Positions 1 to 64,000 of a stretch of DNA of 64,000 bases are shown piece by piece. A program made the position numbers and the translations under genes. The notes under the pieces are model-generated. The model worked only from the letters and a program-made list of their open reading frames with translations, made no database searches and was not told the origin of the DNA. The DNA is taken from the NCBI RefSeq assembly GCF_001657475.1, contig NZ_LXEY01000011.1, positions 62,001-126,000 on the forward strand. The letters run 5' to 3'. Numbering within the stretch: position 1 is the stretch's first letter; each line of letters starts with the position of its first letter. This DNA is from Enteractinococcus helveticum. Lineage in GTDB: Bacteria > Actinomycetota > Actinomycetes > Actinomycetales > Micrococcaceae.

Positions 1-62
1 CACCGGTGTGCCAATTCGTTACGGGCAAGGCCAAATTGTGTTCTGACGGCGCACAAAGGACT

Positions 63-68
63 AGTGTG
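63..68 (+). promoter_or_regulatory. Possible -10 element of pncB, leaderless start
   Basis: TAGTGT lies 6-7 bases before the GTG start of pncB, with TTCTGA (41-46) 16 bases upstream as a weak -35. A transcript starting 6-7 bases after the hexamer would begin at the start codon. Leaderless mRNAs are common in actinobacteria, but this is inference from spacing only. Confidence 0.3.
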
Positions 69-74
69 TAAGGC

Positions 75-1397
75 GTGCGTAACACCCAACGTGGCATCAG
101 CCCTACTTCGTTTTTCACCGACCACTACGAATTGACCATGGTGGATGCGGCCCGCAAGGCCGGTACTGCCACGCGTCGCTCGGTCTTCGAACTGTTTGCG
201 CGGCGCTTGCCTGCCGGCCGAAGATATGGCGTCAGCGCAGGTCAAGGACGGTTTCTTGAGGGGCTAGAAAATTTCCGATTCGACGACGAGCACCTCGGCT
301 TTCTCTCCGATCATCATGTCGTATCCGAAGACACCCTGAACTGGCTGGCCGAGTATCGGTTCACCGGCAATATTTTTGCCTATGCCGAAGGTGAACCCTA
401 CTTCCCCAACTCTCCACTGATGCAGGTTGAGTCAACCTTCCAAGAGGCTGTGATCCTGGAAACCTACCTGCTATCGGTGCACAACTATGACACCGCCGTC
501 GCCTCGGCTGCCTCGCGCATGACCATGGCCGCCGGTGGCCGCCCGTGCATTGAGATGGGGTCGCGCCGGGCCCATGAAGAAGCCGCCGCAGCCGCCGCTC
601 GTGCCGCCGCAATTGCCGGATTCGATTCAACCTCGAATCTGGCCGCCGGCCTGCGCTACGGCATTACCACCGCCGGCACCGCAGCCCACTCCTTCACGCT
701 GCTGCACGACGACGAACAAGCCGCCTTTGAGGCCCAGGTTGCGGCCATGGGCAACCAGACCACACTGCTGGTCGATACCTACAACATCGAACAAGGCATC
801 CGCCACGCTGTGGATGTCGCCGGGCCTGAGCTGGCCTATGTGCGCATCGACTCGGGCGATCTGTTAGAAGAAGCCCACCACGCCCGGCGTCTGCTGGATG
901 ACCTAGGCAACACCAACACCGGGATCGTGGTCACCTCGGATCTGGATGAATATGCGATTGCTGGACTGCGCTCTGCCCCGGTTGATTCCTACGGGGTGGG
1001 CACCCAGCTGGTTACCGGCTCGGGTGCTCCAACGGCGTCATTGGTGTATAAACTCACCACCCGTCAAGACCAGCACGGCAACTGGATCGACGTGCAAAAA
1101 CAGGCCGAGGGTAAATCCAGTCGGGGTGGACGCAAATTTGCCGCCCGCCGGATGCACAACGACGTCGCGACCGCTGAGGTCGTTATTGCCGATGAACAAC
1201 CCGCCTGGGACGCCGATCACCGCCCACTGTTGGTGCAGATGGTCACCGACGGCGAGATTGACTCCCGCTACACCGGCGCTGCGGCCGTCACGCAAGCTGC
1301 GGCACACCACGCCGAGACGTTGGCCGCGCTGCCTCGTGACGCTCGTCGCTTACAAGACGGTGAACCCGCCATTCCAACCATTTTTGCACTACACTAG
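75..1397 (+). CDS. pncB: Nicotinate phosphoribosyltransferase
   Basis: Converts nicotinate and PRPP to nicotinate mononucleotide in the cytoplasmic NAD salvage (Preiss-Handler) pathway. Family signatures are visible: the N-terminal block SFFTDHYELTM (residues about 12-22), the GSRRAHEEAA block near residue 160, GTAAHSF near residue 200, whose His fits the phosphorylated His of the family, LVDTYN near 235 and RIDSGDL near 260. Length (440 aa) is normal. The GTG start at 75 precedes all conserved blocks. An AAGG lies too close to it to serve as a ribosome site, and a TAGTGT hexamer at 63-68 could be a -10 box placing the transcript start at or next to the GTG, so leaderless translation is possible. 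A nicotinamidase gene follows after 53 bp, supplying its substrate. Confidence 0.93.
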   Translation: MRNTQRGISPTSFFTDHYELTMVDAARKAGTATRRSVFELFARRLPAGRRYGVSAGQGRFLEGLENFRFDDEHLGFLSDHHVVSEDTLNWLAEYRFTGNIFAYAEGEPYFPNSPLMQVESTFQEAVILETYLLSVHNYDTAVASAASRMTMAAGGRPCIEMGSRRAHEEAAAAAARAAAIAGFDSTSNLAAGLRYGITTAGTAAHSFTLLHDDEQAAFEAQVAAMGNQTTLLVDTYNIEQGIRHAVDVAGPELAYVRIDSGDLLEEAHHARRLLDDLGNTNTGIVVTSDLDEYAIAGLRSAPVDSYGVGTQLVTGSGAPTASLVYKLTTRQDQHGNWIDVQKQAEGKSSRGGRKFAARRMHNDVATAEVVIADEQPAWDADHRPLLVQMVTDGEIDSRYTGAAAVTQAAAHHAETLAALPRDARRLQDGEPAIPTIFALH

Positions 1398-1450
1398 GCT
1401 TCCCGGTTACCTACACCGGATAAACACTCCCATACAAAGGATGAAATCCC

Positions 1451-2116
1451 ATGCACGCTCTGATCATCGTGGACGTCCAAAAGGACTTTTGCGAAGGCGG
1501 ATCCCTCGCGGTTGAAGGCGGGGCAGACACGGCTGCATTAATCACCGAATACATGCACCAGTGCGGCACCCACTACGACGTTATTGCCACGACCCGCGAT
1601 TGGCACATCGATCCGGGCCCGCACTTCGCCACTGAGCCAGACTTTGAAACCAGCTGGCCTATCCACTGTGTTGCCGGTACCGACGGTGCAGAACTCCATG
1701 AAAATATTGACGATGAGGCTATTGACGCCGAATTTCTCAAGGGCCAGTACACGGATGGGTATTCGGGTTTCGACGGCGTACTTGGCGAGCCCGATACCAT
1801 TCGCAGCCAGGACGGCGTCGCCGGACCATACGGGGCCACCGCCGCGGCCGCTGCTGCAACCGATGCTGATTCCATAACCATGGACGACTGGTTGCGCGAG
1901 CACGACGTTGAACGCATCACCGTGGTCGGTATCGCCACCGACCATTGCGTACGTGCCACCGCCTTGGATGCCTCCGACGCCGGATATGAAGTCCGCGTGC
2001 TCACCAACCTGACCGTTGGGGTCTCCGAAGACACCATCGACTCCGCACTGGAAGAGATGGAAGACGCCGGCGTCATGCTCTCCGAATGGCCCGGAGCCGA
2101 CGCCTTCGCGCATTAA
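1451..2116 (+). CDS. pncA: Nicotinamidase (isochorismatase-like hydrolase)
   Basis: Hydrolyses nicotinamide to nicotinate and ammonia, feeding the adjacent nicotinate phosphoribosyltransferase. The Asp-Lys-Cys triad of the family is visible: D8 in LIIVDVQKDF, K97 in EFLKGQ, and C166 in ATDHCVRATA. A metal-site stretch TRDWHIDPGPHF lies near residues 47-58. The length, 221 aa, is close to bacterial PncA. The ATG at 1451 follows an AAAGGATGAAA ribosome site. The pairing with pncB is a common actinobacterial NAD-salvage arrangement. Specificity for nicotinamide rather than another amide is inferred from family and neighbour. Confidence 0.9.
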   Translation: MHALIIVDVQKDFCEGGSLAVEGGADTAALITEYMHQCGTHYDVIATTRDWHIDPGPHFATEPDFETSWPIHCVAGTDGAELHENIDDEAIDAEFLKGQYTDGYSGFDGVLGEPDTIRSQDGVAGPYGATAAAAAATDADSITMDDWLREHDVERITVVGIATDHCVRATALDASDAGYEVRVLTNLTVGVSEDTIDSALEEMEDAGVMLSEWPGADAFAH

Positions 2117-2128
2117 GTTTTGCTACCT

Positions 2129-2164
2129 CAAAGACCGGTGGTCCTCCAGGGCCATCGGTCTTTG
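2129..2164 (+). terminator. Hairpin downstream of pncA
   Basis: Inverted repeat CAAAGACCG / CGGTCTTTG (arms 2129-2137 and 2156-2164) starting 12 bases after the pncA stop. The following bases are only mildly T-rich, so this is a probable rather than ideal intrinsic terminator. Confidence 0.65.
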
Positions 2165-2172
2165 GTGGTTAA

Positions 2173-2640
2173 CGGCTCCGCCGCGGCGCAGGTTGGCATG
2201 ATCGACCGGTTCAGGATCTACGAGCTCATGAAATGCGCGTGCGTAGCCGAGTTCGTGCCACTCATGACACGCTTCGTGCCCAAAGAGACACTTCCGTATG
2301 GCTGGCCGGGCATGAGCCAATTCCTGCAGCTGCGGCCGGTGAGTGATTGACCAACACCGAAGCCGCTCTCCTGTTCCGTGACAACATCTGCCGCACGCCC
2401 TCATTGTGAAACCCCAATCCAAGAGGTCGATCACAGCACTGCCCACCGTGATGGTGGAACCACCACCTGGGACAACGCCACTGCTCTGTGCGGCGTGTAA
2501 TCAAACGACGGAACATCGCGGATGGCAACACGACAAGGAACCGGATGACGAGCCGCCCGATATACAGCTGGAAAGACCCTCATCATGGATGCTTTCGCCC
2601 TCGTCCTGGCCTGACGTTGTTCAACAGAACACTCATCCAA
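2173..2640 (+). pseudogene. Eroded HNH endonuclease of the DUF222/13E12 type
   Basis: No intact reading frame exists, but three plus-strand frames carry consecutive pieces of one protein. From about 2173 the first frame reads VWLAGHEPIPAAAAGE (about 2293-2343), hits TGA at 2344, then continues LTNTEAALLFRDNICRTP up to 2400. After an apparent one-base shift at 2401 the next frame reads HCETPIQEVDHSTAHRDGG and then TTTWDNATA (to about 2485). After a second shift the third frame reads LCAACNQTTEHRGWQHD (about 2484-2534). The order GHxPIPA, CRTPxCxxP, VDH, DGGxTxxDN, LCxxCN is that of the C-terminal half of 13E12/DUF222 HNH proteins common in actinobacteria. The N-terminal DUF222 half is missing. 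With one stop and two frameshifts it cannot be functional. The exact 3' boundary is uncertain. Confidence 0.75.
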
Positions 2641-2747
2641 GTGTGTGCCGGATGGTGCAAGTTCGCCTGCCACCCGCCGGTATCCACCAGCTCCAGACGT
2701 GTGCCGTGAAGCTAAGGCTGCACCTGGCCGTGGCGTCCTGTGGCGGG

Positions 2748-4520
2748 CTATTTTCGCCCGACAAACCAGCCCTGCAGAACCTCCAAGCGCTGTTCAATTT
2801 GTTCTTTCGTCGCCTGAGCGACCGCAGGTCCGCCGGAGATCTCACGAAGTTTATTGTGGATCATGCCGTGCGGTGTGCCCGTGCGAGCTGACCATGCCGA
2901 AACCGAGGACGACAGTTTCTTTCGCAGTTCTTTCATCTGGCGGTGATCGACCATGGTGGGATCTTCGGCCTGTTGTTTGCGCGGCTGGCGACGCAGCTGC
3001 TCGGCCTGGCGTTGCTTGAGCAACGTGGAGACTTGATCAGCATCTAATAATCCAGGAATTCCTAGGAAATCGAGTTCTTCTTCCGAACCGATTGCCCCAC
3101 CGGTGCCAAATTCGCCACCGTCAAATAAGACCTTATCGAACAGTGCCTGCGACTCCAGTGCTTGGAACTTGGCCCCGGTCAACGACGAAGATGCGGATTC
3201 TTCGCGATTGGCTTCTCGCATCAGATCTTCTTCGGGGGCCTCTTCGAGATCTTCGACAGAGACACCGGTATCAAGTTCTAATGCGTGGTCGCGTTCTTCT
3301 TCCATCTCATTTGCCAGCTCCATGAGCTTGGGCACCGAGGGCAGAAAGACCGAAGCCACTTCACCACGTTTTCGAGAACGCACGAAACGTCCAACAGCCT
3401 GTGCAAAGAACATCGGGGTCGACGTCGAGGTTGCATACACCCCCACACACAAACGTGGCACGTCAACACCTTCAGACACCATGCGCACCGCTACCATCCA
3501 GCGCTGAGTGCCCTCAGAGAATTCTTCAATTTTCGACGACGCCGTGGGGTCATCCGATAAGACCGTGATCACTTTTTCGCCGGACAGCCGCTCCAGGATA
3601 TCCGCATAGGCGCGGGCATCTTCATGGTCGGTGGCAATAACCAGTCCCCCAGCGTCGGGGACATTGCGGCGTACCTCGGTCAATCGCAAGTCGGCAGCCT
3701 TCAGTACCGCTGGAATCCATTGGCCCTTGGGATCCAATGCCGTCCGCCAGGCACTTGCGGTCATGTCTTTGGTGGCGGCCTCACCGAGTTGGGCCTCCAT
3801 AACCTCACCGGTTGAGGTTTGCCAGCGCATCTGGCCCGAATACGCCATGAAGATGACCGGCCGCACAACATAGTCCCGCAGGGCCGGGCCGTAACCGTAC
3901 GTGTAATCAGCACGTGAACGCAGCACGCCGGTGCCGTCGTCTACGTAGTCAACGAACGGGATTTGGGCATCATCTGAGCGAAATGGTGTACCGGTCAGCG
4001 ACAGCCGCCGGGTTGCCGGTTCAAAGGCCTCGCGGATGGACTCCCCCCAGGACAGCGCGTCACCGCCGTGGTGAATTTCATCAAGGATCACCAGGCTCCG
4101 GGCAGCTTCGGTCCGGTTGCGGTGCAGAATCGGTTTGGAAGCCACCTGGGCATAGGTCAGGGCGACCCCCATGTATTCCGATCCGTGGCGACCGTCGGAG
4201 TTTTTAAAATTCGGGTCAATCGCCAAACCGATGCGTGCCGCTGAGTCAGCCCACTGGCTTTTGAGGTGCTCTGTTGGCGCCACCACCGTGATCCGGGAGA
4301 TTACCCCGGTTTCGTGCAGCATTTTTGCCACCCGCAGCGCGAATGTGGTTTTACCAGCGCCGGGGGTTGCCACGGTCATGAAGTCTTTACGCGGTTTCTC
4401 GAAATACAGTTCAAGGGCTTCTTGCTGCCATTGCCGTAGTTTCGGTGCGGTCCCCCAAGCGGCCCGTTCTGGTAGGGCGGGTGGGAGATCTTCTCCGATC
4501 TGAAACAGCGCTTCACTCAT
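2748..4520 (-). CDS. Superfamily II DEAD/DEAH-box helicase
   Basis: ATP-dependent nucleic-acid helicase or translocase of unknown substrate. Motif I is TPGAGKTTFALR (about residue 52), motif II is LDEIHHGG (about 147), motif III-like LTGTPFRSDD (about 177), and the second RecA-like domain carries SEGVDVPRLCVGVYA and AVGRFVRSR (about 350-385), the usual motif V/VI region. The charged C-terminal third (about residues 440-590) looks like a family-specific tail. Length is 590 aa; the start MSEALFQIGED is followed closely by conserved sequence. It is transcribed away from the upstream DUF3039 gene and separated from it by a hairpin, so it probably has its own promoter. Such helicases next to a DUF3039 gene recur in Micrococcaceae, as far as I recall. 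Confidence 0.85.
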   Translation of the reverse strand: MSEALFQIGEDLPPALPERAAWGTAPKLRQWQQEALELYFEKPRKDFMTVATPGAGKTTFALRVAKMLHETGVISRITVVAPTEHLKSQWADSAARIGLAIDPNFKNSDGRHGSEYMGVALTYAQVASKPILHRNRTEAARSLVILDEIHHGGDALSWGESIREAFEPATRRLSLTGTPFRSDDAQIPFVDYVDDGTGVLRSRADYTYGYGPALRDYVVRPVIFMAYSGQMRWQTSTGEVMEAQLGEAATKDMTASAWRTALDPKGQWIPAVLKAADLRLTEVRRNVPDAGGLVIATDHEDARAYADILERLSGEKVITVLSDDPTASSKIEEFSEGTQRWMVAVRMVSEGVDVPRLCVGVYATSTSTPMFFAQAVGRFVRSRKRGEVASVFLPSVPKLMELANEMEEERDHALELDTGVSVEDLEEAPEEDLMREANREESASSSLTGAKFQALESQALFDKVLFDGGEFGTGGAIGSEEELDFLGIPGLLDADQVSTLLKQRQAEQLRRQPRKQQAEDPTMVDHRQMKELRKKLSSSVSAWSARTGTPHGMIHNKLREISGGPAVAQATKEQIEQRLEVLQGWFVGRK

Positions 4521-4570
4521 GAGTGACTACACAGCCTCCTTCATGGCCTAAGTTCGTGATGAAGACAAAT

Positions 4571-4605
4571 AAATATTGACCACCAATCCATGGTGGTCAA
4601 TATTT
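4571..4605 (-). terminator. Terminator of the DUF3039 gene
   Basis: Perfect 14-bp inverted repeat AAATATTGACCACC / GGTGGTCAATATTT with a 7-base loop, between the DUF3039 gene and the helicase. On the minus strand it is followed by an AT-rich tail with several Ts. Confidence 0.75.
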
Positions 4606-4619
4606 ATAACGTTTTAGAT

Positions 4620-4973
4620 TTACTTCTTACGACCGAAACCGAAGAAGCCGCGGCCTTTGCCGGAGCCCTCGGAATTATCATCCCCTGATTCTAACCCGTC
4701 CCAAATTTCTTGGCAGGCGGGACACATGGGAAAACGTTCTGGATCGCGAGATGGCACCCACACTTTGCCGCACAGTGCCACAACGGGCGTACCGTTGATG
4801 ATAGCTTCGGTGAGCTTGTCTTTTTGCACAAAGTGCTTGAACCGTTCGTGGTCTCCAGGTTCGGTTGCATGGAGCTGCTCTTCACGCTCCAACACACCGG
4901 TTGCGCCGCCGTTGACGTCTTCGTGCGGATCGTAATCAGTGGACGCAGCGTACACAGAGTTCATCGGATTCAT
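4620..4973 (-). CDS. DUF3039 family protein
   Basis: Small (117 aa) cytosolic protein of an actinobacteria-specific family without assigned function. The conserved core is GTPVVALCGKVWVPSRD followed by a CPAC pair (about residues 60-86), giving one Cys plus a CxxC that could bind a metal. A Gly/Lys-rich basic tail ends the protein. The start MNPMNS allows two ATG choices; the first is used here. It precedes a 14-bp stem terminator and appears monocistronic. Confidence 0.85.
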   Translation of the reverse strand: MNPMNSVYAASTDYDPHEDVNGGATGVLEREEQLHATEPGDHERFKHFVQKDKLTEAIINGTPVVALCGKVWVPSRDPERFPMCPACQEIWDGLESGDDNSEGSGKGRGFFGFGRKK

Positions 4974-5027
4974 GCCTCCATTGTAGTCAGAACAGCGGAC
5001 AATACGCGTCCGCGACAGGCCATGTGC

Positions 5028-6626
5028 TTAGTATAACGCCGCAACCTTGACAATTGACTGATAGGTTTCTGGCAGCGCGCGCTCATACCATTTGGCCCCG
5101 AGTTTCACGCCGGCCCACAACATGCCGGCCCCGTAGAGCACACCGATCATTAACGTGATGATGCCCCAGGCTTGACTGCCTAGCACCACTGCGACCACGG
5201 CGGGAATAACCACGGGCAAGGCAATCAACAACTGCAGGAGCATCCCCACGGTCTGGACTAACATCATCCGTCCCATACCGCCTTCGGGCTGCGCCATCAG
5301 GCTGGTTCCGGGTGGCGGCACTGGATAAATATAGCGTGCGGAAATCACCGCTGACAGGGCTGTACCAGATAACAAGATCCCAATGGACAGACCCAGCCAG
5401 GTGGCCCATTCATCCCAGACGCCGGTGGCAGATACCATCGCAATGGTCAGCAACAGGACCACGGGCAACGCCCACGTCAGGAGAGCAAAGACTCGGCCGA
5501 GTCGATCATCGACGCCGCGCACACCAGAGGTGACATGCAGCGAGAAACCGGTCGAGTCATACGACAGGTCAGCCGAGATGGAAAACGCCAGCATGTAGGC
5601 GATCAGGGCCGGAAGGATCTTGGTGAAGATCTGGAATTCGTCAGTATCCAGGACCGTAGTTTCCAGCACCCCAAACAGCACAAACACGCCGACCAGAATC
5701 AGGCTTGCGGCATAGCGGGGGTCTTTGAACCAATACAGCAATGAGCGAGCCCAGATGACTTGCATCGGCGAATTCGCGCGTCCTAGGAGTCCAACACCCG
5801 CGTTTTCGCGTTGGCGTTCGCGCGTGGTTCCGGCACCTTCGACCGCACGGTTGACTATGGCGTTATATGCCCAGACTGCCAAACCAACATAGGCAAGCAT
5901 CACGACCACATGCAGTGCCGCCATCCCCCACAGTCCCTGGGCGACGAACCAAGGGAGCGCTAAGAATCCTGCCGGAGTAAATGCTACCCAGGTGGCGATC
6001 TGTGGCATAAGCTCCCAGAATTCCTGGATGGTTTCAATGGCACCCATCAGGATAAACCCGGTAAGCATTAACGGCACCAGGACGATGAGCTGGATAGCAT
6101 CGCGCACGGCACGACGGGCAATGAGGTTATTCAGCACCCCCACGATGACCTGCATGAGGATGACGCACAATACGGTGCCCAGCAGTGCTGACAGGACCCC
6201 GGCAACGATTGCTGCTGGCTGCCAACCCCACAGTACGACACCGGTGAGCAACAACGCCAGGGTGCCGATGCCGGTCGGAGCCAGGACTCCCCCAAGGACC
6301 ACCCCGGGGATGAAGGATCTATTGGGGATGCCGAAGGTCAGAAAGTTTTTGGGATTGGTAAAGGGGTTTGATGATGAAAAGATGATCGGTCCGACAATCC
6401 AGACGATCATGGTCACGGCCCCGCACAGCACAAAGACTCCGCCGCGGTCGGCATAAGACACCTCTTGGACCGGGGCAAACGCTGCGAAAAACGCCATAAC
6501 GTAGGCCATGACGATGAAATATAGAAACCCGAGGGCAGAGAAGATCGCCCCGATCATCGTCCCTACGGAACGGCGAAACCCGTTCCACATCAATAAATAC
6601 CGCAGACGAACTAGGTGCGAAACCAT
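5028..6626 (-). CDS. ABC-2-type exporter permease
   Basis: Polytopic membrane protein of 532 aa with roughly a dozen hydrophobic stretches, for example around residues 22-48, 60-80, 108-130, 140-165, 185-205 and 395-420. It forms the membrane half of an ABC exporter whose ATPase gene lies directly upstream with a 16-bp overlap (6611-6626), indicating translational coupling. No substrate can be read from the sequence. No signature sorts it into lipid, peptide or drug export. The long cytosolic loop after about residue 260 is Arg/Glu-rich. Confidence 0.8.
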   Translation of the reverse strand: MVSHLVRLRYLLMWNGFRRSVGTMIGAIFSALGFLYFIVMAYVMAFFAAFAPVQEVSYADRGGVFVLCGAVTMIVWIVGPIIFSSSNPFTNPKNFLTFGIPNRSFIPGVVLGGVLAPTGIGTLALLLTGVVLWGWQPAAIVAGVLSALLGTVLCVILMQVIVGVLNNLIARRAVRDAIQLIVLVPLMLTGFILMGAIETIQEFWELMPQIATWVAFTPAGFLALPWFVAQGLWGMAALHVVVMLAYVGLAVWAYNAIVNRAVEGAGTTRERQRENAGVGLLGRANSPMQVIWARSLLYWFKDPRYAASLILVGVFVLFGVLETTVLDTDEFQIFTKILPALIAYMLAFSISADLSYDSTGFSLHVTSGVRGVDDRLGRVFALLTWALPVVLLLTIAMVSATGVWDEWATWLGLSIGILLSGTALSAVISARYIYPVPPPGTSLMAQPEGGMGRMMLVQTVGMLLQLLIALPVVIPAVVAVVLGSQAWGIITLMIGVLYGAGMLWAGVKLGAKWYERALPETYQSIVKVAALY

Positions 6627-7390
6627 GACAGTCCTTCCCCGGATTGCTCGCTGGAAACCATGCCAACGAAGCGATCTTCAAGCGAGACGCCGTCAGTGAC
6701 TTCCGCCATGGAGCCCGATGCCAGGACCTGGCCCTTATCGATGACCGCAACATGGTCACAGGTGCGTTCTACCAGATCCATTACGTGAGAGGAGATCATC
6801 ACGGTGCCGCCAGAGTTCACATACTCATTGAGGATGGCTCGGATGCGAGCCGAGGACACCGGATCGACGGCTTCGAAGGGCTCATCGAGGATCAGCACTT
6901 GTGGCGAGTGGATCATTGAGGCGGCCAGCGAGACTTTCTTGGTCATACCGGCTGAATAGTCGGCCACCATTTTATTGGCGGCTTCTTCCAGATCCATGAC
7001 GCGCAACAGGTCGGGCACGCGTTCGGCAACGACGTCGGCATCCATGCCACGTAGTAGCCCAGAATAGGTGATCAGCTGGGTGCCGGTGAGCCGGGGAAAT
7101 ACGGCGGCACCGTCCACCAGGACACCCAGTACGGACTTGGCTTGTTGCGGGGATTCCCACATATTGATGCCGTGGACCCACACCTGGCCATGGTCGGGTC
7201 GCAACAGTCCGGTCATCATCGACATGGTGGTGGTTTTTCCGGCACCGTTGGGACCAACGAACCCATAAAATGAGCCGGCGGGAATGGTCAGATTGATGCC
7301 GTTGACGGCAATCTTGTCGCCGAATTGTTTGCCCAGCGACCGGATGACCACTGCGTTATCAGGGTCAGGCAGGGAAGTTTTTTCTAACAT
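6611..7390 (-). CDS. ABC transporter ATP-binding protein
   Basis: ATPase subunit for the overlapping permease gene. Walker A is GPNGAGKTTTMSM (about residue 45), Walker B VLILDEPFEAVDP (about 165) and the H-loop ISSHVMDLVE (about 200). The signature motif is YSAGMTKKVSLA instead of the usual LSGGQ, a variant found in some ABC-2 exporters. Length, 259 aa, is typical. The start MLEKTSLPD sits at the edge of an intergenic terminator for the next operon, so this gene probably opens a two-gene operon. Confidence 0.88.
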   Translation of the reverse strand: MLEKTSLPDPDNAVVIRSLGKQFGDKIAVNGINLTIPAGSFYGFVGPNGAGKTTTMSMMTGLLRPDHGQVWVHGINMWESPQQAKSVLGVLVDGAAVFPRLTGTQLITYSGLLRGMDADVVAERVPDLLRVMDLEEAANKMVADYSAGMTKKVSLAASMIHSPQVLILDEPFEAVDPVSSARIRAILNEYVNSGGTVMISSHVMDLVERTCDHVAVIDKGQVLASGSMAEVTDGVSLEDRFVGMVSSEQSGEGLSWFRT

Positions 7391-7424
7391 AGGTCAAGTG
7401 TAAAAAGTCGTGTGCAAAAACGTA

Positions 7425-7460
7425 TCCCCCGTCCGGTTGAACTTCATCTCGGACGGGGGA
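7425..7460 (-). terminator. Terminator of the thioredoxin-fold/TPR gene
   Basis: Inverted repeat TCCCCCGTCCG / CGGACGGGGGA (7425-7435 and 7450-7460). On the minus strand it is followed by TACGTTTTTG, a T-run expected of an intrinsic terminator. Confidence 0.85.
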
Positions 7461-7482
7461 TGGAACATGTCAGCTGACCGGT

Positions 7483-8400
7483 TTAGAACAGGGCGGCAGC
7501 AAGTTTCCGGCGCGAGATGGCAACTCGATCGTCCTGCTCACCGACGACGGTATAGAGCTCCAGTAGGTGCACACGGGCGGCATCTTTGTCCTCCCCGGCG
7601 CTGCGGGCAATCAATTGCACCAGGCGTTCGAAGGCGTCTTGGACGTGGCCGCCCAGCACATCGAGGTCGGCCACCGCGGTTTGGGCGGCGACGTCGTTGG
7701 GGTTATCGGCCGCGTTGGCGCGTACCTGTTGAACGTCCATGTCGCGGGTGCGCTGCATGAGCCCGACGCGGGCTTTGCCACGGACCGCTTCGTCGTCCTG
7801 CGGGTTTTCGGCCAGCGCTTTGTCATAAGCGGCGATGGCGTCGTCGTAATTTTCGGCCTGCAGAGCGGCTTCGGCCTCTTGGTGCAGTGGTGGCAGCACG
7901 GCCTCACCGGCGGCGTCGGTGGCCTCGACCAGCGGTGGCACGGTGCCGGCCATGCCCGATTGCACCGCGGAGGCGTTGATTTCATCCAGCAGCTGTTCGA
8001 GCTGTTCGGCGGCCACGGGGGCATTGAACAGCGGCAGGGCCTGCTGACCCATCAGGGCAACAACCATTGGGCCGGCTGGCACGCCGAACATTTGGAGCAG
8101 TTGCGGGTGTTTTTCGGTGTCGATGCGGCCCATGATCATGCGTCCGGCCCTAGCGTCAATGGCCGGCTGCAGCACGGCGTCGATTTGATCCGAGGCGGGG
8201 TTGGAGGGTGCTGCCAGGTGGATAATCAGCGGGACGGTAGCCGCGTGCTGTAGCAGGCCTTGCAGCGATTGTTGGTCGACGTCGGGTAGGACCCAGGATC
8301 GTTCGGTTCCGCCGTGGGCGCCGGCCGACTGGGCCGGCAGTTGGGTCAGATCGATGGCGTCGCGGGAGTGCGATGGGGTGGAGTCAGGCTGTTGAGTCAT
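7483..8400 (-). CDS. Thioredoxin-fold TPR protein (CnoX/YbbN-like)
   Basis: The N-terminal part (about residues 35-140) follows a thioredoxin fold, with PLIIHLAAPSNPASDQ, KHPQLLQMFGV and the cis-Pro-like VPAGPMVV, but lacks a redox CxxC. The C-terminal part (about 170-285) is helical and TPR-like, starting NYDDAIAAYDKALAENPQD. This architecture matches YbbN/CnoX holdase co-chaperones, which protect client proteins during oxidative stress and hand them to DnaK or GroEL; that role here is inferred from the family. Length is 305 aa. The gene is followed by a strong terminator and is probably expressed alone. Confidence 0.78.
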   Translation of the reverse strand: MTQQPDSTPSHSRDAIDLTQLPAQSAGAHGGTERSWVLPDVDQQSLQGLLQHAATVPLIIHLAAPSNPASDQIDAVLQPAIDARAGRMIMGRIDTEKHPQLLQMFGVPAGPMVVALMGQQALPLFNAPVAAEQLEQLLDEINASAVQSGMAGTVPPLVEATDAAGEAVLPPLHQEAEAALQAENYDDAIAAYDKALAENPQDDEAVRGKARVGLMQRTRDMDVQQVRANAADNPNDVAAQTAVADLDVLGGHVQDAFERLVQLIARSAGEDKDAARVHLLELYTVVGEQDDRVAISRRKLAAALF

Positions 8401-8456
8401 AATCCTCTTCTTGTCAGATTCGGCTCGTGGTCGTGCTCACCAGTCTAGTGTGCTGG

Positions 8457-10601
8457 TTAGTCAACGGTAGATAGGACGGTCTCATACCCGGCCAGCGAAA
8501 CTTCGCCGTCGGCAGGAATCAGTAGCGCGAATTGTTCGCGGTAGCGGATGCGCACCTGACCTTCGTGGGACGACGAGGGGAATTCGCCAACTTCTTGGAC
8601 AAGATCGGTGACATCAACCGTGGCGCCTTCTTCTTGCGGGGTCAGTGACTCCAGCGAGTTCATGGTGCCAAAGACCAGGGCGGATCCGTTGGGCAGGCGC
8701 ACCGAGGTCACGGAGTCTTCGAAGAGGGTCCGAGTCACGCTGGCATCGATGTCATTTTCGCTGTGGGTTTCTTCCAGGTTGGCCTGGTGTTCGTGAATCA
8801 TGTCGATCCACTCGTTGTCGGCAATCTGGTCTGCGGATTCGGCTTCGGGATCCGTGAGATAGTCGGCCAGTGCTTCAACGGCAGCATCCGGGGACATGAC
8901 CAAGTCGGTGGACTCGTCGTTGGCCATATCCACCACGTTGTGATCGGCCAAGGACCCGGCAGGCAGCTCGGCACCCGGGGCGAAGGGGGCGTTTTGGATC
9001 AGCTGATACTGCGAGCGGGCATCTTCCTGGCGCAACACCAGCAGCTGGGTTGCCGAGCCTTCGGCGTCGCTGGTGACGGCATAAATGGTGCGCGGGAAGG
9101 ACTCATCGCGATCCATCCAGGTCGCTAAAATCTCATCGGAGGCCACCGGGATACGAATCGGGTACTCTTCGTCGATCGCGTGGTTGCGGTAAGAATCCTG
9201 GCGCGAACGTAGCGCGTGGCCCGTCACGCGACCTGTCAGCGCATCGACGTCGAGGTCTTGATCGCCCTGTTCGGTGGCTGCCGCAACGGCGTCGAGGATC
9301 TGTCCAAATTGGGCATCAACAACTAAGGGGAAGGTATCGGGTTCTTCGGGATCAACCTCTTCCTCCAGTTGATCCTGGTCGACTTGATCCGAAATGTCTT
9401 CTTCCGTCGGGGATTCCGTGGCGGCATGTGCCGGACCGACACCCAGGCCGATGGCCAGTCCCATCGCCGACAGTGCGGTGACGGTTCGACGCAGGAACCC
9501 GCCGTTGTCTTTTTTGTCTTCGGAGTGGTCTTTGTCTGCTGGCTCGTCGAGCAGGGGCAAATGCTCGGTGTTCGGTTCGTCGTCCGGGGTGGAAGACCCC
9601 CCGGGTGCATCGTTATCGTCGTCGTCGTCGGGGTGCTCTTCATCGAGGTCGTCATCATCAGCTGGCTGCACGTCCGCTGCCGGCTGGTCGGCAGTTTTCT
9701 CAGCGTCAGCAGGTTCGTCCACGCCTGTGGGTTCCCCGGCAGCCGAGTCACGAACCGCCAATTCGTCCTCATCGGCAAGCTGGTCATCTTCGGTAATCGG
9801 TAGACCGGCCACAACTTCGGTGGCTTGATCGGTATCAGGATCTTGAACCGGTTCGCCGGCTTCAATCTGTTCCACCGAGAGCGTTTGGGTGGTCGGTTCG
9901 CTGCCCGCCATGACATCGGCTGCGGTCAGGCCGGTGTAGTCACCGCGTTGCACAGCACGGCGTCCCGAAGTGCGTTTGGCACGTCGTCGGAATTCAATAA
10001 AGCGCCAGATCAGCAGAGCAATCCCAATAATGACCAACGCAATGCCAGCAATCATCAGCGGCACGATCAGCGGCGAGTTGGGTTCGACGTTGACCCAGGA
10101 AACACTGAAATCGGCAGGGGCCGGAGCCGTTCCGTCGACGGCGATCAGCAGGGCCCACTCCCCTGCATCGGTGCGGGTCCAGCGCTGGGTGACCTCATCG
10201 GTGACTTCTTGGGTGGCCAACCACAGATCCGAGGTCACCGGGTTGGGTACTTCGGCTTGCCCATCCACATAGGTGATGTTGACGCTTGGGTCTTCCCCGC
10301 GGCCGACGTCGGTATTGACTCCGTCGATGCGGTTGTGTGCGGCGTCGCCAACCCATGCTTCAATGTCACGCAGCTGGCCGTACATCAAGGTGAAGTCGCC
10401 CTCACCGCGCACGGTATATTCGATGGCTTCATCCGGGTCGATGTCCACCCCATCGGTGATGATGGTCAGCGGAGCTTCTTGGGTTGTTTCGGTGGTCGCG
10501 TTGAACACGGCCGGGGGCGCCCAAATGGTTTGCAGCCCCACGGAGACTAAGATCGCGACGACGCCCAGAATCATGGCGCCGATACCGCCCAGAGTTTTCA
10601 A
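8457..10601 (-). CDS. Unrecognised two-part membrane/exported protein
   Basis: I do not recognise a family. Starting from TTG at 10601 (AAAAGGTGG just upstream) the product has 714 aa. Segments seen: an N-terminal membrane helix (about residues 3-24), an extracytoplasmic domain (about 30-175), a second helix LIVPLMIAGIALVIIGI (about 176-200) followed by basic residues, a very acidic low-complexity stretch rich in Asp/Glu/Pro (about 220-365), then LRRTVTALSAMGLAIGLGVG ending in PAHAA (about 370-395), which looks exactly like a signal peptide but sits mid-protein, and finally an acidic globular part of about 320 residues. It resembles a membrane protein fused to a secreted protein. Upstream in-frame codons up to 10778 overlap the divergent transporter's promoter region and look non-coding. 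Confidence 0.7.
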   Translation of the reverse strand: MKTLGGIGAMILGVVAILVSVGLQTIWAPPAVFNATTETTQEAPLTIITDGVDIDPDEAIEYTVRGEGDFTLMYGQLRDIEAWVGDAAHNRIDGVNTDVGRGEDPSVNITYVDGQAEVPNPVTSDLWLATQEVTDEVTQRWTRTDAGEWALLIAVDGTAPAPADFSVSWVNVEPNSPLIVPLMIAGIALVIIGIALLIWRFIEFRRRAKRTSGRRAVQRGDYTGLTAADVMAGSEPTTQTLSVEQIEAGEPVQDPDTDQATEVVAGLPITEDDQLADEDELAVRDSAAGEPTGVDEPADAEKTADQPAADVQPADDDDLDEEHPDDDDDNDAPGGSSTPDDEPNTEHLPLLDEPADKDHSEDKKDNGGFLRRTVTALSAMGLAIGLGVGPAHAATESPTEEDISDQVDQDQLEEEVDPEEPDTFPLVVDAQFGQILDAVAAATEQGDQDLDVDALTGRVTGHALRSRQDSYRNHAIDEEYPIRIPVASDEILATWMDRDESFPRTIYAVTSDAEGSATQLLVLRQEDARSQYQLIQNAPFAPGAELPAGSLADHNVVDMANDESTDLVMSPDAAVEALADYLTDPEAESADQIADNEWIDMIHEHQANLEETHSENDIDASVTRTLFEDSVTSVRLPNGSALVFGTMNSLESLTPQEEGATVDVTDLVQEVGEFPSSSHEGQVRIRYREQFALLIPADGEVSLAGYETVLSTVD

Positions 10602-10738
10602 AACCTGCCACCTTTTCCGTTCGATTGCTCGGCTTGGCGCACCTGGTCGATGCCACCTGGCTAATTTTCCATCATAGTAGCAATCCCATCCCCACCGCGC
10701 CGTTCGGGTCTGCCACGGCGGCGTCATCGTACCGTAAT

Positions 10739-11986
10739 GTGGAGGACGTGGCGGAGAACTCGAAGTCGGACAGGCCAAGATCGAACCTGTTCCAGAATAT
10801 TAAGCAGCGCATCACCGGGGCACGTGACCAGTTGGCTACGACCCGTGCCAGACAACAATTTCGCGTGCCCGAACCAGATGAGTACCCTGCCAGCCCAATT
10901 ACCCAGGCCGAAGATTTCACCCCCGAACGTCCACCGGCCGGCCCGGTCGAGCTGATATCGCGCCCGATCAGAACCGGTTTTTTACTGACCCTTGGCGTTG
11001 GGCTGGCGCTGGCGGTTTACCTGCTGGTGTCGTCAAATGTTCAACTACTCGTGTGGATTCTCGCAGCGATTTTCATCACACTGGGTCTGGATCCGATCGT
11101 CACCAAGATCCAATCCTGGGGTGCACCCCGCGGGGTCGGGGTCGCAGCGGCGGTGGTCATTTTGATCGGGATCGTCACAATCTTTATTTCCACGCTGATC
11201 CCAGTAATCGTGGAACAGACCACCGAATTTGCCCAAATCTTACCGACCGTCGTCTCAGATTTTATTGCTTCAGATTTCTTCCGCGCCATCGACGACGAAT
11301 TCGACGTCGCCACGGTCATCACCACCGAGGTCAATAAATTCGTCTCGGACACAACCAATATCACCACCCTGCTCGGCGGAATTCTGGGGTTTGGCACAGC
11401 AGTGGTCAATGTTGGCTTCTCGGTACTCATCGTCGTCGTGCTGACCCTGTACTTCTTGGCGTCGCTGCCCACCATCAAACAGTGGCTCTACCGCCTGGCC
11501 CCGCGCTCGCGCCGTGAACGGCTCGAATACCTCTCGGAGAAAATTACCGGTTCCGTGGGGCACTATATTGTCGGGCAGACTATTGTGGCCACGCTCAATG
11601 GCATCGTCGCGTTTATTGCAGTGTCCATTGCCGGGCTGCAATACGCCGCACTATTGGCATTGATTGCCGGATTCATGGCTTTTATCCCGTTGGTGGGCGC
11701 GGTCACCGGTGGCGTGATCATCACGTTGCTGGCACTATTTGCCGGCTGGCAGTCCGCCCTGATATTTGCGATCATCTACTTCTTATACTTACAGATCGAG
11801 GCCTATGTGATCTCCCCGCGCATTATGCAACGCGCGGTGGCGATCCCCGGTGCACTGGCCGTCATCGGCGTCATCGCCGGCGGCTCCCTGCTGGGTGTGT
11901 TGGGCGCACTGATGGCCATTCCCGTCGTCGCCGGCTTCCTAGTCCTCGTGCGCGAAGTCTATGTGCCCTATCAGGACATGCGCTAA
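10739..11986 (+). CDS. AI-2E family (PerM/TqsA-like) transporter
   Basis: Integral membrane protein of the DUF20/AI-2E exporter family, with hydrophobic helices from about residue 80 onward. The C-terminal third carries the conserved block AGFMAFIPLVGAVTGGVI and the ending SLLGVLGALMAIPVVA typical of the family. Members export varied small molecules or act as antiporters, so the substrate is unknown. GTG codons at 10739 and 10748 are both possible starts (415 or 412 aa); an upstream extension in the same frame is not protein-like. The N-terminal 70 residues are charged and cytosolic. It is divergent from the 714-aa membrane protein across about 140 bp that must hold both promoters. Confidence 0.85.
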   Translation: MEDVAENSKSDRPRSNLFQNIKQRITGARDQLATTRARQQFRVPEPDEYPASPITQAEDFTPERPPAGPVELISRPIRTGFLLTLGVGLALAVYLLVSSNVQLLVWILAAIFITLGLDPIVTKIQSWGAPRGVGVAAAVVILIGIVTIFISTLIPVIVEQTTEFAQILPTVVSDFIASDFFRAIDDEFDVATVITTEVNKFVSDTTNITTLLGGILGFGTAVVNVGFSVLIVVVLTLYFLASLPTIKQWLYRLAPRSRRERLEYLSEKITGSVGHYIVGQTIVATLNGIVAFIAVSIAGLQYAALLALIAGFMAFIPLVGAVTGGVIITLLALFAGWQSALIFAIIYFLYLQIEAYVISPRIMQRAVAIPGALAVIGVIAGGSLLGVLGALMAIPVVAGFLVLVREVYVPYQDMR

Positions 11987-12312
11987 TACCGCAGGTCTTG
12001 GCGTCGATTATTCCAGCAAGCGGTATGCCAATGACGGCGCAATTGGCCGGCGTCTTCATCTCCCATGAGCCAATCTGACCGCCACGTCACCACGTGCGTC
12101 TGGCCCTGCGGGATGGGCCGCAAACACCCCGGGCACGTGTAGATTTTTACCGCACGCCAGGCCGGGACCTGTCGGACGTGCCAGCCCCCATCAAAGGATT
12201 CTTCGTGCGAGTAATTGGTGTCGAAACCGGCTCGGTTGAATTCACCGACGGGAAGGGTTCTTCTGCCGCGTTTGGGGTGCTGATCACGACGGCGCTTATT
12301 CTTGCGAGCCAT
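11983..12312 (-). CDS. Small conserved Cys/His protein
   Basis: A 109-aa basic protein starting [11 protein letters not shown]. The C-terminal half has a zinc-ribbon-like pattern: [13 protein letters not shown], then HVVTW, then RRHWHTACW (CxxC ... H ... HxxC). It resembles an actinobacterial family often annotated as ATP/GTP-binding protein, although no P-loop is visible here, so that label seems unsupported. ATG at 12312 is preferred over the in-frame upstream codon at 12327. Its stop overlaps the stop of the convergent AI-2E gene by 4 bp, and it is divergent from nucS. Confidence 0.75.
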
Positions 12313-12390
12313 GAACCCTATTGTCACATACTCGCCGACCCACCCGGCTGCACTATGAAACTAAAATTACCCAGTAGACTAAGGCCCGTT

Positions 12391-13086
12391 ATGCGACTTG
12401 TCATTGCTGAATGTTCTGTCACTTATGCTGGCCGGCTCAACGCCTATCTGCCCCCGGCCAAACGCCTGATCATGGTCAAGGCCGACGGTGCCGTGTTGGT
12501 GCACTCCGATGGTGGTTCCTATAAACCACTCAACTGGATGACTCCCCCGGCCAAGGTGCTCGTCTCTGATCCCTCCGAGGCTCAGCAGCAGGAGGGCATT
12601 GAAGCGATCTGGACGGTGCAGTCGCAGAAATCTGATGATCGCCTGATCATCAGTATTTACTGTATCGAGCACGATTCCAGCCACGAACTCGGTGTGGATC
12701 CAGGATTAGTCAAAGACGGTGTGGAGGCCGATCTGCAACGGCTACTGGCCGAACAGATTCACCTGCTGGGTTCGGGATATAAGCTCATCCGCCGTGAATA
12801 TATGACGGCGATCGGGCCGGTCGATATTCTGGCCAAGAACGGCACCGGTGAAACGGTGGCCGTGGAGCTGAAGCGTCGCGGAGATATCGACGGCGTCGAG
12901 CAACTGTCCCGTTACGTTGAATTACTCAACCGTGATCCCCTACTGGCCCCAGTGCATGGTATTTTCGCCGCCCAACAGATCAAACCCCAGGCGCGCGTCT
13001 TGGCAGAGGATCGGGGCTTTAGCACCGTTACTCTGGATTACGATGCCATGCGAGGCGTCGACGATGCTGACTCGCGCCTCTTCTGA
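12391..13086 (+). CDS. nucS: Mismatch-specific endonuclease NucS (EndoMS)
   Basis: Key enzyme of non-canonical mismatch repair in actinobacteria and archaea; it cuts both strands at mismatches and works with the sliding clamp. The N-terminal DNA-binding part starts [20 protein letters not shown]. The C-terminal RecB-like nuclease domain shows [21 protein letters not shown] (about residues 145-165), containing the Asp and the ExK of the active site, then [12 protein letters not shown]. Length, 231 aa, is typical. The ATG at 12391 opens the conserved N-terminus. nagA begins inside its 3' end (23-bp overlap), so the two are likely cotranscribed. Confidence 0.93.
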
Positions 13087-14005
13087 GTGCACCAACACTT
13101 TTTCCGATCGTCACATTCACGGTCTGGCCGGCGTGGATTTTGCGACCTCTGATGTCTCGGCCATCCGCGCGGCGCTGAGCCTGCTGGCTTCCCGCCGAAC
13201 CACTGGGGTCACCGCTTCAATCCCGACGATCGACCTGGCAGCTCTGCCAGATACGCTGGACCGGTTGCGTTCCCTGCAGACCGGTGGACTCTTAGACGGC
13301 GTGCATTTGGAAGGTCCATTTCTTGTACCCGAGTTTGCTGGTGCGCATCCTGTTGCGGCCATCCTCAGCCCACAGGAAGAACGCGGCAAGCGATTCTTGG
13401 AAACCGTGATCGAGCAGCAAACCGGTAGCAGGCTAGTCACCATGATGACGCTGGCTCCCGAAGTTCCTGGTTTTGAGCACACGGTTGGGCAACTGGTCAG
13501 CTACGGTATTGAACCCGCGCTGGGTCATACCGCGGCCGATTACCACCAGATGCGCCACGGTATAGCCATGATTCATGCGCACACGGGCCGACCGGTGACC
13601 ATCACCCATCTATATAACGCGATGCGTGGTTTTCATCATCGGGATCCAGGACCCATCCTGGCGGTGGCAGAGGCGGTAGAACGCGGTGAGGTCATTGTGG
13701 AGTTGATTGCAGATGGCTACCACGTTGATTTGCACCTCGTGCGCTGGTGGCTGGACCGGTGGCCAGAGGCCGTCCGATTGGTCTCAGATGCCTCCGCGGC
13801 AACACTTCCCGAAGGCGTGGAGCCGCTATATGCGGGACGTCCGCGACTGGGACATCTCGAACTGCACTACCCCGAAGCTACCGGGCCGCAGCTTGCCGGC
13901 AGCACCACTCTGGCTTCGGGCGGCAAGGACCTGTTGAGCATCCACGACGACTTGGTAGCCACCGGCTTTGATCATGCTCGGGTCTGTGCTGCGATGCAGC
14001 GCTGA
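13064..14005 (+). CDS. nagA: N-acetylglucosamine-6-phosphate deacetylase, compact form
   Basis: Deacetylates GlcNAc-6-P to glucosamine-6-P. All active-site motifs of the amidohydrolase barrel are visible: DRHIHG (metal HxH, residue about 20), DGVHLEGPF (Glu, about 84), LGHTAADY (His), [16 protein letters not shown] (His) and LVSDASAA (catalytic Asp). At 313 aa it is clearly shorter than usual (about 380). It begins almost at the HxH and ends soon after LAGSTTLA, lacking both the N- and C-terminal strands that build the small beta-sandwich domain, including the usual NPA and GxDADLV stretches. The barrel looks intact, so it may be a natural short form; a damaged gene is the alternative. Start ATG 13064 lies within nucS. 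Confidence 0.8.
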
Positions 14006-14040
14006 ACACCATTGTGGCGGTCCACCACTGTGCTTAAAGC

Positions 14041-14081
14041 AATCGGTCGACAGGGCCATCCACGTACCCTGTCGACCGATT
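14041..14081. terminator. Hairpin between nagA and DUF2550 gene
   Basis: Perfect 15-bp stem AATCGGTCGACAGGG / CCCTGTCGACCGATT with an 11-base loop between convergent genes. It probably terminates transcription from both sides, though T-runs are short. Confidence 0.75.
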
Positions 14082-14092
14082 GTCATATGAAG

Positions 14093-14545
14093 TTAGAAAT
14101 AGCGTCGACGTTGTCGACGTCGTGGCGCTTCACGCCAGTGTCCAATACCGACGGCGGGACCAGATTCGTACCAAGTGGTCAGTTCGGAAACGTGGGCATG
14201 TGCGGCGCTGAGCTTGATGTGCTCACCGGTTCCCAAATTGTCTAACCGCACCCAAGAACGGATGCGAGTCCGACGCGGAAACCGTGTCACATCTAGTGCG
14301 TGTCGCGGCAGACTGGCAACCGGGCGCGGCCACATCGAATACACGCTGAAGATTTCCACCGAGTACTCGTTATAGGACACGACCACAGGTTTGCCAGGCT
14401 TTTCGTCGTCGTGTTTGCTGACCAGGCGCGCTTTAAAGGAACCGGGTGTTCGTAGCAGCATAAATAATCGCCAGGCGATGATAATAACCGTTACGAACGC
14501 TACAACCGCGATTCCGCTCAGCGTCCAGGCCAGCCACGACGGCAT
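14093..14545 (-). CDS. DUF2550 family membrane protein
   Basis: A 150-aa protein with one N-terminal membrane helix (about residues 8-30) and a soluble domain with SFKARLV and the Arg-rich FPRRTRIRSWVRL stretch. DUF2550 proteins are encoded immediately after atpC in many actinobacteria, as here with a 1-bp gap. The function is unknown. The C-terminus is Arg-rich (EAPRRRQRRRYF). The gene is the last of the ATP synthase transcription unit before the 15-bp hairpin. Confidence 0.85.
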   Translation of the reverse strand: MPSWLAWTLSGIAVVAFVTVIIIAWRLFMLLRTPGSFKARLVSKHDDEKPGKPVVVSYNEYSVEIFSVYSMWPRPVASLPRHALDVTRFPRRTRIRSWVRLDNLGTGEHIKLSAAHAHVSELTTWYESGPAVGIGHWREAPRRRQRRRYF

Positions 14546-14546
14546 C

Positions 14547-14816
14547 TTAGGCTGACAGCTCCGCTTGGGTTGCCGCGATGGTCACCCGATTTGAATCAAC
14601 CGAGAAGAACCCACCGTTGGCCTGTGCAACCACGGCTTCGCCGTCTGCTGCTTCGACCACGACTTCGCCGTCACCCAGCACCGCGAGCAGCGGGGTGTGA
14701 CCGGGAAGAATCCCGATCTCGCCGTCGATGGTGCGGGCAGACACGGAGCGGGCTTGCCCAGACCACACGAAGTGGTCTTCGGCAACGATTTCGACGTCCA
14801 GAAAATTATCGGCCAT
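14547..14816 (-). CDS. atpC: ATP synthase epsilon subunit
   Basis: Central-stalk subunit that couples c-ring rotation to F1 and modulates ATP hydrolysis. The N-terminal beta-sandwich is present (LDVEIVAEDHFVW, GEIGILPGHTPLLAVL) but at 89 aa the C-terminal helical hairpin is essentially missing, as is common in actinobacteria. The start MADNFLD at 14816 is chosen over an upstream in-frame codon because it matches family N-termini. It lies 5 bp after atpD. Confidence 0.93.
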   Translation of the reverse strand: MADNFLDVEIVAEDHFVWSGQARSVSARTIDGEIGILPGHTPLLAVLGDGEVVVEAADGEAVVAQANGGFFSVDSNRVTIAATQAELSA

Positions 14817-14821
14817 GAGGT

Positions 14822-16309
<1,488 letters not shown>

Positions 16310-16335
16310 TCAGTGAGGCTGTGGTGTCAGCCCGT

Positions 16336-17232
16336 TTAGGACTCGGCTAGTGCATCTGCACCAGCGATGAGTTCGGTGAGCTCCTGAGTAATGGAAGCCT
16401 GACGGGCGTTGTTCATCAGCAAAGTGTATTCACGGATGAGATCATCGGCGTTATCACCGGCTGCACTCATAGCTCGTTGACGGTTGGCCAGTTCAGATGC
16501 GGCAGCCTGCAACATCGACGAGAAGATTCTCGACTCAATGTATTTTGGCAGCAGTGCATCCAAGACATCTTCTGGGGCTGGTTCGTAGTCGTAAAGTGGC
16601 AACAATTCCGACTCGTCGGTGACTTCTTCTTCCACTACTTCCAGTGGCAGAAGACGCACGACCGTTGGATCTTGTTTGACCATGCTCTTGAACTCGGTGT
16701 AGACGATATGGATTTCGTCCACGCCGCCGTCTTCGTAGTCGGTTAGGAACGCATCGACAAGAGTTTCGCCGACGTCCTTTGCGACATCAAATTCTGGGTT
16801 ATCTGTCGAACCGGTCCAGAATTTCTTATACGAACGGTTACGGAAGTCGAAGTACGCCTGAGCCTTGCGACCGATCAAATACAGATCGGCGGTTTTGCCT
16901 TCATCACTGAGGCGTTCGATCAAGGTCTCTGCGTGGCGCAGGATGTTTGCGGAGTATGCTCCGGCCAGACCGCGGTCGCTAGACATGATGAGCACGGCTG
17001 CGCGACGTGGGTTTTCTGGTTCCGACGTCAAAACGTGCTCAATGTCTTGTTGCGAGGCTACGGCAGAAACTGCCCGGGTGATTGCATTCGCATAGGGCAT
17101 CGAAGCTGCCACACGCTGGCGTGCCTTACCGATTCGCGAAGTAGCGATCAGTTCCATCGCATTGAAGATCTTCTTCATCGACGTCGTCGAATCGATCTTA
17201 TTGCGAAAGACCCGAATATCGGATGCTGACAT
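16336..17232 (-). CDS. atpG: ATP synthase gamma subunit
   Basis: Central rotor shaft of F1. The N-terminal helix block [19 protein letters not shown], the [13 protein letters not shown] segment (about residue 85) and the C-terminal helix with [20 protein letters not shown] and [15 protein letters not shown] are all typical. Length is 298 aa, normal for actinobacteria. It sits between atpA and atpD with short gaps. Confidence 0.96.
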
Positions 17233-17295
17233 GCTTTTCCTTTCTGTGACCTATAGCAGGTGCCGGGTATCCCCGGCACCTTGAGCTAGGGTCGA

Positions 17296-18930
17296 TCAGC
17301 GTTTCTGGCGGACGATGCGTTCTTGTTCGACAGCGCCTTCGTCAATGGCGTCGAATTCTTCGTTGCCAGGCTGGACGGTGTTGCCACCCTGAGCGAGGAA
17401 GGACTTCTTGAAGCTGGTAACTTCCTGCTCCAAGACCGCAATGACGTCGTCGTTCAAACGACCGGATTCAGCAATGTCTGGCAACGCAATGTTGTTCAGA
17501 CGCAGGTGCTGCAAGAATTCCGATTCGAAGCGCAGCACGTCGGATACTGGAACATCGTCCATGTGTCCTTTCGAGCCGGCCCAGATCGAAACAACCTGGT
17601 CTTCAACTGGGTATGGGGTGTACTGCGGCTGCTTGAGCAGTTCCATCAGACGTGCACCACGGTCCAGCTGTCGACGAGTCGAAGCATCAAGGTCAGAGGC
17701 GAACATCGCGAATGCTTCCATATCGCGGTACTGTGCGAGGTCAATACGCAGGGTACCGGAGACAGATTTCAGCGCCTTGGTCTGGGCGGCACCACCAACG
17801 CGTGATACCGAGATACCAACGTCAACAGCTGGACGCTGGTTGGCGTTGAACAGGTCAGACTGCAAGAAGATCTGGCCGTCGGTAATCGAGATAACGTTGG
17901 TTGGAATGTAGGCCGAGACGTCGTTGGCTTTGGTCTCAACGATTGGCAGACCGGTCATGGAGCCGGCACCCATTTCGTCGGAGAGTTTTGCACAACGTTC
18001 CAGCAACCGGGAGTGTAGGTAGAACACGTCACCTGGGTAGGCTTCACGGCCTGGTGGACGACGCAGCAACAGCGACACGGCGCGGTACGCTTCAGCCTGT
18101 TTGGACAGGTCGTCAAAAATGATCAGAACGTGTTTGCCACTGTACATCCAGTGCTGACCAATGGCTGAACCGGCGTATGGTGCCAGGTATTTGAAGCCTG
18201 CTGGGTCAGATGCTGGTGAGGCAACGATGGTGGTGTATTCCAGTGCGCCTTCTTTTTCCAAAGTAGCGCGAACCGATGCGATCGTGGAAGCCTTCTGGCC
18301 AACAGCGACGTAGATACAACGTACCTGTTTGTTCGGATCCCCCGAATCCCAGTTGGCTTTCTGGTTCAGGATCGCATCGACACCGATCGCGGTTTTACCG
18401 GTCTGGCGGTCACCAATGATCAGCTGACGCTGGCCACGGCCGATTGGAATCATCGCGTCGATGGCTTTCATACCAGTCTGAAGTGGTTCGTGTACCGACT
18501 TACGCTGGGTAACACCTGGTGCCTGGAGTTCCAGTGCACGGCGGCCTTCGTCTTCGATTGCACCAAGGTTGTCGATTGGTTCACCCAGTGGGTTCACTAC
18601 ACGACCCATGAAAGCGTCACCAACCGGTACGGACAGTACGTCGCCGGTGCGGTAAACTTTCATACCTTCTTGAATACCCTGGAAATCCCCCAGGACGACG
18701 ACGCCAATTTCACGTGGGTCGAGGTTCTGAGCCAGTCCAGTGATGCCGTTATCGAAACGAAGAAGTTCGTTCGACATAACGGAAGGAAGACCTTCCACAC
18801 GGGCAATACCGTCAGCTGCGCTCGTGACATAGCCAACTTCGACACGTTCGGTGTCGGCCGGTTCGTACGACTCCGCAAACTCGTTTAGGGCATCACGGAC
18901 GTCGTCAGCGTTGATGGTCAAATCGGCCAT
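17296..18930 (-). CDS. atpA: ATP synthase alpha subunit
   Basis: Non-catalytic nucleotide-binding F1 subunit, 544 aa. Walker A is [13 protein letters not shown] (about residue 172); [15 protein letters not shown] and the [11 protein letters not shown] block follow, and the [17 protein letters not shown] stretch is conserved. The C-terminal tail [20 protein letters not shown] is longer than in E. coli, as is usual in actinobacteria. Confidence 0.97.
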
Positions 18931-19005
18931 CTGCAGTCCCTGCTCTCTTTTAATGCCACATCATTGTGGTGATGGGCCTAGTTGTATAGGTTTCGAGTGC
19001 CGGTT

Positions 19006-19817
19006 TCAGCCGGCCAGTTTAGTGTTCAGATCGTTCAGTCGTGAAGCGACCGAGGAGTCAATGACTTCGTCACCAACTTGGATCCGGATTCCGCCGATCA
19101 GCTGCGGGTCAGTGTGAACGTTCAGCTGTAGCTGGCGACCAAAAGTGGACGACAGCGAGCCAGCCAAACGATCGAGCTGAGCTTGCTGGAGTGGACGGGC
19201 CACCGTCACATCGGCGATCCACTGACGTTGTTGCTGTGCGCTCAGATCAGCGAAACGACGAACAAGATCAACAGGTTTGACTCCGCGAGGGTTTTCAACG
19301 GCCTGACGTACCAGCAATTTGGCTGAGTTCAGGGCGTTGGCCGACATGAGGTTGTCAGCAAGATCGCCTCGGGAAGATACCGGTGCTTGGTGGTCAGTGA
19401 GTGCTCGTTGCAGCTCGTGGCTGGCCTCAACAACACGGTTGAATTCCAGCAGTTGCTGTGTGAGCGTTTTTAGACCAGCAAGACCGCCCTGTTCGGCGCT
19501 GTAGATAGCGGTGGTAGCTGCCATCTCTTCGAGTGCATCACCGAATTCGCGTTCGGTGGTCCAGCGTACGCCGGCAAGATTCTGCAATACAGTCACAGCG
19601 TTTGCTGAGACTTTGTTAGCAAAGATCTTGCGAATAAGTTCTTGACGTCGGTTGGCTTCAACCGTTGGGTCGGTGATCGACCGGCGCAGTGCACCGTTTT
19701 CGTCGATCACTTTCAAAGCCGCAAACAGTTCGGCGCCGAGTTCGACTCCTCCGGCTGAAAGGGTTGCTTTCAGCTCGGTGTGCAGTTGTGCCAATGAATC
19801 ACGCGATGCTTGTGACA

Positions 19818-19818
<1 letters not shown>
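19006..19818 (-). CDS. atpH: ATP synthase delta subunit
   Basis: Peripheral-stalk subunit joining F1 to the b subunits. The C-terminal region shows the family pattern ARPLQQAQLDRLAGSLSS and QLNVHTDPQLIGGIRIQVGD (about residues 205-255). Length is 270 aa, long versus E. coli (177) as usual for actinobacteria. Its ATG overlaps the atpF stop by one base (TAATG), implying coupled translation. Confidence 0.94.
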
Positions 19819-20405
<587 letters not shown>

Positions 20406-20460
20406 TTAAGTGTTCATTACTGACATATGTGGTCGGATGCTTACCGACCGTGGATGGCGC

Positions 20461-20676
20461 CTAGGCTCCAATAACGAAGGCGAAGACCAGACCAAAAATG
20501 GCAAGAGCTTCTGCCAGAGCGAAGCCAAGCAGCGCGATTGGCTGCAGCTGCGACTGGGATTCTGGCTGACGTGCAACACCGTTGATGTATGCAGCGAAGA
20601 TCAGACCCACACCAATAGCGGAGCCAATTGCGGCCAGACCGTAACCGATCATGTTCAATGAACCGTGCAGTTCCAT
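20461..20676 (-). CDS. atpE: ATP synthase subunit c
   Basis: Proton-carrying ring subunit, 71 aa, with two hydrophobic helices joined by the polar loop NGVARQPE. The Gly-rich first helix [16 protein letters not shown] and the ion-binding carboxylate in [13 protein letters not shown] are clear. RBS GAAAGGAAC precedes the ATG. A 173-bp gap separates it from atpB. Confidence 0.96.
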
Positions 20677-20849
20677 TGTGTTCCTTTCAAGATGCCTAAC
20701 AGGCAGGTTGTGGAGGGTTCCCGGCGGGGATCCGATGGGTACCGGTACCAGGAAGTTATTTCACGGTGTGTATCTCACCGTTGCGATCCGTAGGTCCGAA
20801 TCGCTAAATTTCTGTATCAAATATTGAATTGTAGGCGGAGCGTTGACCG

Positions 20850-21692
20850 CTACGCTGCGACAGTCGTTGACGTGTCCACCGCAGGTTCTGGGTGAGCATC
20901 GATTGCCCCTTGGATGTACAGCGCCGTCAGCAAGGTAAAGACGAATGCTTGCAGCACCATGATCAGTAGTTCCAAGAAGTACAGCGCAACCGAACCGATA
21001 ATGACACCGATACCGAGACCAGCGTTGAAAATGCTGTCAGTTTGAGTGATGAGGTATTCCGCACCGGATCCAGCCAGCATAACGATCATGTGACCGGCCA
21101 GCATGGTGGCCATCAAACGCAATGAGTGCGTCAGCGGACGAACGATGAAGTTGGAAATGATCTCCAGTGGAACCAGCAGTGGCAAAATCCAACCAGGTAC
21201 ACCTTGTGGGACGACAGCCAGTTTGAAGTATTTGACGCCGTGGTGGCGTAGACCGACACCGATCCACACGATGTACATGATGATGGCGATCGCGTATGCG
21301 GCGCCAGCATGTGAGAACGATGGCAGCTGCAAGATCGGGATTGCACCGAACAGGTTATTGAAGAGTACGAAGAAGAAGGTCGCAAACAGCAGTGGGACCC
21401 ATTGACGGAAATGTTTCTCACCGAGAATGTCGCGGCCCATGCCGTTGCGAACGAACGCATAGCCGGATTCAGCGATCCACTGAAGACGCCCTGGAACCAG
21501 GGACGGTTTGCGCATTGCGATGCCAAACAGCGCCCAGATGAGGATGACCGACAGAATGATCATAACCATCTGCTTGCCGAAACCGGTGCCGTACTCAGCC
21601 ATCCACGGAATGATATCTGGCGGGTGCGCATCGTCGATCGTGGGCGGCACGTATCCCTGCGTGGGGAGATAACTTAGCACGAGTGGAAGCAC
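20850..21692 (-). CDS. atpB: ATP synthase subunit a
   Basis: Membrane stator subunit forming the proton half-channels with the c-ring. The essential Arg is in LTHSLRLMATMLAGHMIV (about residue 187), and multiple hydrophobic helices and the conserved MGRDILGEKHFRQWVPLLFA are visible. Length is 280 aa. It is the first gene of the structural operon; 332 bp lie between it and the atpI-like gene. Confidence 0.95.
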   Translation of the reverse strand: MLPLVLSYLPTQGYVPPTIDDAHPPDIIPWMAEYGTGFGKQMVMIILSVILIWALFGIAMRKPSLVPGRLQWIAESGYAFVRNGMGRDILGEKHFRQWVPLLFATFFFVLFNNLFGAIPILQLPSFSHAGAAYAIAIIMYIVWIGVGLRHHGVKYFKLAVVPQGVPGWILPLLVPLEIISNFIVRPLTHSLRLMATMLAGHMIVMLAGSGAEYLITQTDSIFNAGLGIGVIIGSVALYFLELLIMVLQAFVFTLLTALYIQGAIDAHPEPAVDTSTTVAA

Positions 21693-22024
21693 GCAAATCC
21701 TCTCTTAAGAATCCCACGGGAAGGTTTAGGTATTTGAACCTGCTTCGGGGATGTTGCCGGAGTGTTGTTGTAGGCAGTTGCGATTTTCAACGCGTTTTTT
21801 GCCCTTGGATAGTCTAGCAAAAACACTAACCCGTGTCGCATTGAGTCGCTTACTTCGCACGACGTCGCTGGTACAATCTAGCAAATCAAGTGAGATGTTA
21901 CTCACACTATTTCTACACAGCGTCGAAAAAATCTAATAAAACAGCTTGTCAGAGTGGCAATTGGCGTATCTCACAGGCAATATTTGACCAATATTTGTTG
22001 TCTTTATCACATTGAAGCGCACGT
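21693..22024 (-). promoter_or_regulatory. Upstream region of the atp operon with paired -10-like motifs
   Basis: No gene is visible in these 332 bp. Read on the minus strand it holds two near-identical motifs 64 bp apart: TTTGCTAGATT (hexamer at 21875-21880) and TTTGCTAGACT (hexamer at 21811-21816). Both have the TGC-TAGA(T/C)T form of an extended -10 box. Nearer to atpI is a 9-bp direct repeat, CAATATTTG at 21978-21986 and 21989-21997 (on the plus strand). The stretch is more AT-rich than its surroundings. Promoter function is inferred. Confidence 0.45.
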
Positions 22025-22432
22025 CTATGAATAGATCAGGCGTCGGGTATTGATAAATACAATAACCTCTGCAGCTTGCCAGATCACGATCGCTACCAGG
22101 GCTCCAATCGCGGCTCCGACGGTATGTAACCAGTCTGGCGCCGGCACCAGCGTGAGCAAAAATCCCAGGATGACGATTTTGGCGACAAAAGCTCCCATCG
22201 CCAAGGGAATCGCCAGTTCACGACGTCGTTGCCACACGATGGCGATGAGCAGAACACTGACGGCTGATAAGACCCAGACGATCAAGCCGGCAACCAGTGC
22301 CGACAGCCCGGCGTCTCCGTTTTCTGCCAAGGTGAAGGCCACTGCGGTGACGAGGATGCCGATCCAGGTGGGCCAGGAAGCGTGGATCAGGATCCCCCAC
22401 CAGCCGCGTTTATTGACGGGTTTCTTTGCCAT
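22025..22432 (-). CDS. AtpI-like small membrane protein
   Basis: A 135-aa protein with four hydrophobic segments (roughly residues 14-32, 40-65, 78-100, 105-128) and basic termini. Its position upstream of atpB and its four-helix layout match the poorly conserved ATP synthase protein I, which helps c-ring assembly or ion uptake. Start ATG at 22432 (MAKKPVNKRG) overlaps the upstream glycosyltransferase gene by 23 bp; ATG 22441 is an alternative. Confidence 0.7.
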   Translation of the reverse strand: MAKKPVNKRGWWGILIHASWPTWIGILVTAVAFTLAENGDAGLSALVAGLIVWVLSAVSVLLIAIVWQRRRELAIPLAMGAFVAKIVILGFLLTLVPAPDWLHTVGAAIGALVAIVIWQAAEVIVFINTRRLIYS

Positions 22433-23597
22433 GCGTTTCACCTTGTTCTGCCGATTGATTCAGCGCTCGTTCGGCAGCTCGTGCTGCACGCAGTTTATTG
22501 AGTCGTCGATAATAGGCCCGCCGCGCCATCCAGGGTCGAAGGGTCAGCAAAATGAGCAGTGCCAGGGCGACGATTGTTACGGCTATGACGATCTCGGCTG
22601 GGAAATACGTCAGCGAGACAGCACCGAATCCGACCACAAAGGTCCACAAGTACAGCAGTAATACCGCTTGTCGGTGAGTGTATCCGCCGTCGACCAGTTT
22701 GTGGTGGATGTGGCCGCGGTCAGCACTAAATGGGGAGCTTCGTCGTGCAGTTCTGCGCAGTACGGCCATGAAGAGATCCAACAGCGGCAGGATCATGACG
22801 GCTAGGGGCAGCAGGATGGGCATATAGGCCGGAATGTTCCGGAAGCGGAAGCCTTCCAGCGCACCCAGATCAGCTGTGACAGCGACAGCTGCGGTGGCCA
22901 TGAGCAAGCCAATGAGCTGGGCACCGACTTCGCCCATGAAGATGCGTGCCGGATGGAAGTTGAACGGCAGAAAGCCCAAACATGCTCCGATGAGAAGTGC
23001 GGTCAGCAGGGTCGCCAAGTTGGAGTAGTCGTAGGCGTTGATGGTTCTGGTGAGGATGTAGCTGTAAATAAAGAATGCCGACCCACCGATGATGGCCACA
23101 CCGGCTGCTAGGCCGTCGAGTCCGTCGATGAAGTTGAACGCATTGATCGTGAGCACAATGACGAAGATGGTGATGACGATCTGGGCCAGTTCGTTGTCGA
23201 CGTGGATCCACCCGACCGGCATGGCCTCCACGCGGATGCCGGCCGAGGCCACAATGCCTGCGGCCAGTATTTGGCCAGCAAATTTGATGATCCAATGTAA
23301 ATCCCACAGATCATCTGCCACGCCCATGATCAGCGTGACCAGGATTGCCAACAGGATGCCGACAATGGGCGCCTGGTAGATCCCGGATAAAAACGGGATC
23401 AGGGATGCAGCTCCCAGGACGATCATCACAGCCAAGGCCATGGCCGCTCCCCCAAGCTTGGGGATGGGTTCGCGGTGCATGTCGCGTTTTCGGGTCGGTG
23501 TATAGACGCGTCCGCGAACACCTAACATGCGTGCCATCGGGGTCAGTGCGAAACTGATCAGCGCGGTGATGGCCACGATGGCAAGGTAGACCTTCAT
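22410..23597 (-). CDS. WecA/TagO-type undecaprenyl-phosphate sugar-1-P transferase
   Basis: Polytopic membrane enzyme of the MraY/WecA superfamily that moves an N-acetylhexosamine-1-phosphate from UDP-sugar to undecaprenyl phosphate, starting cell-wall polymer or arabinogalactan-type linkage synthesis. Catalytic motifs are FNFIDGLDGLAAG (about residue 160) and the cytosolic RGHIHHKLVDGGYTHRQ (about 300), the HIHH pattern of the WecA branch. Length is 395 aa with about 11 helices. Location just before atpI/atpB is common in actinobacteria, where the gene is often named rfe or wecA. Confidence 0.88.
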   Translation of the reverse strand: MKVYLAIVAITALISFALTPMARMLGVRGRVYTPTRKRDMHREPIPKLGGAAMALAVMIVLGAASLIPFLSGIYQAPIVGILLAILVTLIMGVADDLWDLHWIIKFAGQILAAGIVASAGIRVEAMPVGWIHVDNELAQIVITIFVIVLTINAFNFIDGLDGLAAGVAIIGGSAFFIYSYILTRTINAYDYSNLATLLTALLIGACLGFLPFNFHPARIFMGEVGAQLIGLLMATAAVAVTADLGALEGFRFRNIPAYMPILLPLAVMILPLLDLFMAVLRRTARRSSPFSADRGHIHHKLVDGGYTHRQAVLLLYLWTFVVGFGAVSLTYFPAEIVIAVTIVALALLILLTLRPWMARRAYYRRLNKLRAARAAERALNQSAEQGETHGKETRQ

Positions 23598-24307
23598 AAG
23601 GACGAAGAATCCTCCGACGCCGGGGGTTCTGATGGCCCAGCATCAGGTGTTGGTTCGGGGTCATTGATATCTAACACATCGGCAACGACCTGACGGAGCT
23701 GTTCGATGGTGATGGCACCCGCACGGAGGACCCGATGCGGGGTGACCGTGCAGTCTACGATGGTGGAGGCTTGTTGTACGCCACGATCGCCGTCATGAAT
23801 ATAGACCGCCACGGATTCTCCCAGGGCCTCTTGGGCCTGCTGGGCGGTGGTTGCTGCTGGCTGTCCGTGCCGGTTGGCAGATGACACTGCCAGTGGGCCG
23901 GTGTTTTGCAGGATCTGTTGGGCTAGTTCATCGGCCGGTTGGCGCAGTGCAACAGTGCCATGCGTTTCGCCAAGGTCCCACGACAGTGAGGGTTGCGCGT
24001 TGAAGATCAGCGTCAGGGCACCCGGCCAGAAGGCTTCGGCAAGTTGTCGCCCGGTGGATGGGATGTCTGCGGCGAGTGCATCCAGGACCTGCATGTTGGC
24101 AATCAGCACTGGTGGCGGTGATTGCCGGGAGCGTCCCTTTGCGGCCAGGAGCACGGCTACTGCCTGTGGGCTAAACGCATCGGCACCCACACCGTAGACG
24201 GTGTCGGTGGGTAGGACGATGAGTTCACGTTGGCCGATGGCTTGGCTCGCCGCGGCGATGGCGGCGGTCCGTTGGTCGGATTGTTGGGCGTCGAACAGCT
24301 GAGTCAC
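23594..24307 (-). CDS. L-threonylcarbamoyladenylate synthase (Sua5/YrdC)
   Basis: Makes threonylcarbamoyl-AMP from Thr, bicarbonate and ATP for the t6A modification at position 37 of ANN-decoding tRNAs. The YrdC signature LIVLPTDTVYGVGADAF (about residue 35), LAAKGRSRQSPPPVLI and LAVSSANRHGQPAATTAQ are clear. GTG at 24307 is chosen because the upstream in-frame extension is the out-of-frame shadow of prmC. The product is 237 aa. A short Pro/Ser-rich tail follows the domain. It lies directly after prmC. Confidence 0.88.
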   Translation of the reverse strand: MTQLFDAQQSDQRTAAIAAASQAIGQRELIVLPTDTVYGVGADAFSPQAVAVLLAAKGRSRQSPPPVLIANMQVLDALAADIPSTGRQLAEAFWPGALTLIFNAQPSLSWDLGETHGTVALRQPADELAQQILQNTGPLAVSSANRHGQPAATTAQQAQEALGESVAVYIHDGDRGVQQASTIVDCTVTPHRVLRAGAITIEQLRQVVADVLDINDPEPTPDAGPSEPPASEDSSSL

Positions 24308-24312
24308 GATAG

Positions 24313-25248
24313 TTATTGTGCCAGGGTTGGGGATGATTTCGGTGTTGGTTTCGCCGATGGTGTGCGAATCGCAGTGACGAATCGCTGAGCACCGGTGAGG
24401 TCGTTGACGGTTTGTACCTGTTCCCACGCGGGGTCGGCTGCCAGTGCAGCGACGAGTTGTTGGGCGTGGGTGTGGTCGTGTTCCATCATGAAAAACCCGC
24501 CCGGTGCTAGCCATCCGGCGGCCTGTTCGGCAATGCGCAACGGGATGGCCGTGCCATCCGCTGACCCACCGTACAGGGCACGTTCGGGGTCTTGTTCGGC
24601 TTCGTATTGCGTCACGGGCGTCGTCGTAGGAATATACGGCGGATTGGAGACCACGGCGTCAAATTGTGCTCGCAGCGGTGATAATTCTGGTGCTGCTGCG
24701 ATGACACTGTGGTGGTCGGTGGCATCGGCGCACAATACGGTGACGTTGTGCTGTGCGGTATTTTCGCCCGCCAATTCGGCTGCTTGCGCAGAGATATCCA
24801 CCGCCCACAGGTCTGTAAGGATGTTTCGTTGCTGTAACTGATCGGCAAGGGCTGCAGCGATGGTGCCCGTGCCAGTACACAGGTCCAGGATCTTCAATGG
24901 GCCAGGGTGCGAAGCGAAATGCTGGAGCGTGGTTTCCACCAGGACTTCAGTTTCAACTCGCGGGATAAAGACACCGGGTGCGACTTTTACCTCGAGGCCG
25001 TAGAAGGCTGAGGTGCCGATCAAGTATTGCAGTGGGGTGCGCGTGGCGCGAGCTTTGGCAAGCTCGGTAATTTGTTCTACAGCCTCGGCATCGAGCTGCT
25101 CCCCTAGTGCCCGGAGTACTCCGAGCCTGCCGCGGGAAACGCCCAGAATGTGGGAGACGATGGTAGCCGCCTCGGCCTGTGGCGAGTCGATGCCCGCCTG
25201 GCTCAAGTGATCTTGAACCAGGCGGATCATCTCGTTGACGTCGGTCAT
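24313..25248 (-). CDS. prmC: Release factor glutamine methyltransferase
   Basis: SAM-dependent enzyme that N5-methylates the Gln of the GGQ loop in release factors. The SAM-binding motif [16 protein letters not shown] (about residue 118) and the substrate Gln-binding NPPYIP (about 205) are visible. The N-terminal helical domain carries [10 protein letters not shown]. Length is 311 aa with a Ser/Pro-rich tail. Its start overlaps the prfA stop by 4 bp, coupling it to its substrate gene. Confidence 0.94.
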
Positions 25249-26336
25249 GAGGCCTTGGAGTTTTCGCCCAGGGCGGCAAGACGTTCGGCTTCGTCCATTT
25301 CGATCAGCGAATCGATGACCGGATCCAGATCGCCTTCCAGCACGCGGTCCAAGTTATTGGCTTTATACCCGGTGCGGTGATCCGCGATGCGGTTTTCTGG
25401 GAAGTTATAGGTACGAATACGTTCGGACCGGTCCATGGTGCGAACCTGGGAGGCACGGGTCTCGGCGGCTTCAGCATCGAGTTGTTCTTGCTGCCAGGCC
25501 AACAGACGGGACCGCAGCACACGCATGGCGGCTTCACGGTTCTGGATCTGGGACTTTTCGTTCTGCATTGCCACCACAATGCCGGTGGGCAGGTGGGTAA
25601 TGCGCACCGCGGAGTCGGTGGTATTGACGTGCTGACCACCAGGACCGGAGGAACGATACACATCGATCTTCAGGTCGGTTTGGTTGATGGCGATTTCTTC
25701 AGGTTCATCGACTTCCGGGAACACCAGGACACCGGCAGCTGAGGTGTGAATACGCCCCTGGGATTCGGTGACGGGCACGCGCTGGACGCGGTGGACACCG
25801 CCTTCGAACTTCAGGTGTGCAAATACGCCTTCTGCTGGATCGTTGGTATTCGATGAGACACCGATGTGGACGTCTTTGTAGCCGCCCAGGTCGGATTCGG
25901 TGGCCGAAATGATCTCGGTTTTCCAACCCTTATTCTCGGCATACCGCAGGTACATCCGTGCCAGGTCGGAGGCAAATAGGGCTGCTTCCTCGCCACCTTC
26001 GCCACCTTTGATTTCCAAAATGACGTTGCGTGCGTCGTCGGGATCTCGTGGGATCAGCAGCCGGTGTAGCAGTTCGCTGGCTTCTTCGTAGCTGGCTTCC
26101 AGCCCGGGAATCTCTGCGGCAAAGTCCGGGTCTTCTTCGGCGAGTTCTTTGGTGTCTTCTAGGTCTTGGCCCAGTTGTTGCCAGCGTTTGTGGGCTTTGA
26201 CGATTTTTTCAAGTTCGGCAAAGCGACGACCGACTTTGCGTGCCATGGCTTGGTCGGCGTGGACCGCCGGGTCGCCCATTTTTTCGGTGAGCTCGGTGTG
26301 TTCTTCTAGCAGGTTATTGATGGAATCGAAGATCAT
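25245..26336 (-). CDS. prfA: Peptide chain release factor 1
   Basis: Terminates translation at UAA/UAG. The GGQ hydrolysis loop is [18 protein letters not shown] (about residues 230-247), and the codon-recognition tripeptide region reads [17 protein letters not shown] with PVT, the RF1-type version. [16 protein letters not shown] is also conserved. 363 aa. It is first in a prfA-prmC-sua5 run. Confidence 0.96.
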
Positions 26337-26375
26337 ATTTGGTACCTCGTAGTTGAAATCTTAGTGCAGATGAAA

Positions 26376-26413
26376 AAACCATCGCGCAACCGTCTCTGGT
26401 CGCGCGATGGTTT
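26376..26413 (-). terminator. Terminator of rho
   Basis: 12-bp stem AAACCATCGCGC / GCGCGATGGTTT with a 14-base loop. On the minus strand it is followed by a run of Ts, directly after the rho stop. An intrinsic terminator after the Rho gene itself. Confidence 0.9.
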
Positions 26414-26424
26414 CAGACTGCTTG

Positions 26425-28545
26425 CTAAGATTCTGCCTGACCACGCAGGGTGGTCTTGGAGACCAGCATCAGAAATTCCGCGTTGGTTTCGGTTTCTTTC
26501 AGCTTGGATGTCAACAGTTCCAGAGCCTGCTGGGTTTCCAGACCGGACAGTACGCGGCGCAGGCGCCACATGATGCGAATTTCTTCTGCGGTGAGCAGGT
26601 TTTCTTCGCGTCGGGTACCCGATGCGTTGATGTCGATGGCTGGGAAGATGCGACGTTCCGACAGATCGCGGGACAGGCGCAGTTCCATGTTGCCGGTGCC
26701 CTTGAATTCTTCGAAGATCACTTCGTCCATGCGGGAGCCGGTTTCAACCAGTGCGGTGGCCAGAATGGTCAGCGAGCCGCCACCTTCAATGTTGCGGGCT
26801 GCACCAAAGAATTTCTTGGGCGGGTACAGTGCTGCCGAGTCGACACCACCGGACAGAATACGGCCCGATGCTGGTGCGGTCAGGTTGTAGGCACGGCCCA
26901 GACGGGTCATCGAGTCCAGCAGGACGACGACGTCGTGACCGAGTTCTACCATGCGCTTGGCGCGTTCGATCGACAGTTCAGCAACTGTGGTGTGGTCTTC
27001 AGCCGGGCGGTCGAAGGTCGAAGCGATGACTTCACCGCGCACCGAGCGCTGCATGTCGGTGACTTCTTCGGGACGCTCATCCACCAGTACCATCATGAGT
27101 TTGACCTCAGGGTTGTTGGTGGTGATCGCGTTGGCGATCGACTGCAGCATCATCGTCTTACCGGCTTTTGGTGGCGAGACGATCAGACCGCGCTGGCCTT
27201 TACCAATCGGGGCGACGAGGTCCACCAGACGTGGGCCCATGTCTTTTGGATTATTGTCTTCCAGGCGCAGGCGTTCTTTGGGGTACAGCGGGGTGAGTTT
27301 ATTGAATTCCACACGTTTCGGGTGTTCTACGGCTTCTTGGCCGTTGACCCAGTCGAGTTTGACCAGTGCGTTGAATTTCTGACGGTTCCCGCCGCCACCA
27401 CCGCCGCCGCTGCGACGGTTGCGTCCACCACGGCCACCGCGACCGCGGCCACCGCCCTGGTTGCTACCATCGTCGTCTTCGCCCGGGGCGCGTACCTGGC
27501 CGCGCACTGCGTCACCTTTGCGCAGGCCGTAGCGCTTGACCATGGCCATCGAAACGTAGACGTCGTTGGGGCCGGGCAGGTAGCCCGAGGTGCGCACGAA
27601 TGCATAGTTGTCGAGCACATCGAGAATGCCCGAGATCGGCACGAGCGATTCATCTTCGGAAACCTCGTGGTGCTGCTGATCATCATCGGAGTCGTGATCT
27701 TGATCCTGATCACGACGACGATCGCGTGAACGGTTGCGATCGCGTTGACGTTGACGGCGCTGATTGCGCTGATCATCGTCACGACGACGGCGCGAACCGT
27801 CCTGCTTATCGTCACCGGATTCATCGGAATCCTGGTCATCGGAAGAGTCTTGATCGTCGCGGGAATCACGGCGCTGGCGATCCTGATCGCGACGCTGTTG
27901 GTTGCGAGTGCGCTGTCCACGACCACGGCCGGAGGACTCTTGCTCCTCGGATTTTTCGTCTTCTTGCTGCGCGGCGTCGTCGGTCTTGGTGGTCGGCTCA
28001 TTCTTGGTGGTCGACTCATCGCGTGCGGCTTTATCGTCGCGTGATTGCTGGCTTCGGCCACCGCGGCGTCCACGGCCAGACTGCTGCTCGCGCTGCTTGG
28101 GTTCTTCAGAGGCAGCGTCTGGTTTTTCAGCGTCACCGTCGTGTTGAATGTCCAGCTGCTCTTGGGCTTGCTTCTCAGACTGCTGATCCTTGGTGGACTC
28201 AGAGGCGGTTTGCGTCTGTTCGGCAGCTGCAGCGGTATCGGCCGGTTTGGTAGCGGCCTTCTTGGCGCGCTCAGTGGTGCGAGACTTTTGCGGCTTATCC
28301 TCGGCAGCCTTGGCTTTCTGCGGCTTGTCGTCAGCAACCTTGGCTTCTTTGGCAGCTGGACGTTCGGTGCTGCTCCCGCCACGCTGGTGGTCGGTGATGA
28401 CTTCTACCAGCTGAGCTTTGCGCATCCGGGAGGTGCCGGTAATGCCAAGCTGCGTTGCTAAGTCTCTAAGTTGGGTCAGTTTGAGGCTACCCAGGCCAGC
28501 AGACCCATTTTCGGTTGGGGCCTGCATTGTGTCTTGTTCAGTCAC
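26425..28545 (-). CDS. rho: Transcription termination factor Rho
   Basis: RNA-dependent hexameric ATPase ending transcription. The N-terminal Rho_N helix bundle ([16 protein letters not shown], about residues 20-60) is followed by a roughly 230-residue low-complexity insertion rich in Lys/Glu/Gln, then Arg/Asp (about 60-300), typical of actinobacterial Rho. The cold-shock RNA-binding domain includes [20 protein letters not shown] (about 310). A second short Gly/Arg patch ([15 protein letters not shown]) follows near 365. ATPase motifs: [14 protein letters not shown] (Walker A, about 460) and [15 protein letters not shown] (Walker B, about 540). 706 aa versus 419 in E. coli. The insertion may add RNA binding or drive condensation. 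Confidence 0.96.
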
Positions 28546-28735
28546 GAAGGTTCCTTCCCCCTCGTCGGTACGGGCTTAAGATACCCGCAGATTTGATAAC
28601 AAGCTTGACGCGACTGTGGTTACGTCAGATTGTTTTGGTGTGATTGCAATATAGCGAGCACCTCATGTTGCACAGCAGTGTCAACGAAGGTGTCTATCGT
28701 GTTGGATAACCTGACATCTAGGATGATGGGCTATC

Positions 28736-28763
28736 AAAAACTTTCCGCAGAATTGCGGTAAAG
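28736..28763 (-). terminator. Terminator of the hom-thrB unit
   Basis: Minus-strand hairpin CTTTACCGCA-ATTC-TGCGGAAAG followed by TTTTT (28740-28736), about 55 bp past the thrB stop. The rest of the 272-bp gap between thrB and rho shows no gene and must contain the rho promoter. Confidence 0.75.
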
Positions 28764-28817
28764 ACCAGGCCGAATACGATCGGTTTAGAAAAGCTCCAAA
28801 CCGTAAAAACGTTCTCG

Positions 28818-29798
28818 TTAGGGCCGGAATACTTCCATGGTAGCACCTTGAGCGGCCACAGGCAGAATCCTGACATCCCAGTGTTGCTCAGATTTCGCTG
28901 CGCGCTGGGTTAGCTTGTCCGCAACGACGTCGGCCTCGGCCGAATTCGCGGCGAAAACGCACAGGGTTGGACCGGCTCCCGAGACGACGGCGGCATGGCC
29001 TTGGTCGCGCAATGCTCCGATGTAGGCCAGGGTTTCGGGCATCGATGGTTGCCGGTATTTTTGGTGCAACCAGTCTTCGGTGGCGGCCAACAGCAATTCC
29101 GGGTTCGTCGTCATGGCAGGGGCCAATAACGCTGCTCGCGAAGCGTTGGCTACGGCTTCAGTGTGCGGCACGCTGGCCGGCAGCAGGGTTCGTGCGGCCG
29201 CCGTGGACAGCGGCTTGGATGGAATGGCCACCACAGGGGTTACCGCAGTGTGCGGGGTCAGCTGCAGGCTGTGATAGCGCTTGGCGCCGTCGTCGGGCTC
29301 ACTCCAGGAAAAGGTCAGCCCACCGTAGACCGCCGGGGCCACATTATCCGGGTGGCCCTCGGCTTCAGAGGCCCACTGCAACAGATCTTCGTTGGTGATC
29401 TCACAGTCCGGGGGCAACAGGGCTTTGACGGCCAGGGCGGCGGCGATGTGTGCGGCTGCCGAAGACCCCAGGCCACGGGAGTGTGGGATCCGGTTGATGG
29501 CGTGCAGTTCGAGGCCGGGCAGATGCCAGCCGAGTTGCTCCAGTCGGGCACGAATCTGGGTGATGATCAGATGCCGCGCATCGGTGGGCAGGTAGTTGTG
29601 TCCTTCGCCCTCAACGGTGGCGCTAAACCCTGCCTCCGTGGTGCGGATTTCCAATTCGTCGAACAGGGCTACCGCAATGCCTGCGCTGTCGAAGCCGGGG
29701 CCCAGGTTCGCCGAAGTGGCCGGAACTTGAATTTTGGCGACGATGCCAACGGGGACCCGGTTCGCTGGTGGTGTGGTGGCCGGTGATGCCACGATCAT
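28818..29798 (-). CDS. thrB: Homoserine kinase
   Basis: GHMP-family kinase phosphorylating L-homoserine for threonine synthesis. The substrate block VPATSANLGPGFDSAGIAVAL (about residues 28-48), the GHMP loop RIPHSRGLGSSAAAHIAA (about 107-124) and the C-terminal AVVSGAGPTLCVFA are clear. 326 aa. The ATG overlaps the hom stop by 4 bp. thrC, usually between or next to these genes in actinobacteria, is not in the window. Confidence 0.94.
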   Translation of the reverse strand: MIVASPATTPPANRVPVGIVAKIQVPATSANLGPGFDSAGIAVALFDELEIRTTEAGFSATVEGEGHNYLPTDARHLIITQIRARLEQLGWHLPGLELHAINRIPHSRGLGSSAAAHIAAALAVKALLPPDCEITNEDLLQWASEAEGHPDNVAPAVYGGLTFSWSEPDDGAKRYHSLQLTPHTAVTPVVAIPSKPLSTAAARTLLPASVPHTEAVANASRAALLAPAMTTNPELLLAATEDWLHQKYRQPSMPETLAYIGALRDQGHAAVVSGAGPTLCVFAANSAEADVVADKLTQRAAKSEQHWDVRILPVAAQGATMEVFRP

Positions 29799-31111
29799 TT
29801 ACCTTCGACCCGCATGACGGACAACACGTCGTCTACGACGTCCAGAGTTTTGGTTGCTTCAAGTGTCTTGGCCAACTGGGATTCCTTGGCACGGTGGGTA
29901 ATGAACGACAGCAGCGCGGTCTTGTGCTCCTCGGTCGAGGCCTCATCTGGGGTCTGGTTCATTGATTTGATCGACACGTTGTGCTCGGCAAAGGTGCCGG
30001 CAACCTTGGCCAGGACACCCGGTGCGTCAGCGGCACGTACGACCATCATGTATCGGGTCGTGGTTTCGCCAATCTCCAGGGAATCCAGTTCACGGCGTGC
30101 GGTGTGGGTACGGCCTGGACCACCGCGCAGTTTGCGCTTGGCGATCGACATGACATCGCCCATCACGGCAGATGCGGTCGGGGCGCCACCGGCACCCGGA
30201 CCGTAGAACATCAATTCGCCGGCGTTTTCGGCTTCAACAAATACCGCGTTATAGGCACCCCGCACCGCGGCCAGCGGGTGTTGGCGTGGCAGCAGGGTTG
30301 GGTGCACGCGCAGCACCACACCGGCTGGGTCGTCGAGTTGTTCAGCAATGGCCAGCAACTTGATAATGTAGCCGGCGCTAGCAGCAGCCTTGTGGTCCAG
30401 GTCAGTGATCTGGGTGATGCCCTCGGTGTAGACCTGATCCAAGGTAAATGGTGCGTGGAAGGCTAGGTGTGCCAGGATCGCGGCCTTGGCTGCGGCGTCG
30501 TCTCCCCCAACATCGGCGGTCGGATCGGCTTCGGCATAGCCTAAGCGTTGGGCTTCGGCCAGCGCATCATTGAACGAGGCACCGGTGGTGTCCATCTGGT
30601 CCAAAATGTAGTTCGTGGTCCCGTTGACGATACCCATAATGCGGGTGACCCGGTCGCCCGACAGCGAGTCGCGCAGCGGTCGCAGAATCGGAATGGCACC
30701 GGCCACGGCTGCCTCGAAGGACAATTGGACGCCGGCCTGGGCTGCGGCTTCATACAGTTCGTTACCGTGGGTAGCTAGCAGCGCTTTATTTCCGGTGACG
30801 ACGTTGGAGCCCTGGCCAATGGCTTTCAGGATCAGCTCACGCGCCGGGTCGACGCCGCCCATCAGTTCGATGACGATATCGGCATCGGCCATGACCTCAT
30901 CGATGTCATCGGAGTAGTACTCGGCAGGCAGCTGGTAGTCGCGGGTGGCCTGCGGGTTGCGAACAAAAATCCCGGTCAGCTGCAGTTTGGCGCCGATGCG
31001 TTGTGTGAGGGCATCAGCATCCTCGGTGAGAATTCGAGCAACCTGTGATCCGACGGTTCCACCGCCCAACAATGCAATGTTCAGGGCTGGGGTATCAGAT
31101 GCAGTGGTCAT
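29795..31111 (-). CDS. hom: Homoserine dehydrogenase
   Basis: NAD(P)-dependent reduction of aspartate semialdehyde to homoserine, the branch to threonine and methionine. Rossmann motif LLGGGTVGSQVARIL (about residue 14), the conserved GIVNGTTNYILDQM (about 175), and EGITQITDLDHKAAA are seen. The C-terminal ACT domain (about 350-438, RYMMVVRAADAPGVLAKVAG) suggests threonine feedback inhibition. 438 aa. It is coupled to thrB by a 4-bp overlap. Confidence 0.95.
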   Translation of the reverse strand: MTTASDTPALNIALLGGGTVGSQVARILTEDADALTQRIGAKLQLTGIFVRNPQATRDYQLPAEYYSDDIDEVMADADIVIELMGGVDPARELILKAIGQGSNVVTGNKALLATHGNELYEAAAQAGVQLSFEAAVAGAIPILRPLRDSLSGDRVTRIMGIVNGTTNYILDQMDTTGASFNDALAEAQRLGYAEADPTADVGGDDAAAKAAILAHLAFHAPFTLDQVYTEGITQITDLDHKAAASAGYIIKLLAIAEQLDDPAGVVLRVHPTLLPRQHPLAAVRGAYNAVFVEAENAGELMFYGPGAGGAPTASAVMGDVMSIAKRKLRGGPGRTHTARRELDSLEIGETTTRYMMVVRAADAPGVLAKVAGTFAEHNVSIKSMNQTPDEASTEEHKTALLSFITHRAKESQLAKTLEATKTLDVVDDVLSVMRVEGK

Positions 31112-31182
31112 GGTCCTCCGAGTCGATAATGAATGTGGCTATGGCACCGTGTGGTTATTGTAGTCCAGTTGCATCCGCTGGC

Positions 31183-32595
31183 TTACAAATCGACCTCACG
31201 TGCAAAAAGATCATCGTAGGTTTCGCGCCGAATAATTTCGCGGGCTTGGCCGTCTTTGATCGCGACAATCGCCGGGCGCAGCAGCATGTTGTAATTCGAG
31301 CTCATCACATGCCCGTACGCTCCAGTGGCTGGCACCACGAGCAGATCCCCGTGGTCGGTGTCTTCTGGTAGATACACCGTATTGACCACTATGTCACCGG
31401 ATTCGCAGTGTTTGCCGACGACGCGGGAGAACACCGCATCAGCATCCGAAACCCGGTTGGCCAATACCGCGGTGTAGTCGGCGTCGTAGAGCACCGGACG
31501 CGGGTTATCCGACATTCCGCCGTCCACGGCCACGTAGCGCCGCGGGTAGTGTTCACCATCGTGTTCTACCCACACGGTCTTGGTGGTACCCACCGTGTAG
31601 ATCGTCAGCCCGGCGGGGCCTGCGATCGAACGGCCCGGCTCAATGGAAATCCGTGGACACGTAATGCCCAACCGGTCGATTTCTGTGCTCATGTGCGCAG
31701 CTAAATTTTGGGCAATGACGGCGGGCTCTACTGGATCATCGGCTTCGGTATAGGCGATGCCGTATCCCCCACCGATGTCGAGTTCGGCAATGACAATGTC
31801 TTCGGCGGCCAACACGGCGATGAATTCCAGCATGCGGGTCGCAGCGGTTTCAAAACCAGCCGAGTCAAAAATTTGGCTACCGATATGTGAGTGCAGCCCC
31901 ACCAGGTTGATGTGTGCCGCGTTAGCGGCAAAATGCACGGCTTGGTAGGCATCCGAGGTTTCGGCGCCTGGCGCCGGCGTCATGGTCAGTCCGAATTTCT
32001 GATCCTCGTGTGCGGTGGCAATGTGCTGGTGCGTCGAGGCATCGACGCCCGGCGTGAGGCGCAGCATGACGTTGGCCGTTTGCCCCAGTTGGGCGGCCAT
32101 GGCCTCAACGCGGTACAGCTCGGGTAGTGAATCAACTACGATCCGGCCGATCTGATGGGAAATTGCGGTGTGTAGTTCCTCGTCGGATTTGTTATTACCG
32201 TGCAGCCCAATATGGGACGGGTCGGTACCGGCACGTAGCGCGAGGGCCATTTCACCACCGGAGGCGGTGTCCATTCGTAGGCCTTCTTCTTTGACCCACT
32301 TGGCGATCTGGACGGTTAGTAAGGCTTTCGAGGCATAAAACACATCGACCCCGCCGCACAGCGGCTCGAAGGCCTCGTTGAAGGCGTCAACGTAGGCGCG
32401 GGCGCGGGCGCGGAAGTCGTTTTCGTCGATGACCCACAACGGGCTGCCAAACTGTTCGACTAATTCGGTCACACCGATCCCCTGGATGGTGACTTGACCG
32501 GCATCTCGGGCCACACCGGAAGAAAAGATCTTGGCGTTGAGTGCCGCGGTATCGGCTGGCAGGCTCAGCCAGGCTGGCGCTAGCGGTGAGTGCAT
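31183..32595 (-). CDS. lysA: Diaminopimelate decarboxylase
   Basis: PLP enzyme making L-lysine from meso-diaminopimelate. PLP-binding Lys in FYASKALLT (about residue 72), LVGLHSHIGSQIFD (about 215), ELDIGGGYGIAY, the ISIEPGRSIAG stretch and the catalytic Cys region KHCESGDIVV are present. ATG at 32595 is chosen because MHSPLAPAW matches the domain onset. The long in-frame upstream extension lies wholly inside argS. The argS stop and lysA start share a base (TAATG), so translation is coupled. 470 aa. Confidence 0.95.
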   Translation of the reverse strand: MHSPLAPAWLSLPADTAALNAKIFSSGVARDAGQVTIQGIGVTELVEQFGSPLWVIDENDFRARARAYVDAFNEAFEPLCGGVDVFYASKALLTVQIAKWVKEEGLRMDTASGGEMALALRAGTDPSHIGLHGNNKSDEELHTAISHQIGRIVVDSLPELYRVEAMAAQLGQTANVMLRLTPGVDASTHQHIATAHEDQKFGLTMTPAPGAETSDAYQAVHFAANAAHINLVGLHSHIGSQIFDSAGFETAATRMLEFIAVLAAEDIVIAELDIGGGYGIAYTEADDPVEPAVIAQNLAAHMSTEIDRLGITCPRISIEPGRSIAGPAGLTIYTVGTTKTVWVEHDGEHYPRRYVAVDGGMSDNPRPVLYDADYTAVLANRVSDADAVFSRVVGKHCESGDIVVNTVYLPEDTDHGDLLVVPATGAYGHVMSSNYNMLLRPAIVAIKDGQAREIIRRETYDDLFAREVDL

Positions 32596-34265
32596 TACAT
32601 TTTCTCCGGTGCTGAAACGCCCAGCAGGCCCAAACCATTGGCCAACACCTGGGTGGTGGCATCGTTGAGCCAGCGGCGGGAATAGTTCACAGTTTCTGGG
32701 GCGGGTTTGGTGCCGTCTTGAGCTGGTACCGGAACGATTCGGCAGGCTGCGTACCAGGCGTGATAGGCCGCAGCAATGGCTTCTAGGTGGCGGGCTACAC
32801 GGTGTGGTGCCCGACCTTTTGCTGCCGCACCAACCACCGATGGGAACTGTGCCAGTTTGGACAACAGTTCTTCTTCGGTCGGGTGATCCAGCGATGCGGC
32901 ATCGAATTTTTCGACCTCGCGCACCACGCCTTGAGCATCGGCAGTCCGAGCTGCCGAACGCGACCGAGCGTGAGCGTACTGGACATAGAACACCGGGTTG
33001 TCGTTGGTCTGAGAGCGCAGCAGGTCCGGGTCGATTTCCATGGGCGAATCGTTCGGATAGCGGGCTAGCGAGTAGCGCAGCGCATCTACACCCAACCAAT
33101 CAATCAGATCGCGTAGTTCAATGATGTTGCCGGCGCGTTTGGACAACCGTGCACCATTAACCGAAATCAGCTGGCCAATGAGCACCTCAATGTTTTGGTC
33201 CATGTCGTCACCAGCGCACGCGGCCAAAGCGCGCAGCCTGTTGACGTAACCGTGGTGGTCGGCACCCAGCAAATAGATCTTCTGTTCGAAGCCGCGGTCT
33301 TTTTTGGATAAGTAGTAGGCGGCGTCGCCGGCGAAATAGGTGGGCTTGCCGTCGGCTTTGATCAGCACGCGGTCTTTATCGTCACCGAAATCGGTGGTGC
33401 GTAACCAGAAGGCCCCCTCTTGTTCAAAGGTGTGTCCCTGGGCCTTGAGACGCTCCAGCGCACTTTCAACGGCGCCATCTTCGTGCAGCTTGGATTCCGA
33501 GAACCACACGTCGAAGTGGACGGCAAACTCATCCAGCGTGGCGCGGATGTCCGTTAACTGGATTTCGTAGGCACGCTTGCGCAACTGCGGCAGCGCTTCG
33601 TCATAAGTCTGATCTTTGATGGTGGGGTCTTCGGCCAGAATCGCCTCAGCGATTTCGTGAACGTATCCTCCGGGGTATCCACCTTCTGGCACATCCTGGC
33701 CGTGCATCCGAGCCCACACGGAAGCAGCAAAGGTTTCCAGCTGGGCACCGTAGTCGTTGATGTAGTACTCATTGGTCACCGTGGCACCGGAAGCGCGCAG
33801 CAGTCGGCTAATGGCATCCCCAAGCGCAGCCCACCGGGTGTGCCCAATGTGCAGTGGGCCGGTGGGGTTGGCCGAGACAAACTCCAGGTTGACGACGTCG
33901 CCAACGGCCTGATCGTTGCGCCCAAATTCCTCGCCGGCCTCCACAATGGTCCGCGCTAGCTCACCGGCGGCAGCGGCATCGAGAGTGATGTTGAGAAATC
34001 CTGGTCCGGCAATATCGACCGCAGCAACCCCGTCGAGGGCCTGAATCTTTGGGGCGACAATCTCTGCGAATTGGCGCGGATTCATGCCGGCGCGTTTGCC
34101 CAGCTGCATCGCAATATTGGTCGCCCAATCACCGTGGTCACGCGACTTAGGGCGTTCGACTCGTGGTGCTTCTGGCACCGCATCGACCGGGAGGTTAATT
34201 TCCCCGGCATCAACGGCAGAACGCACAATGTGGGCAAGAGCAGCAGAGAGAGTTTCAGGATTCAC
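32595..34265 (-). CDS. argS: Arginyl-tRNA synthetase
   Basis: Class I aminoacyl-tRNA synthetase charging tRNA-Arg, 556 aa. The N-terminal Add-1 domain is followed by the HIGH-type motif NPTGPLHIGHTRWAALGD (about residue 130), the KMSKS-region variant NGARLSKRAGN (about 362) and the C-terminal DALR domain with YVQYAHARSRSAAR. The argS-lysA-hom-thrB order is common in actinobacteria. Notably a tRNA-Arg gene lies divergently only 158 bp from its start. Confidence 0.96.
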   Translation of the reverse strand: MNPETLSAALAHIVRSAVDAGEINLPVDAVPEAPRVERPKSRDHGDWATNIAMQLGKRAGMNPRQFAEIVAPKIQALDGVAAVDIAGPGFLNITLDAAAAGELARTIVEAGEEFGRNDQAVGDVVNLEFVSANPTGPLHIGHTRWAALGDAISRLLRASGATVTNEYYINDYGAQLETFAASVWARMHGQDVPEGGYPGGYVHEIAEAILAEDPTIKDQTYDEALPQLRKRAYEIQLTDIRATLDEFAVHFDVWFSESKLHEDGAVESALERLKAQGHTFEQEGAFWLRTTDFGDDKDRVLIKADGKPTYFAGDAAYYLSKKDRGFEQKIYLLGADHHGYVNRLRALAACAGDDMDQNIEVLIGQLISVNGARLSKRAGNIIELRDLIDWLGVDALRYSLARYPNDSPMEIDPDLLRSQTNDNPVFYVQYAHARSRSAARTADAQGVVREVEKFDAASLDHPTEEELLSKLAQFPSVVGAAAKGRAPHRVARHLEAIAAAYHAWYAACRIVPVPAQDGTKPAPETVNYSRRWLNDATTQVLANGLGLLGVSAPEKM

Positions 34266-34422
34266 GTGTCCAAGTTTAGCTTTCGTCGTCTAGGTCAGCA
34301 CCTTTAAGGCAAAGTTACACTCGTCACCGGACGTTCTGGAGTCAAGTATTTCGTTGCGCGTGATTTTTACGGTAGGGTATTCAAGGTCCACCGGAACTTT
34401 TTGAGTATCCTTGTGGATATCC

Positions 34423-34495
34423 GCCTCCGTAGCTCAGTGGATAGAGCGTCTGCCTCCGGAGCAGAAGGCCGTAGGTTCGATTCCTATCGGGGGCA
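34423..34495 (+). tRNA. tRNA-Arg (anticodon CCG)
   Basis: 73-nt cloverleaf. Acceptor strand GCCTCCG pairs with CGGGGGC (one G-U). D arm GCTC-AGTGGATA-GAGC, anticodon arm TCTGC-CTCCGGA-GCAGA with CCG anticodon (reads CGG), and T arm with GGTTCGATTCC are present. CCA is not encoded. A TTGCGC/TATTCA pair at 34354-34383 may be its promoter. Confidence 0.95.
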
Positions 34496-34497
34496 CA

Positions 34498-34534
34498 AAC
34501 CCTACAGGCATGATTCATGTCCTGTGGGGTTTTG
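34498..34534 (+). terminator. Terminator after tRNA-Arg
   Basis: Inverted repeat AACCCTACAGG / CCTGTGGGGTT (one G-U or mismatch position) with a 12-base loop, followed by TTT. It begins three bases after the tRNA. Confidence 0.8.
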
Positions 34535-34803
34535 TGGTTAATCGAGTCCTACGACGACGCACCGAGCGTCCGTCCCATAAATCACTTTTCAAGTAATTTG
34601 ATCTGAGTCTTGGTGTCATCCGGGCGCTCAACACAGATTCGCCTCATGGTCTTTGCCCTACTCAGCGGCATGAAACACCCCACTATCACCGGTGATGAAT
34701 AGAACATCCTTCAGATATTGATTCTCGAGTTGACAAGCAGGTTTGGGGTCAATGAGATATTGTGACATGATAAACCGTTGCTGCATACTTGAAAAATCAA
34801 CCG
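34535..34803. other. Gene-free spacer before the HTH gene
   Basis: No convincing reading frame. TTGACA at 34730-34735 is a perfect -35 hexamer; the best -10 at 17-bp spacing (TGAGAT, 34753-34758) is weak. It could drive the HTH gene starting at 34804. No copy of the tRNA-Arg 3' end, which would mark an integrated element, was seen here. Confidence 0.4.
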
Positions 34804-35253
34804 ATGCAGAAAGCAGACTTTTTGGACGGCAGATACATGCGTAGGAAAATCCACCCTCGGGAGGGGCAGGAACAGCTCAACCCCAACGACGAACTTTCAG
34901 TCGGGTTAGACATCATGCGTCGGCGGGAAGCTGCACATCTTCCACGTACCGAACTGGCCCAGAAGATTGGCATTTCCGAACGGACACTTTTCCGTTGGGA
35001 AATGGAAGGCACCACCATGAAAAACCGGGAACGCGCCATCGAAGCGCTAGCTTCTATGGTGTACACCCCGGGTGGTCGTCCAACTGCTTTGACGATGACC
35101 CGTAAGGAACTGCGCCGGGCGACATCAATGGATCTGGCCTCTGAGCTGCAAGATCGGGCACGCATCATGGACAACTACACCCAGTTGGTCGAAGACCTCA
35201 AACACCGACTCCGTCAGGATGGTCTCGACCACTACATTCCTCCGGGTCTGTAA
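34804..35253 (+). CDS. XRE-type HTH DNA-binding protein
   Basis: Small protein (149 aa from ATG 34804; a TTG at 34789 would add five residues). The middle shows a Cro/XRE-like helix-turn-helix: LDIMRRREAAHLPRTELAQK followed by IGISERTLFRWEMEG (about residues 40-75). The C-terminal part is a charged helix (SMDLASELQDRARIMDNYTQ) that may dimerise. I do not recognise a more specific family. It stands alone between a tRNA and an aldehyde dehydrogenase gene, followed by its own terminator. No clear ribosome site is visible, so the start is uncertain. It may regulate the downstream dehydrogenase or be a relic of an integrated element; neither can be shown. Confidence 0.65.
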   Translation: MQKADFLDGRYMRRKIHPREGQEQLNPNDELSVGLDIMRRREAAHLPRTELAQKIGISERTLFRWEMEGTTMKNRERAIEALASMVYTPGGRPTALTMTRKELRRATSMDLASELQDRARIMDNYTQLVEDLKHRLRQDGLDHYIPPGL

Positions 35254-35260
35254 ATCTCAT

Positions 35261-35295
35261 AAAAGCCAGCGTGATCTCGCTGGCTTTTGTTTTTC
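35261..35295 (+). terminator. Terminator of the HTH gene
   Basis: 11-bp stem AAAAGCCAGCG / CGCTGGCTTTT with a 6-base loop, followed by GTTTTTCC. A textbook intrinsic terminator just after the stop. Confidence 0.92.
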
Positions 35296-35448
35296 CTCTC
35301 ATGACTGTTCCTCGTCCCCATACCCTTACCGCATAGATCCGCCAACAGATGTGCATCGTCTGGTCGCGCAATGGCCCGTGATTTCTTCGATCAGTTGGTT
35401 TAGATTGGTGGTCGACCCATACTGTGCTGCGATCAAGAGGAATGCGCT

Positions 35449-36834
35449 ATGACCACAACTTATCGGACACAAAACCCAGCCACCGGGGAACTGGTTGAAG
35501 AATTCCCGTATGTCTCAGACAACGAAATCCAACAGACCTTGGCCTCTGCTGCGAGCGCGTATCGCATCTGGTCCGCGATGCCCATGGCGGAACGCGGCAA
35601 AATCCTGGTAAAACTTGCCGACCTATTCGAGGAGCGTGCCGAAGAACTCGCCGCGCAAGCCACCCTGGAAATGGGCAAGAACACTCGTGAGGCCATCGGT
35701 GAAGTCCAGTATTGCGCGCGCATTATCCGGTACTACGCTACCGAAGGCGAACGGTTGGCCGCTGACCAGGAGCTCAAGAACATTGACGGTCAGACAGCGA
35801 TCCTACGTCGTCGTCCTATTGGCACCATTTTGGGGATTATGCCGTGGAACTTCCCTTACTATCAGGTGATCCGCTTTGCTGCACCCAATTTGATGTTGGG
35901 CAATACCGTGATCCTCAAGCACGCCGAAATCTGTGCTGGCACGGCCTTGAAGATCCAAGAGCTCATGCGTGAAGCGGGCGTGATTGAGGGTGCCTATATC
36001 AATGTGTTTGCCACCCATGATCAGGTTTCCACAATCATCGCGGATCCTCGGATCCAGGGTGTCTCGCTGACCGGTTCCGAGCGCGCAGGGTCAGCCGTTG
36101 CTGAACAAGCTGGCCGCCATTTGAAAAAGGCCGTCCTTGAACTGGGTGGTTCGGATCCCTACATTGTCTTGGATTCTGCCGATGTGGCGACTTCGGCCCG
36201 CCGCGCATTATTCTCTCGGTTGAGCAACAGCGGCCAGACCTGTACTTCGAATAAGCGCATTATTGTGATGGATGACATCTATGACGAGTTCGTAGCTGAG
36301 CTGACCAAACTGGCCTCCGAGCTCACCCCGGGCAATCCATCCGATGCGAATCGCAGTGAATACGCTCCCCTGTCATCAGAGGCAGCGGCCATCGGTTTGA
36401 TGGAACAAATTGAAGATGCCCGCAAGGCCGGAGCGACCGTGCACGTCGGTGGTCAACGCCCTGATCTGCCTGGTTATTATGTGGCACCCACCGTCCTGAC
36501 CGATGTGCCTGAAACGGCCCGCGCCTACTCGGAAGAACTCTTTGGACCGGTGGTGATGATCTACCGAGTCCACACCGAAGGTGAAGCCATCGAACTGGCC
36601 AACTCGTCATCCTACGGTCTGGGTGGCGCAGTATTCTCCGCAGATGAGGCACGTGCCCAAGCGGTGGCAGATCGTCTGGAAGTCGGGATGGTGCACATCA
36701 ACGCATTCAATGTCGGCGGTGAAGACCTGCCCTTCGGTGGGGTAAAACGCTCCGGGTTCGGACGCGAGCTTGGCCCGTTGGGCATGGATGAGTTCGTCAA
36801 TAAACAACTCATCACCGTCAACACCCCGCGCTAA
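35449..36834 (+). CDS. Succinate-semialdehyde dehydrogenase (aldehyde dehydrogenase family)
   Basis: NAD(P)-dependent oxidation of an aldehyde, by similarity succinate semialdehyde to succinate. The cofactor and active-site motifs are GIMPWNFPYYQVIRFAAPNL (about residue 128), VSLTGSERAGSAVA, the general-base Glu in VLELGGSDPYIVL (about 227) and the nucleophile Cys in SGQTCTSNKRI (about 262). The short 461-aa length without an N-terminal extension matches the GabD subfamily in actinobacteria. Kgd in the same window releases succinate semialdehyde, which makes the assignment attractive, but other aldehydes remain possible. Confidence 0.85.
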   Translation: MTTTYRTQNPATGELVEEFPYVSDNEIQQTLASAASAYRIWSAMPMAERGKILVKLADLFEERAEELAAQATLEMGKNTREAIGEVQYCARIIRYYATEGERLAADQELKNIDGQTAILRRRPIGTILGIMPWNFPYYQVIRFAAPNLMLGNTVILKHAEICAGTALKIQELMREAGVIEGAYINVFATHDQVSTIIADPRIQGVSLTGSERAGSAVAEQAGRHLKKAVLELGGSDPYIVLDSADVATSARRALFSRLSNSGQTCTSNKRIIVMDDIYDEFVAELTKLASELTPGNPSDANRSEYAPLSSEAAAIGLMEQIEDARKAGATVHVGGQRPDLPGYYVAPTVLTDVPETARAYSEELFGPVVMIYRVHTEGEAIELANSSSYGLGGAVFSADEARAQAVADRLEVGMVHINAFNVGGEDLPFGGVKRSGFGRELGPLGMDEFVNKQLITVNTPR

Positions 36835-36840
36835 ATACTC

Positions 36841-36888
36841 CGGTGCTCTCGGATGACTCGTTGAGGTCACCCGAGAGCACCGTCTTTT
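36841..36888 (+). terminator. Terminator after the aldehyde dehydrogenase gene
   Basis: 12-bp stem CGGTGCTCTCGG / CCGAGAGCACCG (36841-36852 and 36871-36882) followed by TCTTTTGG. Confidence 0.88.
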
Positions 36889-36946
36889 GGCCCTGCGCGT
36901 CCGTACTGCGCGAGCTGACGCGGACTACCGTAGAATTCTGAACATC

Positions 36947-39900
36947 ATGTCCCATACTTCAGCGTCTCAGTTGCCTGCCATTACGTTCCCCGAAGACCTA
37001 CCGGTCTCCCAGCACCGCGAACACATCATGGCCCAACTGGCCGAACATCAGGTCGTCATCGTTGCGGGCGAGACCGGTTCCGGTAAGACCACCCAGTTAC
37101 CCAAAATGTGTTTGGCACTGGGACTTGGCCAGACCGGAATGATCGGACATACCCAACCCCGCCGGATTGCCGCCCGATCGGTTGCTGAACGTGTCGCTGA
37201 AGAGCTCGGCCAAGACATTGGCGCAACCGTGGGCTACCAGGTGCGTTTCACCTCCGAAGTTTCAGACGACACCCGGCTGAAGGTCATGACCGATGGCATC
37301 CTGCTGGCTGAAATTCAACACGATCCCACCTTGTCGAAGTATTCGGTTATCATCATCGACGAGGCCCACGAACGCAGCCTAAATATCGACTTTCTGCTGG
37401 GCTATCTCAAACGACTGCTGGCCAAACGCGCTGATCTAAAGGTCATCATTACCTCGGCCACAATCGATCCTGAGTCCTTTGCCGAACATTTTGCAGATGC
37501 CAACGGCAACCCCGCCCCCATCGTGGAAGTCTCGGGTCGCACCTATCCGGTGGAAATCCGCTACCGGCCCCTGACCCAGCAAGCCCTGCCGGATGATCCC
37601 GATGATGACGCCGATGATTTAGAAGACGCCCGCGATCCGCTGGATGCGATTGCCGACGCCGTCGATGAACTCAGCCACGAAGCACCCGGCGACATCCTGA
37701 TCTTCTTTCCAGGAGAGCGCGAAATCCGCGACGCCGCCGAAATCTTAGGCCCGCGGGTCGCTCGCAACCCGCGGCTCACCAACGCCGAGATTCTGCCGCT
37801 ATTTGGTCGGCTGTCACTGCAAGATCAACAACGCGTATTTCGCCCGGGCAACAACCCGCGTATCGTATTGGCCACCAACGTTGCCGAAACCTCGTTGACG
37901 GTGCCCGGCATCAAATATGTTATCGACACCGGCACCGCCCGCATTTCTCGGTATTCGCAGCGCACCAAGGTTCAGCGTCTGCCCATCGAACGAATTTCGC
38001 AGGCCTCGGCACAGCAGCGCTCCGGTCGAGCCGGGCGCACCAGCCCGGGTATTGCCATCCGGTTATATTCCGAAGAGGACTTCACCGCCCGCCCCGAGTT
38101 CACCGACCCGGAAATCCTGCGCACCTCGTTGGCCTCCGTCATTTTGCACATGGCCTCGATCAACATCATCGACACCGCCGAAGAACTCGACGCTTTCCCG
38201 TTTTTACAGGCTCCTGAACATAAACAAATTACCGACGGCGTCACGCTTTTGACCGAACTGGGCGCATTGAATACCGGTAACCCGGTCACAGTGCGCGGCC
38301 GCGGCGGCCGCTGGGTGACCCGCACGTTTACAGCCGGCACGATCACTCCCCTGGGTCGACGCCTGGCCCGGCTGCCAGTGGCCCCTCGGCTGGGCCGCAT
38401 GATTCTGGCTGCGGAAACCTACGACGTCGTCCCCGAGGTATTGGTTCTTGCGGCCGGGTTGACGATTCAGGACCCACGCGAGCGGCCCGAAGAGCACCGG
38501 GCCGCCGCAGATGCACTGCATAAGCGATTCACCGATGAGAAATCGGATTTTTCTGCCCTGCTGAACCTGTGGAATTATCTGCATGAACAACAGCGCGAGT
38601 TGTCGGGCAACCAGTTTCGAAAACTGTGTCGCCGAGAATTTATCAACTACCTGCGGGTGCGCGAATGGCAGGACCTGGTGCGCCAATTACGCCAGATCGC
38701 CCGGGAGGTAGGCATCAAGACCGGTTCCAAAACCGTTGATGCAGTGGCCCATCACGACGGCGTACATCAGGCGCTGTTGACCGGGTTATTGTCGCATATT
38801 GGGTCGTGGGATGAGCGTCGCAAACAGTACCAGGGCGCTCGTGGTTCACGCTTTGCCATTTTCCCGGGATCCGGGCTCTTCAAACAACGCCATGATTTCG
38901 TGATGGCAGCCGAGCTGGTGGAGACCTCTCGGTTGTGGGCTCGCCAGGTGGCCGCGGTCGAACCCGAGTGGATTGAAGAAGCCGCCGGATCGATTGCCAA
39001 GGTCAATACGTCGGACCCGTATTGGTCTCGCCGCAATGGTACGGCGATGGCTCGGCAACGGGTCACGGTGTACGGCGTCACCATTGTGACCGATCGGCCG
39101 GTGCGCTACTACAACGTGGATCGTGCAGCCGCCCGAGACCTGTTGATCCGGCACGCGCTGATTGACGGCGAGTGGAATACCCGGCATCACTTTTTCAAGC
39201 GCAACCTGCAACGTTTGGCCGAGGTTGAGGAGCTGGAAACCCGACTGCGGCGTCGTGACCTGATGGTTTCCGAGGACGCGCTGTATGAGTTTTATGATGC
39301 CCGCATACCCGAACATGCGGTCTCTCAGCGGCATTTCGATGCGTGGTGGCGCAAGCAGCGCCACGAGGATCCCGAGCTGTTGGACTTTGATCCAGCCAAG
39401 TTGATGGCTGCTGAGGCAACGGATCTTGACATTGACCAGTTCCCCGACGTGTTTGTGCATCCCACACCTACTGGTGATGTGGAATTGCCGCTGCACTATG
39501 AGTTCAAACCAGTCATCGCCATTGGTGCGGATGCCTCGGGCAACGGTCAGCCGCCAGGGCCACAAACAGATGGTGTGACGGTTACTATTCCGCTGGCGCT
39601 GTTGCACTACATGGATCAGCAGCGCTTCGACTGGCTGATTCCAGGGTTGCGCACCGAGCTGATCACCGCGCTGATTCGAGGGCTGCCCAAGCCGATCCGC
39701 AAACAGCTGGTACCGGCTCCTGATACTGCCCAGGCTGCCGCTGAGCACCTGGAGGCCACAGCCGACCCGGCAGCCGATCAGTTCTATACCGAGTTGGGGA
39801 CCTTTTTACGTCAGACCAAGCATCAGCCAGTGGGCTCCGATGATTGGGCGCCGGAAAAGCTTCCACCGCATTTGCGGTTCAACTATCAGGTCGTGGATGA

Positions 39901-41011
39901 TCGCGGGGCCATTGTGGGCACCGGAGATGATCTGCAGGCCCTGCAACGTGATTTGGCCGGACAGAACCAGACTGCGCTGGCGGCATCGCTGACCGAGGCG
40001 GCTAAAGAACGCGGAGTGAGGCTGCCCAAATCCGGGCAACCCGGCGCCAAGCCGCAGCCCAAGCGGCCGCAGCAACGCCACAGTGCGCCAACGCCTCCAA
40101 CGCCGTCGTTGGAACCACAGACCGGGCTGACGACATGGAGTTTCGGGGATCTTCCTGAGACGGTCGAAACCTCAATTTGGACGGGAACGGCACACCAGCA
40201 GGTCACCGGCTATCCGGGGCTGCAGTCCGAGGATCAGGCCTCGCCGTCGGCAGCGCTGGTGATCCTGCGCACCGAGGGCGAGCAACGTGCCGTGCACCGC
40301 GGCGGCGTCATCGCGCTCTTACAGGCCGAGTTGCCCAATCCACAACGCTATATTCTGGATCACCTCTCGGCGACCGAAAAGCTTGCGTTTGCACATTCGC
40401 CCTATAAGGACAGTGCCGCGCTGGTGACTGACTGTACGCGAACCGCCATTGATGCCCTGGTACCTGATGCGTTGCCGATGACTGCAGCGGCCTACCAGGT
40501 ACTGAAGCAACAGGTGCACGAAGAACTCATCGACACGACCTTCAACGTCACGACCGTGGTCGCTGAAATCTTGAACCTCTCACGAGAGGTTGATCGCCGG
40601 ATTCGCAAGATCCGTTCCCTTGCCCTGGCGGCTGCGGCAGCCGATTTGCGTGCCCAACATGACCAGTTGATCGGACCCAAATTTGTGTCAACCACCGGGT
40701 GGACGCACTTGCGACACCTGCCCCGCTATCTGCAGGCGATGAACCTGCGCATGGACAAGCTGGATGCTGGCGGCGCGCTGCAACGCGATGGATTGAATAC
40801 ACAGGCAGTTCACGAGTTAGAACACGCCTACGAGGACCTAAAAACCCAGGCCCCCGCAGGCGTGCCCACACCGGCCGCAATACAAGAGATCTTTTGGTTG
40901 CTCCAAGAATTACGGGTGTCGCTCTTTGCCCAGGAACTGGGCACCGCGGCCAGTGTGAGTGAAAAGCGTTTGCGGCAGGCCATCAAAGCCGCCGCAGCAG
41001 CATTGCATTAG
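36947..41011 (+). CDS. hrpA: ATP-dependent RNA helicase HrpA
   Basis: Very large DEAH-box RNA helicase (1354 aa), implicated in other bacteria in mRNA processing and rescue of stalled ribosomes. Motif I GETGSGKTTQLPKM (about residue 43), motif II IIDEAHERSLNIDFLLG (about 138), motif III TSATIDPESFA, motif V TNVAETSLTVPGIKYVID (about 310) and motif VI QRSGRAGRTSPG (about 358) are all present, followed by the HA2/OB region and the HrpA-specific C-terminal domain. ATG at 36947 (MSHTSASQL) is chosen; the upstream in-frame extension overlaps the preceding terminator. Its stop overlaps the stop of the convergent HIT gene. Confidence 0.95.
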   Translation: MSHTSASQLPAITFPEDLPVSQHREHIMAQLAEHQVVIVAGETGSGKTTQLPKMCLALGLGQTGMIGHTQPRRIAARSVAERVAEELGQDIGATVGYQVRFTSEVSDDTRLKVMTDGILLAEIQHDPTLSKYSVIIIDEAHERSLNIDFLLGYLKRLLAKRADLKVIITSATIDPESFAEHFADANGNPAPIVEVSGRTYPVEIRYRPLTQQALPDDPDDDADDLEDARDPLDAIADAVDELSHEAPGDILIFFPGEREIRDAAEILGPRVARNPRLTNAEILPLFGRLSLQDQQRVFRPGNNPRIVLATNVAETSLTVPGIKYVIDTGTARISRYSQRTKVQRLPIERISQASAQQRSGRAGRTSPGIAIRLYSEEDFTARPEFTDPEILRTSLASVILHMASINIIDTAEELDAFPFLQAPEHKQITDGVTLLTELGALNTGNPVTVRGRGGRWVTRTFTAGTITPLGRRLARLPVAPRLGRMILAAETYDVVPEVLVLAAGLTIQDPRERPEEHRAAADALHKRFTDEKSDFSALLNLWNYLHEQQRELSGNQFRKLCRREFINYLRVREWQDLVRQLRQIAREVGIKTGSKTVDAVAHHDGVHQALLTGLLSHIGSWDERRKQYQGARGSRFAIFPGSGLFKQRHDFVMAAELVETSRLWARQVAAVEPEWIEEAAGSIAKVNTSDPYWSRRNGTAMARQRVTVYGVTIVTDRPVRYYNVDRAAARDLLIRHALIDGEWNTRHHFFKRNLQRLAEVEELETRLRRRDLMVSEDALYEFYDARIPEHAVSQRHFDAWWRKQRHEDPELLDFDPAKLMAAEATDLDIDQFPDVFVHPTPTGDVELPLHYEFKPVIAIGADASGNGQPPGPQTDGVTVTIPLALLHYMDQQRFDWLIPGLRTELITALIRGLPKPIRKQLVPAPDTAQAAAEHLEATADPAADQFYTELGTFLRQTKHQPVGSDDWAPEKLPPHLRFNYQVVDDRGAIVGTGDDLQALQRDLAGQNQTALAASLTEAAKERGVRLPKSGQPGAKPQPKRPQQRHSAPTPPTPSLEPQTGLTTWSFGDLPETVETSIWTGTAHQQVTGYPGLQSEDQASPSAALVILRTEGEQRAVHRGGVIALLQAELPNPQRYILDHLSATEKLAFAHSPYKDSAALVTDCTRTAIDALVPDALPMTAAAYQVLKQQVHEELIDTTFNVTTVVAEILNLSREVDRRIRKIRSLALAAAAADLRAQHDQLIGPKFVSTTGWTHLRHLPRYLQAMNLRMDKLDAGGALQRDGLNTQAVHELEHAYEDLKTQAPAGVPTPAAIQEIFWLLQELRVSLFAQELGTAASVSEKRLRQAIKAAAAALH

Positions 41012-41436
41012 TCTGCTGGGACGAATTCGCCGTGGCCTGCGTCGCGCAGTGCGGCACGCAAGTCGGTTGCGGCCTCGTCCATTTTCTGCTGGTCCGGTTC
41101 GCGCATGACCCTGCGCAGATCAAAATCTGCCAGGGATTGGGTCGGGAAGACGTGCAAGTGCAGGTGTGGGACCTCATAACCGGCGATCATCATCCCAGCT
41201 CGAGCGGCTCCCAGTCCGGCTACCTGCGCAGCCCCAATCCGCGAGGCGACCGTGTAGAGGTGGGCGTTGAGGTCTTCATCCACGCCGGTCCACATATCGA
41301 CTTCTTGGCGTGGGACCACCAGGGTGTGCCCGTAGGACAACGGGTTGATGTCTAAGAACGCCACGCATTTTTCGTCTTGCCAAATGAAGCGACCGGGGAT
41401 GTCGCCGTCAATAATTTTGGTGAAAATTGTAGCCAT
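41008..41436 (-). CDS. HIT family hydrolase
   Basis: Histidine-triad nucleotide-binding protein hydrolysing nucleoside phosphoramidates or dinucleotides. The HIT motif HLHLHVFP (HxHxHxx) lies near residue 100; the N-terminal IFTKIIDGDIPGRFIWQDEKC and NPLSYGHTLVVPRQEV are typical of the HinT/protein kinase C inhibitor-like branch. 142 aa from ATG 41436. It converges on hrpA with stop codons overlapping by 4 bp. Confidence 0.93.
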   Translation of the reverse strand: MATIFTKIIDGDIPGRFIWQDEKCVAFLDINPLSYGHTLVVPRQEVDMWTGVDEDLNAHLYTVASRIGAAQVAGLGAARAGMMIAGYEVPHLHLHVFPTQSLADFDLRRVMREPDQQKMDEAATDLRAALRDAGHGEFVPAD

Positions 41437-41517
41437 GAGCTCTCCTGTATACAAAGACAACGGTATATTCCGCCACCAGTCTAGTAACCCCGGTGGCAAA
41501 AGCTCAGGGTTGAGGCG

Positions 41518-42507
41518 CTAGAGGTCGGTTGGCATGTCTCCGGGGGCTTCCCCGGTGGCGACCGGATGATCGCGGGATGAGGACCATGCCGACCAGGAGC
41601 CCGGATACAGGGCCCCTTCAAACCCAGCAAGGGCTAGTCCCAGCACGGTTTTGGAGGCGGTGACCCCGGAACCGCAATAGGCGGTGACGGCGGATTCGGG
41701 TTGGACCCCGTGGCGGGCAAAATATTCGCGTAACTGTGCTGCCGGCAGGAAACGACCCGAGGCATCGGTCAGGTCTGCTCCGGGGGCGGAGACCGCCGAG
41801 GGAATATGACCGGCCACCGGGTCGAGCGGCTCTTCTTGCCCCGTGTAGCGCTCAAAGGCGCGGGCATCCAGCAGGATCCCATGATTCTGGACGAATTCGG
41901 GGACCTGCTCAGTATCAACCACCGGCATCTTGCCCCAGGACAGATAGGCCGAACCAATGCGCGGCAGGACTTCTCCGGCGTGCAACGGCAGATCAGCATT
42001 GCGCCAGGCGTCCAGGCCGCCATCAAGCACATAGACTTCTTTTTTGCCCGCATATCGTAGGAGCCACCAGGCGCGAGCGGCAGCCGAGGAAGCCACCGCG
42101 TCGTAGATGACCACGGTATCGCCATCGTTGAGTCCCAGCATGCGCACCGCATCGGTAAATTTCGCAGGATCCGGTAGTGGGTGCCGACCGGCGGCAGGGG
42201 CACCGTGTCCGGCAAGGTGGCTGGTCATCGACACATAGACGGCCCCGGCAATATGGCCCTGACGGTAGGCCTCATGGTTTTGCGTTGGATCCGTAGCTGA
42301 CCAGCGAACATCCCAGATCACCAGTCTGCCCAGTTCCGGCACGGGCGTGGGGGCAACAAAACCTTCGGGTTGGGTGGGCAGCTGATCGGCCAGGAGCCGG
42401 GTGCGCACTTCTAAGGTGTGTTCATCAGGCAGACTGTAGCCGGTGCGATCCAGGCCCATCCAGGCGGCCAGCACATCAACGCTGACCAATACGGGGTGGT
42501 TTGTCAC
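41518..42507 (-). CDS. sseA: Sulfurtransferase, tandem rhodanese
   Basis: Moves sulfane sulfur from thiosulfate or 3-mercaptopyruvate to cyanide or thiols. Two rhodanese domains: an inactive N-terminal one (LVIWDVRWSATDPTQNHEAYRQ, then the GDTVVIYDA segment) and an active C-terminal one with the nucleophile Cys in AYCGSGVTASKTV (about residue 275). The CGSGVTA loop is shared by thiosulfate and mercaptopyruvate enzymes, so the donor is open. GTG at 42507 is preceded by TTGGAGG, which decides the start; 329 aa. Confidence 0.88.
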   Translation of the reverse strand: MTNHPVLVSVDVLAAWMGLDRTGYSLPDEHTLEVRTRLLADQLPTQPEGFVAPTPVPELGRLVIWDVRWSATDPTQNHEAYRQGHIAGAVYVSMTSHLAGHGAPAAGRHPLPDPAKFTDAVRMLGLNDGDTVVIYDAVASSAAARAWWLLRYAGKKEVYVLDGGLDAWRNADLPLHAGEVLPRIGSAYLSWGKMPVVDTEQVPEFVQNHGILLDARAFERYTGQEEPLDPVAGHIPSAVSAPGADLTDASGRFLPAAQLREYFARHGVQPESAVTAYCGSGVTASKTVLGLALAGFEGALYPGSWSAWSSSRDHPVATGEAPGDMPTDL

Positions 42508-42721
42508 TGGGCGCCTCCAACACAGTTGGCACGGAACGGTCCATCGTTTTGTGTGACACGGAGTGTGCCAGTTCGCTGCGGAATTTTCACATCCTCCACA
42601 ATAGCCCGGGCAGAGCTGGATTGCACGGTTAGCGCATTTAATCACCGAACTCTAGGGCAACCCGAGCTTCCTTGCTACACTGTAGGCCGAGTTCATCACG
42701 TCAGAAGGGGAACCCACCAGC

Positions 42722-43141
42722 ATGTCGTCAGCTTCATCGCCTCGGCCCCGCACCCGCAATACGTGGCAGAAACAGGCCATCGATACGATCTTAGATCACA
42801 GCCCAGACTTCTTGTCGGCCCAACAGGTCCACCAGTCAGTGGCCGAATCGGGCAGGACAGTTTCGTTAGCGACCGTGTATCGAGTGTTGCAATCCCAGGT
42901 GGAAGACGGCGTCGTCGACATTCTCGCATTGGACGACGGCCAAACCCTGTTTCGCAAATGTGCCTCGACCGGACATCACCATCACCTCGTGTGTCGCAAC
43001 TGTCGGGCAACCCAAGAGATTGAGGCTCCGAAAATTGAGCAATGGGCCGATCACGTGGGTGAAGATTTCGGCTACACCGACATTAATCACACGCTCGAAA
43101 TTTACGGGCTGTGCCCGCAATGTGCACAAGCTGCCACTTAA
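42722..43141 (+). CDS. zur: Fur-family repressor, probably Zur
   Basis: Metal-responsive DNA-binding regulator of 139 aa. The N-terminal winged helix (RNTWQKQAIDTIL to TVSLATVYRVLQSQ, about residues 10-60) is followed by the metal-sensing GHHHHLVCRNC and the structural YGLCPQCAQ (about 80-135). The zinc ABC transporter convergent to it supports Zur over Fur or PerR. A candidate operator lies upstream of the transporter's binding-protein gene. AAGGGGA precedes the ATG. Metal specificity is inferred from context. Confidence 0.85.
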   Translation: MSSASSPRPRTRNTWQKQAIDTILDHSPDFLSAQQVHQSVAESGRTVSLATVYRVLQSQVEDGVVDILALDDGQTLFRKCASTGHHHHLVCRNCRATQEIEAPKIEQWADHVGEDFGYTDINHTLEIYGLCPQCAQAAT

Positions 43142-43154
43142 TCACCAGCGGTGG

Positions 43155-43175
43155 CTAGATGCTAGATGCTAGATG
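43155..43175. repeat. Three tandem CTAGATG heptamers
   Basis: CTAGATG occurs three times head to tail just after the zur stop, and the ABC ATPase gene's stop codon (43169-43171, minus strand) lies inside the array. A change in copy number would shift or extend the end of the ATPase. Confidence 0.9.
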
Positions 43176-43996
43176 CTGCGGTGACCGTAACCGGCGGTGT
43201 GTTCTTCGACCTCGTGCGCATCGCCCTCGGCAGTGCATTCGGGTAGTTCCACCACGGTGGTGCCATTGACGTCGGCCGGCTCGTGCAGGCTGCCCAGTCC
43301 GTAAGCTGTTTCTAAGTTTTCGCGAGTCAGGACATCTGCCGGTGCTCCGGCGGCGATGACTTTGCCGTCCATCAGAATCACGTGATCTGCGGCGGCGGCT
43401 TCATCCAGATCGTGAGTGGTCAAAATAACCGAGTGGCCGTGTTCTTCTACCTCGGCGTGAATGACGTCGTCGATGATGCGCATTGAGGTCAAATCCAGGC
43501 CCGTCATCGGCTCATCCAACACCAGAATCTCATGACCTTGAGCAATGCCCTGGGCCACATAGACGCGTTGGCGTTGTCCACCGGAGAGTTCTTCCAGGTG
43601 GCGATGTTTGAGATCCGTAATGTTCATAACATTCATCGCGTAATTGATGGCCGAGCGGTCATGCGAGCGGAACATGCCAAACCAGCCGCGCTGGGCGTAG
43701 CGGCCCATTGACACGACGTCTTTAACGGTAATGGGCGTGCCCGTGGGGAACACAACCGACTGCATGACAAACGAAATGTCTTGCTTGACCTCTTTCACCG
43801 GCTTACCCATGACGCGGATTTCCCCGGCACTAGGCGACAAGATCCCGGCAATGGCCTGCAGCAGGGTGGTCTTGCCCGAGCCGTTCGGCCCGATGACGGC
43901 GGTAATTTTGCCCTGCGGGATGGTGAAACTGGATGCCGAAACGGCTCGATGGGAGCCACGATATAACACAATGTCGTGGCCTGCTACGAGAGTCAT
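43169..43996 (-). CDS. znuC: Zinc/manganese ABC transporter ATP-binding protein
   Basis: ATPase of the metal importer. Walker A GPNGSGKTTLLQAI (about residue 37), signature ELSGGQRQRVYVAQ (about 138), Walker B ILVLDEPMTGLDL and H-loop ILTTHDLDEAA are present. 275 aa with a C-terminal tail containing EVEEHTAGYGHRSI. Its start overlaps the permease stop by 4 bp. The stop sits in the CTAGATG repeat. Confidence 0.9.
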   Translation of the reverse strand: MTLVAGHDIVLYRGSHRAVSASSFTIPQGKITAVIGPNGSGKTTLLQAIAGILSPSAGEIRVMGKPVKEVKQDISFVMQSVVFPTGTPITVKDVVSMGRYAQRGWFGMFRSHDRSAINYAMNVMNITDLKHRHLEELSGGQRQRVYVAQGIAQGHEILVLDEPMTGLDLTSMRIIDDVIHAEVEEHGHSVILTTHDLDEAAAADHVILMDGKVIAAGAPADVLTRENLETAYGLGSLHEPADVNGTTVVELPECTAEGDAHEVEEHTAGYGHRSI

Positions 43997-44865
43997 GAGG
44001 CTCCTTGCTTAGCGAAAGTCGCGCTTCGGCGACGTCGGTGAATTGCACCGGTGAGTTCTCGGATCAGCAACACTAGGAAGAATCCCACGATCGCGACCAG
44101 GGCCATGGAGGCGCCCGCGGCAGTTCCCAGATGGTAACTGAATATCAATCCAACAGTAACAGACACCACGCCAATGATCAGCGACGCCAAAATCATTCTG
44201 GGCACGGTGCGGGTAATTAATGCGGCCGTGGCGGCCGGGCCAATCAGTAGCCCGAGCACCAATAATGTCCCAACGGCCTGGAAGGATCCAATGACTGCCG
44301 CAGCGATCATCATCAATAACAACCAGTGCGTCAGCTGTGGGCGCATTCCCAGCGCCTCGGCTTTATCCGGAGAAAACGACAGCGCCATCAGCGGCCGGTA
44401 TAACAGTAGCGAGACCACCCCAACGCCGATCACAAATAGCAGTTGCATTTGGATATCAGCCCAGCTGACGCCCAGCGCGTCACCGAATAAGATGGCGGTC
44501 AACGAACCTTGGAAGCTATCGGCACGGGAAATGACGACGACGCCCAGGGCCATCATGCCCACAAACAACAAGCCAATGGCAGTGTCTTCTTTTAGGCTGG
44601 TGGTCCGGTAGACCAGCTCCATCAGACTCACCATAACGATCGCTGCCAGCGCGGCCCCAAGATAGGGCGAGAACCCGAACAGCACCGCGGCGGCAATGCC
44701 GGGGACCACACCGTGGACAAAGGCATCGCCAAAAAAGCTCATCCCGCGCAGCACCAGCCACACGCCCACGAAACTCGACATCAAGGCAGCCAAGAGTCCC
44801 CCGAGCAGTGCTCGGATTTGAAAACCAGCCTGGAATGGTTCGACCACCCAGTTCAGTAACTCCAC
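43993..44865 (-). CDS. znuB: Zinc/manganese ABC transporter permease
   Basis: ABC-3 type membrane subunit, 290 aa, with about eight hydrophobic segments. The conserved AFVHGVVPGIAAAVL and the ABC-3 loop region MRPQLTHWLLLMMIAAAVI with VLGLLIGPAATAAL are recognisable. It forms a three-gene unit with the ATPase (4-bp overlap) and the binding protein upstream (31-bp gap). Confidence 0.9.
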   Translation of the reverse strand: MELLNWVVEPFQAGFQIRALLGGLLAALMSSFVGVWLVLRGMSFFGDAFVHGVVPGIAAAVLFGFSPYLGAALAAIVMVSLMELVYRTTSLKEDTAIGLLFVGMMALGVVVISRADSFQGSLTAILFGDALGVSWADIQMQLLFVIGVGVVSLLLYRPLMALSFSPDKAEALGMRPQLTHWLLLMMIAAAVIGSFQAVGTLLVLGLLIGPAATAALITRTVPRMILASLIIGVVSVTVGLIFSYHLGTAAGASMALVAIVGFFLVLLIRELTGAIHRRRRSATFAKQGAS

Positions 44866-44896
44866 TACTTGGCGTCCTTCCTGTAGGTTTGCATGG

Positions 44897-45877
44897 TTAG
44901 TTTAGAGCCTCGGCCAGGGCTTTGGCGTTATACAGCATTGCTTGTTGATAGGTTTCGGCCTCGGAACCTGGTTCTCCGACCGCGGATTCATAGAGTTCAA
45001 CCACCGGGATGGTGCCACCGGTTTCCTCTGACAGCGCCTGAATCATCCGATTGGTATTGGACTTCGAGGTCACCAGCGCATCGGCACCTTGGTCATTGAG
45101 CAACTGGGTCAGCTGAGCCAGATCTTGAGACGAGGGCTCCCCATCGGTAGAACCGCCTGGAATGACTACACCTTCAATTTGGACGCCGTAGCGGTCAGCA
45201 AAGTAGCCATAGGCTGCGTGATCGGTAACCAGTCGTGCGGATTCGACATCGGCAAGGGTTGCTTCCATTTGTGCATCGACGTCGCGCAGCTCTTCGGCAA
45301 CTTCGGTACCGCATGAGGTATAGGTGTCATCGCCGGTCACCTCGGCAAGCTTGGCCCCGATCAATTCAGCGCCATCAGCCATTCGGGACACATCCATCCA
45401 AATGTGTGGATCGTGCGCGCCGTGGTCATGATCATCTGCACTGTCTTCTGCACCGTGCTCTGCTTCGTGATCGTGGTGGTGTTCTTCCAGTGACAGAGGC
45501 TCCAGCTGCGGGGCGAGTTCAAAAACCTCGGCGCCGTCGGTCACAGCGTTATCAATCGAGCGTTGCATTGACGATTCCAAGCCCAGACCGTTGGTCACCA
45601 CCAGGTCAGCAGAGATCATGTCGGCTATTTGGGCACTGGAGGCTTCAAACTGGTGCGGATCATCGCCAGGGCCCATCAACACTTGAGTCTCGCCGCCGGC
45701 GCACTCGGTCACCTGGCCAGCAACCGATCCCACCTGGGTAGTGGTGGCGACAACTGTGCCAGTGGCTTTGGCAGCGGCGTCGTCATCGCCGGTCCCGGAG
45801 CTACAGGCCGACAGCGCCAATCCGAACACCGACAGCATTGTCGCGACCGTCAGCGTGCGCTTGGGGTGTGTATGCAT
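44897..45877 (-). CDS. znuA: Zinc-binding lipoprotein of the ABC importer
   Basis: Extracellular metal-capture protein, 326 aa from ATG 45877. A lipoprotein signal peptide (MHTHPKRTLTVATMLSVFGL then ALSAC) gives a lipidated Cys near residue 26. A His/Asp/Glu-rich loop (about residues 130-160, containing EEHHHDHEAEHG) and the metal ligands in DPHIWMDVS and VTDHAAYGYFADRYG mark the ZnuA group rather than manganese-specific relatives. A 23-bp palindrome ends 65 bp upstream of the start. It leads the znuA-znuB-znuC operon. Confidence 0.9.
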   Translation of the reverse strand: MHTHPKRTLTVATMLSVFGLALSACSSGTGDDDAAAKATGTVVATTTQVGSVAGQVTECAGGETQVLMGPGDDPHQFEASSAQIADMISADLVVTNGLGLESSMQRSIDNAVTDGAEVFELAPQLEPLSLEEHHHDHEAEHGAEDSADDHDHGAHDPHIWMDVSRMADGAELIGAKLAEVTGDDTYTSCGTEVAEELRDVDAQMEATLADVESARLVTDHAAYGYFADRYGVQIEGVVIPGGSTDGEPSSQDLAQLTQLLNDQGADALVTSKSNTNRMIQALSEETGGTIPVVELYESAVGEPGSEAETYQQAMLYNAKALAEALN

Positions 45878-45941
45878 CAAGAATCCTTTGAGAAAAGAGG
45901 GAATGAGGCAACGTCGAGTCTCCGACGTCCACCACCAAACA

Positions 45942-45964
45942 CTAATGCAAACAATTCGCATTAG
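45942..45964. promoter_or_regulatory. Candidate Zur operator upstream of znuA
   Basis: Perfect inverted repeat CTAATGC-N9-GCATTAG, an AT-rich dyad of the size Fur-family repressors bind, located between the znuA start and the neighbouring operon. Assigning it to Zur is inference from position; the core differs in detail from the mycobacterial and streptomycete Zur boxes I recall. Confidence 0.5.
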
Positions 45965-45988
45965 CAATAATCGTGCCAGGCTTGGCAC

Positions 45989-47083
45989 TTATAGGGCCGG
46001 CTCTCCCCCGGCCCTGCCCATTTGCTGACGAATATTGACTCGTTGCGACTGGGTGATATCGCGGATCTCGCCGACCAACACTTCGATGACGTCTTCTAAG
46101 AACAGGATTCCTACAGTTATACCGTTGGCGTCCTGCACCCGAGCCATGTGCACGCCAATGCGCTGCATGACCGTCAAGGTGTCGTCGATATGTTTATCCA
46201 CCGTAACGTTGACCATCGAACGTATACGGTTGACCGGGATCGGGGCGGTATAGCGTTCACTCGGAATCGACATCAGGTCTTTGATGTGCAGGTACCCAAT
46301 CAGGGTGTTATCGGATGAGTCTTCGACGACGAGTCGCGACAACCCGGTTTTGCGAACGGCTTGGTCAAAGTCCTCTGGAGTGGCCGTTGAGTCGATCGAG
46401 ACGATCTGATCAATCGGGACCATCACTTCGCCTGCTGGCACATCTGAGAAACCCAGTGCCCCAGACAGCAGCCCGGTTTGGTCATCAACCAGACCGGTAC
46501 GTTGTGATTCCTCAACAATGGATTGGACCTCTTCTAAGGTATAGGTGGAGGTCACCTCTTGCTTGGGTTCAACCCGGAACAGGCGCAGAATAATGTTGGC
46601 TGACCAATTGAGAATGCGGATGACCGGGCGAAAGACCTTTTCCAGGAATACCAACGGAGGCGCCAGAACAAGCACTGCCCGATCGGCGATACTGACCGCA
46701 GCGTTTTTTGGCACCATTTCGCCAAAGGTGACGTGCAAGAACGTCACGATGACCAGCGCCAGGATGAAGGCAATCGTGCCGGCAAATGCTGGGTCGATGC
46801 CCAGCGCTTCCAGTGGGACGGCGAAAATATAGGCGATCGCGGGCTCAGATACGTTCAAGATTAACAGCGAACACACCGTGATGCCCAGCTGACAGATGGC
46901 CAGAATATCGGTGACGTGTTCCATAGCAAACAGGGCGTATTTGGCAAGCTTGGAGCCGTCTTCAACCCGGGGTTCAATCTGTGCTCGGCGTGCGCCCATA
47001 ACCGCGAACTCACCGGCGACGAAGAACGCGTTGCCAGCTAGCAAAACGATCAGCCATAGTAGGCCAGGAATGTGCTCGCTCAT
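45989..47083 (-). CDS. CNNM/HlyC-type protein with CBS pair
   Basis: Membrane protein of the hemolysin C/CNNM group linked to Mg2+ or Co2+ transport. The N-terminal DUF21 domain has three to four helices (about residues 1-150; FVAGEFAVMGARRAQIE is typical), followed by two CBS domains (about 200-345). At 364 aa it lacks the C-terminal CorC/HlyC domain, unlike its upstream partner. The ATG overlaps that gene's stop by 4 bp. Confidence 0.85.
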   Translation of the reverse strand: MSEHIPGLLWLIVLLAGNAFFVAGEFAVMGARRAQIEPRVEDGSKLAKYALFAMEHVTDILAICQLGITVCSLLILNVSEPAIAYIFAVPLEALGIDPAFAGTIAFILALVIVTFLHVTFGEMVPKNAAVSIADRAVLVLAPPLVFLEKVFRPVIRILNWSANIILRLFRVEPKQEVTSTYTLEEVQSIVEESQRTGLVDDQTGLLSGALGFSDVPAGEVMVPIDQIVSIDSTATPEDFDQAVRKTGLSRLVVEDSSDNTLIGYLHIKDLMSIPSERYTAPIPVNRIRSMVNVTVDKHIDDTLTVMQRIGVHMARVQDANGITVGILFLEDVIEVLVGEIRDITQSQRVNIRQQMGRAGGEPAL

Positions 47084-48426
47084 GCGTCCTCCTTCGCAGT
47101 AGACATTGGCTGGTCAAGATCGGAGTCTTCAGGCATGTATTTCACACGTTCGATCCGGTGGCCATCAATGCGACGAACTTCCAAGACGCCGTTATCCAGA
47201 TCGACGGTGTCGCCGACGTCAGCGACTCGGCCAAGTTCGGCCATGATGAATCCGCCAACGGTCTCATAGGCTTCATCTTCTTCGATGATCAGCCCTGGAA
47301 TATAGGTCATGACTTCATCGGGGCGTAGCCTGGCTGGGAAAAACCAGCCACCGTCGGCACTTTGTAATACCCCGGGGCTCAGCCGGTCATGTTCGTCGGC
47401 AACTTCACCTACGATTTCTTCTACGAGGTCTTCCAGGGTGACAACGCCTGCGGTACCACCATATTCATCGACGACGACCGCCATCTGGAATGGGGCCTCA
47501 CGTAGATCGGTGATGAGGGTATCCAAATTGACCGATTCGGGGACTCGAGTGATCTCGCTGGTAATTGTTGCAGCAGACAGTTGGCTACGTTTTGTACGCG
47601 GTACAGCAATGGCCTTTTTGATGTGCAGCACACCGCGAATTTCATCGGCGTGGCCCTCGGTCACCGGAAAGCGCGAGTACCCGGTGGAGCGGGCAACCGC
47701 CAATACGTCGTCAAGACTTTGATCAGCCTCGACGGTCTCCATGTCCATGCGCGGGGTCATCACATCGGCTGCGGTGCGCTCACTAAATTTCAAGGTTCGA
47801 TCCACGAAGGCGGCCGTTTTGACATCCAAGGTCCCCATCTCAGCCGAACGGCGCACCAACGACGAGAGCTCTTCAGGGGTTCGCGCACCAGACAGCTCTT
47901 CTTGCGTCGCCATTCCAAACAGGCTCAAGACCCAGTTGGAGAAGTTATTCAATCCTGCAATAATCGGGCGGAAGATCGCGGTAAAGATTAGTTGGGGGCG
48001 GGCCAGCAGTCGCGCAACAGGCATGGCTTGAGCCAATGAAAGATTCTTTGGCACCAGCTCACCGATCAGCATCGACAAACCCGTACCAATGATCATGGCC
48101 AGGGTCAGCGACACCGAGTAATTCAGTGCTTGGTTGTCGCCCAAGATGGCTTCTAGCGGGACCTGAAAGAGTACGCCCAGTGAAGGCTCTAAGAAAAAGC
48201 CCGTCAACAGCGCGGTCAAGGTGATGCCTAATTGGCACGATGACAGCTGTGTCGACAACGACTTCAATGCTTTGAGCACCGGTTCGGCGCCCTTGTCGCC
48301 GTCGTCGACCATCCGTTGGACCGTTGGTACATCCAGGGATATCAGCGAGAATTCCACCGCGACGAAAAAGCCATTGCCCAGAATCAGCAGCATGCTGACG
48401 CCGAACAGTAACCATTCCACTAGCAC
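47080..48426 (-). CDS. CNNM/HlyC-type protein with CorC domain
   Basis: 448-aa homologue of the downstream gene: DUF21 membrane domain (FFVAVEFSLISLDVPTVQR, about residues 20-170), CBS pair (about 205-330, with VVDEYGGTAGVVTLEDL) and a CorC/HlyC domain at the C-terminus (about 345-430, including YETVGGFIMAELG). Such tandem pairs are common in actinobacteria and may form heteromers. GTG at 48426 is used, with GTG 48420 possible. It is a likely divalent-cation export or regulation protein; the exact role is unproven. Confidence 0.85.
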   Translation of the reverse strand: MLVEWLLFGVSMLLILGNGFFVAVEFSLISLDVPTVQRMVDDGDKGAEPVLKALKSLSTQLSSCQLGITLTALLTGFFLEPSLGVLFQVPLEAILGDNQALNYSVSLTLAMIIGTGLSMLIGELVPKNLSLAQAMPVARLLARPQLIFTAIFRPIIAGLNNFSNWVLSLFGMATQEELSGARTPEELSSLVRRSAEMGTLDVKTAAFVDRTLKFSERTAADVMTPRMDMETVEADQSLDDVLAVARSTGYSRFPVTEGHADEIRGVLHIKKAIAVPRTKRSQLSAATITSEITRVPESVNLDTLITDLREAPFQMAVVVDEYGGTAGVVTLEDLVEEIVGEVADEHDRLSPGVLQSADGGWFFPARLRPDEVMTYIPGLIIEEDEAYETVGGFIMAELGRVADVGDTVDLDNGVLEVRRIDGHRIERVKYMPEDSDLDQPMSTAKEDA

Positions 48427-48580
48427 CGGAGATCACCGCCCCGGCCTGTGCTATTTTGTTGACTCAGCGGCCAACTCGGAGGCTCCATTTCGTTCGCCGG
48501 AGCGTGGCGAATTGTTCTGTGATTCGTGCATTGAGCACGTCTGTCATCGTCCATGATGCACCTATTATAGGGCCTTTTGA

Positions 48581-50038
48581 TTACCAGGAACTGGCAACCG
48601 GGCGTCCTTCTTCATATCCTGCGGCAGATTGGATCCCGACGACGGCGCGCTCGTGGAATTCCGCCAGATTTTTGGCCCCAGCGTAAGTCATCGATGACCG
48701 TACCCCTGCGGTGATGTCATCTAACAGATCTTCCACGGATGGATGGGCTGGGTCGACATACATTTTCGATCCGGAGACGCCTTCTTCAAAGAAGGCTTTG
48801 CGGGCACGTGCGAATGCATCATCTTGGGCGGTGCGAGCCGATACAGCTCGAGCCGAGGCCATACCGAAGTTCTCTTTGTACTTGCGGCCATCACGATCCA
48901 TGAACATATCCCCGGGTGATTCCATGGTGCCAGCAAACCACGAGCCAATCATCACCTGTGACGCCCCTGCAGCCAGCGCTAGGGCAACGTCGCGTGGATA
49001 CTTGATTCCGCCATCGGCCCAGACGTGTTTTCCATGGGAGGCTGCCGCTTGGGCGCAATCGTAAACCGCCGAGAATTGTGGGCGACCGACTGCCGTCATC
49101 ATGCGCGTGGTACACATCGCACCAGGGCCGACTCCAACTTTGACGATATCGGCGCCAGCTTCGATCAGATCATGGGCACCATCGGCCGAGACGACGTTAC
49201 CTGCGACCACAGGAACCGGCAGATCGCGCAAGCTGCGCAACGCGGTTAACATTTTCTCCTGGTGACCGTGAGCGGTGTCGACCACAATGACATCGATACC
49301 GCTGGCCACCAACGCTTCGGCATGCTCGGCAACATCCGCGTTGACTCCCACTGCGGCACCTACACGCAAGCGGCCTTGGGCATCAGTGGCAGGCGTGAAA
49401 ATGGTCGAACGCAGCACGCCGTTCAGGGTCAGCACACCCACCAGACGCGTGCCGTCAACAACGGGAGCGTAGTTGACCTGTGCATCATGCATTTTCATAT
49501 ACAAATCACGCAGCGCCTTGGCTCGCGCTTCTGCAGGCAGGTCCTTGAGATCAGAGGCGGCAACCGTATACAGCGGTTCGCGCAGTAGCGACTGCACCGA
49601 GGCAAATTGGTCGATGTTTTCAGTCTCGGCATTATGCACGATCCCCAGCAGCGATTGATTCGCATCGACAACACATACCGCTGGATGGTTGCGTTTTTCT
49701 GCCAGGTGGCGAACGTCTAAGACCCGATCATCCAGTCCCACATGCAGCGGGGTTTCAAATAGGGTGTCGCGAGATTTGATCCAGTCGATGGACTCTTGAA
49801 TGAGATGCAGTGGGGTGTCCTGCGGAAAAATCCCTAATCCACCACGGCGGGCGACGGTTTCTACCATGCGTCGACCCGTAACCCCGCTCATATTCGACGA
49901 CACCACGGGAATCGTGGTTCCAGTGCCATCGGTGGAGGATATATCAACACTCATTCTTGAACCGACCTCAGAACAGGACGGCACAAGAAAAACATCTGAA
50001 TACGTGAGGTCTGTAGAAACAGGATTAAGAAAACGCAT
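48581..50038 (-). CDS. guaB1: GuaB1-type GMP reductase / IMPDH-related protein
   Basis: IMPDH/GMPR barrel of 485 aa. The catalytic Cys loop [18 protein letters not shown] (about residues 298-315), [17 protein letters not shown] and a CBS pair inserted around residues 95-210 are visible. The N-terminus [20 protein letters not shown] matches the actinobacterial GuaB1 group, shown in mycobacteria to be GMP reductase rather than IMP dehydrogenase. The location next to the CNNM genes follows actinobacterial order. Activity is inferred from the subgroup. Confidence 0.87.
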
Positions 50039-50368
50039 AAAACCATCATGACAGCTTTTTGCTCGTGTGGCAGGAGTTACAAATCTGCACTACACTGCAA
50101 ATGTGTTGCACCTCACCTTTTTTACAGCACATTTTGCGTGCAGCCGATCTGTGAGCAATCCAACGTATTCTGTGGCAATTTGGATGCGAATGTCACTATG
50201 ATAGATCCAGCTGCCGTTGATGGCTGGCTTGAGTGAGTCCAGCCTCACTCAAACCAAGTACCGGGACACCATGAACGGCCCCCGACGGCGAGTTTCGTCG
50301 GCCCGGCGGTTAGAGATCTCGCCACGTGTACGCACAAAACACAAGAAATTACGGAAGAGGCCTTCACC
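50039..50368 (+). promoter_or_regulatory. Intergenic region with kgd promoter candidate
   Basis: No gene seen in this 330-bp divergent gap between guaB1 and kgd. TATGAT at 50197-50202 is a near-consensus -10 for kgd, but no good -35 lies at standard spacing. GGAAGAGG about 9 bases before the GTG of kgd is its ribosome site. The stretch 50080-50200 is AT-richer than the flanking genes. Confidence 0.4.
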
Positions 50369-53300
50369 GTGCCAGAACTTACGTCCGCCCAGCTCTCCGA
50401 GGAATTTCCCGGCAATGAGTGGCTTGTTGCGGATATCTACGAAAAGTACAAGGCGGATAAGTCTTCTGTGGATGAAAAATGGGCTGAGATTTTCGCCCGT
50501 TTAGAAGCTGCCAACACCTCTGATTTCCCACAGAGCTCAGCAGATTCACAGACCGCCGCACCTGCTCAAACAGCACAGAAACAAGCTGCAACTTCTGCAG
50601 CCGCCGCTCCGAAGACGGCAACGAAAACTGCGACTGAAGCAACCGCGGCCAACGGGACGAAACCACCGAAACCAAGAGTTCGCCGTGCTGAAGCCGCCCC
50701 ACATGCCATTACCTCTGAGCCATCGATTGCTCCTCGCCAGGAGCAAAAAGAAGACGGCGAAAAAGCCAAAGAAGACGAATGGATTCGTCTTCGCGGTATG
50801 CCCCAGGCTATTGCCAGCAATATGGACGCGTCCCTGTCCATGCCAACCGCCACGACCGTGCGCGATTTGCCAGTCAAGGCCCTGGTGGATAACCGTACGA
50901 TCATCAACAACCACCTACAACGTACTCGCGGTGGGCGCGTGTCCTTCACCCACCTCATCGGATACGCAGTTATTCGCGCACTCGTCAAGCACCCAGAGAT
51001 GAACGCGATCTATCGCGAACAAGATGGCAAAAAATTCAAAGTCAATCCGGCGCATATTAACTTCGGTCTCGCCATTGACCTACCAAGCGACAAAGGCGAA
51101 CGCGCGCTCGTCCAGCCATCCATTAAAGCCGTTGAGGACATGAACTTCCGTGAGTTCTGGGAAGCGTACGACGATCTCGTCAAACGCGCCCTGAACAACA
51201 AGCTGACCATGGAAGACCACTCCGGCACGACCGTTTCGCTCACCAACCCGGGTGGTATTGGAACCGTTCACTCGGTACCTCGTCTGTCCGAAGGTCAGGC
51301 CGCCATCATTGGTGTTGGCGCGTTGACCTACCCGGCAGAATTTGAAGGCACCTCCCAGAAGGTCCTGTCTGATCTTGCCGTCTCCAAGACTATGACCGTC
51401 ACCTCCACCTATGACCACCGCGTCATCCAGGGTGCCGGCTCCGGTGAGTTCCTGCGCACCGTCCACAACCTGTTGCTGGGCGATGAGGATTTCTACGATG
51501 AAATCTTCGTCAACCTGCGTATTCCTCATGTGCCAGTTCGTTGGGCACCGGATGTCCAGGTTGATCCGCAGGATGAGGTCGGCAAAGCCGCCCGCATTCA
51601 GCAGCTCATCCACTCCTACCGTGTGCGCGGCCACCTGATCGCTGATACCGATCCACTGGAATACCGCATGCGCACCCACCCAGACCTTGACCTTGACTCA
51701 CATGGGCTGACCCTGTGGGACCTGGATCGTGTCTGGCCAACCGGTGGCATTGGCGGCAAGTCCCACATGCTACTGCGTGATCTGCTCGGTGTGCTGCGTG
51801 ACGCCTATACCCGCAACTCCGGGTATGAGTACATGCACATTGATGATCCAGAGCAACGCGCATGGTTCCAAGACAAACTGGAACACCCATTCGTGAAGCC
51901 CACACGTGAAGAACAGCTGCGCATTCTCGGTCGACTCAATGCTGCTGAAGCATTCGAAACCTTCCTGCAGACCAAATTCGTTGGTCAGAAGCGCTTCTCG
52001 CTCGAAGGCTCCGAGTCACTGATTCCACTGTTGGATGCACTCCTGTCGGGTGCCGCAGACGACGGCCTGGATGAAGTCGCCATCGGTATGGCCCACCGCG
52101 GTCGTCTCAACGTGTTGACCAACATCGCTGGCAAGACCTTTACCCAGGTCTTCCGGGAATTCGTTGGTGATATCGATTCCACCGTCGCTCAGGGCTCGGG
52201 TGATGTGAAATACCACCTGGGCACCGAAGGAACGTTCACCTCATATAACGGCAACACCACCACCGTGTCAGTTGCCGCCAACCCATCACACCTAGAAGCC
52301 GTCAACCCGGTTCTGGAAGGCATTGTGCGTGCCAAGCAGGACCGCTACGACCACGGTGCGAAGTCACCCAAGTCGTTTTCGGTACTGCCAATCCAGGTTC
52401 ACGGTGACGCCGCATTCGCCGGCCAGGGTGTCGTCTTTGAGACCATGCAGATGTCTCAGCTCCGCGGCTACCGCACCGGTGGAACCCTGCATGTTGTGAT
52501 TAACAACCAGGTCGGGTTCACTACCCCACCATCGCAGTCGCGTTCGTCGACGTATGCCACCGACGTTGCCCGTTCCATTCAGGCACCGGTCTTCCACGTC
52601 AATGGTGATGACCCAGAAGCAGTAGTGCACGCAGCACAGCTGGCCTTCGAATACCGTCAGCGTTTCCACCGCGATGTTGTCCTGGATCTAATTACCTATC
52701 GTCGTCGTGGTCACAACGAAGGTGACGACCCATCGATGACCCAGCCAGGCATGTACAACCTGATCGCCAATAAGACTTCGACTCGTCGTCTCTATGTGGA
52801 TGCGCTGGTTGGTCGTGGTGATATCACCCAGGAAGAAGCCGATCAGGCAGCTGCTGACTACAAGAACCGTCTGGAGTCTGCGTTCGCAGAAATTGGTGAG
52901 GCCGAGACCTCGCCAATCCCAGTGCTAGGTTCAGCACACGGTATTGAGGACACTTCCAAGATCTACACGCCAGAATCCACAGCGATCTCTGAGGATATGC
53001 TGCGTCGCATCGGCGAAGTCCACATGGAGATCCCAGAGGGCTTCAACGTCCATCCGAAACTGCTCACGCTGCTGGAACGCCGTAACAAGATGGCCATCGA
53101 TGGCAACATCGACTGGGGCTTTGCCGAGCTGGCAGCCTTTGGCTCGTTGATGATGGAAGGCGTACCCGTACGTTTGGCCGGTCAGGATACCCGCCGTGGT
53201 ACCTTCGTCCAGCGTCACGCGGTCTTCTACGATCGCGAAACGAATGACGAATGGACCCCGCTGTCCTCGCTGTCACACAACCAGGGCAAGTTCTGGGTAT

Positions 53301-54124
53301 ATAACTCCCTGCTGAGCGAATACGCCGCACTGGGCTTCGAATACGGATACTCAGTAGAGCGTCCAGAAGCACTGGTGCTGTGGGAAGCTCAATTCGGTGA
53401 CTTCGTCAATGGCGCCCAGATCGTTATCGATGAGTTCATCTCCTCGTCCCAGCAGAAATGGAACCAACACTCCTCGATCGTGTTGTTGTTGCCGCACGGC
53501 TACGAAGGTCAGGGACCTGACCACTCATCAGCACGCATTGAGCGGTTCCTACAGCTGTCTGCCGAGAACAACATGCGTGTGGTGCAGCCATCCTATGGGG
53601 CAAACCACTTCCACTTGCTGCGCGAACACGCGTACTCCAGCCCACGCCGTCCACTGATTGTGTTCAGTCCAAAACAGCTGCTGCGTCTGCGCGCTGCGGC
53701 TTCCCAGGTAGACGACTTCACCAAGGGTCGTTTCATGCCGGTCGTCCCAGACGAAACCGCACCGAAGTCAGCCAAGCAGCTGCTGCTGGTCTCCGGACGG
53801 CTGTACTACGACCTTGTCCAGCACCGCAAGGCATTGGACATGGAATCGGATGTTGCCATCGCGCGTGTCGAACAGCTCTACCCACTGCCAGCTGAAGAGA
53901 TTCAAGCCGAGCTCAACAAGTACACCAACGCGAAGGTCTCCTGGGTTCAAGATGAACCAGCAAACCAGGGACCATGGCCATTCATGCTGCAGAACCTGCT
54001 GCCTGAACTGGACCGCGAGGTCTCGCTCATTAGCCGCCAAGCTGCAGCTTCTCCATCCGCCGGTAACAAGCCGCGTCATGATGAAGAACAGGACACCCTG
54101 CTACAGGATATCTTCGGCTCCTAG
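50369..54124 (+). CDS. kgd: Multifunctional 2-oxoglutarate dehydrogenase/decarboxylase Kgd
   Basis: Thiamine-diphosphate enzyme oxidising 2-oxoglutarate in the TCA cycle, 1251 aa. Actinobacterial fusion architecture: a short N-terminal E1 segment (EEFPGNEWLVADIYEKYKAD, about residues 10-30), an Ala/Thr/Lys-rich linker, an E2-type succinyltransferase domain (about 125-370, with TYDHRVIQGAGSGEFLR) and the E1 decarboxylase (about 400-1240, with MAHRGRLNVLTNIAGK and the RRRGHNEGDDPSMTQP cofactor region). It can yield succinyl-CoA with E3, or succinate semialdehyde or hydroxy-oxoadipate alone. The N-terminal region usually binds GarA. GTG start with a good ribosome site. Confidence 0.96.
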   Translation: MPELTSAQLSEEFPGNEWLVADIYEKYKADKSSVDEKWAEIFARLEAANTSDFPQSSADSQTAAPAQTAQKQAATSAAAAPKTATKTATEATAANGTKPPKPRVRRAEAAPHAITSEPSIAPRQEQKEDGEKAKEDEWIRLRGMPQAIASNMDASLSMPTATTVRDLPVKALVDNRTIINNHLQRTRGGRVSFTHLIGYAVIRALVKHPEMNAIYREQDGKKFKVNPAHINFGLAIDLPSDKGERALVQPSIKAVEDMNFREFWEAYDDLVKRALNNKLTMEDHSGTTVSLTNPGGIGTVHSVPRLSEGQAAIIGVGALTYPAEFEGTSQKVLSDLAVSKTMTVTSTYDHRVIQGAGSGEFLRTVHNLLLGDEDFYDEIFVNLRIPHVPVRWAPDVQVDPQDEVGKAARIQQLIHSYRVRGHLIADTDPLEYRMRTHPDLDLDSHGLTLWDLDRVWPTGGIGGKSHMLLRDLLGVLRDAYTRNSGYEYMHIDDPEQRAWFQDKLEHPFVKPTREEQLRILGRLNAAEAFETFLQTKFVGQKRFSLEGSESLIPLLDALLSGAADDGLDEVAIGMAHRGRLNVLTNIAGKTFTQVFREFVGDIDSTVAQGSGDVKYHLGTEGTFTSYNGNTTTVSVAANPSHLEAVNPVLEGIVRAKQDRYDHGAKSPKSFSVLPIQVHGDAAFAGQGVVFETMQMSQLRGYRTGGTLHVVINNQVGFTTPPSQSRSSTYATDVARSIQAPVFHVNGDDPEAVVHAAQLAFEYRQRFHRDVVLDLITYRRRGHNEGDDPSMTQPGMYNLIANKTSTRRLYVDALVGRGDITQEEADQAAADYKNRLESAFAEIGEAETSPIPVLGSAHGIEDTSKIYTPESTAISEDMLRRIGEVHMEIPEGFNVHPKLLTLLERRNKMAIDGNIDWGFAELAAFGSLMMEGVPVRLAGQDTRRGTFVQRHAVFYDRETNDEWTPLSSLSHNQGKFWVYNSLLSEYAALGFEYGYSVERPEALVLWEAQFGDFVNGAQIVIDEFISSSQQKWNQHSSIVLLLPHGYEGQGPDHSSARIERFLQLSAENNMRVVQPSYGANHFHLLREHAYSSPRRPLIVFSPKQLLRLRAAASQVDDFTKGRFMPVVPDETAPKSAKQLLLVSGRLYYDLVQHRKALDMESDVAIARVEQLYPLPAEEIQAELNKYTNAKVSWVQDEPANQGPWPFMLQNLLPELDREVSLISRQAAASPSAGNKPRHDEEQDTLLQDIFGS

Positions 54125-54148
54125 TCGAACCTTCTATTTGTAGTCCAA

Positions 54149-54182
54149 CCTGTTGCGGTCCAAGTTTTTGGACCGCAACAGG
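54149..54182 (+). terminator. Terminator of kgd
   Basis: 15-bp perfect stem CCTGTTGCGGTCCAA / TTGGACCGCAACAGG with a 4-base loop, 25 bp after the kgd stop. The tail is TGTTTAACC. Confidence 0.82.
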
Positions 54183-54251
54183 TGTTTAACCACCCATTTT
54201 GGTTCTAGACGACTACAGTGGATACAACCAATAGGCGAAGGAAAAGAGGCA

Positions 54252-54869
54252 ATGCACGTGCACACACGAAACATCCGGTTGTTCTCCGTTGGATCTCGAA
54301 CACTCACCGGTGTTGGTGATGCGCGCGGCCTCGGCTGGCTAGGTCGAGTTTTGGCCAAAACCCACGCGCCAGACCTCGTTATTGAGTCCTATCCGTTAGT
54401 CTTCCCGAACGAGACCACAGAGCAACTCTCAGAGCGTTGGGAACCAGAAATACTGCCGAGACTGGCAAAACATGAAACAGAAAACCGCATGATTATAGCG
54501 GTGCCACACGATCCGATGGCAAGTGCAGGTTCCTCGGCACGAGCCCGTCTGCATTTGGCCAATATTCTCGACCGAGCGGCCCAGCACAATCTTTCCACGT
54601 TCGTGGTTGGCCCTACCCCGGCACAAGACCAAGACATGAACGCTCACCTTGCACAGCTCAATGCTGCGTATCAAGATGTCGCAGAACGACGCGGGGTCAC
54701 CTATATTGATGCGCTCACCGATCTAGTGAACCACCAGAACTTCAACGAAGACGTCATGATCAACGAAGGGTTACCAGGCCAAGCCGCCTATGGACTCATT
54801 GCCTGGCTGGTGTTGAATCGCGGCTGGTTTGAATGGCTTGGTATTGCAGACCCCAGCATTCATGGCTAA
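54252..54869 (+). CDS. GDSL/SGNH-type esterase
   Basis: A 205-aa protein of the SGNH hydrolase fold. Block I is LFSVGSRTLTGVGDARGLGW (about residues 10-30), with Ser in the expected place but GSR instead of GDS; MIIAVPHDPMAS resembles block III, and the C-terminal INEGLPGQAAYGLIAWLV replaces the usual DxxH. A GDSL-type gene beside kgd is common in Micrococcaceae. Substrate unknown, and the degenerate blocks leave activity open. ATG 54252 follows GAAAAGAGG. Confidence 0.7.
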   Translation: MHVHTRNIRLFSVGSRTLTGVGDARGLGWLGRVLAKTHAPDLVIESYPLVFPNETTEQLSERWEPEILPRLAKHETENRMIIAVPHDPMASAGSSARARLHLANILDRAAQHNLSTFVVGPTPAQDQDMNAHLAQLNAAYQDVAERRGVTYIDALTDLVNHQNFNEDVMINEGLPGQAAYGLIAWLVLNRGWFEWLGIADPSIHG

Positions 54870-54918
54870 TTGTCAGTGGTACACTAACGGGGAACCATTT
54901 AAAGAAAGGAGCCACTCA

Positions 54919-54993
54919 ATGAGCAAACGTGGTCGCAAACGTAAGGATCGTCGCAAGAACCGTGCCAACTCTGGCAAGCGTCCAAACGCCTAA
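54919..54993 (+). CDS. 50S ribosomal protein bL37 (24 aa)
   Basis: A tiny basic protein, MSKRGRKRKDRR...SGKRPNA, of 24 residues. It matches the actinobacterial ribosomal protein bL37 first seen in mycobacterial ribosome structures: a Lys/Arg-rich helix ending GKRPNA. A strong ribosome site AAAGGAG sits 8 bases upstream, and a terminator follows 17 bases after the stop, so it is an independent unit. TACACT near 54879 may be its -10. A location beside sigH/rsrA is typical of this gene. Too short for most gene callers. Confidence 0.9.
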   Translation: MSKRGRKRKDRRKNRANSGKRPNA

Positions 54994-55010
54994 ACGATCT
55001 TGAAAAGAAA

Positions 55011-55042
55011 AAAAGTCTGAACCACCTGGTTCAGACTTTTTT
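55011..55042. terminator. Bidirectional terminator between bL37 and rsrA
   Basis: 13-bp stem AAAAGTCTGAACC / GGTTCAGACTTTT with a 4-base loop and T-runs on both strands, between convergent genes. Confidence 0.93.
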
Positions 55043-55065
55043 GTTTCCCTCGTACAGGGCAAAAA

Positions 55066-55353
55066 CTACTCGGTGGTTTTCAGCTCCTGGATGCGATGCA
55101 TGATCTTATCTTTCAGGCTGCGTGGTGCCTTTTCATCGCATGAGCGCTTCACGACGTCGCGAATGATCAATTCAAGATCGTGTTCCGACTGACAGGTTGT
55201 ACAGCCCTCAATGTGGGCGCGTACTTCTGCTAAATCAGCAGAACCTAGGGCACCGTCTAAATATTGGTAAATATTCTCAATGCGATCGTCAGTGCAACCA
55301 CCGTTTTCAAGGCAATCGGACTCGGTCCGAACGTGTTGTGCTTCATGTGTCAT
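55066..55353 (-). CDS. rsrA: Redox-sensing anti-sigma factor RsrA
   Basis: Zinc-containing anti-sigma factor that holds SigH inactive until disulfide stress oxidises its Cys residues. The ZAS motif is [14 protein letters not shown] (HxxxCxxC, about residues 47-60), with further Cys at DCLENGGC (about 14-19). 95 aa. Its ATG overlaps the sigH stop by 4 bp, ensuring stoichiometric synthesis. Confidence 0.93.
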
Positions 55354-56108
55354 TTTTGGGCCTCCTCCGATGCTTTTGACTGTTGTTTCTTCTGCAATTC
55401 GATCGCGCTTTTAATGCCGCGCTCAGCGGCATAATCGGTGAGTAATTCACGCAAGCTACGCCGTCCTCGGTGCAACCGCGACATCACCGTACCAATGGGC
55501 ACATCCAGAATGTCGGCGATCTCTTTATACGCAAAGCCTTCGACATCCGCTAAATACACCGGAATTCGGAAATCCTCGGAGATCTCGGCCAGCGCGTTTT
55601 TCACATCGCTGTCCGGCAAGACATCAAGGGCTTCGGTCTCAGCAGAACGCAAGCCAGAGGATGTATGCTCTGCGGCTCTGGCCATCTGCCAGTCTTCCAG
55701 ACCATCTCCATCAGCCTCTTGTGGACGGCGCTGACGCTTGCGATAAATATTGATGTACGTATTGGTGAGAATCCGAAATAACCAGGCCCGCAAATTCGTG
55801 CCGGGCTTGTACTGGTGAAACGAAGAATACGCCCGAGCGTAGGCTTCCTGCACCAAGTCCTCGGCGTCTTCGGGATTACGAGTCATCCGTAAGGCACCGG
55901 AGTACAGCTGATCCACGAATTGCATCGCGTCCCGTTCGAAACGGGCACGGCGCTGCTCATCCGTCTCAGCTTTCGGATCAATACGAGAGCCGTCATCGGC
56001 TGCGGGAATTTCAGAAGGCAAAGGAGTCATCCCAGCTAAGTCTAATCTCAAAACCTGCTCGTGAGAGGTTTCTGTCGGCGCATAAAGTGTTAGCACTGTT
56101 GTACACAC
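55350..56108 (-). CDS. sigH: ECF sigma factor SigH (SigR group)
   Basis: Controls the thiol-oxidative and heat stress regulon. Region 2 is [24 protein letters not shown] with [16 protein letters not shown] (about residues 77-118), and region 4 is [29 protein letters not shown] (about 193-221). 252 aa from GTG 56108; ATG 56030 would remove 26 residues and start nearer to region 2. In Streptomyces SigR also exists in two lengths from two starts, so both may be used. rsrA follows with a 4-bp overlap. Confidence 0.92.
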
Positions 56109-56150
56109 CCTCCCTACTGTGCTGCCAGACGTTCATCATCTAGCACTTAC

Positions 56151-56177
56151 AGCGAGAAGATGAACCTAAATATTCCC
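56151..56177 (-). promoter_or_regulatory. Candidate SigH-dependent promoter of sigH
   Basis: Minus-strand GGGAAT (56177-56172), then 18 bases, then GCT (56153-56151). The SigH/SigR consensus is GGGAAT-N18-GTT, so one of nine positions differs. It lies 43 bp upstream of the first sigH start and would give autoregulation, as known in relatives. Confidence 0.45.
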
Positions 56178-56280
56178 TCAACATCGGCCGAACTGCCACG
56201 CTGTCAGCGAGAACAAGGTATCTTGGAAGAAGTCTGGTCAACCTATTTTGTATATGTGAAAGAGGTCTGTGTTGGTCACA

Positions 56281-57642
56281 ATGACGCCCGCCCCCGGTGA
56301 AGACTGGTCCGCACCGTTTGCCGATGCTCCTATCCACGCCACCGTGGCATTACCGGGTTCTAAGTCATTGACGAATCGACACCTTGTGTTAGCAGCACTG
56401 TCGACCACCCCGAGTCGATTGACCGGCGTACTGGTCTCACGTGACACCGATCTGATGATCCAGGCGCTCACGGCCCTAGGCGCTACCTTCCAGCGCGTCG
56501 ATGGTGATCCGACCGTCCTGGATGTCACACCAATTGCGTTAGCCGCAACGACCGGGCCGATCACGGTAGAGTCCGGACTCGCCGGAACCGTTATGCGTTT
56601 TATCCCCGGTGTGGCTGCCGGGACCAATGCCACTGTGCTCGTCGACGGTGATGAACAATCCTATGCCCGCCCGATGGGACCCGTCATCGACGGGCTGATC
56701 CAAGCCGGTGCACGCATCAGCGCAAACGGTCAGGATCCGGTAACGAGTCTGCCACTCACGGTCCACGGCCAAGGAACCGTACCAGGTGGCGCGGTGGGTA
56801 TCGATTCGGGTGGATCTTCTCAGTTTGTTTCCGCTCTGTTGTTAGTGGGGGCAACGTTCCAACGCGGTCTCGATTTACGCCATACCGGGGAACATACTCC
56901 TAGCCCCGAACACATCGCCATGACCATCAATGTGCTGGAGGCGGCCGGTGTACGCATTGAGCACCCGGAGCCAAACCGCTGGATGGTGTTCCCCGGGCCC
57001 ATCACCACACCCGACACGGCCGTGGAACCGGATTTATCCAACGCAGGACCATATCTCGCCGCGGCCCTGGCCACTGGCGGCAGCGTCACCGTGCCGTACT
57101 GGCCACAAGAAACCACCCAGATTGGCAACCGCTGGCGCGAGATTCTACCCGCCTTTGGGGCAACCGTTAGTTTTGAACCGGTAGCTGGCACAAACTACGG
57201 CAATCTCACCGTCACCGGCAAGCGTGACGACAAGGGCCGCCCGGTGATCACCGGTGGTGGCGAAATCGCCGATCTAGCCGAGCTGACTCCCACGACCGCA
57301 GCACTGGCCCTGTTGGCAGATGGCCCAACACAGTTGACCAAAATTGGTCACCTCCGCGGGCACGAAACCGACCGGCTCAAAGCACTCAATGCTGAGGCCG
57401 CCAAACTTGGCGCCACCATTGAAGAGGGCACCGACTACCTGGCCTTTGCCGGCGGATATGACCTGACCGGTGCAACCCTGGACTCCTACGCGGATCACCG
57501 CATGGCCACCTTTGGCGCGATCATCGGCCTGGTTGTCAAAGACACCGTGGTCAACGACATCGCCACGACCGCCAAGACCATGCCCGATTTCCCAACCGCA
57601 TGGACCGCACTTGCCACCGGGCAACGGGACATCCGCGCATGA
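56281..57642 (+). CDS. aroA: 3-Phosphoshikimate 1-carboxyvinyltransferase (EPSP synthase)
   Basis: Shikimate pathway enzyme joining shikimate-3-P with PEP. Motifs: VALPGSKSLTNRHLVLAAL (about residue 24-42), SGLAGTVMRFIPGVAAG (LxGTxxR type, about 100), GSSQFVSALLLV (about 180) and the C-terminal DSYADHRMATFGAI (about 402). 453 aa from ATG 56281; CTG/GTG codons just upstream are alternatives. rsgA follows with an ATGA overlap. Facing sigH-rsrA is the conserved actinobacterial order. Confidence 0.95.
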   Translation: MTPAPGEDWSAPFADAPIHATVALPGSKSLTNRHLVLAALSTTPSRLTGVLVSRDTDLMIQALTALGATFQRVDGDPTVLDVTPIALAATTGPITVESGLAGTVMRFIPGVAAGTNATVLVDGDEQSYARPMGPVIDGLIQAGARISANGQDPVTSLPLTVHGQGTVPGGAVGIDSGGSSQFVSALLLVGATFQRGLDLRHTGEHTPSPEHIAMTINVLEAAGVRIEHPEPNRWMVFPGPITTPDTAVEPDLSNAGPYLAAALATGGSVTVPYWPQETTQIGNRWREILPAFGATVSFEPVAGTNYGNLTVTGKRDDKGRPVITGGGEIADLAELTPTTAALALLADGPTQLTKIGHLRGHETDRLKALNAEAAKLGATIEEGTDYLAFAGGYDLTGATLDSYADHRMATFGAIIGLVVKDTVVNDIATTAKTMPDFPTAWTALATGQRDIRA

Positions 57643-58739
57643 GCCGGTACCGCATCGATTACTCGCGCTACGACGAGTCATCGGTCCCCAATCGTCCCTC
57701 GAAACGCGGCAGCCGACCCCGCACCAAGGACCGCCCCGCCCACGAGGACGCCATCACCGGCCGCGTGACCACGGTGGATCGCGGACGCTACACCATCTAC
57801 CTACCCGCTGAACGCAAAACCAAAACCTCCCGCGGCACCAAGGCCCGCTACATCACCGCGATGCGCGCTCGTGAAATGCGCAACACCGCCATCGTGACCG
57901 GCGATCTCGTCGACATCGTCGGCGATACCTCCGGCCACGAGGGCACCCTGGCACGAATCGTGCGCCTGCAACCGCGCGAAACCGTGCTGCGACGCTCCGC
58001 CGACGACACGGACGCTTATGAGCGCGTCGTCGTAGCCAACGCCGATACCCTGGTCATCGTCGTCGCCGCCGCCAATCCCGAACCGCGCACCGGTTTTATC
58101 GACCGCGCCATGGTTGCTGCCTACGACGCCGGGATCACCCCGATATTATGCATTACCAAAACCGACCTGGCCGCTGCCGAGAAGCTCACGGAACACTACG
58201 CCCATCTGGACCTGGAAATATTTTCCATCGGACCGGTCAATACCGACGACGGCGATCCAAGCCTGGCTCCCATCCTGCATCCGGCTGATCTTGACACCAT
58301 CCAAGACCGACTGGCCGGGCACATCACCGCGCTCATCGGTCCATCCGGAGTTGGTAAATCCACCCTGCTCAACGCGCTGACCGGCGCAGATCGTGCCGTC
58401 GGCCACGTGAACGTGGTTACCGGTCGCGGCCGGCATACGTCGTCATCAGCACTGGCGATTCCGCTCAACCAAGCCGGCACGTCCATGATCATTGACACCC
58501 CGGGCATCCGATCCTTCGGCATGGGCCTGGTCGACCCAGACACCGTGGTCGCCGCGTTCGAAGATCTCATTGATGCTATCGTGGACTGCCCACGTGGTTG
58601 CACTCACACGCAAGACTCCCCCGGGTGCGCTTTGGATGCCTGGGTGGCCGCCGGTCACGCCGGAGAATCCGGACCCCAGCGTCTGGCCTCATTGCGCAGG
58701 CTATTGGAAAATCGCCTTGAAACCGAAGACTTTGACTAA
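57639..58739 (+). CDS. rsgA: Ribosome small-subunit-dependent GTPase A
   Basis: Circularly permuted GTPase helping late 30S assembly. An N-terminal OB-type domain (about residues 30-120) precedes the permuted G motifs: CITKTDLAAAE (G4, about 165), ALIGPSGVGKSTLLNAL (G1, about 225), GRGRHTSSSALAI (G2) and IIDTPGIRSFG (G3). The C-terminal zinc knuckle is CPRGCTHTQDSPGCAL (about 318-333). 366 aa; its ATG overlaps the aroA stop. Confidence 0.95.
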   Translation: MSRYRIDYSRYDESSVPNRPSKRGSRPRTKDRPAHEDAITGRVTTVDRGRYTIYLPAERKTKTSRGTKARYITAMRAREMRNTAIVTGDLVDIVGDTSGHEGTLARIVRLQPRETVLRRSADDTDAYERVVVANADTLVIVVAAANPEPRTGFIDRAMVAAYDAGITPILCITKTDLAAAEKLTEHYAHLDLEIFSIGPVNTDDGDPSLAPILHPADLDTIQDRLAGHITALIGPSGVGKSTLLNALTGADRAVGHVNVVTGRGRHTSSSALAIPLNQAGTSMIIDTPGIRSFGMGLVDPDTVVAAFEDLIDAIVDCPRGCTHTQDSPGCALDAWVAAGHAGESGPQRLASLRRLLENRLETEDFD

Positions 58740-58764
58740 CCCCAACAAGGAAAGACACCCCTCC

Positions 58765-59589
58765 ATGCAGCTCACCCCACCACGCCAGGGCTACCGCGAA
58801 GACCTGAATCTTGCACTGGTCATCGCCGATTCCGTTGACGCGCTGACGATGTCCCGGTTCCAGGCAGTAGACCTACGCGTCGACACCAAACCAGACATGA
58901 CCCCCGTTTCCGACGCTGATCGTGCCGCCGAAGAGCTCATCCGCGAACAACTCAAGCGCGCACGCCCCCGCGACGCCGTCACCGGCGAAGAATTCGGTCA
59001 CACAGGCTCGGGCAAGCGCCGCTGGATCATCGATCCGATCGACGGCACGAAAAACTTTGTGCGCGGAGTACCCGTGTGGGCCACCCTGATCGCGCTGGTG
59101 GAAAATAATCAGCCCGTGGTCGGCGTCGTCTCCGCTCCGGCGCTGAACCGTCGCTGGTGGGCCTATGCCGACGGTGGCGCCTACACCGGCAAGTCCTTGT
59201 CCAACGCCACCCGCATCCATGCTTCCGATGTCACCGAGCTGTCAGATGCCTCCCTATCGTTCTCCTCGCTTGAAGGCTGGCGTGACCGGGGCAACGTCAG
59301 CGAATTCCTCCAACTGACCTCCGATGTCTGGCGGGTCCGGGCCTTCGGAGACTTCTGGTCATACATGCTCGTGGCCGAAGGCGCCGTCGATATCGCCTGT
59401 GAGCCTGAGCTGGAGGTCTATGACATGGCCGCTCTGGTCCCCATCGTGACTGAAGCTGGGGGCACCTTTACCTCCTTGGACGGCGAACCCGGTCCGTGGG
59501 GCGGTCACGGTCTAGCAACGAACACGCACCTGCACGGCGACGTGCTGGAACGTCTCAACCCTGAGTTACGTGGCCAGACGCGCGCCTAA
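58765..59589 (+). CDS. hisN: Histidinol-phosphatase (inositol monophosphatase fold)
   Basis: Mg2+-dependent phosphatase of the IMPase family, by position HisN, dephosphorylating histidinol-P. Metal motifs: VTGEEFGHTGSG (Glu, about residue 75), RRWIIDPIDGTKNFVRGVP (DPxDGT, about 88-106) and the C-terminal LEVYDMAALVPIVTEAGG (about 215). 274 aa. A ribosome site AAGGAAAG precedes the ATG. aroA-rsgA-hisN is a recurrent actinobacterial unit; inositol-P specificity cannot be excluded. Confidence 0.9.
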   Translation: MQLTPPRQGYREDLNLALVIADSVDALTMSRFQAVDLRVDTKPDMTPVSDADRAAEELIREQLKRARPRDAVTGEEFGHTGSGKRRWIIDPIDGTKNFVRGVPVWATLIALVENNQPVVGVVSAPALNRRWWAYADGGAYTGKSLSNATRIHASDVTELSDASLSFSSLEGWRDRGNVSEFLQLTSDVWRVRAFGDFWSYMLVAEGAVDIACEPELEVYDMAALVPIVTEAGGTFTSLDGEPGPWGGHGLATNTHLHGDVLERLNPELRGQTRA

Positions 59590-60025
59590 ACCCAGAGCCC
59601 TAACGCTGTTGGCGGTTGCCGTTGGCGGCGGTTTCGGGGCGTTGGCCAGGGTCTATCTCCCCTGGCCAACGCTTTTCGCAGCGCCGATGCACGCCTTTGA
59701 CCCACTGCCGTTAACCATCATAAATTTCTTCGGAGCGGCCCTGTTGGGTTTCGTCACAGGAATCGCCACCACCAGACAGTGGCCGGAGCCGCTGGCAAAG
59801 GGTATATCGACTGGCTTCTTCGGGTCCTTTACCTCGATGTCAGCTCTTGCGGTGGTCGTATCCGCACTGTCTTTCGGACAAGCAATCTTCACTGATGCAC
59901 CATCCGTACCTAACATCCTCGCCAGCTTTGGCGTCGTCCTTGGCATCGTGGTCTTTTTGTGGCTCACGACCTGGATCACGATTGGCACCATCAAGTTGGG
60001 GACCCGCGTCGGTAGAGGTGACTAA
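59570..60025 (+). CDS. crcB: Fluoride channel subunit CrcB/FluC (first)
   Basis: Small membrane protein (151 aa, four helices) exporting fluoride. The signature GGGFGALARVYLPWP (about residue 18), ITIINFFGAALLGFVTG (Asn-containing TM2) and GFFGSFTSMSALAVV (TM3 break, a variant of GxxTTFST) are seen. GTG at 59570 overlaps hisN by 20 bp. A second crcB gene follows after 3 bp, so the pair likely forms a heterodimer of opposite topology. Confidence 0.85.
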   Translation: MARRAPKPRALTLLAVAVGGGFGALARVYLPWPTLFAAPMHAFDPLPLTIINFFGAALLGFVTGIATTRQWPEPLAKGISTGFFGSFTSMSALAVVVSALSFGQAIFTDAPSVPNILASFGVVLGIVVFLWLTTWITIGTIKLGTRVGRGD

Positions 60026-60028
60026 GCA

Positions 60029-60373
60029 GTGACTGTTTTTCTTCTTGCAGCCGCCCTGGCCGCAGTTCTTCGTTATCTGGCCGACTTTTATCTGCCTCGT
60101 TACGGTATTTTAATCGTCAACATTATCGGCTCATTCATTGCAGGGGTCATTTTGACCCTGGCTGCAATATTGCAAATACACGAAACTGTGGTTCAAGTAG
60201 TCTTTGGTGGTTTTGCTGGCTCTCTGACGACCTATTCCACCGTCGCTATTCTCGCCGCAGAGCAACGCGGCAACCGTACCGGCAGCGCCACGAGAACCTG
60301 GTTTGCCCACGTTGGGTTGTCGATTGTGGCCTGTGTTTGCGGTGTCATGCTTACCAGGCTGGTAAGCATGTAA
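60029..60373 (+). CDS. crcB: Fluoride channel subunit CrcB/FluC (second)
   Basis: 114-aa partner of the preceding gene, with four helices: LAAVLRYLADFYLPRYGILIVNIIGSFIAG (shortened TM1, N in TM2) and GGFAGSLTTYSTVAILAAEQ (the GxxTTYST fluoride-path motif). The N-terminal segment before TM1 is minimal. GTG start. No fluoride riboswitch is visible ahead of the pair, because the genes run on from hisN. Confidence 0.87.
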   Translation: MTVFLLAAALAAVLRYLADFYLPRYGILIVNIIGSFIAGVILTLAAILQIHETVVQVVFGGFAGSLTTYSTVAILAAEQRGNRTGSATRTWFAHVGLSIVACVCGVMLTRLVSM

Positions 60374-60429
60374 CGCCTGAAACAGTTCGAGAAAAACCCT
60401 GTTAGCTGTAGCCAAGCCCTGCGCCGATA

Positions 60430-60447
60430 TGTAGCATGAGTACTACA
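60430..60447. promoter_or_regulatory. Dyad upstream of the ABC exporter operon
   Basis: TGTAG-N8-CTACA inverted repeat 30 bp before the ATG of the ATPase gene. It could be an operator for the HTH regulator at the end of the operon; this is inference. Confidence 0.35.
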
Positions 60448-60476
60448 TTTTGTCGAAGAGATCGGTCACTTCTGTT

Positions 60477-61388
60477 ATGAAGTATACGAATGAGCCCGTG
60501 ATCGTCACCAAGAACCTCACCATGCGTTACGGGGACAAAGAGGTCTTAGACGGCATTGACCTCACAATTCACCGTCAAGAAGTGGTGGCCGTGTTAGGAC
60601 CGAACGGGGCCGGCAAGAGCACCACAATCGAGATACTGGAAGGTTTCCGAACCCGGTCGGGTGGCGACGTCGTGGTCCTGGGGGCTGATCCCGCCAAGGC
60701 TGATGAGTACTGGCGCTCTCAGGTGGGCGTTGTACTGCAAAACTCTAGCGACCATGGCAAATGGCGTCCCCAACAACTATTGTCCCATATGGCCGACTAT
60801 TACCGTCCGTATGTGGATCCATGGCCGGTCGACAAACTGCTCCAGTTAGTTGGCCTCACTGACCAGGCGCAACAAAAAATCAGTACTTTGTCGGGCGGTC
60901 AGCGCCGCCGACTGGATGTTGCTCTGGGCGTCATCGGACGGCCTCCCCTGCTCTTCCTAGACGAACCAACAACCGGCTTCGATCCTAAAGCGCGTCGAGA
61001 TTTTCACGACCTGATCCATCGGCTCAGTGATCTGGAAAACACGACCATTGTGCTGACCACCCACGATCTCGCCGAGGCTGAGAAACTTGCTGGACGCATC
61101 ATTATTCTGGCCGGGGGTCGCATCATTGCTGATGGCTCGCCCTTGGAGCTGATGCATAAGGTGTCCAGTACAGCAGAAGTGCGATGGACACAAGACGGGC
61201 AGCTCCGTATCCACGCTAGCCAAGACGCCACAGAGTTTGTTCGTAGGCTACTCGCCGAGCACAGCACCGGCATTACGGACTTGGAAATTCAGCGCAACAC
61301 ACTGGAAGATGCTTATCTATCCATAGTGGAACAATTTGAAGACGGCCAAACTGTGGAAACCACAAAATTTGAGGAGCACACGTTATGA
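60477..61388 (+). CDS. ABC-2 exporter ATP-binding protein
   Basis: ATPase similar to drug/antibiotic exporters of the DrrA/CcmA type. Walker A GPNGAGKSTTIEIL (about residue 40), Q-loop VGVVLQNSSDH, signature TLSGGQRRRLDVAL (about 138), Walker B LLFLDEPTTGFDP and H-loop VLTTHDLAEAEK. About 303 aa from ATG 60477; a TTG at 60450 is also in frame. The C-terminal regulatory domain (about 215-300) is present. The permease gene overlaps its stop by 4 bp. Confidence 0.9.
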   Translation: MKYTNEPVIVTKNLTMRYGDKEVLDGIDLTIHRQEVVAVLGPNGAGKSTTIEILEGFRTRSGGDVVVLGADPAKADEYWRSQVGVVLQNSSDHGKWRPQQLLSHMADYYRPYVDPWPVDKLLQLVGLTDQAQQKISTLSGGQRRRLDVALGVIGRPPLLFLDEPTTGFDPKARRDFHDLIHRLSDLENTTIVLTTHDLAEAEKLAGRIIILAGGRIIADGSPLELMHKVSSTAEVRWTQDGQLRIHASQDATEFVRRLLAEHSTGITDLEIQRNTLEDAYLSIVEQFEDGQTVETTKFEEHTL

Positions 61389-62293
61389 CGAGCAAACACA
61401 CCTCACCGCCAGGGCCGTCGCGCATTCAAACACCAACAACGAATCCGACGATCAACGCTTACCGAACCGGATTGCGCCGCGGATTGGTATCCACCAAAAT
61501 TCAGCTCACCTCACTGGGCGATGTGCTGGGAACGGTGATCCCGTTACTCCTCTTTGTCGTTGTCCTGTTATTTCTCAACCGCGTTGATGTCGATGGTGCG
61601 GTCGTGTCGTTGGGTTCAATGAGTATTCCGGGACTGCTGGCCATGAGCGTCATGTTCAGCGCGGTCATGGGTATTGCCGGGGTGTTGTCAATCGACCGAA
61701 CCAATGGCACCTTATTGCGTAGCAAATCCGTTCCCGGGGGCACCACGGGATACTTGGTAGGCGAGATCACGGCTATTGCGATCGTCACCGTGATTTCCAC
61801 ACTTGTCCTGCTGGTCACCGGGTTGATCCTCTTTGATGGTCTGGTCTTTTCCACCCCGGGTCGGTGGGTCCTATTCACTATCGTTATGCTATTGGGATTG
61901 GTGGCAATGTTAGCCATCGGCGCGGTGATCGGCGCTTTGGTGAACAGCCCAAAGAACATGGGCTTGGTCATGCTGCCGGTTATGGGGCTGATTAGTATTT
62001 CCGGTATTTTCTACCCATTGGTGGCACTGCCGGTATGGTTGCAGACCATCGCGCAGGCTTTCCCGTTGTATTGGTTTGGTCTAGGCCTACGCGCCTCGCT
62101 CTTGCCCGATTCTATGGCTTCTGTAGAGGTAGCCGAGTCCTGGCGTCTGGAATGGGTATTTATCGCGCTGGTAATCTGGGCGGTCGTGGCCATGGTGCTG
62201 GCGCCAAAATTGTTAAGTAGGATGGCGCGGCGGGAATCCGGGTCGACACTGGCTGCCCGACGTCGTGATATTCAACAAGACTGGGGAGTGTAA
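61385..62293 (+). CDS. ABC-2 exporter permease
   Basis: 302-aa membrane subunit with six hydrophobic segments: about residues 45-65, 80-105, 122-150, 157-182, 190-215 and 258-278. The ABC2 signature region SPKNMGLVMLPVMGLISISG is present before the fifth segment. The N-terminal 30 residues are Thr/Pro-rich and cytosolic. Together with the ATPase it makes a two-component exporter of unknown substrate. Confidence 0.85.
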   Translation: MTSKHTSPPGPSRIQTPTTNPTINAYRTGLRRGLVSTKIQLTSLGDVLGTVIPLLLFVVVLLFLNRVDVDGAVVSLGSMSIPGLLAMSVMFSAVMGIAGVLSIDRTNGTLLRSKSVPGGTTGYLVGEITAIAIVTVISTLVLLVTGLILFDGLVFSTPGRWVLFTIVMLLGLVAMLAIGAVIGALVNSPKNMGLVMLPVMGLISISGIFYPLVALPVWLQTIAQAFPLYWFGLGLRASLLPDSMASVEVAESWRLEWVFIALVIWAVVAMVLAPKLLSRMARRESGSTLAARRRDIQQDWGV

Positions 62294-62299
62294 GCCCCA

Positions 62300-62521
62300 G
62301 TGTCTGAAGTCGTTCATAATCGGATTGCGATGCTGCGTGCCGAACGTCAAGTGTCGCGTAGGGACCTGGCACAAGCACTGGGGGTGCATTATCAGACCAT
62401 CGGCTACCTGGAACGCGGCGAATATAGCCCTAGCCTGTATTTGGCGCTGAAGATTGCCGCCTATTTCGATGTGCCGATGGAGGTCATCTTCTCGACCGAT
62501 CCGTTTCCACGGATCTTCTGA
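62300..62521 (+). CDS. Short XRE-type HTH regulator
   Basis: 73-aa single-domain repressor: NRIAMLRAERQVSRRDLAQA, then LGVHYQTIGYLERGEYSPSL (helix-turn-helix, about residues 6-45) and the ending EVIFSTDPF common to YozG-like regulators, which typically sit beside membrane-protein genes. GTG start 6 bp after the permease stop, so it is part of the exporter operon. A terminator follows. Confidence 0.85.
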   Translation: MSEVVHNRIAMLRAERQVSRRDLAQALGVHYQTIGYLERGEYSPSLYLALKIAAYFDVPMEVIFSTDPFPRIF

Positions 62522-62591
62522 GCCACTCACCGAATATCTATCCTGTAGCGTCAGCAAAAATACTGGCATAATTGCGCCGATCGTTAAGGAA

Positions 62592-62620
62592 AAGCCCGGA
62601 ATCTCAACGATTCCGGGCTT
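62592..62620 (+). terminator. Terminator of the exporter operon
   Basis: 12-bp stem AAGCCCGGAATC / GATTCCGGGCTT, 5-base loop, followed by ATCTTG. Confidence 0.88.
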
Positions 62621-62716
62621 ATCTTGTGGAGATGCCGGGAATATCTTTCAACTACTGCGTGACTAGGCATTATGAAACAACAATGAACCGAAAGGTTAGT
62701 AGTTGTCTAAAATAAT

Positions 62717-62746
62717 GCCCCAGCGTGACGGCAAATCACCTGGGGC
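62717..62746. repeat. Long bulged hairpin
   Basis: GCCCCAG-c-GTGA (62717-62728) pairs with TCAC-CTGGGGC (62736-62746): an 11-bp stem with one bulged base. It lacks a T-run and sits in non-coding sequence about 95 bp after the previous hairpin. Confidence 0.7.
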
Positions 62747-62811
62747 GCGGAACACGGTTCAACAGCCCGCGTTCATTGCCTACATCATACCAATGTGAAG
62801 CAATTGTTACA

Positions 62812-62843
62812 GGCCCGTTGAGCACAGTGCTCCGGGCCTTTTC
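62812..62843 (+). terminator. Terminator-like hairpin in the gene-free region
   Basis: GGCCCG-tt-GAGCAC pairs with GTGCTC-CGGGCC (12 bp, 2-base bulge, single-base loop), followed by TTTTC. No plus-strand coding gene lies immediately before it, so it may end a short RNA or be part of a structured element. Confidence 0.65.
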
Positions 62844-62887
62844 TTTCACCGTTCGGGCCGAAACTTAACGGGCCGGTTATATCCCTT

Positions 62888-62972
62888 GGGAACCGTCACG
62901 CACCGGGTGACGGGGAACCACCTGGCCGGGTGGAACCACCACCATATTTTGAGACACTCCGAAAAATCGGAG
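62888..62972. repeat. Hairpin array with GGAACC direct repeats
   Basis: Three stem-loops in 80 bp: CCGTCAC/GTGACGG (62893-62899, 62907-62913), CCACC/GGTGG (62918-62922, 62929-62933) and CTCCGA/TCGGAG (62957-62962, 62967-62972). GGGAACC recurs at 62888 and 62913, and GGAACCACC at 62914 and 62932. The regular alternation of GGAACC and stems looks designed for protein or RNA recognition. Confidence 0.6.
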
Positions 62973-63110
62973 GGTCTACTAGGCGTGGGCTAATGCAGCA
63001 GAAGCGGGGACGGGGGCGGCGGGTTTTTTGGGGATGGGGTGACAACAACACAGCTCCCCTCCGGGGATCCTTATCCGCACCAACCCGACCACCATAGAAA
63101 GCCAGGGCAC

Positions 63111-63320
63111 ATGAACACACCAAACCCGATTGACTTGATGAGGGCACACCACCAGATGCGCCAGGTCGTGATGGATAACGGCTTCAACGTCCATCACGAT
63201 GTGGACGCTATCGTTGACGAGTTCTGGGAGCTGTTCGGTCACTTCGACTGGGAGATTATCGCCTGGGACACCGACCGCTACTGGGCCATCATTGAAAACC
63301 ACCGCATCGATTTCTCGTAA
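63111..63320 (+). CDS. Small acidic protein, unknown
   Basis: 69 aa, MNTPNPIDLMRAHHQMRQVV start, rich in Asp, His and Trp (HFDWEIIAWDTDRYWAII). No family recognised. A purine-rich GAAAGCCAGGG precedes the ATG. The next small ORF follows after 25 bp on the same strand, suggesting cotranscription. Small acidic ORFs of this kind are frequent in actinobacterial plasmids and integrative elements; that link is inference. Confidence 0.6.
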   Translation: MNTPNPIDLMRAHHQMRQVVMDNGFNVHHDVDAIVDEFWELFGHFDWEIIAWDTDRYWAIIENHRIDFS

Positions 63321-63345
63321 CACCACCATCGAAAGAGAGCACACC

Positions 63346-63606
63346 ATGACGATCACCGCACCAGCAGGTTTCACTCCACGCAACTGGGACGCCGAAAAAT
63401 ACCGCTCACTTGAACCAGAGGAACGGTACGAGGTCTACGACGGACCGACAACTGGCGGCCTAGAATCATGGCACGAAGCTGACCAGGATATCAAAATCGA
63501 CGTCGATCACTATTGCCTAGAGGGCCAGTGGATGGTCCTGGACCTGGCCGGCGCCAAACGCTTACACGCCGACCTGACCGCCCTGTTGGAGCAGCTCGAA
63601 CAATAA
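63346..63606 (+). CDS. Small acidic protein, unknown
   Basis: 86 aa, MTITAPAGFTPRNWDAEKY start, strongly acidic with a C-terminal amphipathic helix (GAKRLHADLTALLEQLEQ). GAAAGAGAG lies upstream as ribosome site. No family recognised. It follows another small ORF with which it shares the same sequence context (CACCACCATxGAAAG leader type). Confidence 0.62.
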   Translation: MTITAPAGFTPRNWDAEKYRSLEPEERYEVYDGPTTGGLESWHEADQDIKIDVDHYCLEGQWMVLDLAGAKRLHADLTALLEQLEQ

Positions 63607-63665
63607 CCTCGATCATGATTTCACCGGCGGCCCTGGGGTGACCTCGGGGCCGTTGTGCTTTTAGG

Positions 63666-63974
63666 ATGCTTGATATGGAGATGGATGATTTACGCAGGCG
63701 GGCGGCACGCCTGTCCTGGCGGCTGCTTGACGCGCTGCAGGGCGTGGAAACGCAGCGTTCCATCGCCGACGTGCATCTGGCGGCCGAGGGCATGGGCTAT
63801 GCCGGCGTGCTGGTCCTACTGGCCGACGTGGCGGCCGACCTAACCGAGGACCACGGGCTGCGTTTGCCCGATGATCTGCTCGACGAGTTGGGCATTATTG
63901 CGAAAGAATCCGGCGATGGTGACCTCCGGCAGGCCCACCAGGACATGATCGCGGCACTGAACTCCACCGATTGA
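63666..63974 (+). CDS. Small helical protein, unknown
   Basis: 102 aa, mostly helical by composition (Leu/Ala/Asp/Glu-rich), with MDDLRRRAARLSWRLLDAL at the start and LPDDLLDELGIIAKESG later. No signal peptide or membrane segment. No family recognised. ATG 63666 and 63675 are both possible. It is the last complete ORF; about 26 bp remain to the window end. Confidence 0.55.
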   Translation: MLDMEMDDLRRRAARLSWRLLDALQGVETQRSIADVHLAAEGMGYAGVLVLLADVAADLTEDHGLRLPDDLLDELGIIAKESGDGDLRQAHQDMIAALNSTD

Positions 63975-64000
63975 CCCTTACCCGCCTGGTCGGCGCCGTG

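Follow-up and report, generated by a model that had tools for sequence, protein, structure and literature searches.

What is the function of a gene-free stretch crowded with hairpins near the right end of a 64,000-nt piece of the Enteractinococcus helveticum genome (here named the window)? An earlier note, made from the letters alone, had described six hairpins and GGAACC repeats at this place, had considered only the first hairpin as explained by a gene, and had offered a transfer or replication origin, an attachment region or a structured RNA gene as possible readings, with the border of a mobile element close by. Sequence reading and a repeat scan recovered all six hairpins and the repeats, within a few bases of where the note had placed them, together with four hairpins that it had missed, H2, H3, H5 and D (Table 1).

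Table 1. Features at the right end of the window (positions are those of the window).
Feature	Position	Strand	Description
Hairpin 1	62589-62623		Inverted repeat; intrinsic terminator of the upstream operon (+) and of ssrA (-); host DNA just outside the element
attL core	62625-62642	-	Last 18 nt of ssrA (tmRNA), duplicated at attR; identical to the ssrA 3' end in L016
Putative integrase arm-type site	62660-62670	+	TGACTAGGCAT; inferred from similar sites between integrase and attR (two in L017, one in L016)
H1	62717-62746	+	Bulged hairpin of 11 bp (7+4) at the inner edge of the element; found in six elements, which share a single bulged C; on the minus strand a terminator-like T run comes after it in several copies
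H2	62750-62774	+	Compensatory changes GAAC/GTTC to GAGC/GCTC
H3	62781-62797	+	CCA kept in the loop; stem rewritten yet paired between Yaniella and Kocuria elements
H4	62811-62846	+	Terminator-like hairpin (62811-62839) with UU bulge and T tail
H5	62849-62871	+	Stem CCGTT/AACGG here and GTCCT/AGGAC in Kocuria; recognised by eye in most of the remaining copies
Hairpin A	62893-62913	+	Flanked by GGGAACC/GGGGAACC; both-side changes in 7/7 pairs (20-copy alignment)
Hairpin B	62918-62933	+	Both-side changes in 5/5 pairs (20-copy alignment)
Hairpin C	62952-62977	+	AGAC...GTCT; 90.8% of cells paired, 4 pairs with both-side changes
Most conserved stretch	62978-63043	+	Contains the G-rich core GGGGACGGGGGCGGCGGGTTTTTTGGGGATGGGG (63006-63039); 20-copy alignment
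Hairpin D	63054-63068	+	Inverted repeat recurring at the same place in several copies; by eye
Small ORF, 69 aa	63111-63320	+	First gene inside the element end; clear homologue after the module in G004
Small ORF, 86 aa	63346-63606	+	From the ORF list
Small ORF, 102 aa	63666-63974	+	From the ORF list

Hairpin 1 does terminate the upstream operon, as had been claimed, but it is also found beside intact ssrA at the empty site of genome G003 and in the sister genome G001; it is the convergent terminator of ssrA (tmRNA) and is not accounted for by the upstream operon alone. In both of these genomes, two fluC-like genes are followed directly by this terminator, without the ABC transporter and HTH operon that separates genes and terminator in the window (60450-62521). 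Since the fluC-like genes of G003 and G001 run directly into the terminator, the locus of this operon may be an insertion hot spot.

The 18 bp of the attL core recur on another contig of the same assembly (C22, locus L016) beside an intact tmRNA gene detected by ARAGORN, next to smpB, and on the other side of this att site are genes for a tyrosine integrase (PF00589, 1e-20) and for a D5-type primase-helicase. A single contig of G001 carries the full arrangement, namely terminator, att, end region, 9.7 kb element, integrase, att, ssrA and smpB, with a pair of 17-bp att repeats 9.7 kb apart, and in G003 the terminator lies directly beside ssrA, which is the empty site. Because of these two arrangements, we conclude that the 3' end of ssrA carries an integrated element, that the hairpin cluster covers the left end of this element, and that position 62643 is a mobile-element border. 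The assembly is fragmented, and the window, which stops at 64000, adjoins the end of its contig (C11, at the equivalent of 64439); by analogy with G001, we infer that the two contigs, C11 and C22, carry opposite ends of a single element. The att duplication, together with the integrase at the far end, confirms the border suspected in the earlier note, and its attachment region corresponds to the attL core. Elements were also seen to carry a terminator hairpin of their own next to attR (L016:9704-9758 and L017:9729-9783), which would stand in for the ssrA terminator that integration moves away.

From the gene content of related elements, we read the stretch as the attL-side (left) end of an integrative phage satellite in the 3' end of ssrA. 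Where att repeats could be mapped, in four elements, the size was 9.25-9.73 kb. The window's own element, split over two contigs, contains only an integrase and a primase among recognised genes. A second element in the same genome (C3, L015, 956-10222), located at a tRNA 3' end with a 15-bp att repeat, carries an HK97-type capsid protein along with an integrase and a primase-like ORF; in the G004 element the integrase is of the serine type, and a scaffold-like protein accompanies the primase-like ORF and the capsid protein. AAA_25 proteins accompany HNH and TerS-like genes in the elements of Kocuria dechangensis (G309) and G073, portal and capsid genes end at the module in G162, and the element of G474, from another family, lies at ssrA with an integrase and an AAA_25-like protein. 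We call these elements phage satellites because capsid, portal, HNH and TerS-like genes occur in small integrative elements: att repeats and integrases indicate site-specific integration, and related elements of ~9.5 kb hold capsid or packaging genes without a full phage set. Of the three small ORFs that follow the hairpins in the window, the first (69 aa) gave no Pfam or PHROG match, and the other two have no assigned function. In the G001 element, we also observed a 946-aa ORF (L017:1539-4379, minus strand) that resembles, by eye, a DNA methyltransferase-type defence gene. A search for helper phages through the TerL family PF03354 in 13 genomes gave no matches; this family is unusable to locate helpers, since a TerL-like ORF recognised by eye in L210 also escaped the search.

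The hairpins H1-H5, A, B and C, the G-rich core and hairpin D form a module of about 350 nt (62717-63068), within the first ~430 bp of the element, with GGGAACC/GGGGAACC/GGAACC repeats in the linkers around hairpins A and B. Three covariance models, run against Micrococcaceae, its order and class and the family of G474, yielded 20 credible copies, of which 19 are from Micrococcaceae and one is from G474, in another family of the order; the class sample added none, and weaker matches (E > 0.002), mostly inside apparent coding genes, were discarded. In 16 genomes, a pattern for the G-rich core was found only at these element ends, and a reversed control pattern in none. Two core copies without hairpins, at L205:17870-17930 (minus strand) and L206:8945-8998 (plus strand), lie 1 and 8 kb from full modules; they may be remnants, or may indicate that the core functions on its own. 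We also considered a prophage (L198) as a phage copy of the module and rejected it, as the module lies in a neighbouring decayed element with a truncated integrase beside tRNA-Arg, and none was found in the prophage sequence fetched.

The stems are conserved in homologues, and with the integrase at the far end of the element this goes against two refuting conditions of the earlier note, absence of mobile genes and lack of stem conservation. In an alignment of these copies plus two partial rows, 89% of the cells of helices A, B and C were paired and 101 cells showed double changes, compared with 33.4+-4.9 in shuffled alignments (0/500 reaching the observed count) and 9-24 when the partners were slid. 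Among six hand-aligned elements, 323/334 cells were paired, with double changes at 37/61 pairs, compared with 263+-7 paired cells when arms were permuted among the sequences; both alignments lean towards the structure. The UU bulge of H4 and the single C of H1 persist among homologues, and H1-H4 are less universal than H5-D. Folding energy gave a smaller contribution: as RNA, positions 62713-63000 fold better than 200/200 shuffles on either strand (z -3.8 and -3.75), and over 20 homologues the H5-C part by itself was only slightly better than shuffled (mean z -1.0). The compensatory change in homologues, above folding energy, is the main evidence that the hairpins are not due to chance. Plain folding of both strands did not separate plus from minus. 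In the alignment, which was fitted to the model, the plus strand has 31 G-U pairs against 7 A-C mismatches, and since G-U far exceeds A-C, the plus strand is the likelier folded one.

Compensatory changes together with a preference of G-U over A-C are what a structured RNA would leave, and we consider it somewhat better than an even chance that the module at the attL end is a structured non-coding RNA of the plus strand, which makes the structured RNA gene the best of the options raised earlier. The folded strand would then be RNA rather than single-stranded DNA, and the module may be transcribed, perhaps upon excision of the element. Its RNA could serve the satellite cycle via a partner in the host or helper phage; such a partner is proposed because none of the element genes was seen with every copy of the module. 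A broader and more tentative suggestion, to which we give a little less than even weight, is that these ornate RNAs of ~350 nt are a class marking the att end of Micrococcaceae satellites and acting in trans on helper or host during induction. Against RNA, a rightward transcript would be halted halfway by H4, the G-rich stretch, which is the best conserved, need not be RNA, and the energy z-scores of homologues are modest. A search for a sigma-70-like promoter for the module found none.

A packaging site, with the G-rich core as the cos or pac of the satellite and the hairpins helping terminase binding, is unlikely but the strongest of the rivals, as the module occurs in satellites with packaging or capsid genes and its core is GC-rich, the most conserved part and cohesive-end-like, with a weak likeness to cohesive ends in the window's copy (z up to 2.8). 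However, when genome right ends of Arthrobacter phage MrSmee and of three small Mycolicibacterium aichiense phages were compared with the satellites, they matched the gap between HNH and TerS in L151, where a cos would be expected. They also matched L016:17150-17260, on the contig with the right part of the window's element, and showed no more than weak likeness to the modules. The HNH-TerS gaps of two other elements showed no match to phage genome ends. Within the right part of the window's element, L016:17175-17205 is a cos-like site resembling the right genome ends of the small M. aichiense phages, found by scanning and only slightly above shuffles, and is therefore a lead. In addition, covarying stems are unexpected for double-stranded DNA, and none of the patterns and queries tried recovered the module from IMG/VR or from phage records. 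Matches of a G-rich pattern in IMG/VR were apparently due to chance, and narrower patterns had no match; no relative was retrieved there with a capsid query, blastn against phages and plasmids gave nothing convincing, and a match at the end of the Pam4 record was explained by a circular record opened at TerL.

Identical covariation would be left by single-stranded DNA, in which the stems could act as priming or initiation sites of a replication origin, and the elements indeed carry primase or helicase genes. We regard this as improbable: the module is common to elements with unrelated replication proteins (D5 primase, AAA_25 and another helicase), and an origin tied to one initiator is disfavoured because different replication proteins accompany it. 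Still less probable is a leader RNA, attenuator or riboswitch, of the downstream small ORFs. Related small ORFs lie 3' on the same strand in the window and in G004, but the ORFs downstream vary from element to element, and the L151 module is set apart by a strong inverted repeat from the next ORF, which starts ~60 bases later. As for the transfer origin of the earlier note, stem-loops at an element end would suit the oriT of an element that is conjugative or mobilisable. We regard this reading as very improbable: the ORFs searched in the complete ~9.5-kb elements included no recognisable relaxase or conjugation gene, and the elements have the gene content of phage satellites. We favour a structured non-coding RNA because the phage ends match elsewhere, the replication proteins differ, no relaxase was recognised and the L151 inverted repeat separates module from ORF.

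In summary, these data indicate a family of actinobacterial phage satellites with a common covarying non-coding module that is retained through exchanges of integrase, replication and capsid genes. The module can serve as a marker for finding such satellites and, the elements being small and dissectable, as a test case for the role of large structured RNAs associated with phages.

Rfam 15 gave no match in the hairpin region, nor at the modules of seven elements, with nothing relevant even at E 5 and no hit at the gathering cut-offs, including those of GOLLD and ROOL. No account of the module appears in the available portions of open papers on satellites of actinobacteria (PMC10690885) and on large RNAs of phages (PMC12286853), and it is most likely a structured non-coding RNA not described before. 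By sequence, the closest packaged relatives found are small M. aichiense phages (JSForest2, WillG and Alyssa1; OR387110-OR387121; 10.9-11.1 kb), which are like the satellites in size, integrase, TerS-like terminase, scaffold and capsid (identity to satellite proteins 39% for TerS and 26% for capsid) but differ in gene order and in their Mycolicibacterium hosts; the module model did not match JSForest2 or WillG. Cos-type SaPIs (SaPIbov5) and capsid-forming PICIs are likewise integrated satellites bringing packaging functions and capsid-related proteins, either Ccm or a full head set, and differ in hosts, integration and gene sets, with no comparable end module mentioned in the available text (PMC5052747, PMC10690885). 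The Streptomyces satellites MulchRoom and MiniFlayer are likewise actinobacterial with capsid genes of their own, but have direct terminal repeats, virulent helpers and, for MulchRoom, ~15 kb, and the portion of the source at hand does not mention the module (PMC10690885). A satellite-encoded non-coding transcript is known from P4, PhiR73 and PLE; as far as the accessible text goes, these RNAs are complementary to gene leaders, with an antisense role cited for P4 and suggested for PLE (PMC7567579). Here transcription is a proposal, and antisense pairing of the module with its own element did not exceed chance. GOLLD and ROOL are also large, ornate, covarying and phage-associated, and their function is unknown according to the part of the source available (PMC12286853). 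The module differs from both in its length of about 350 nt, its chain of simple hairpins, its place at a satellite att end and its lack of an Rfam match, and it resembles GOLLD, as described in the same part of that source, in combining a universal 3' part with a variable 5' part (PMC12286853).
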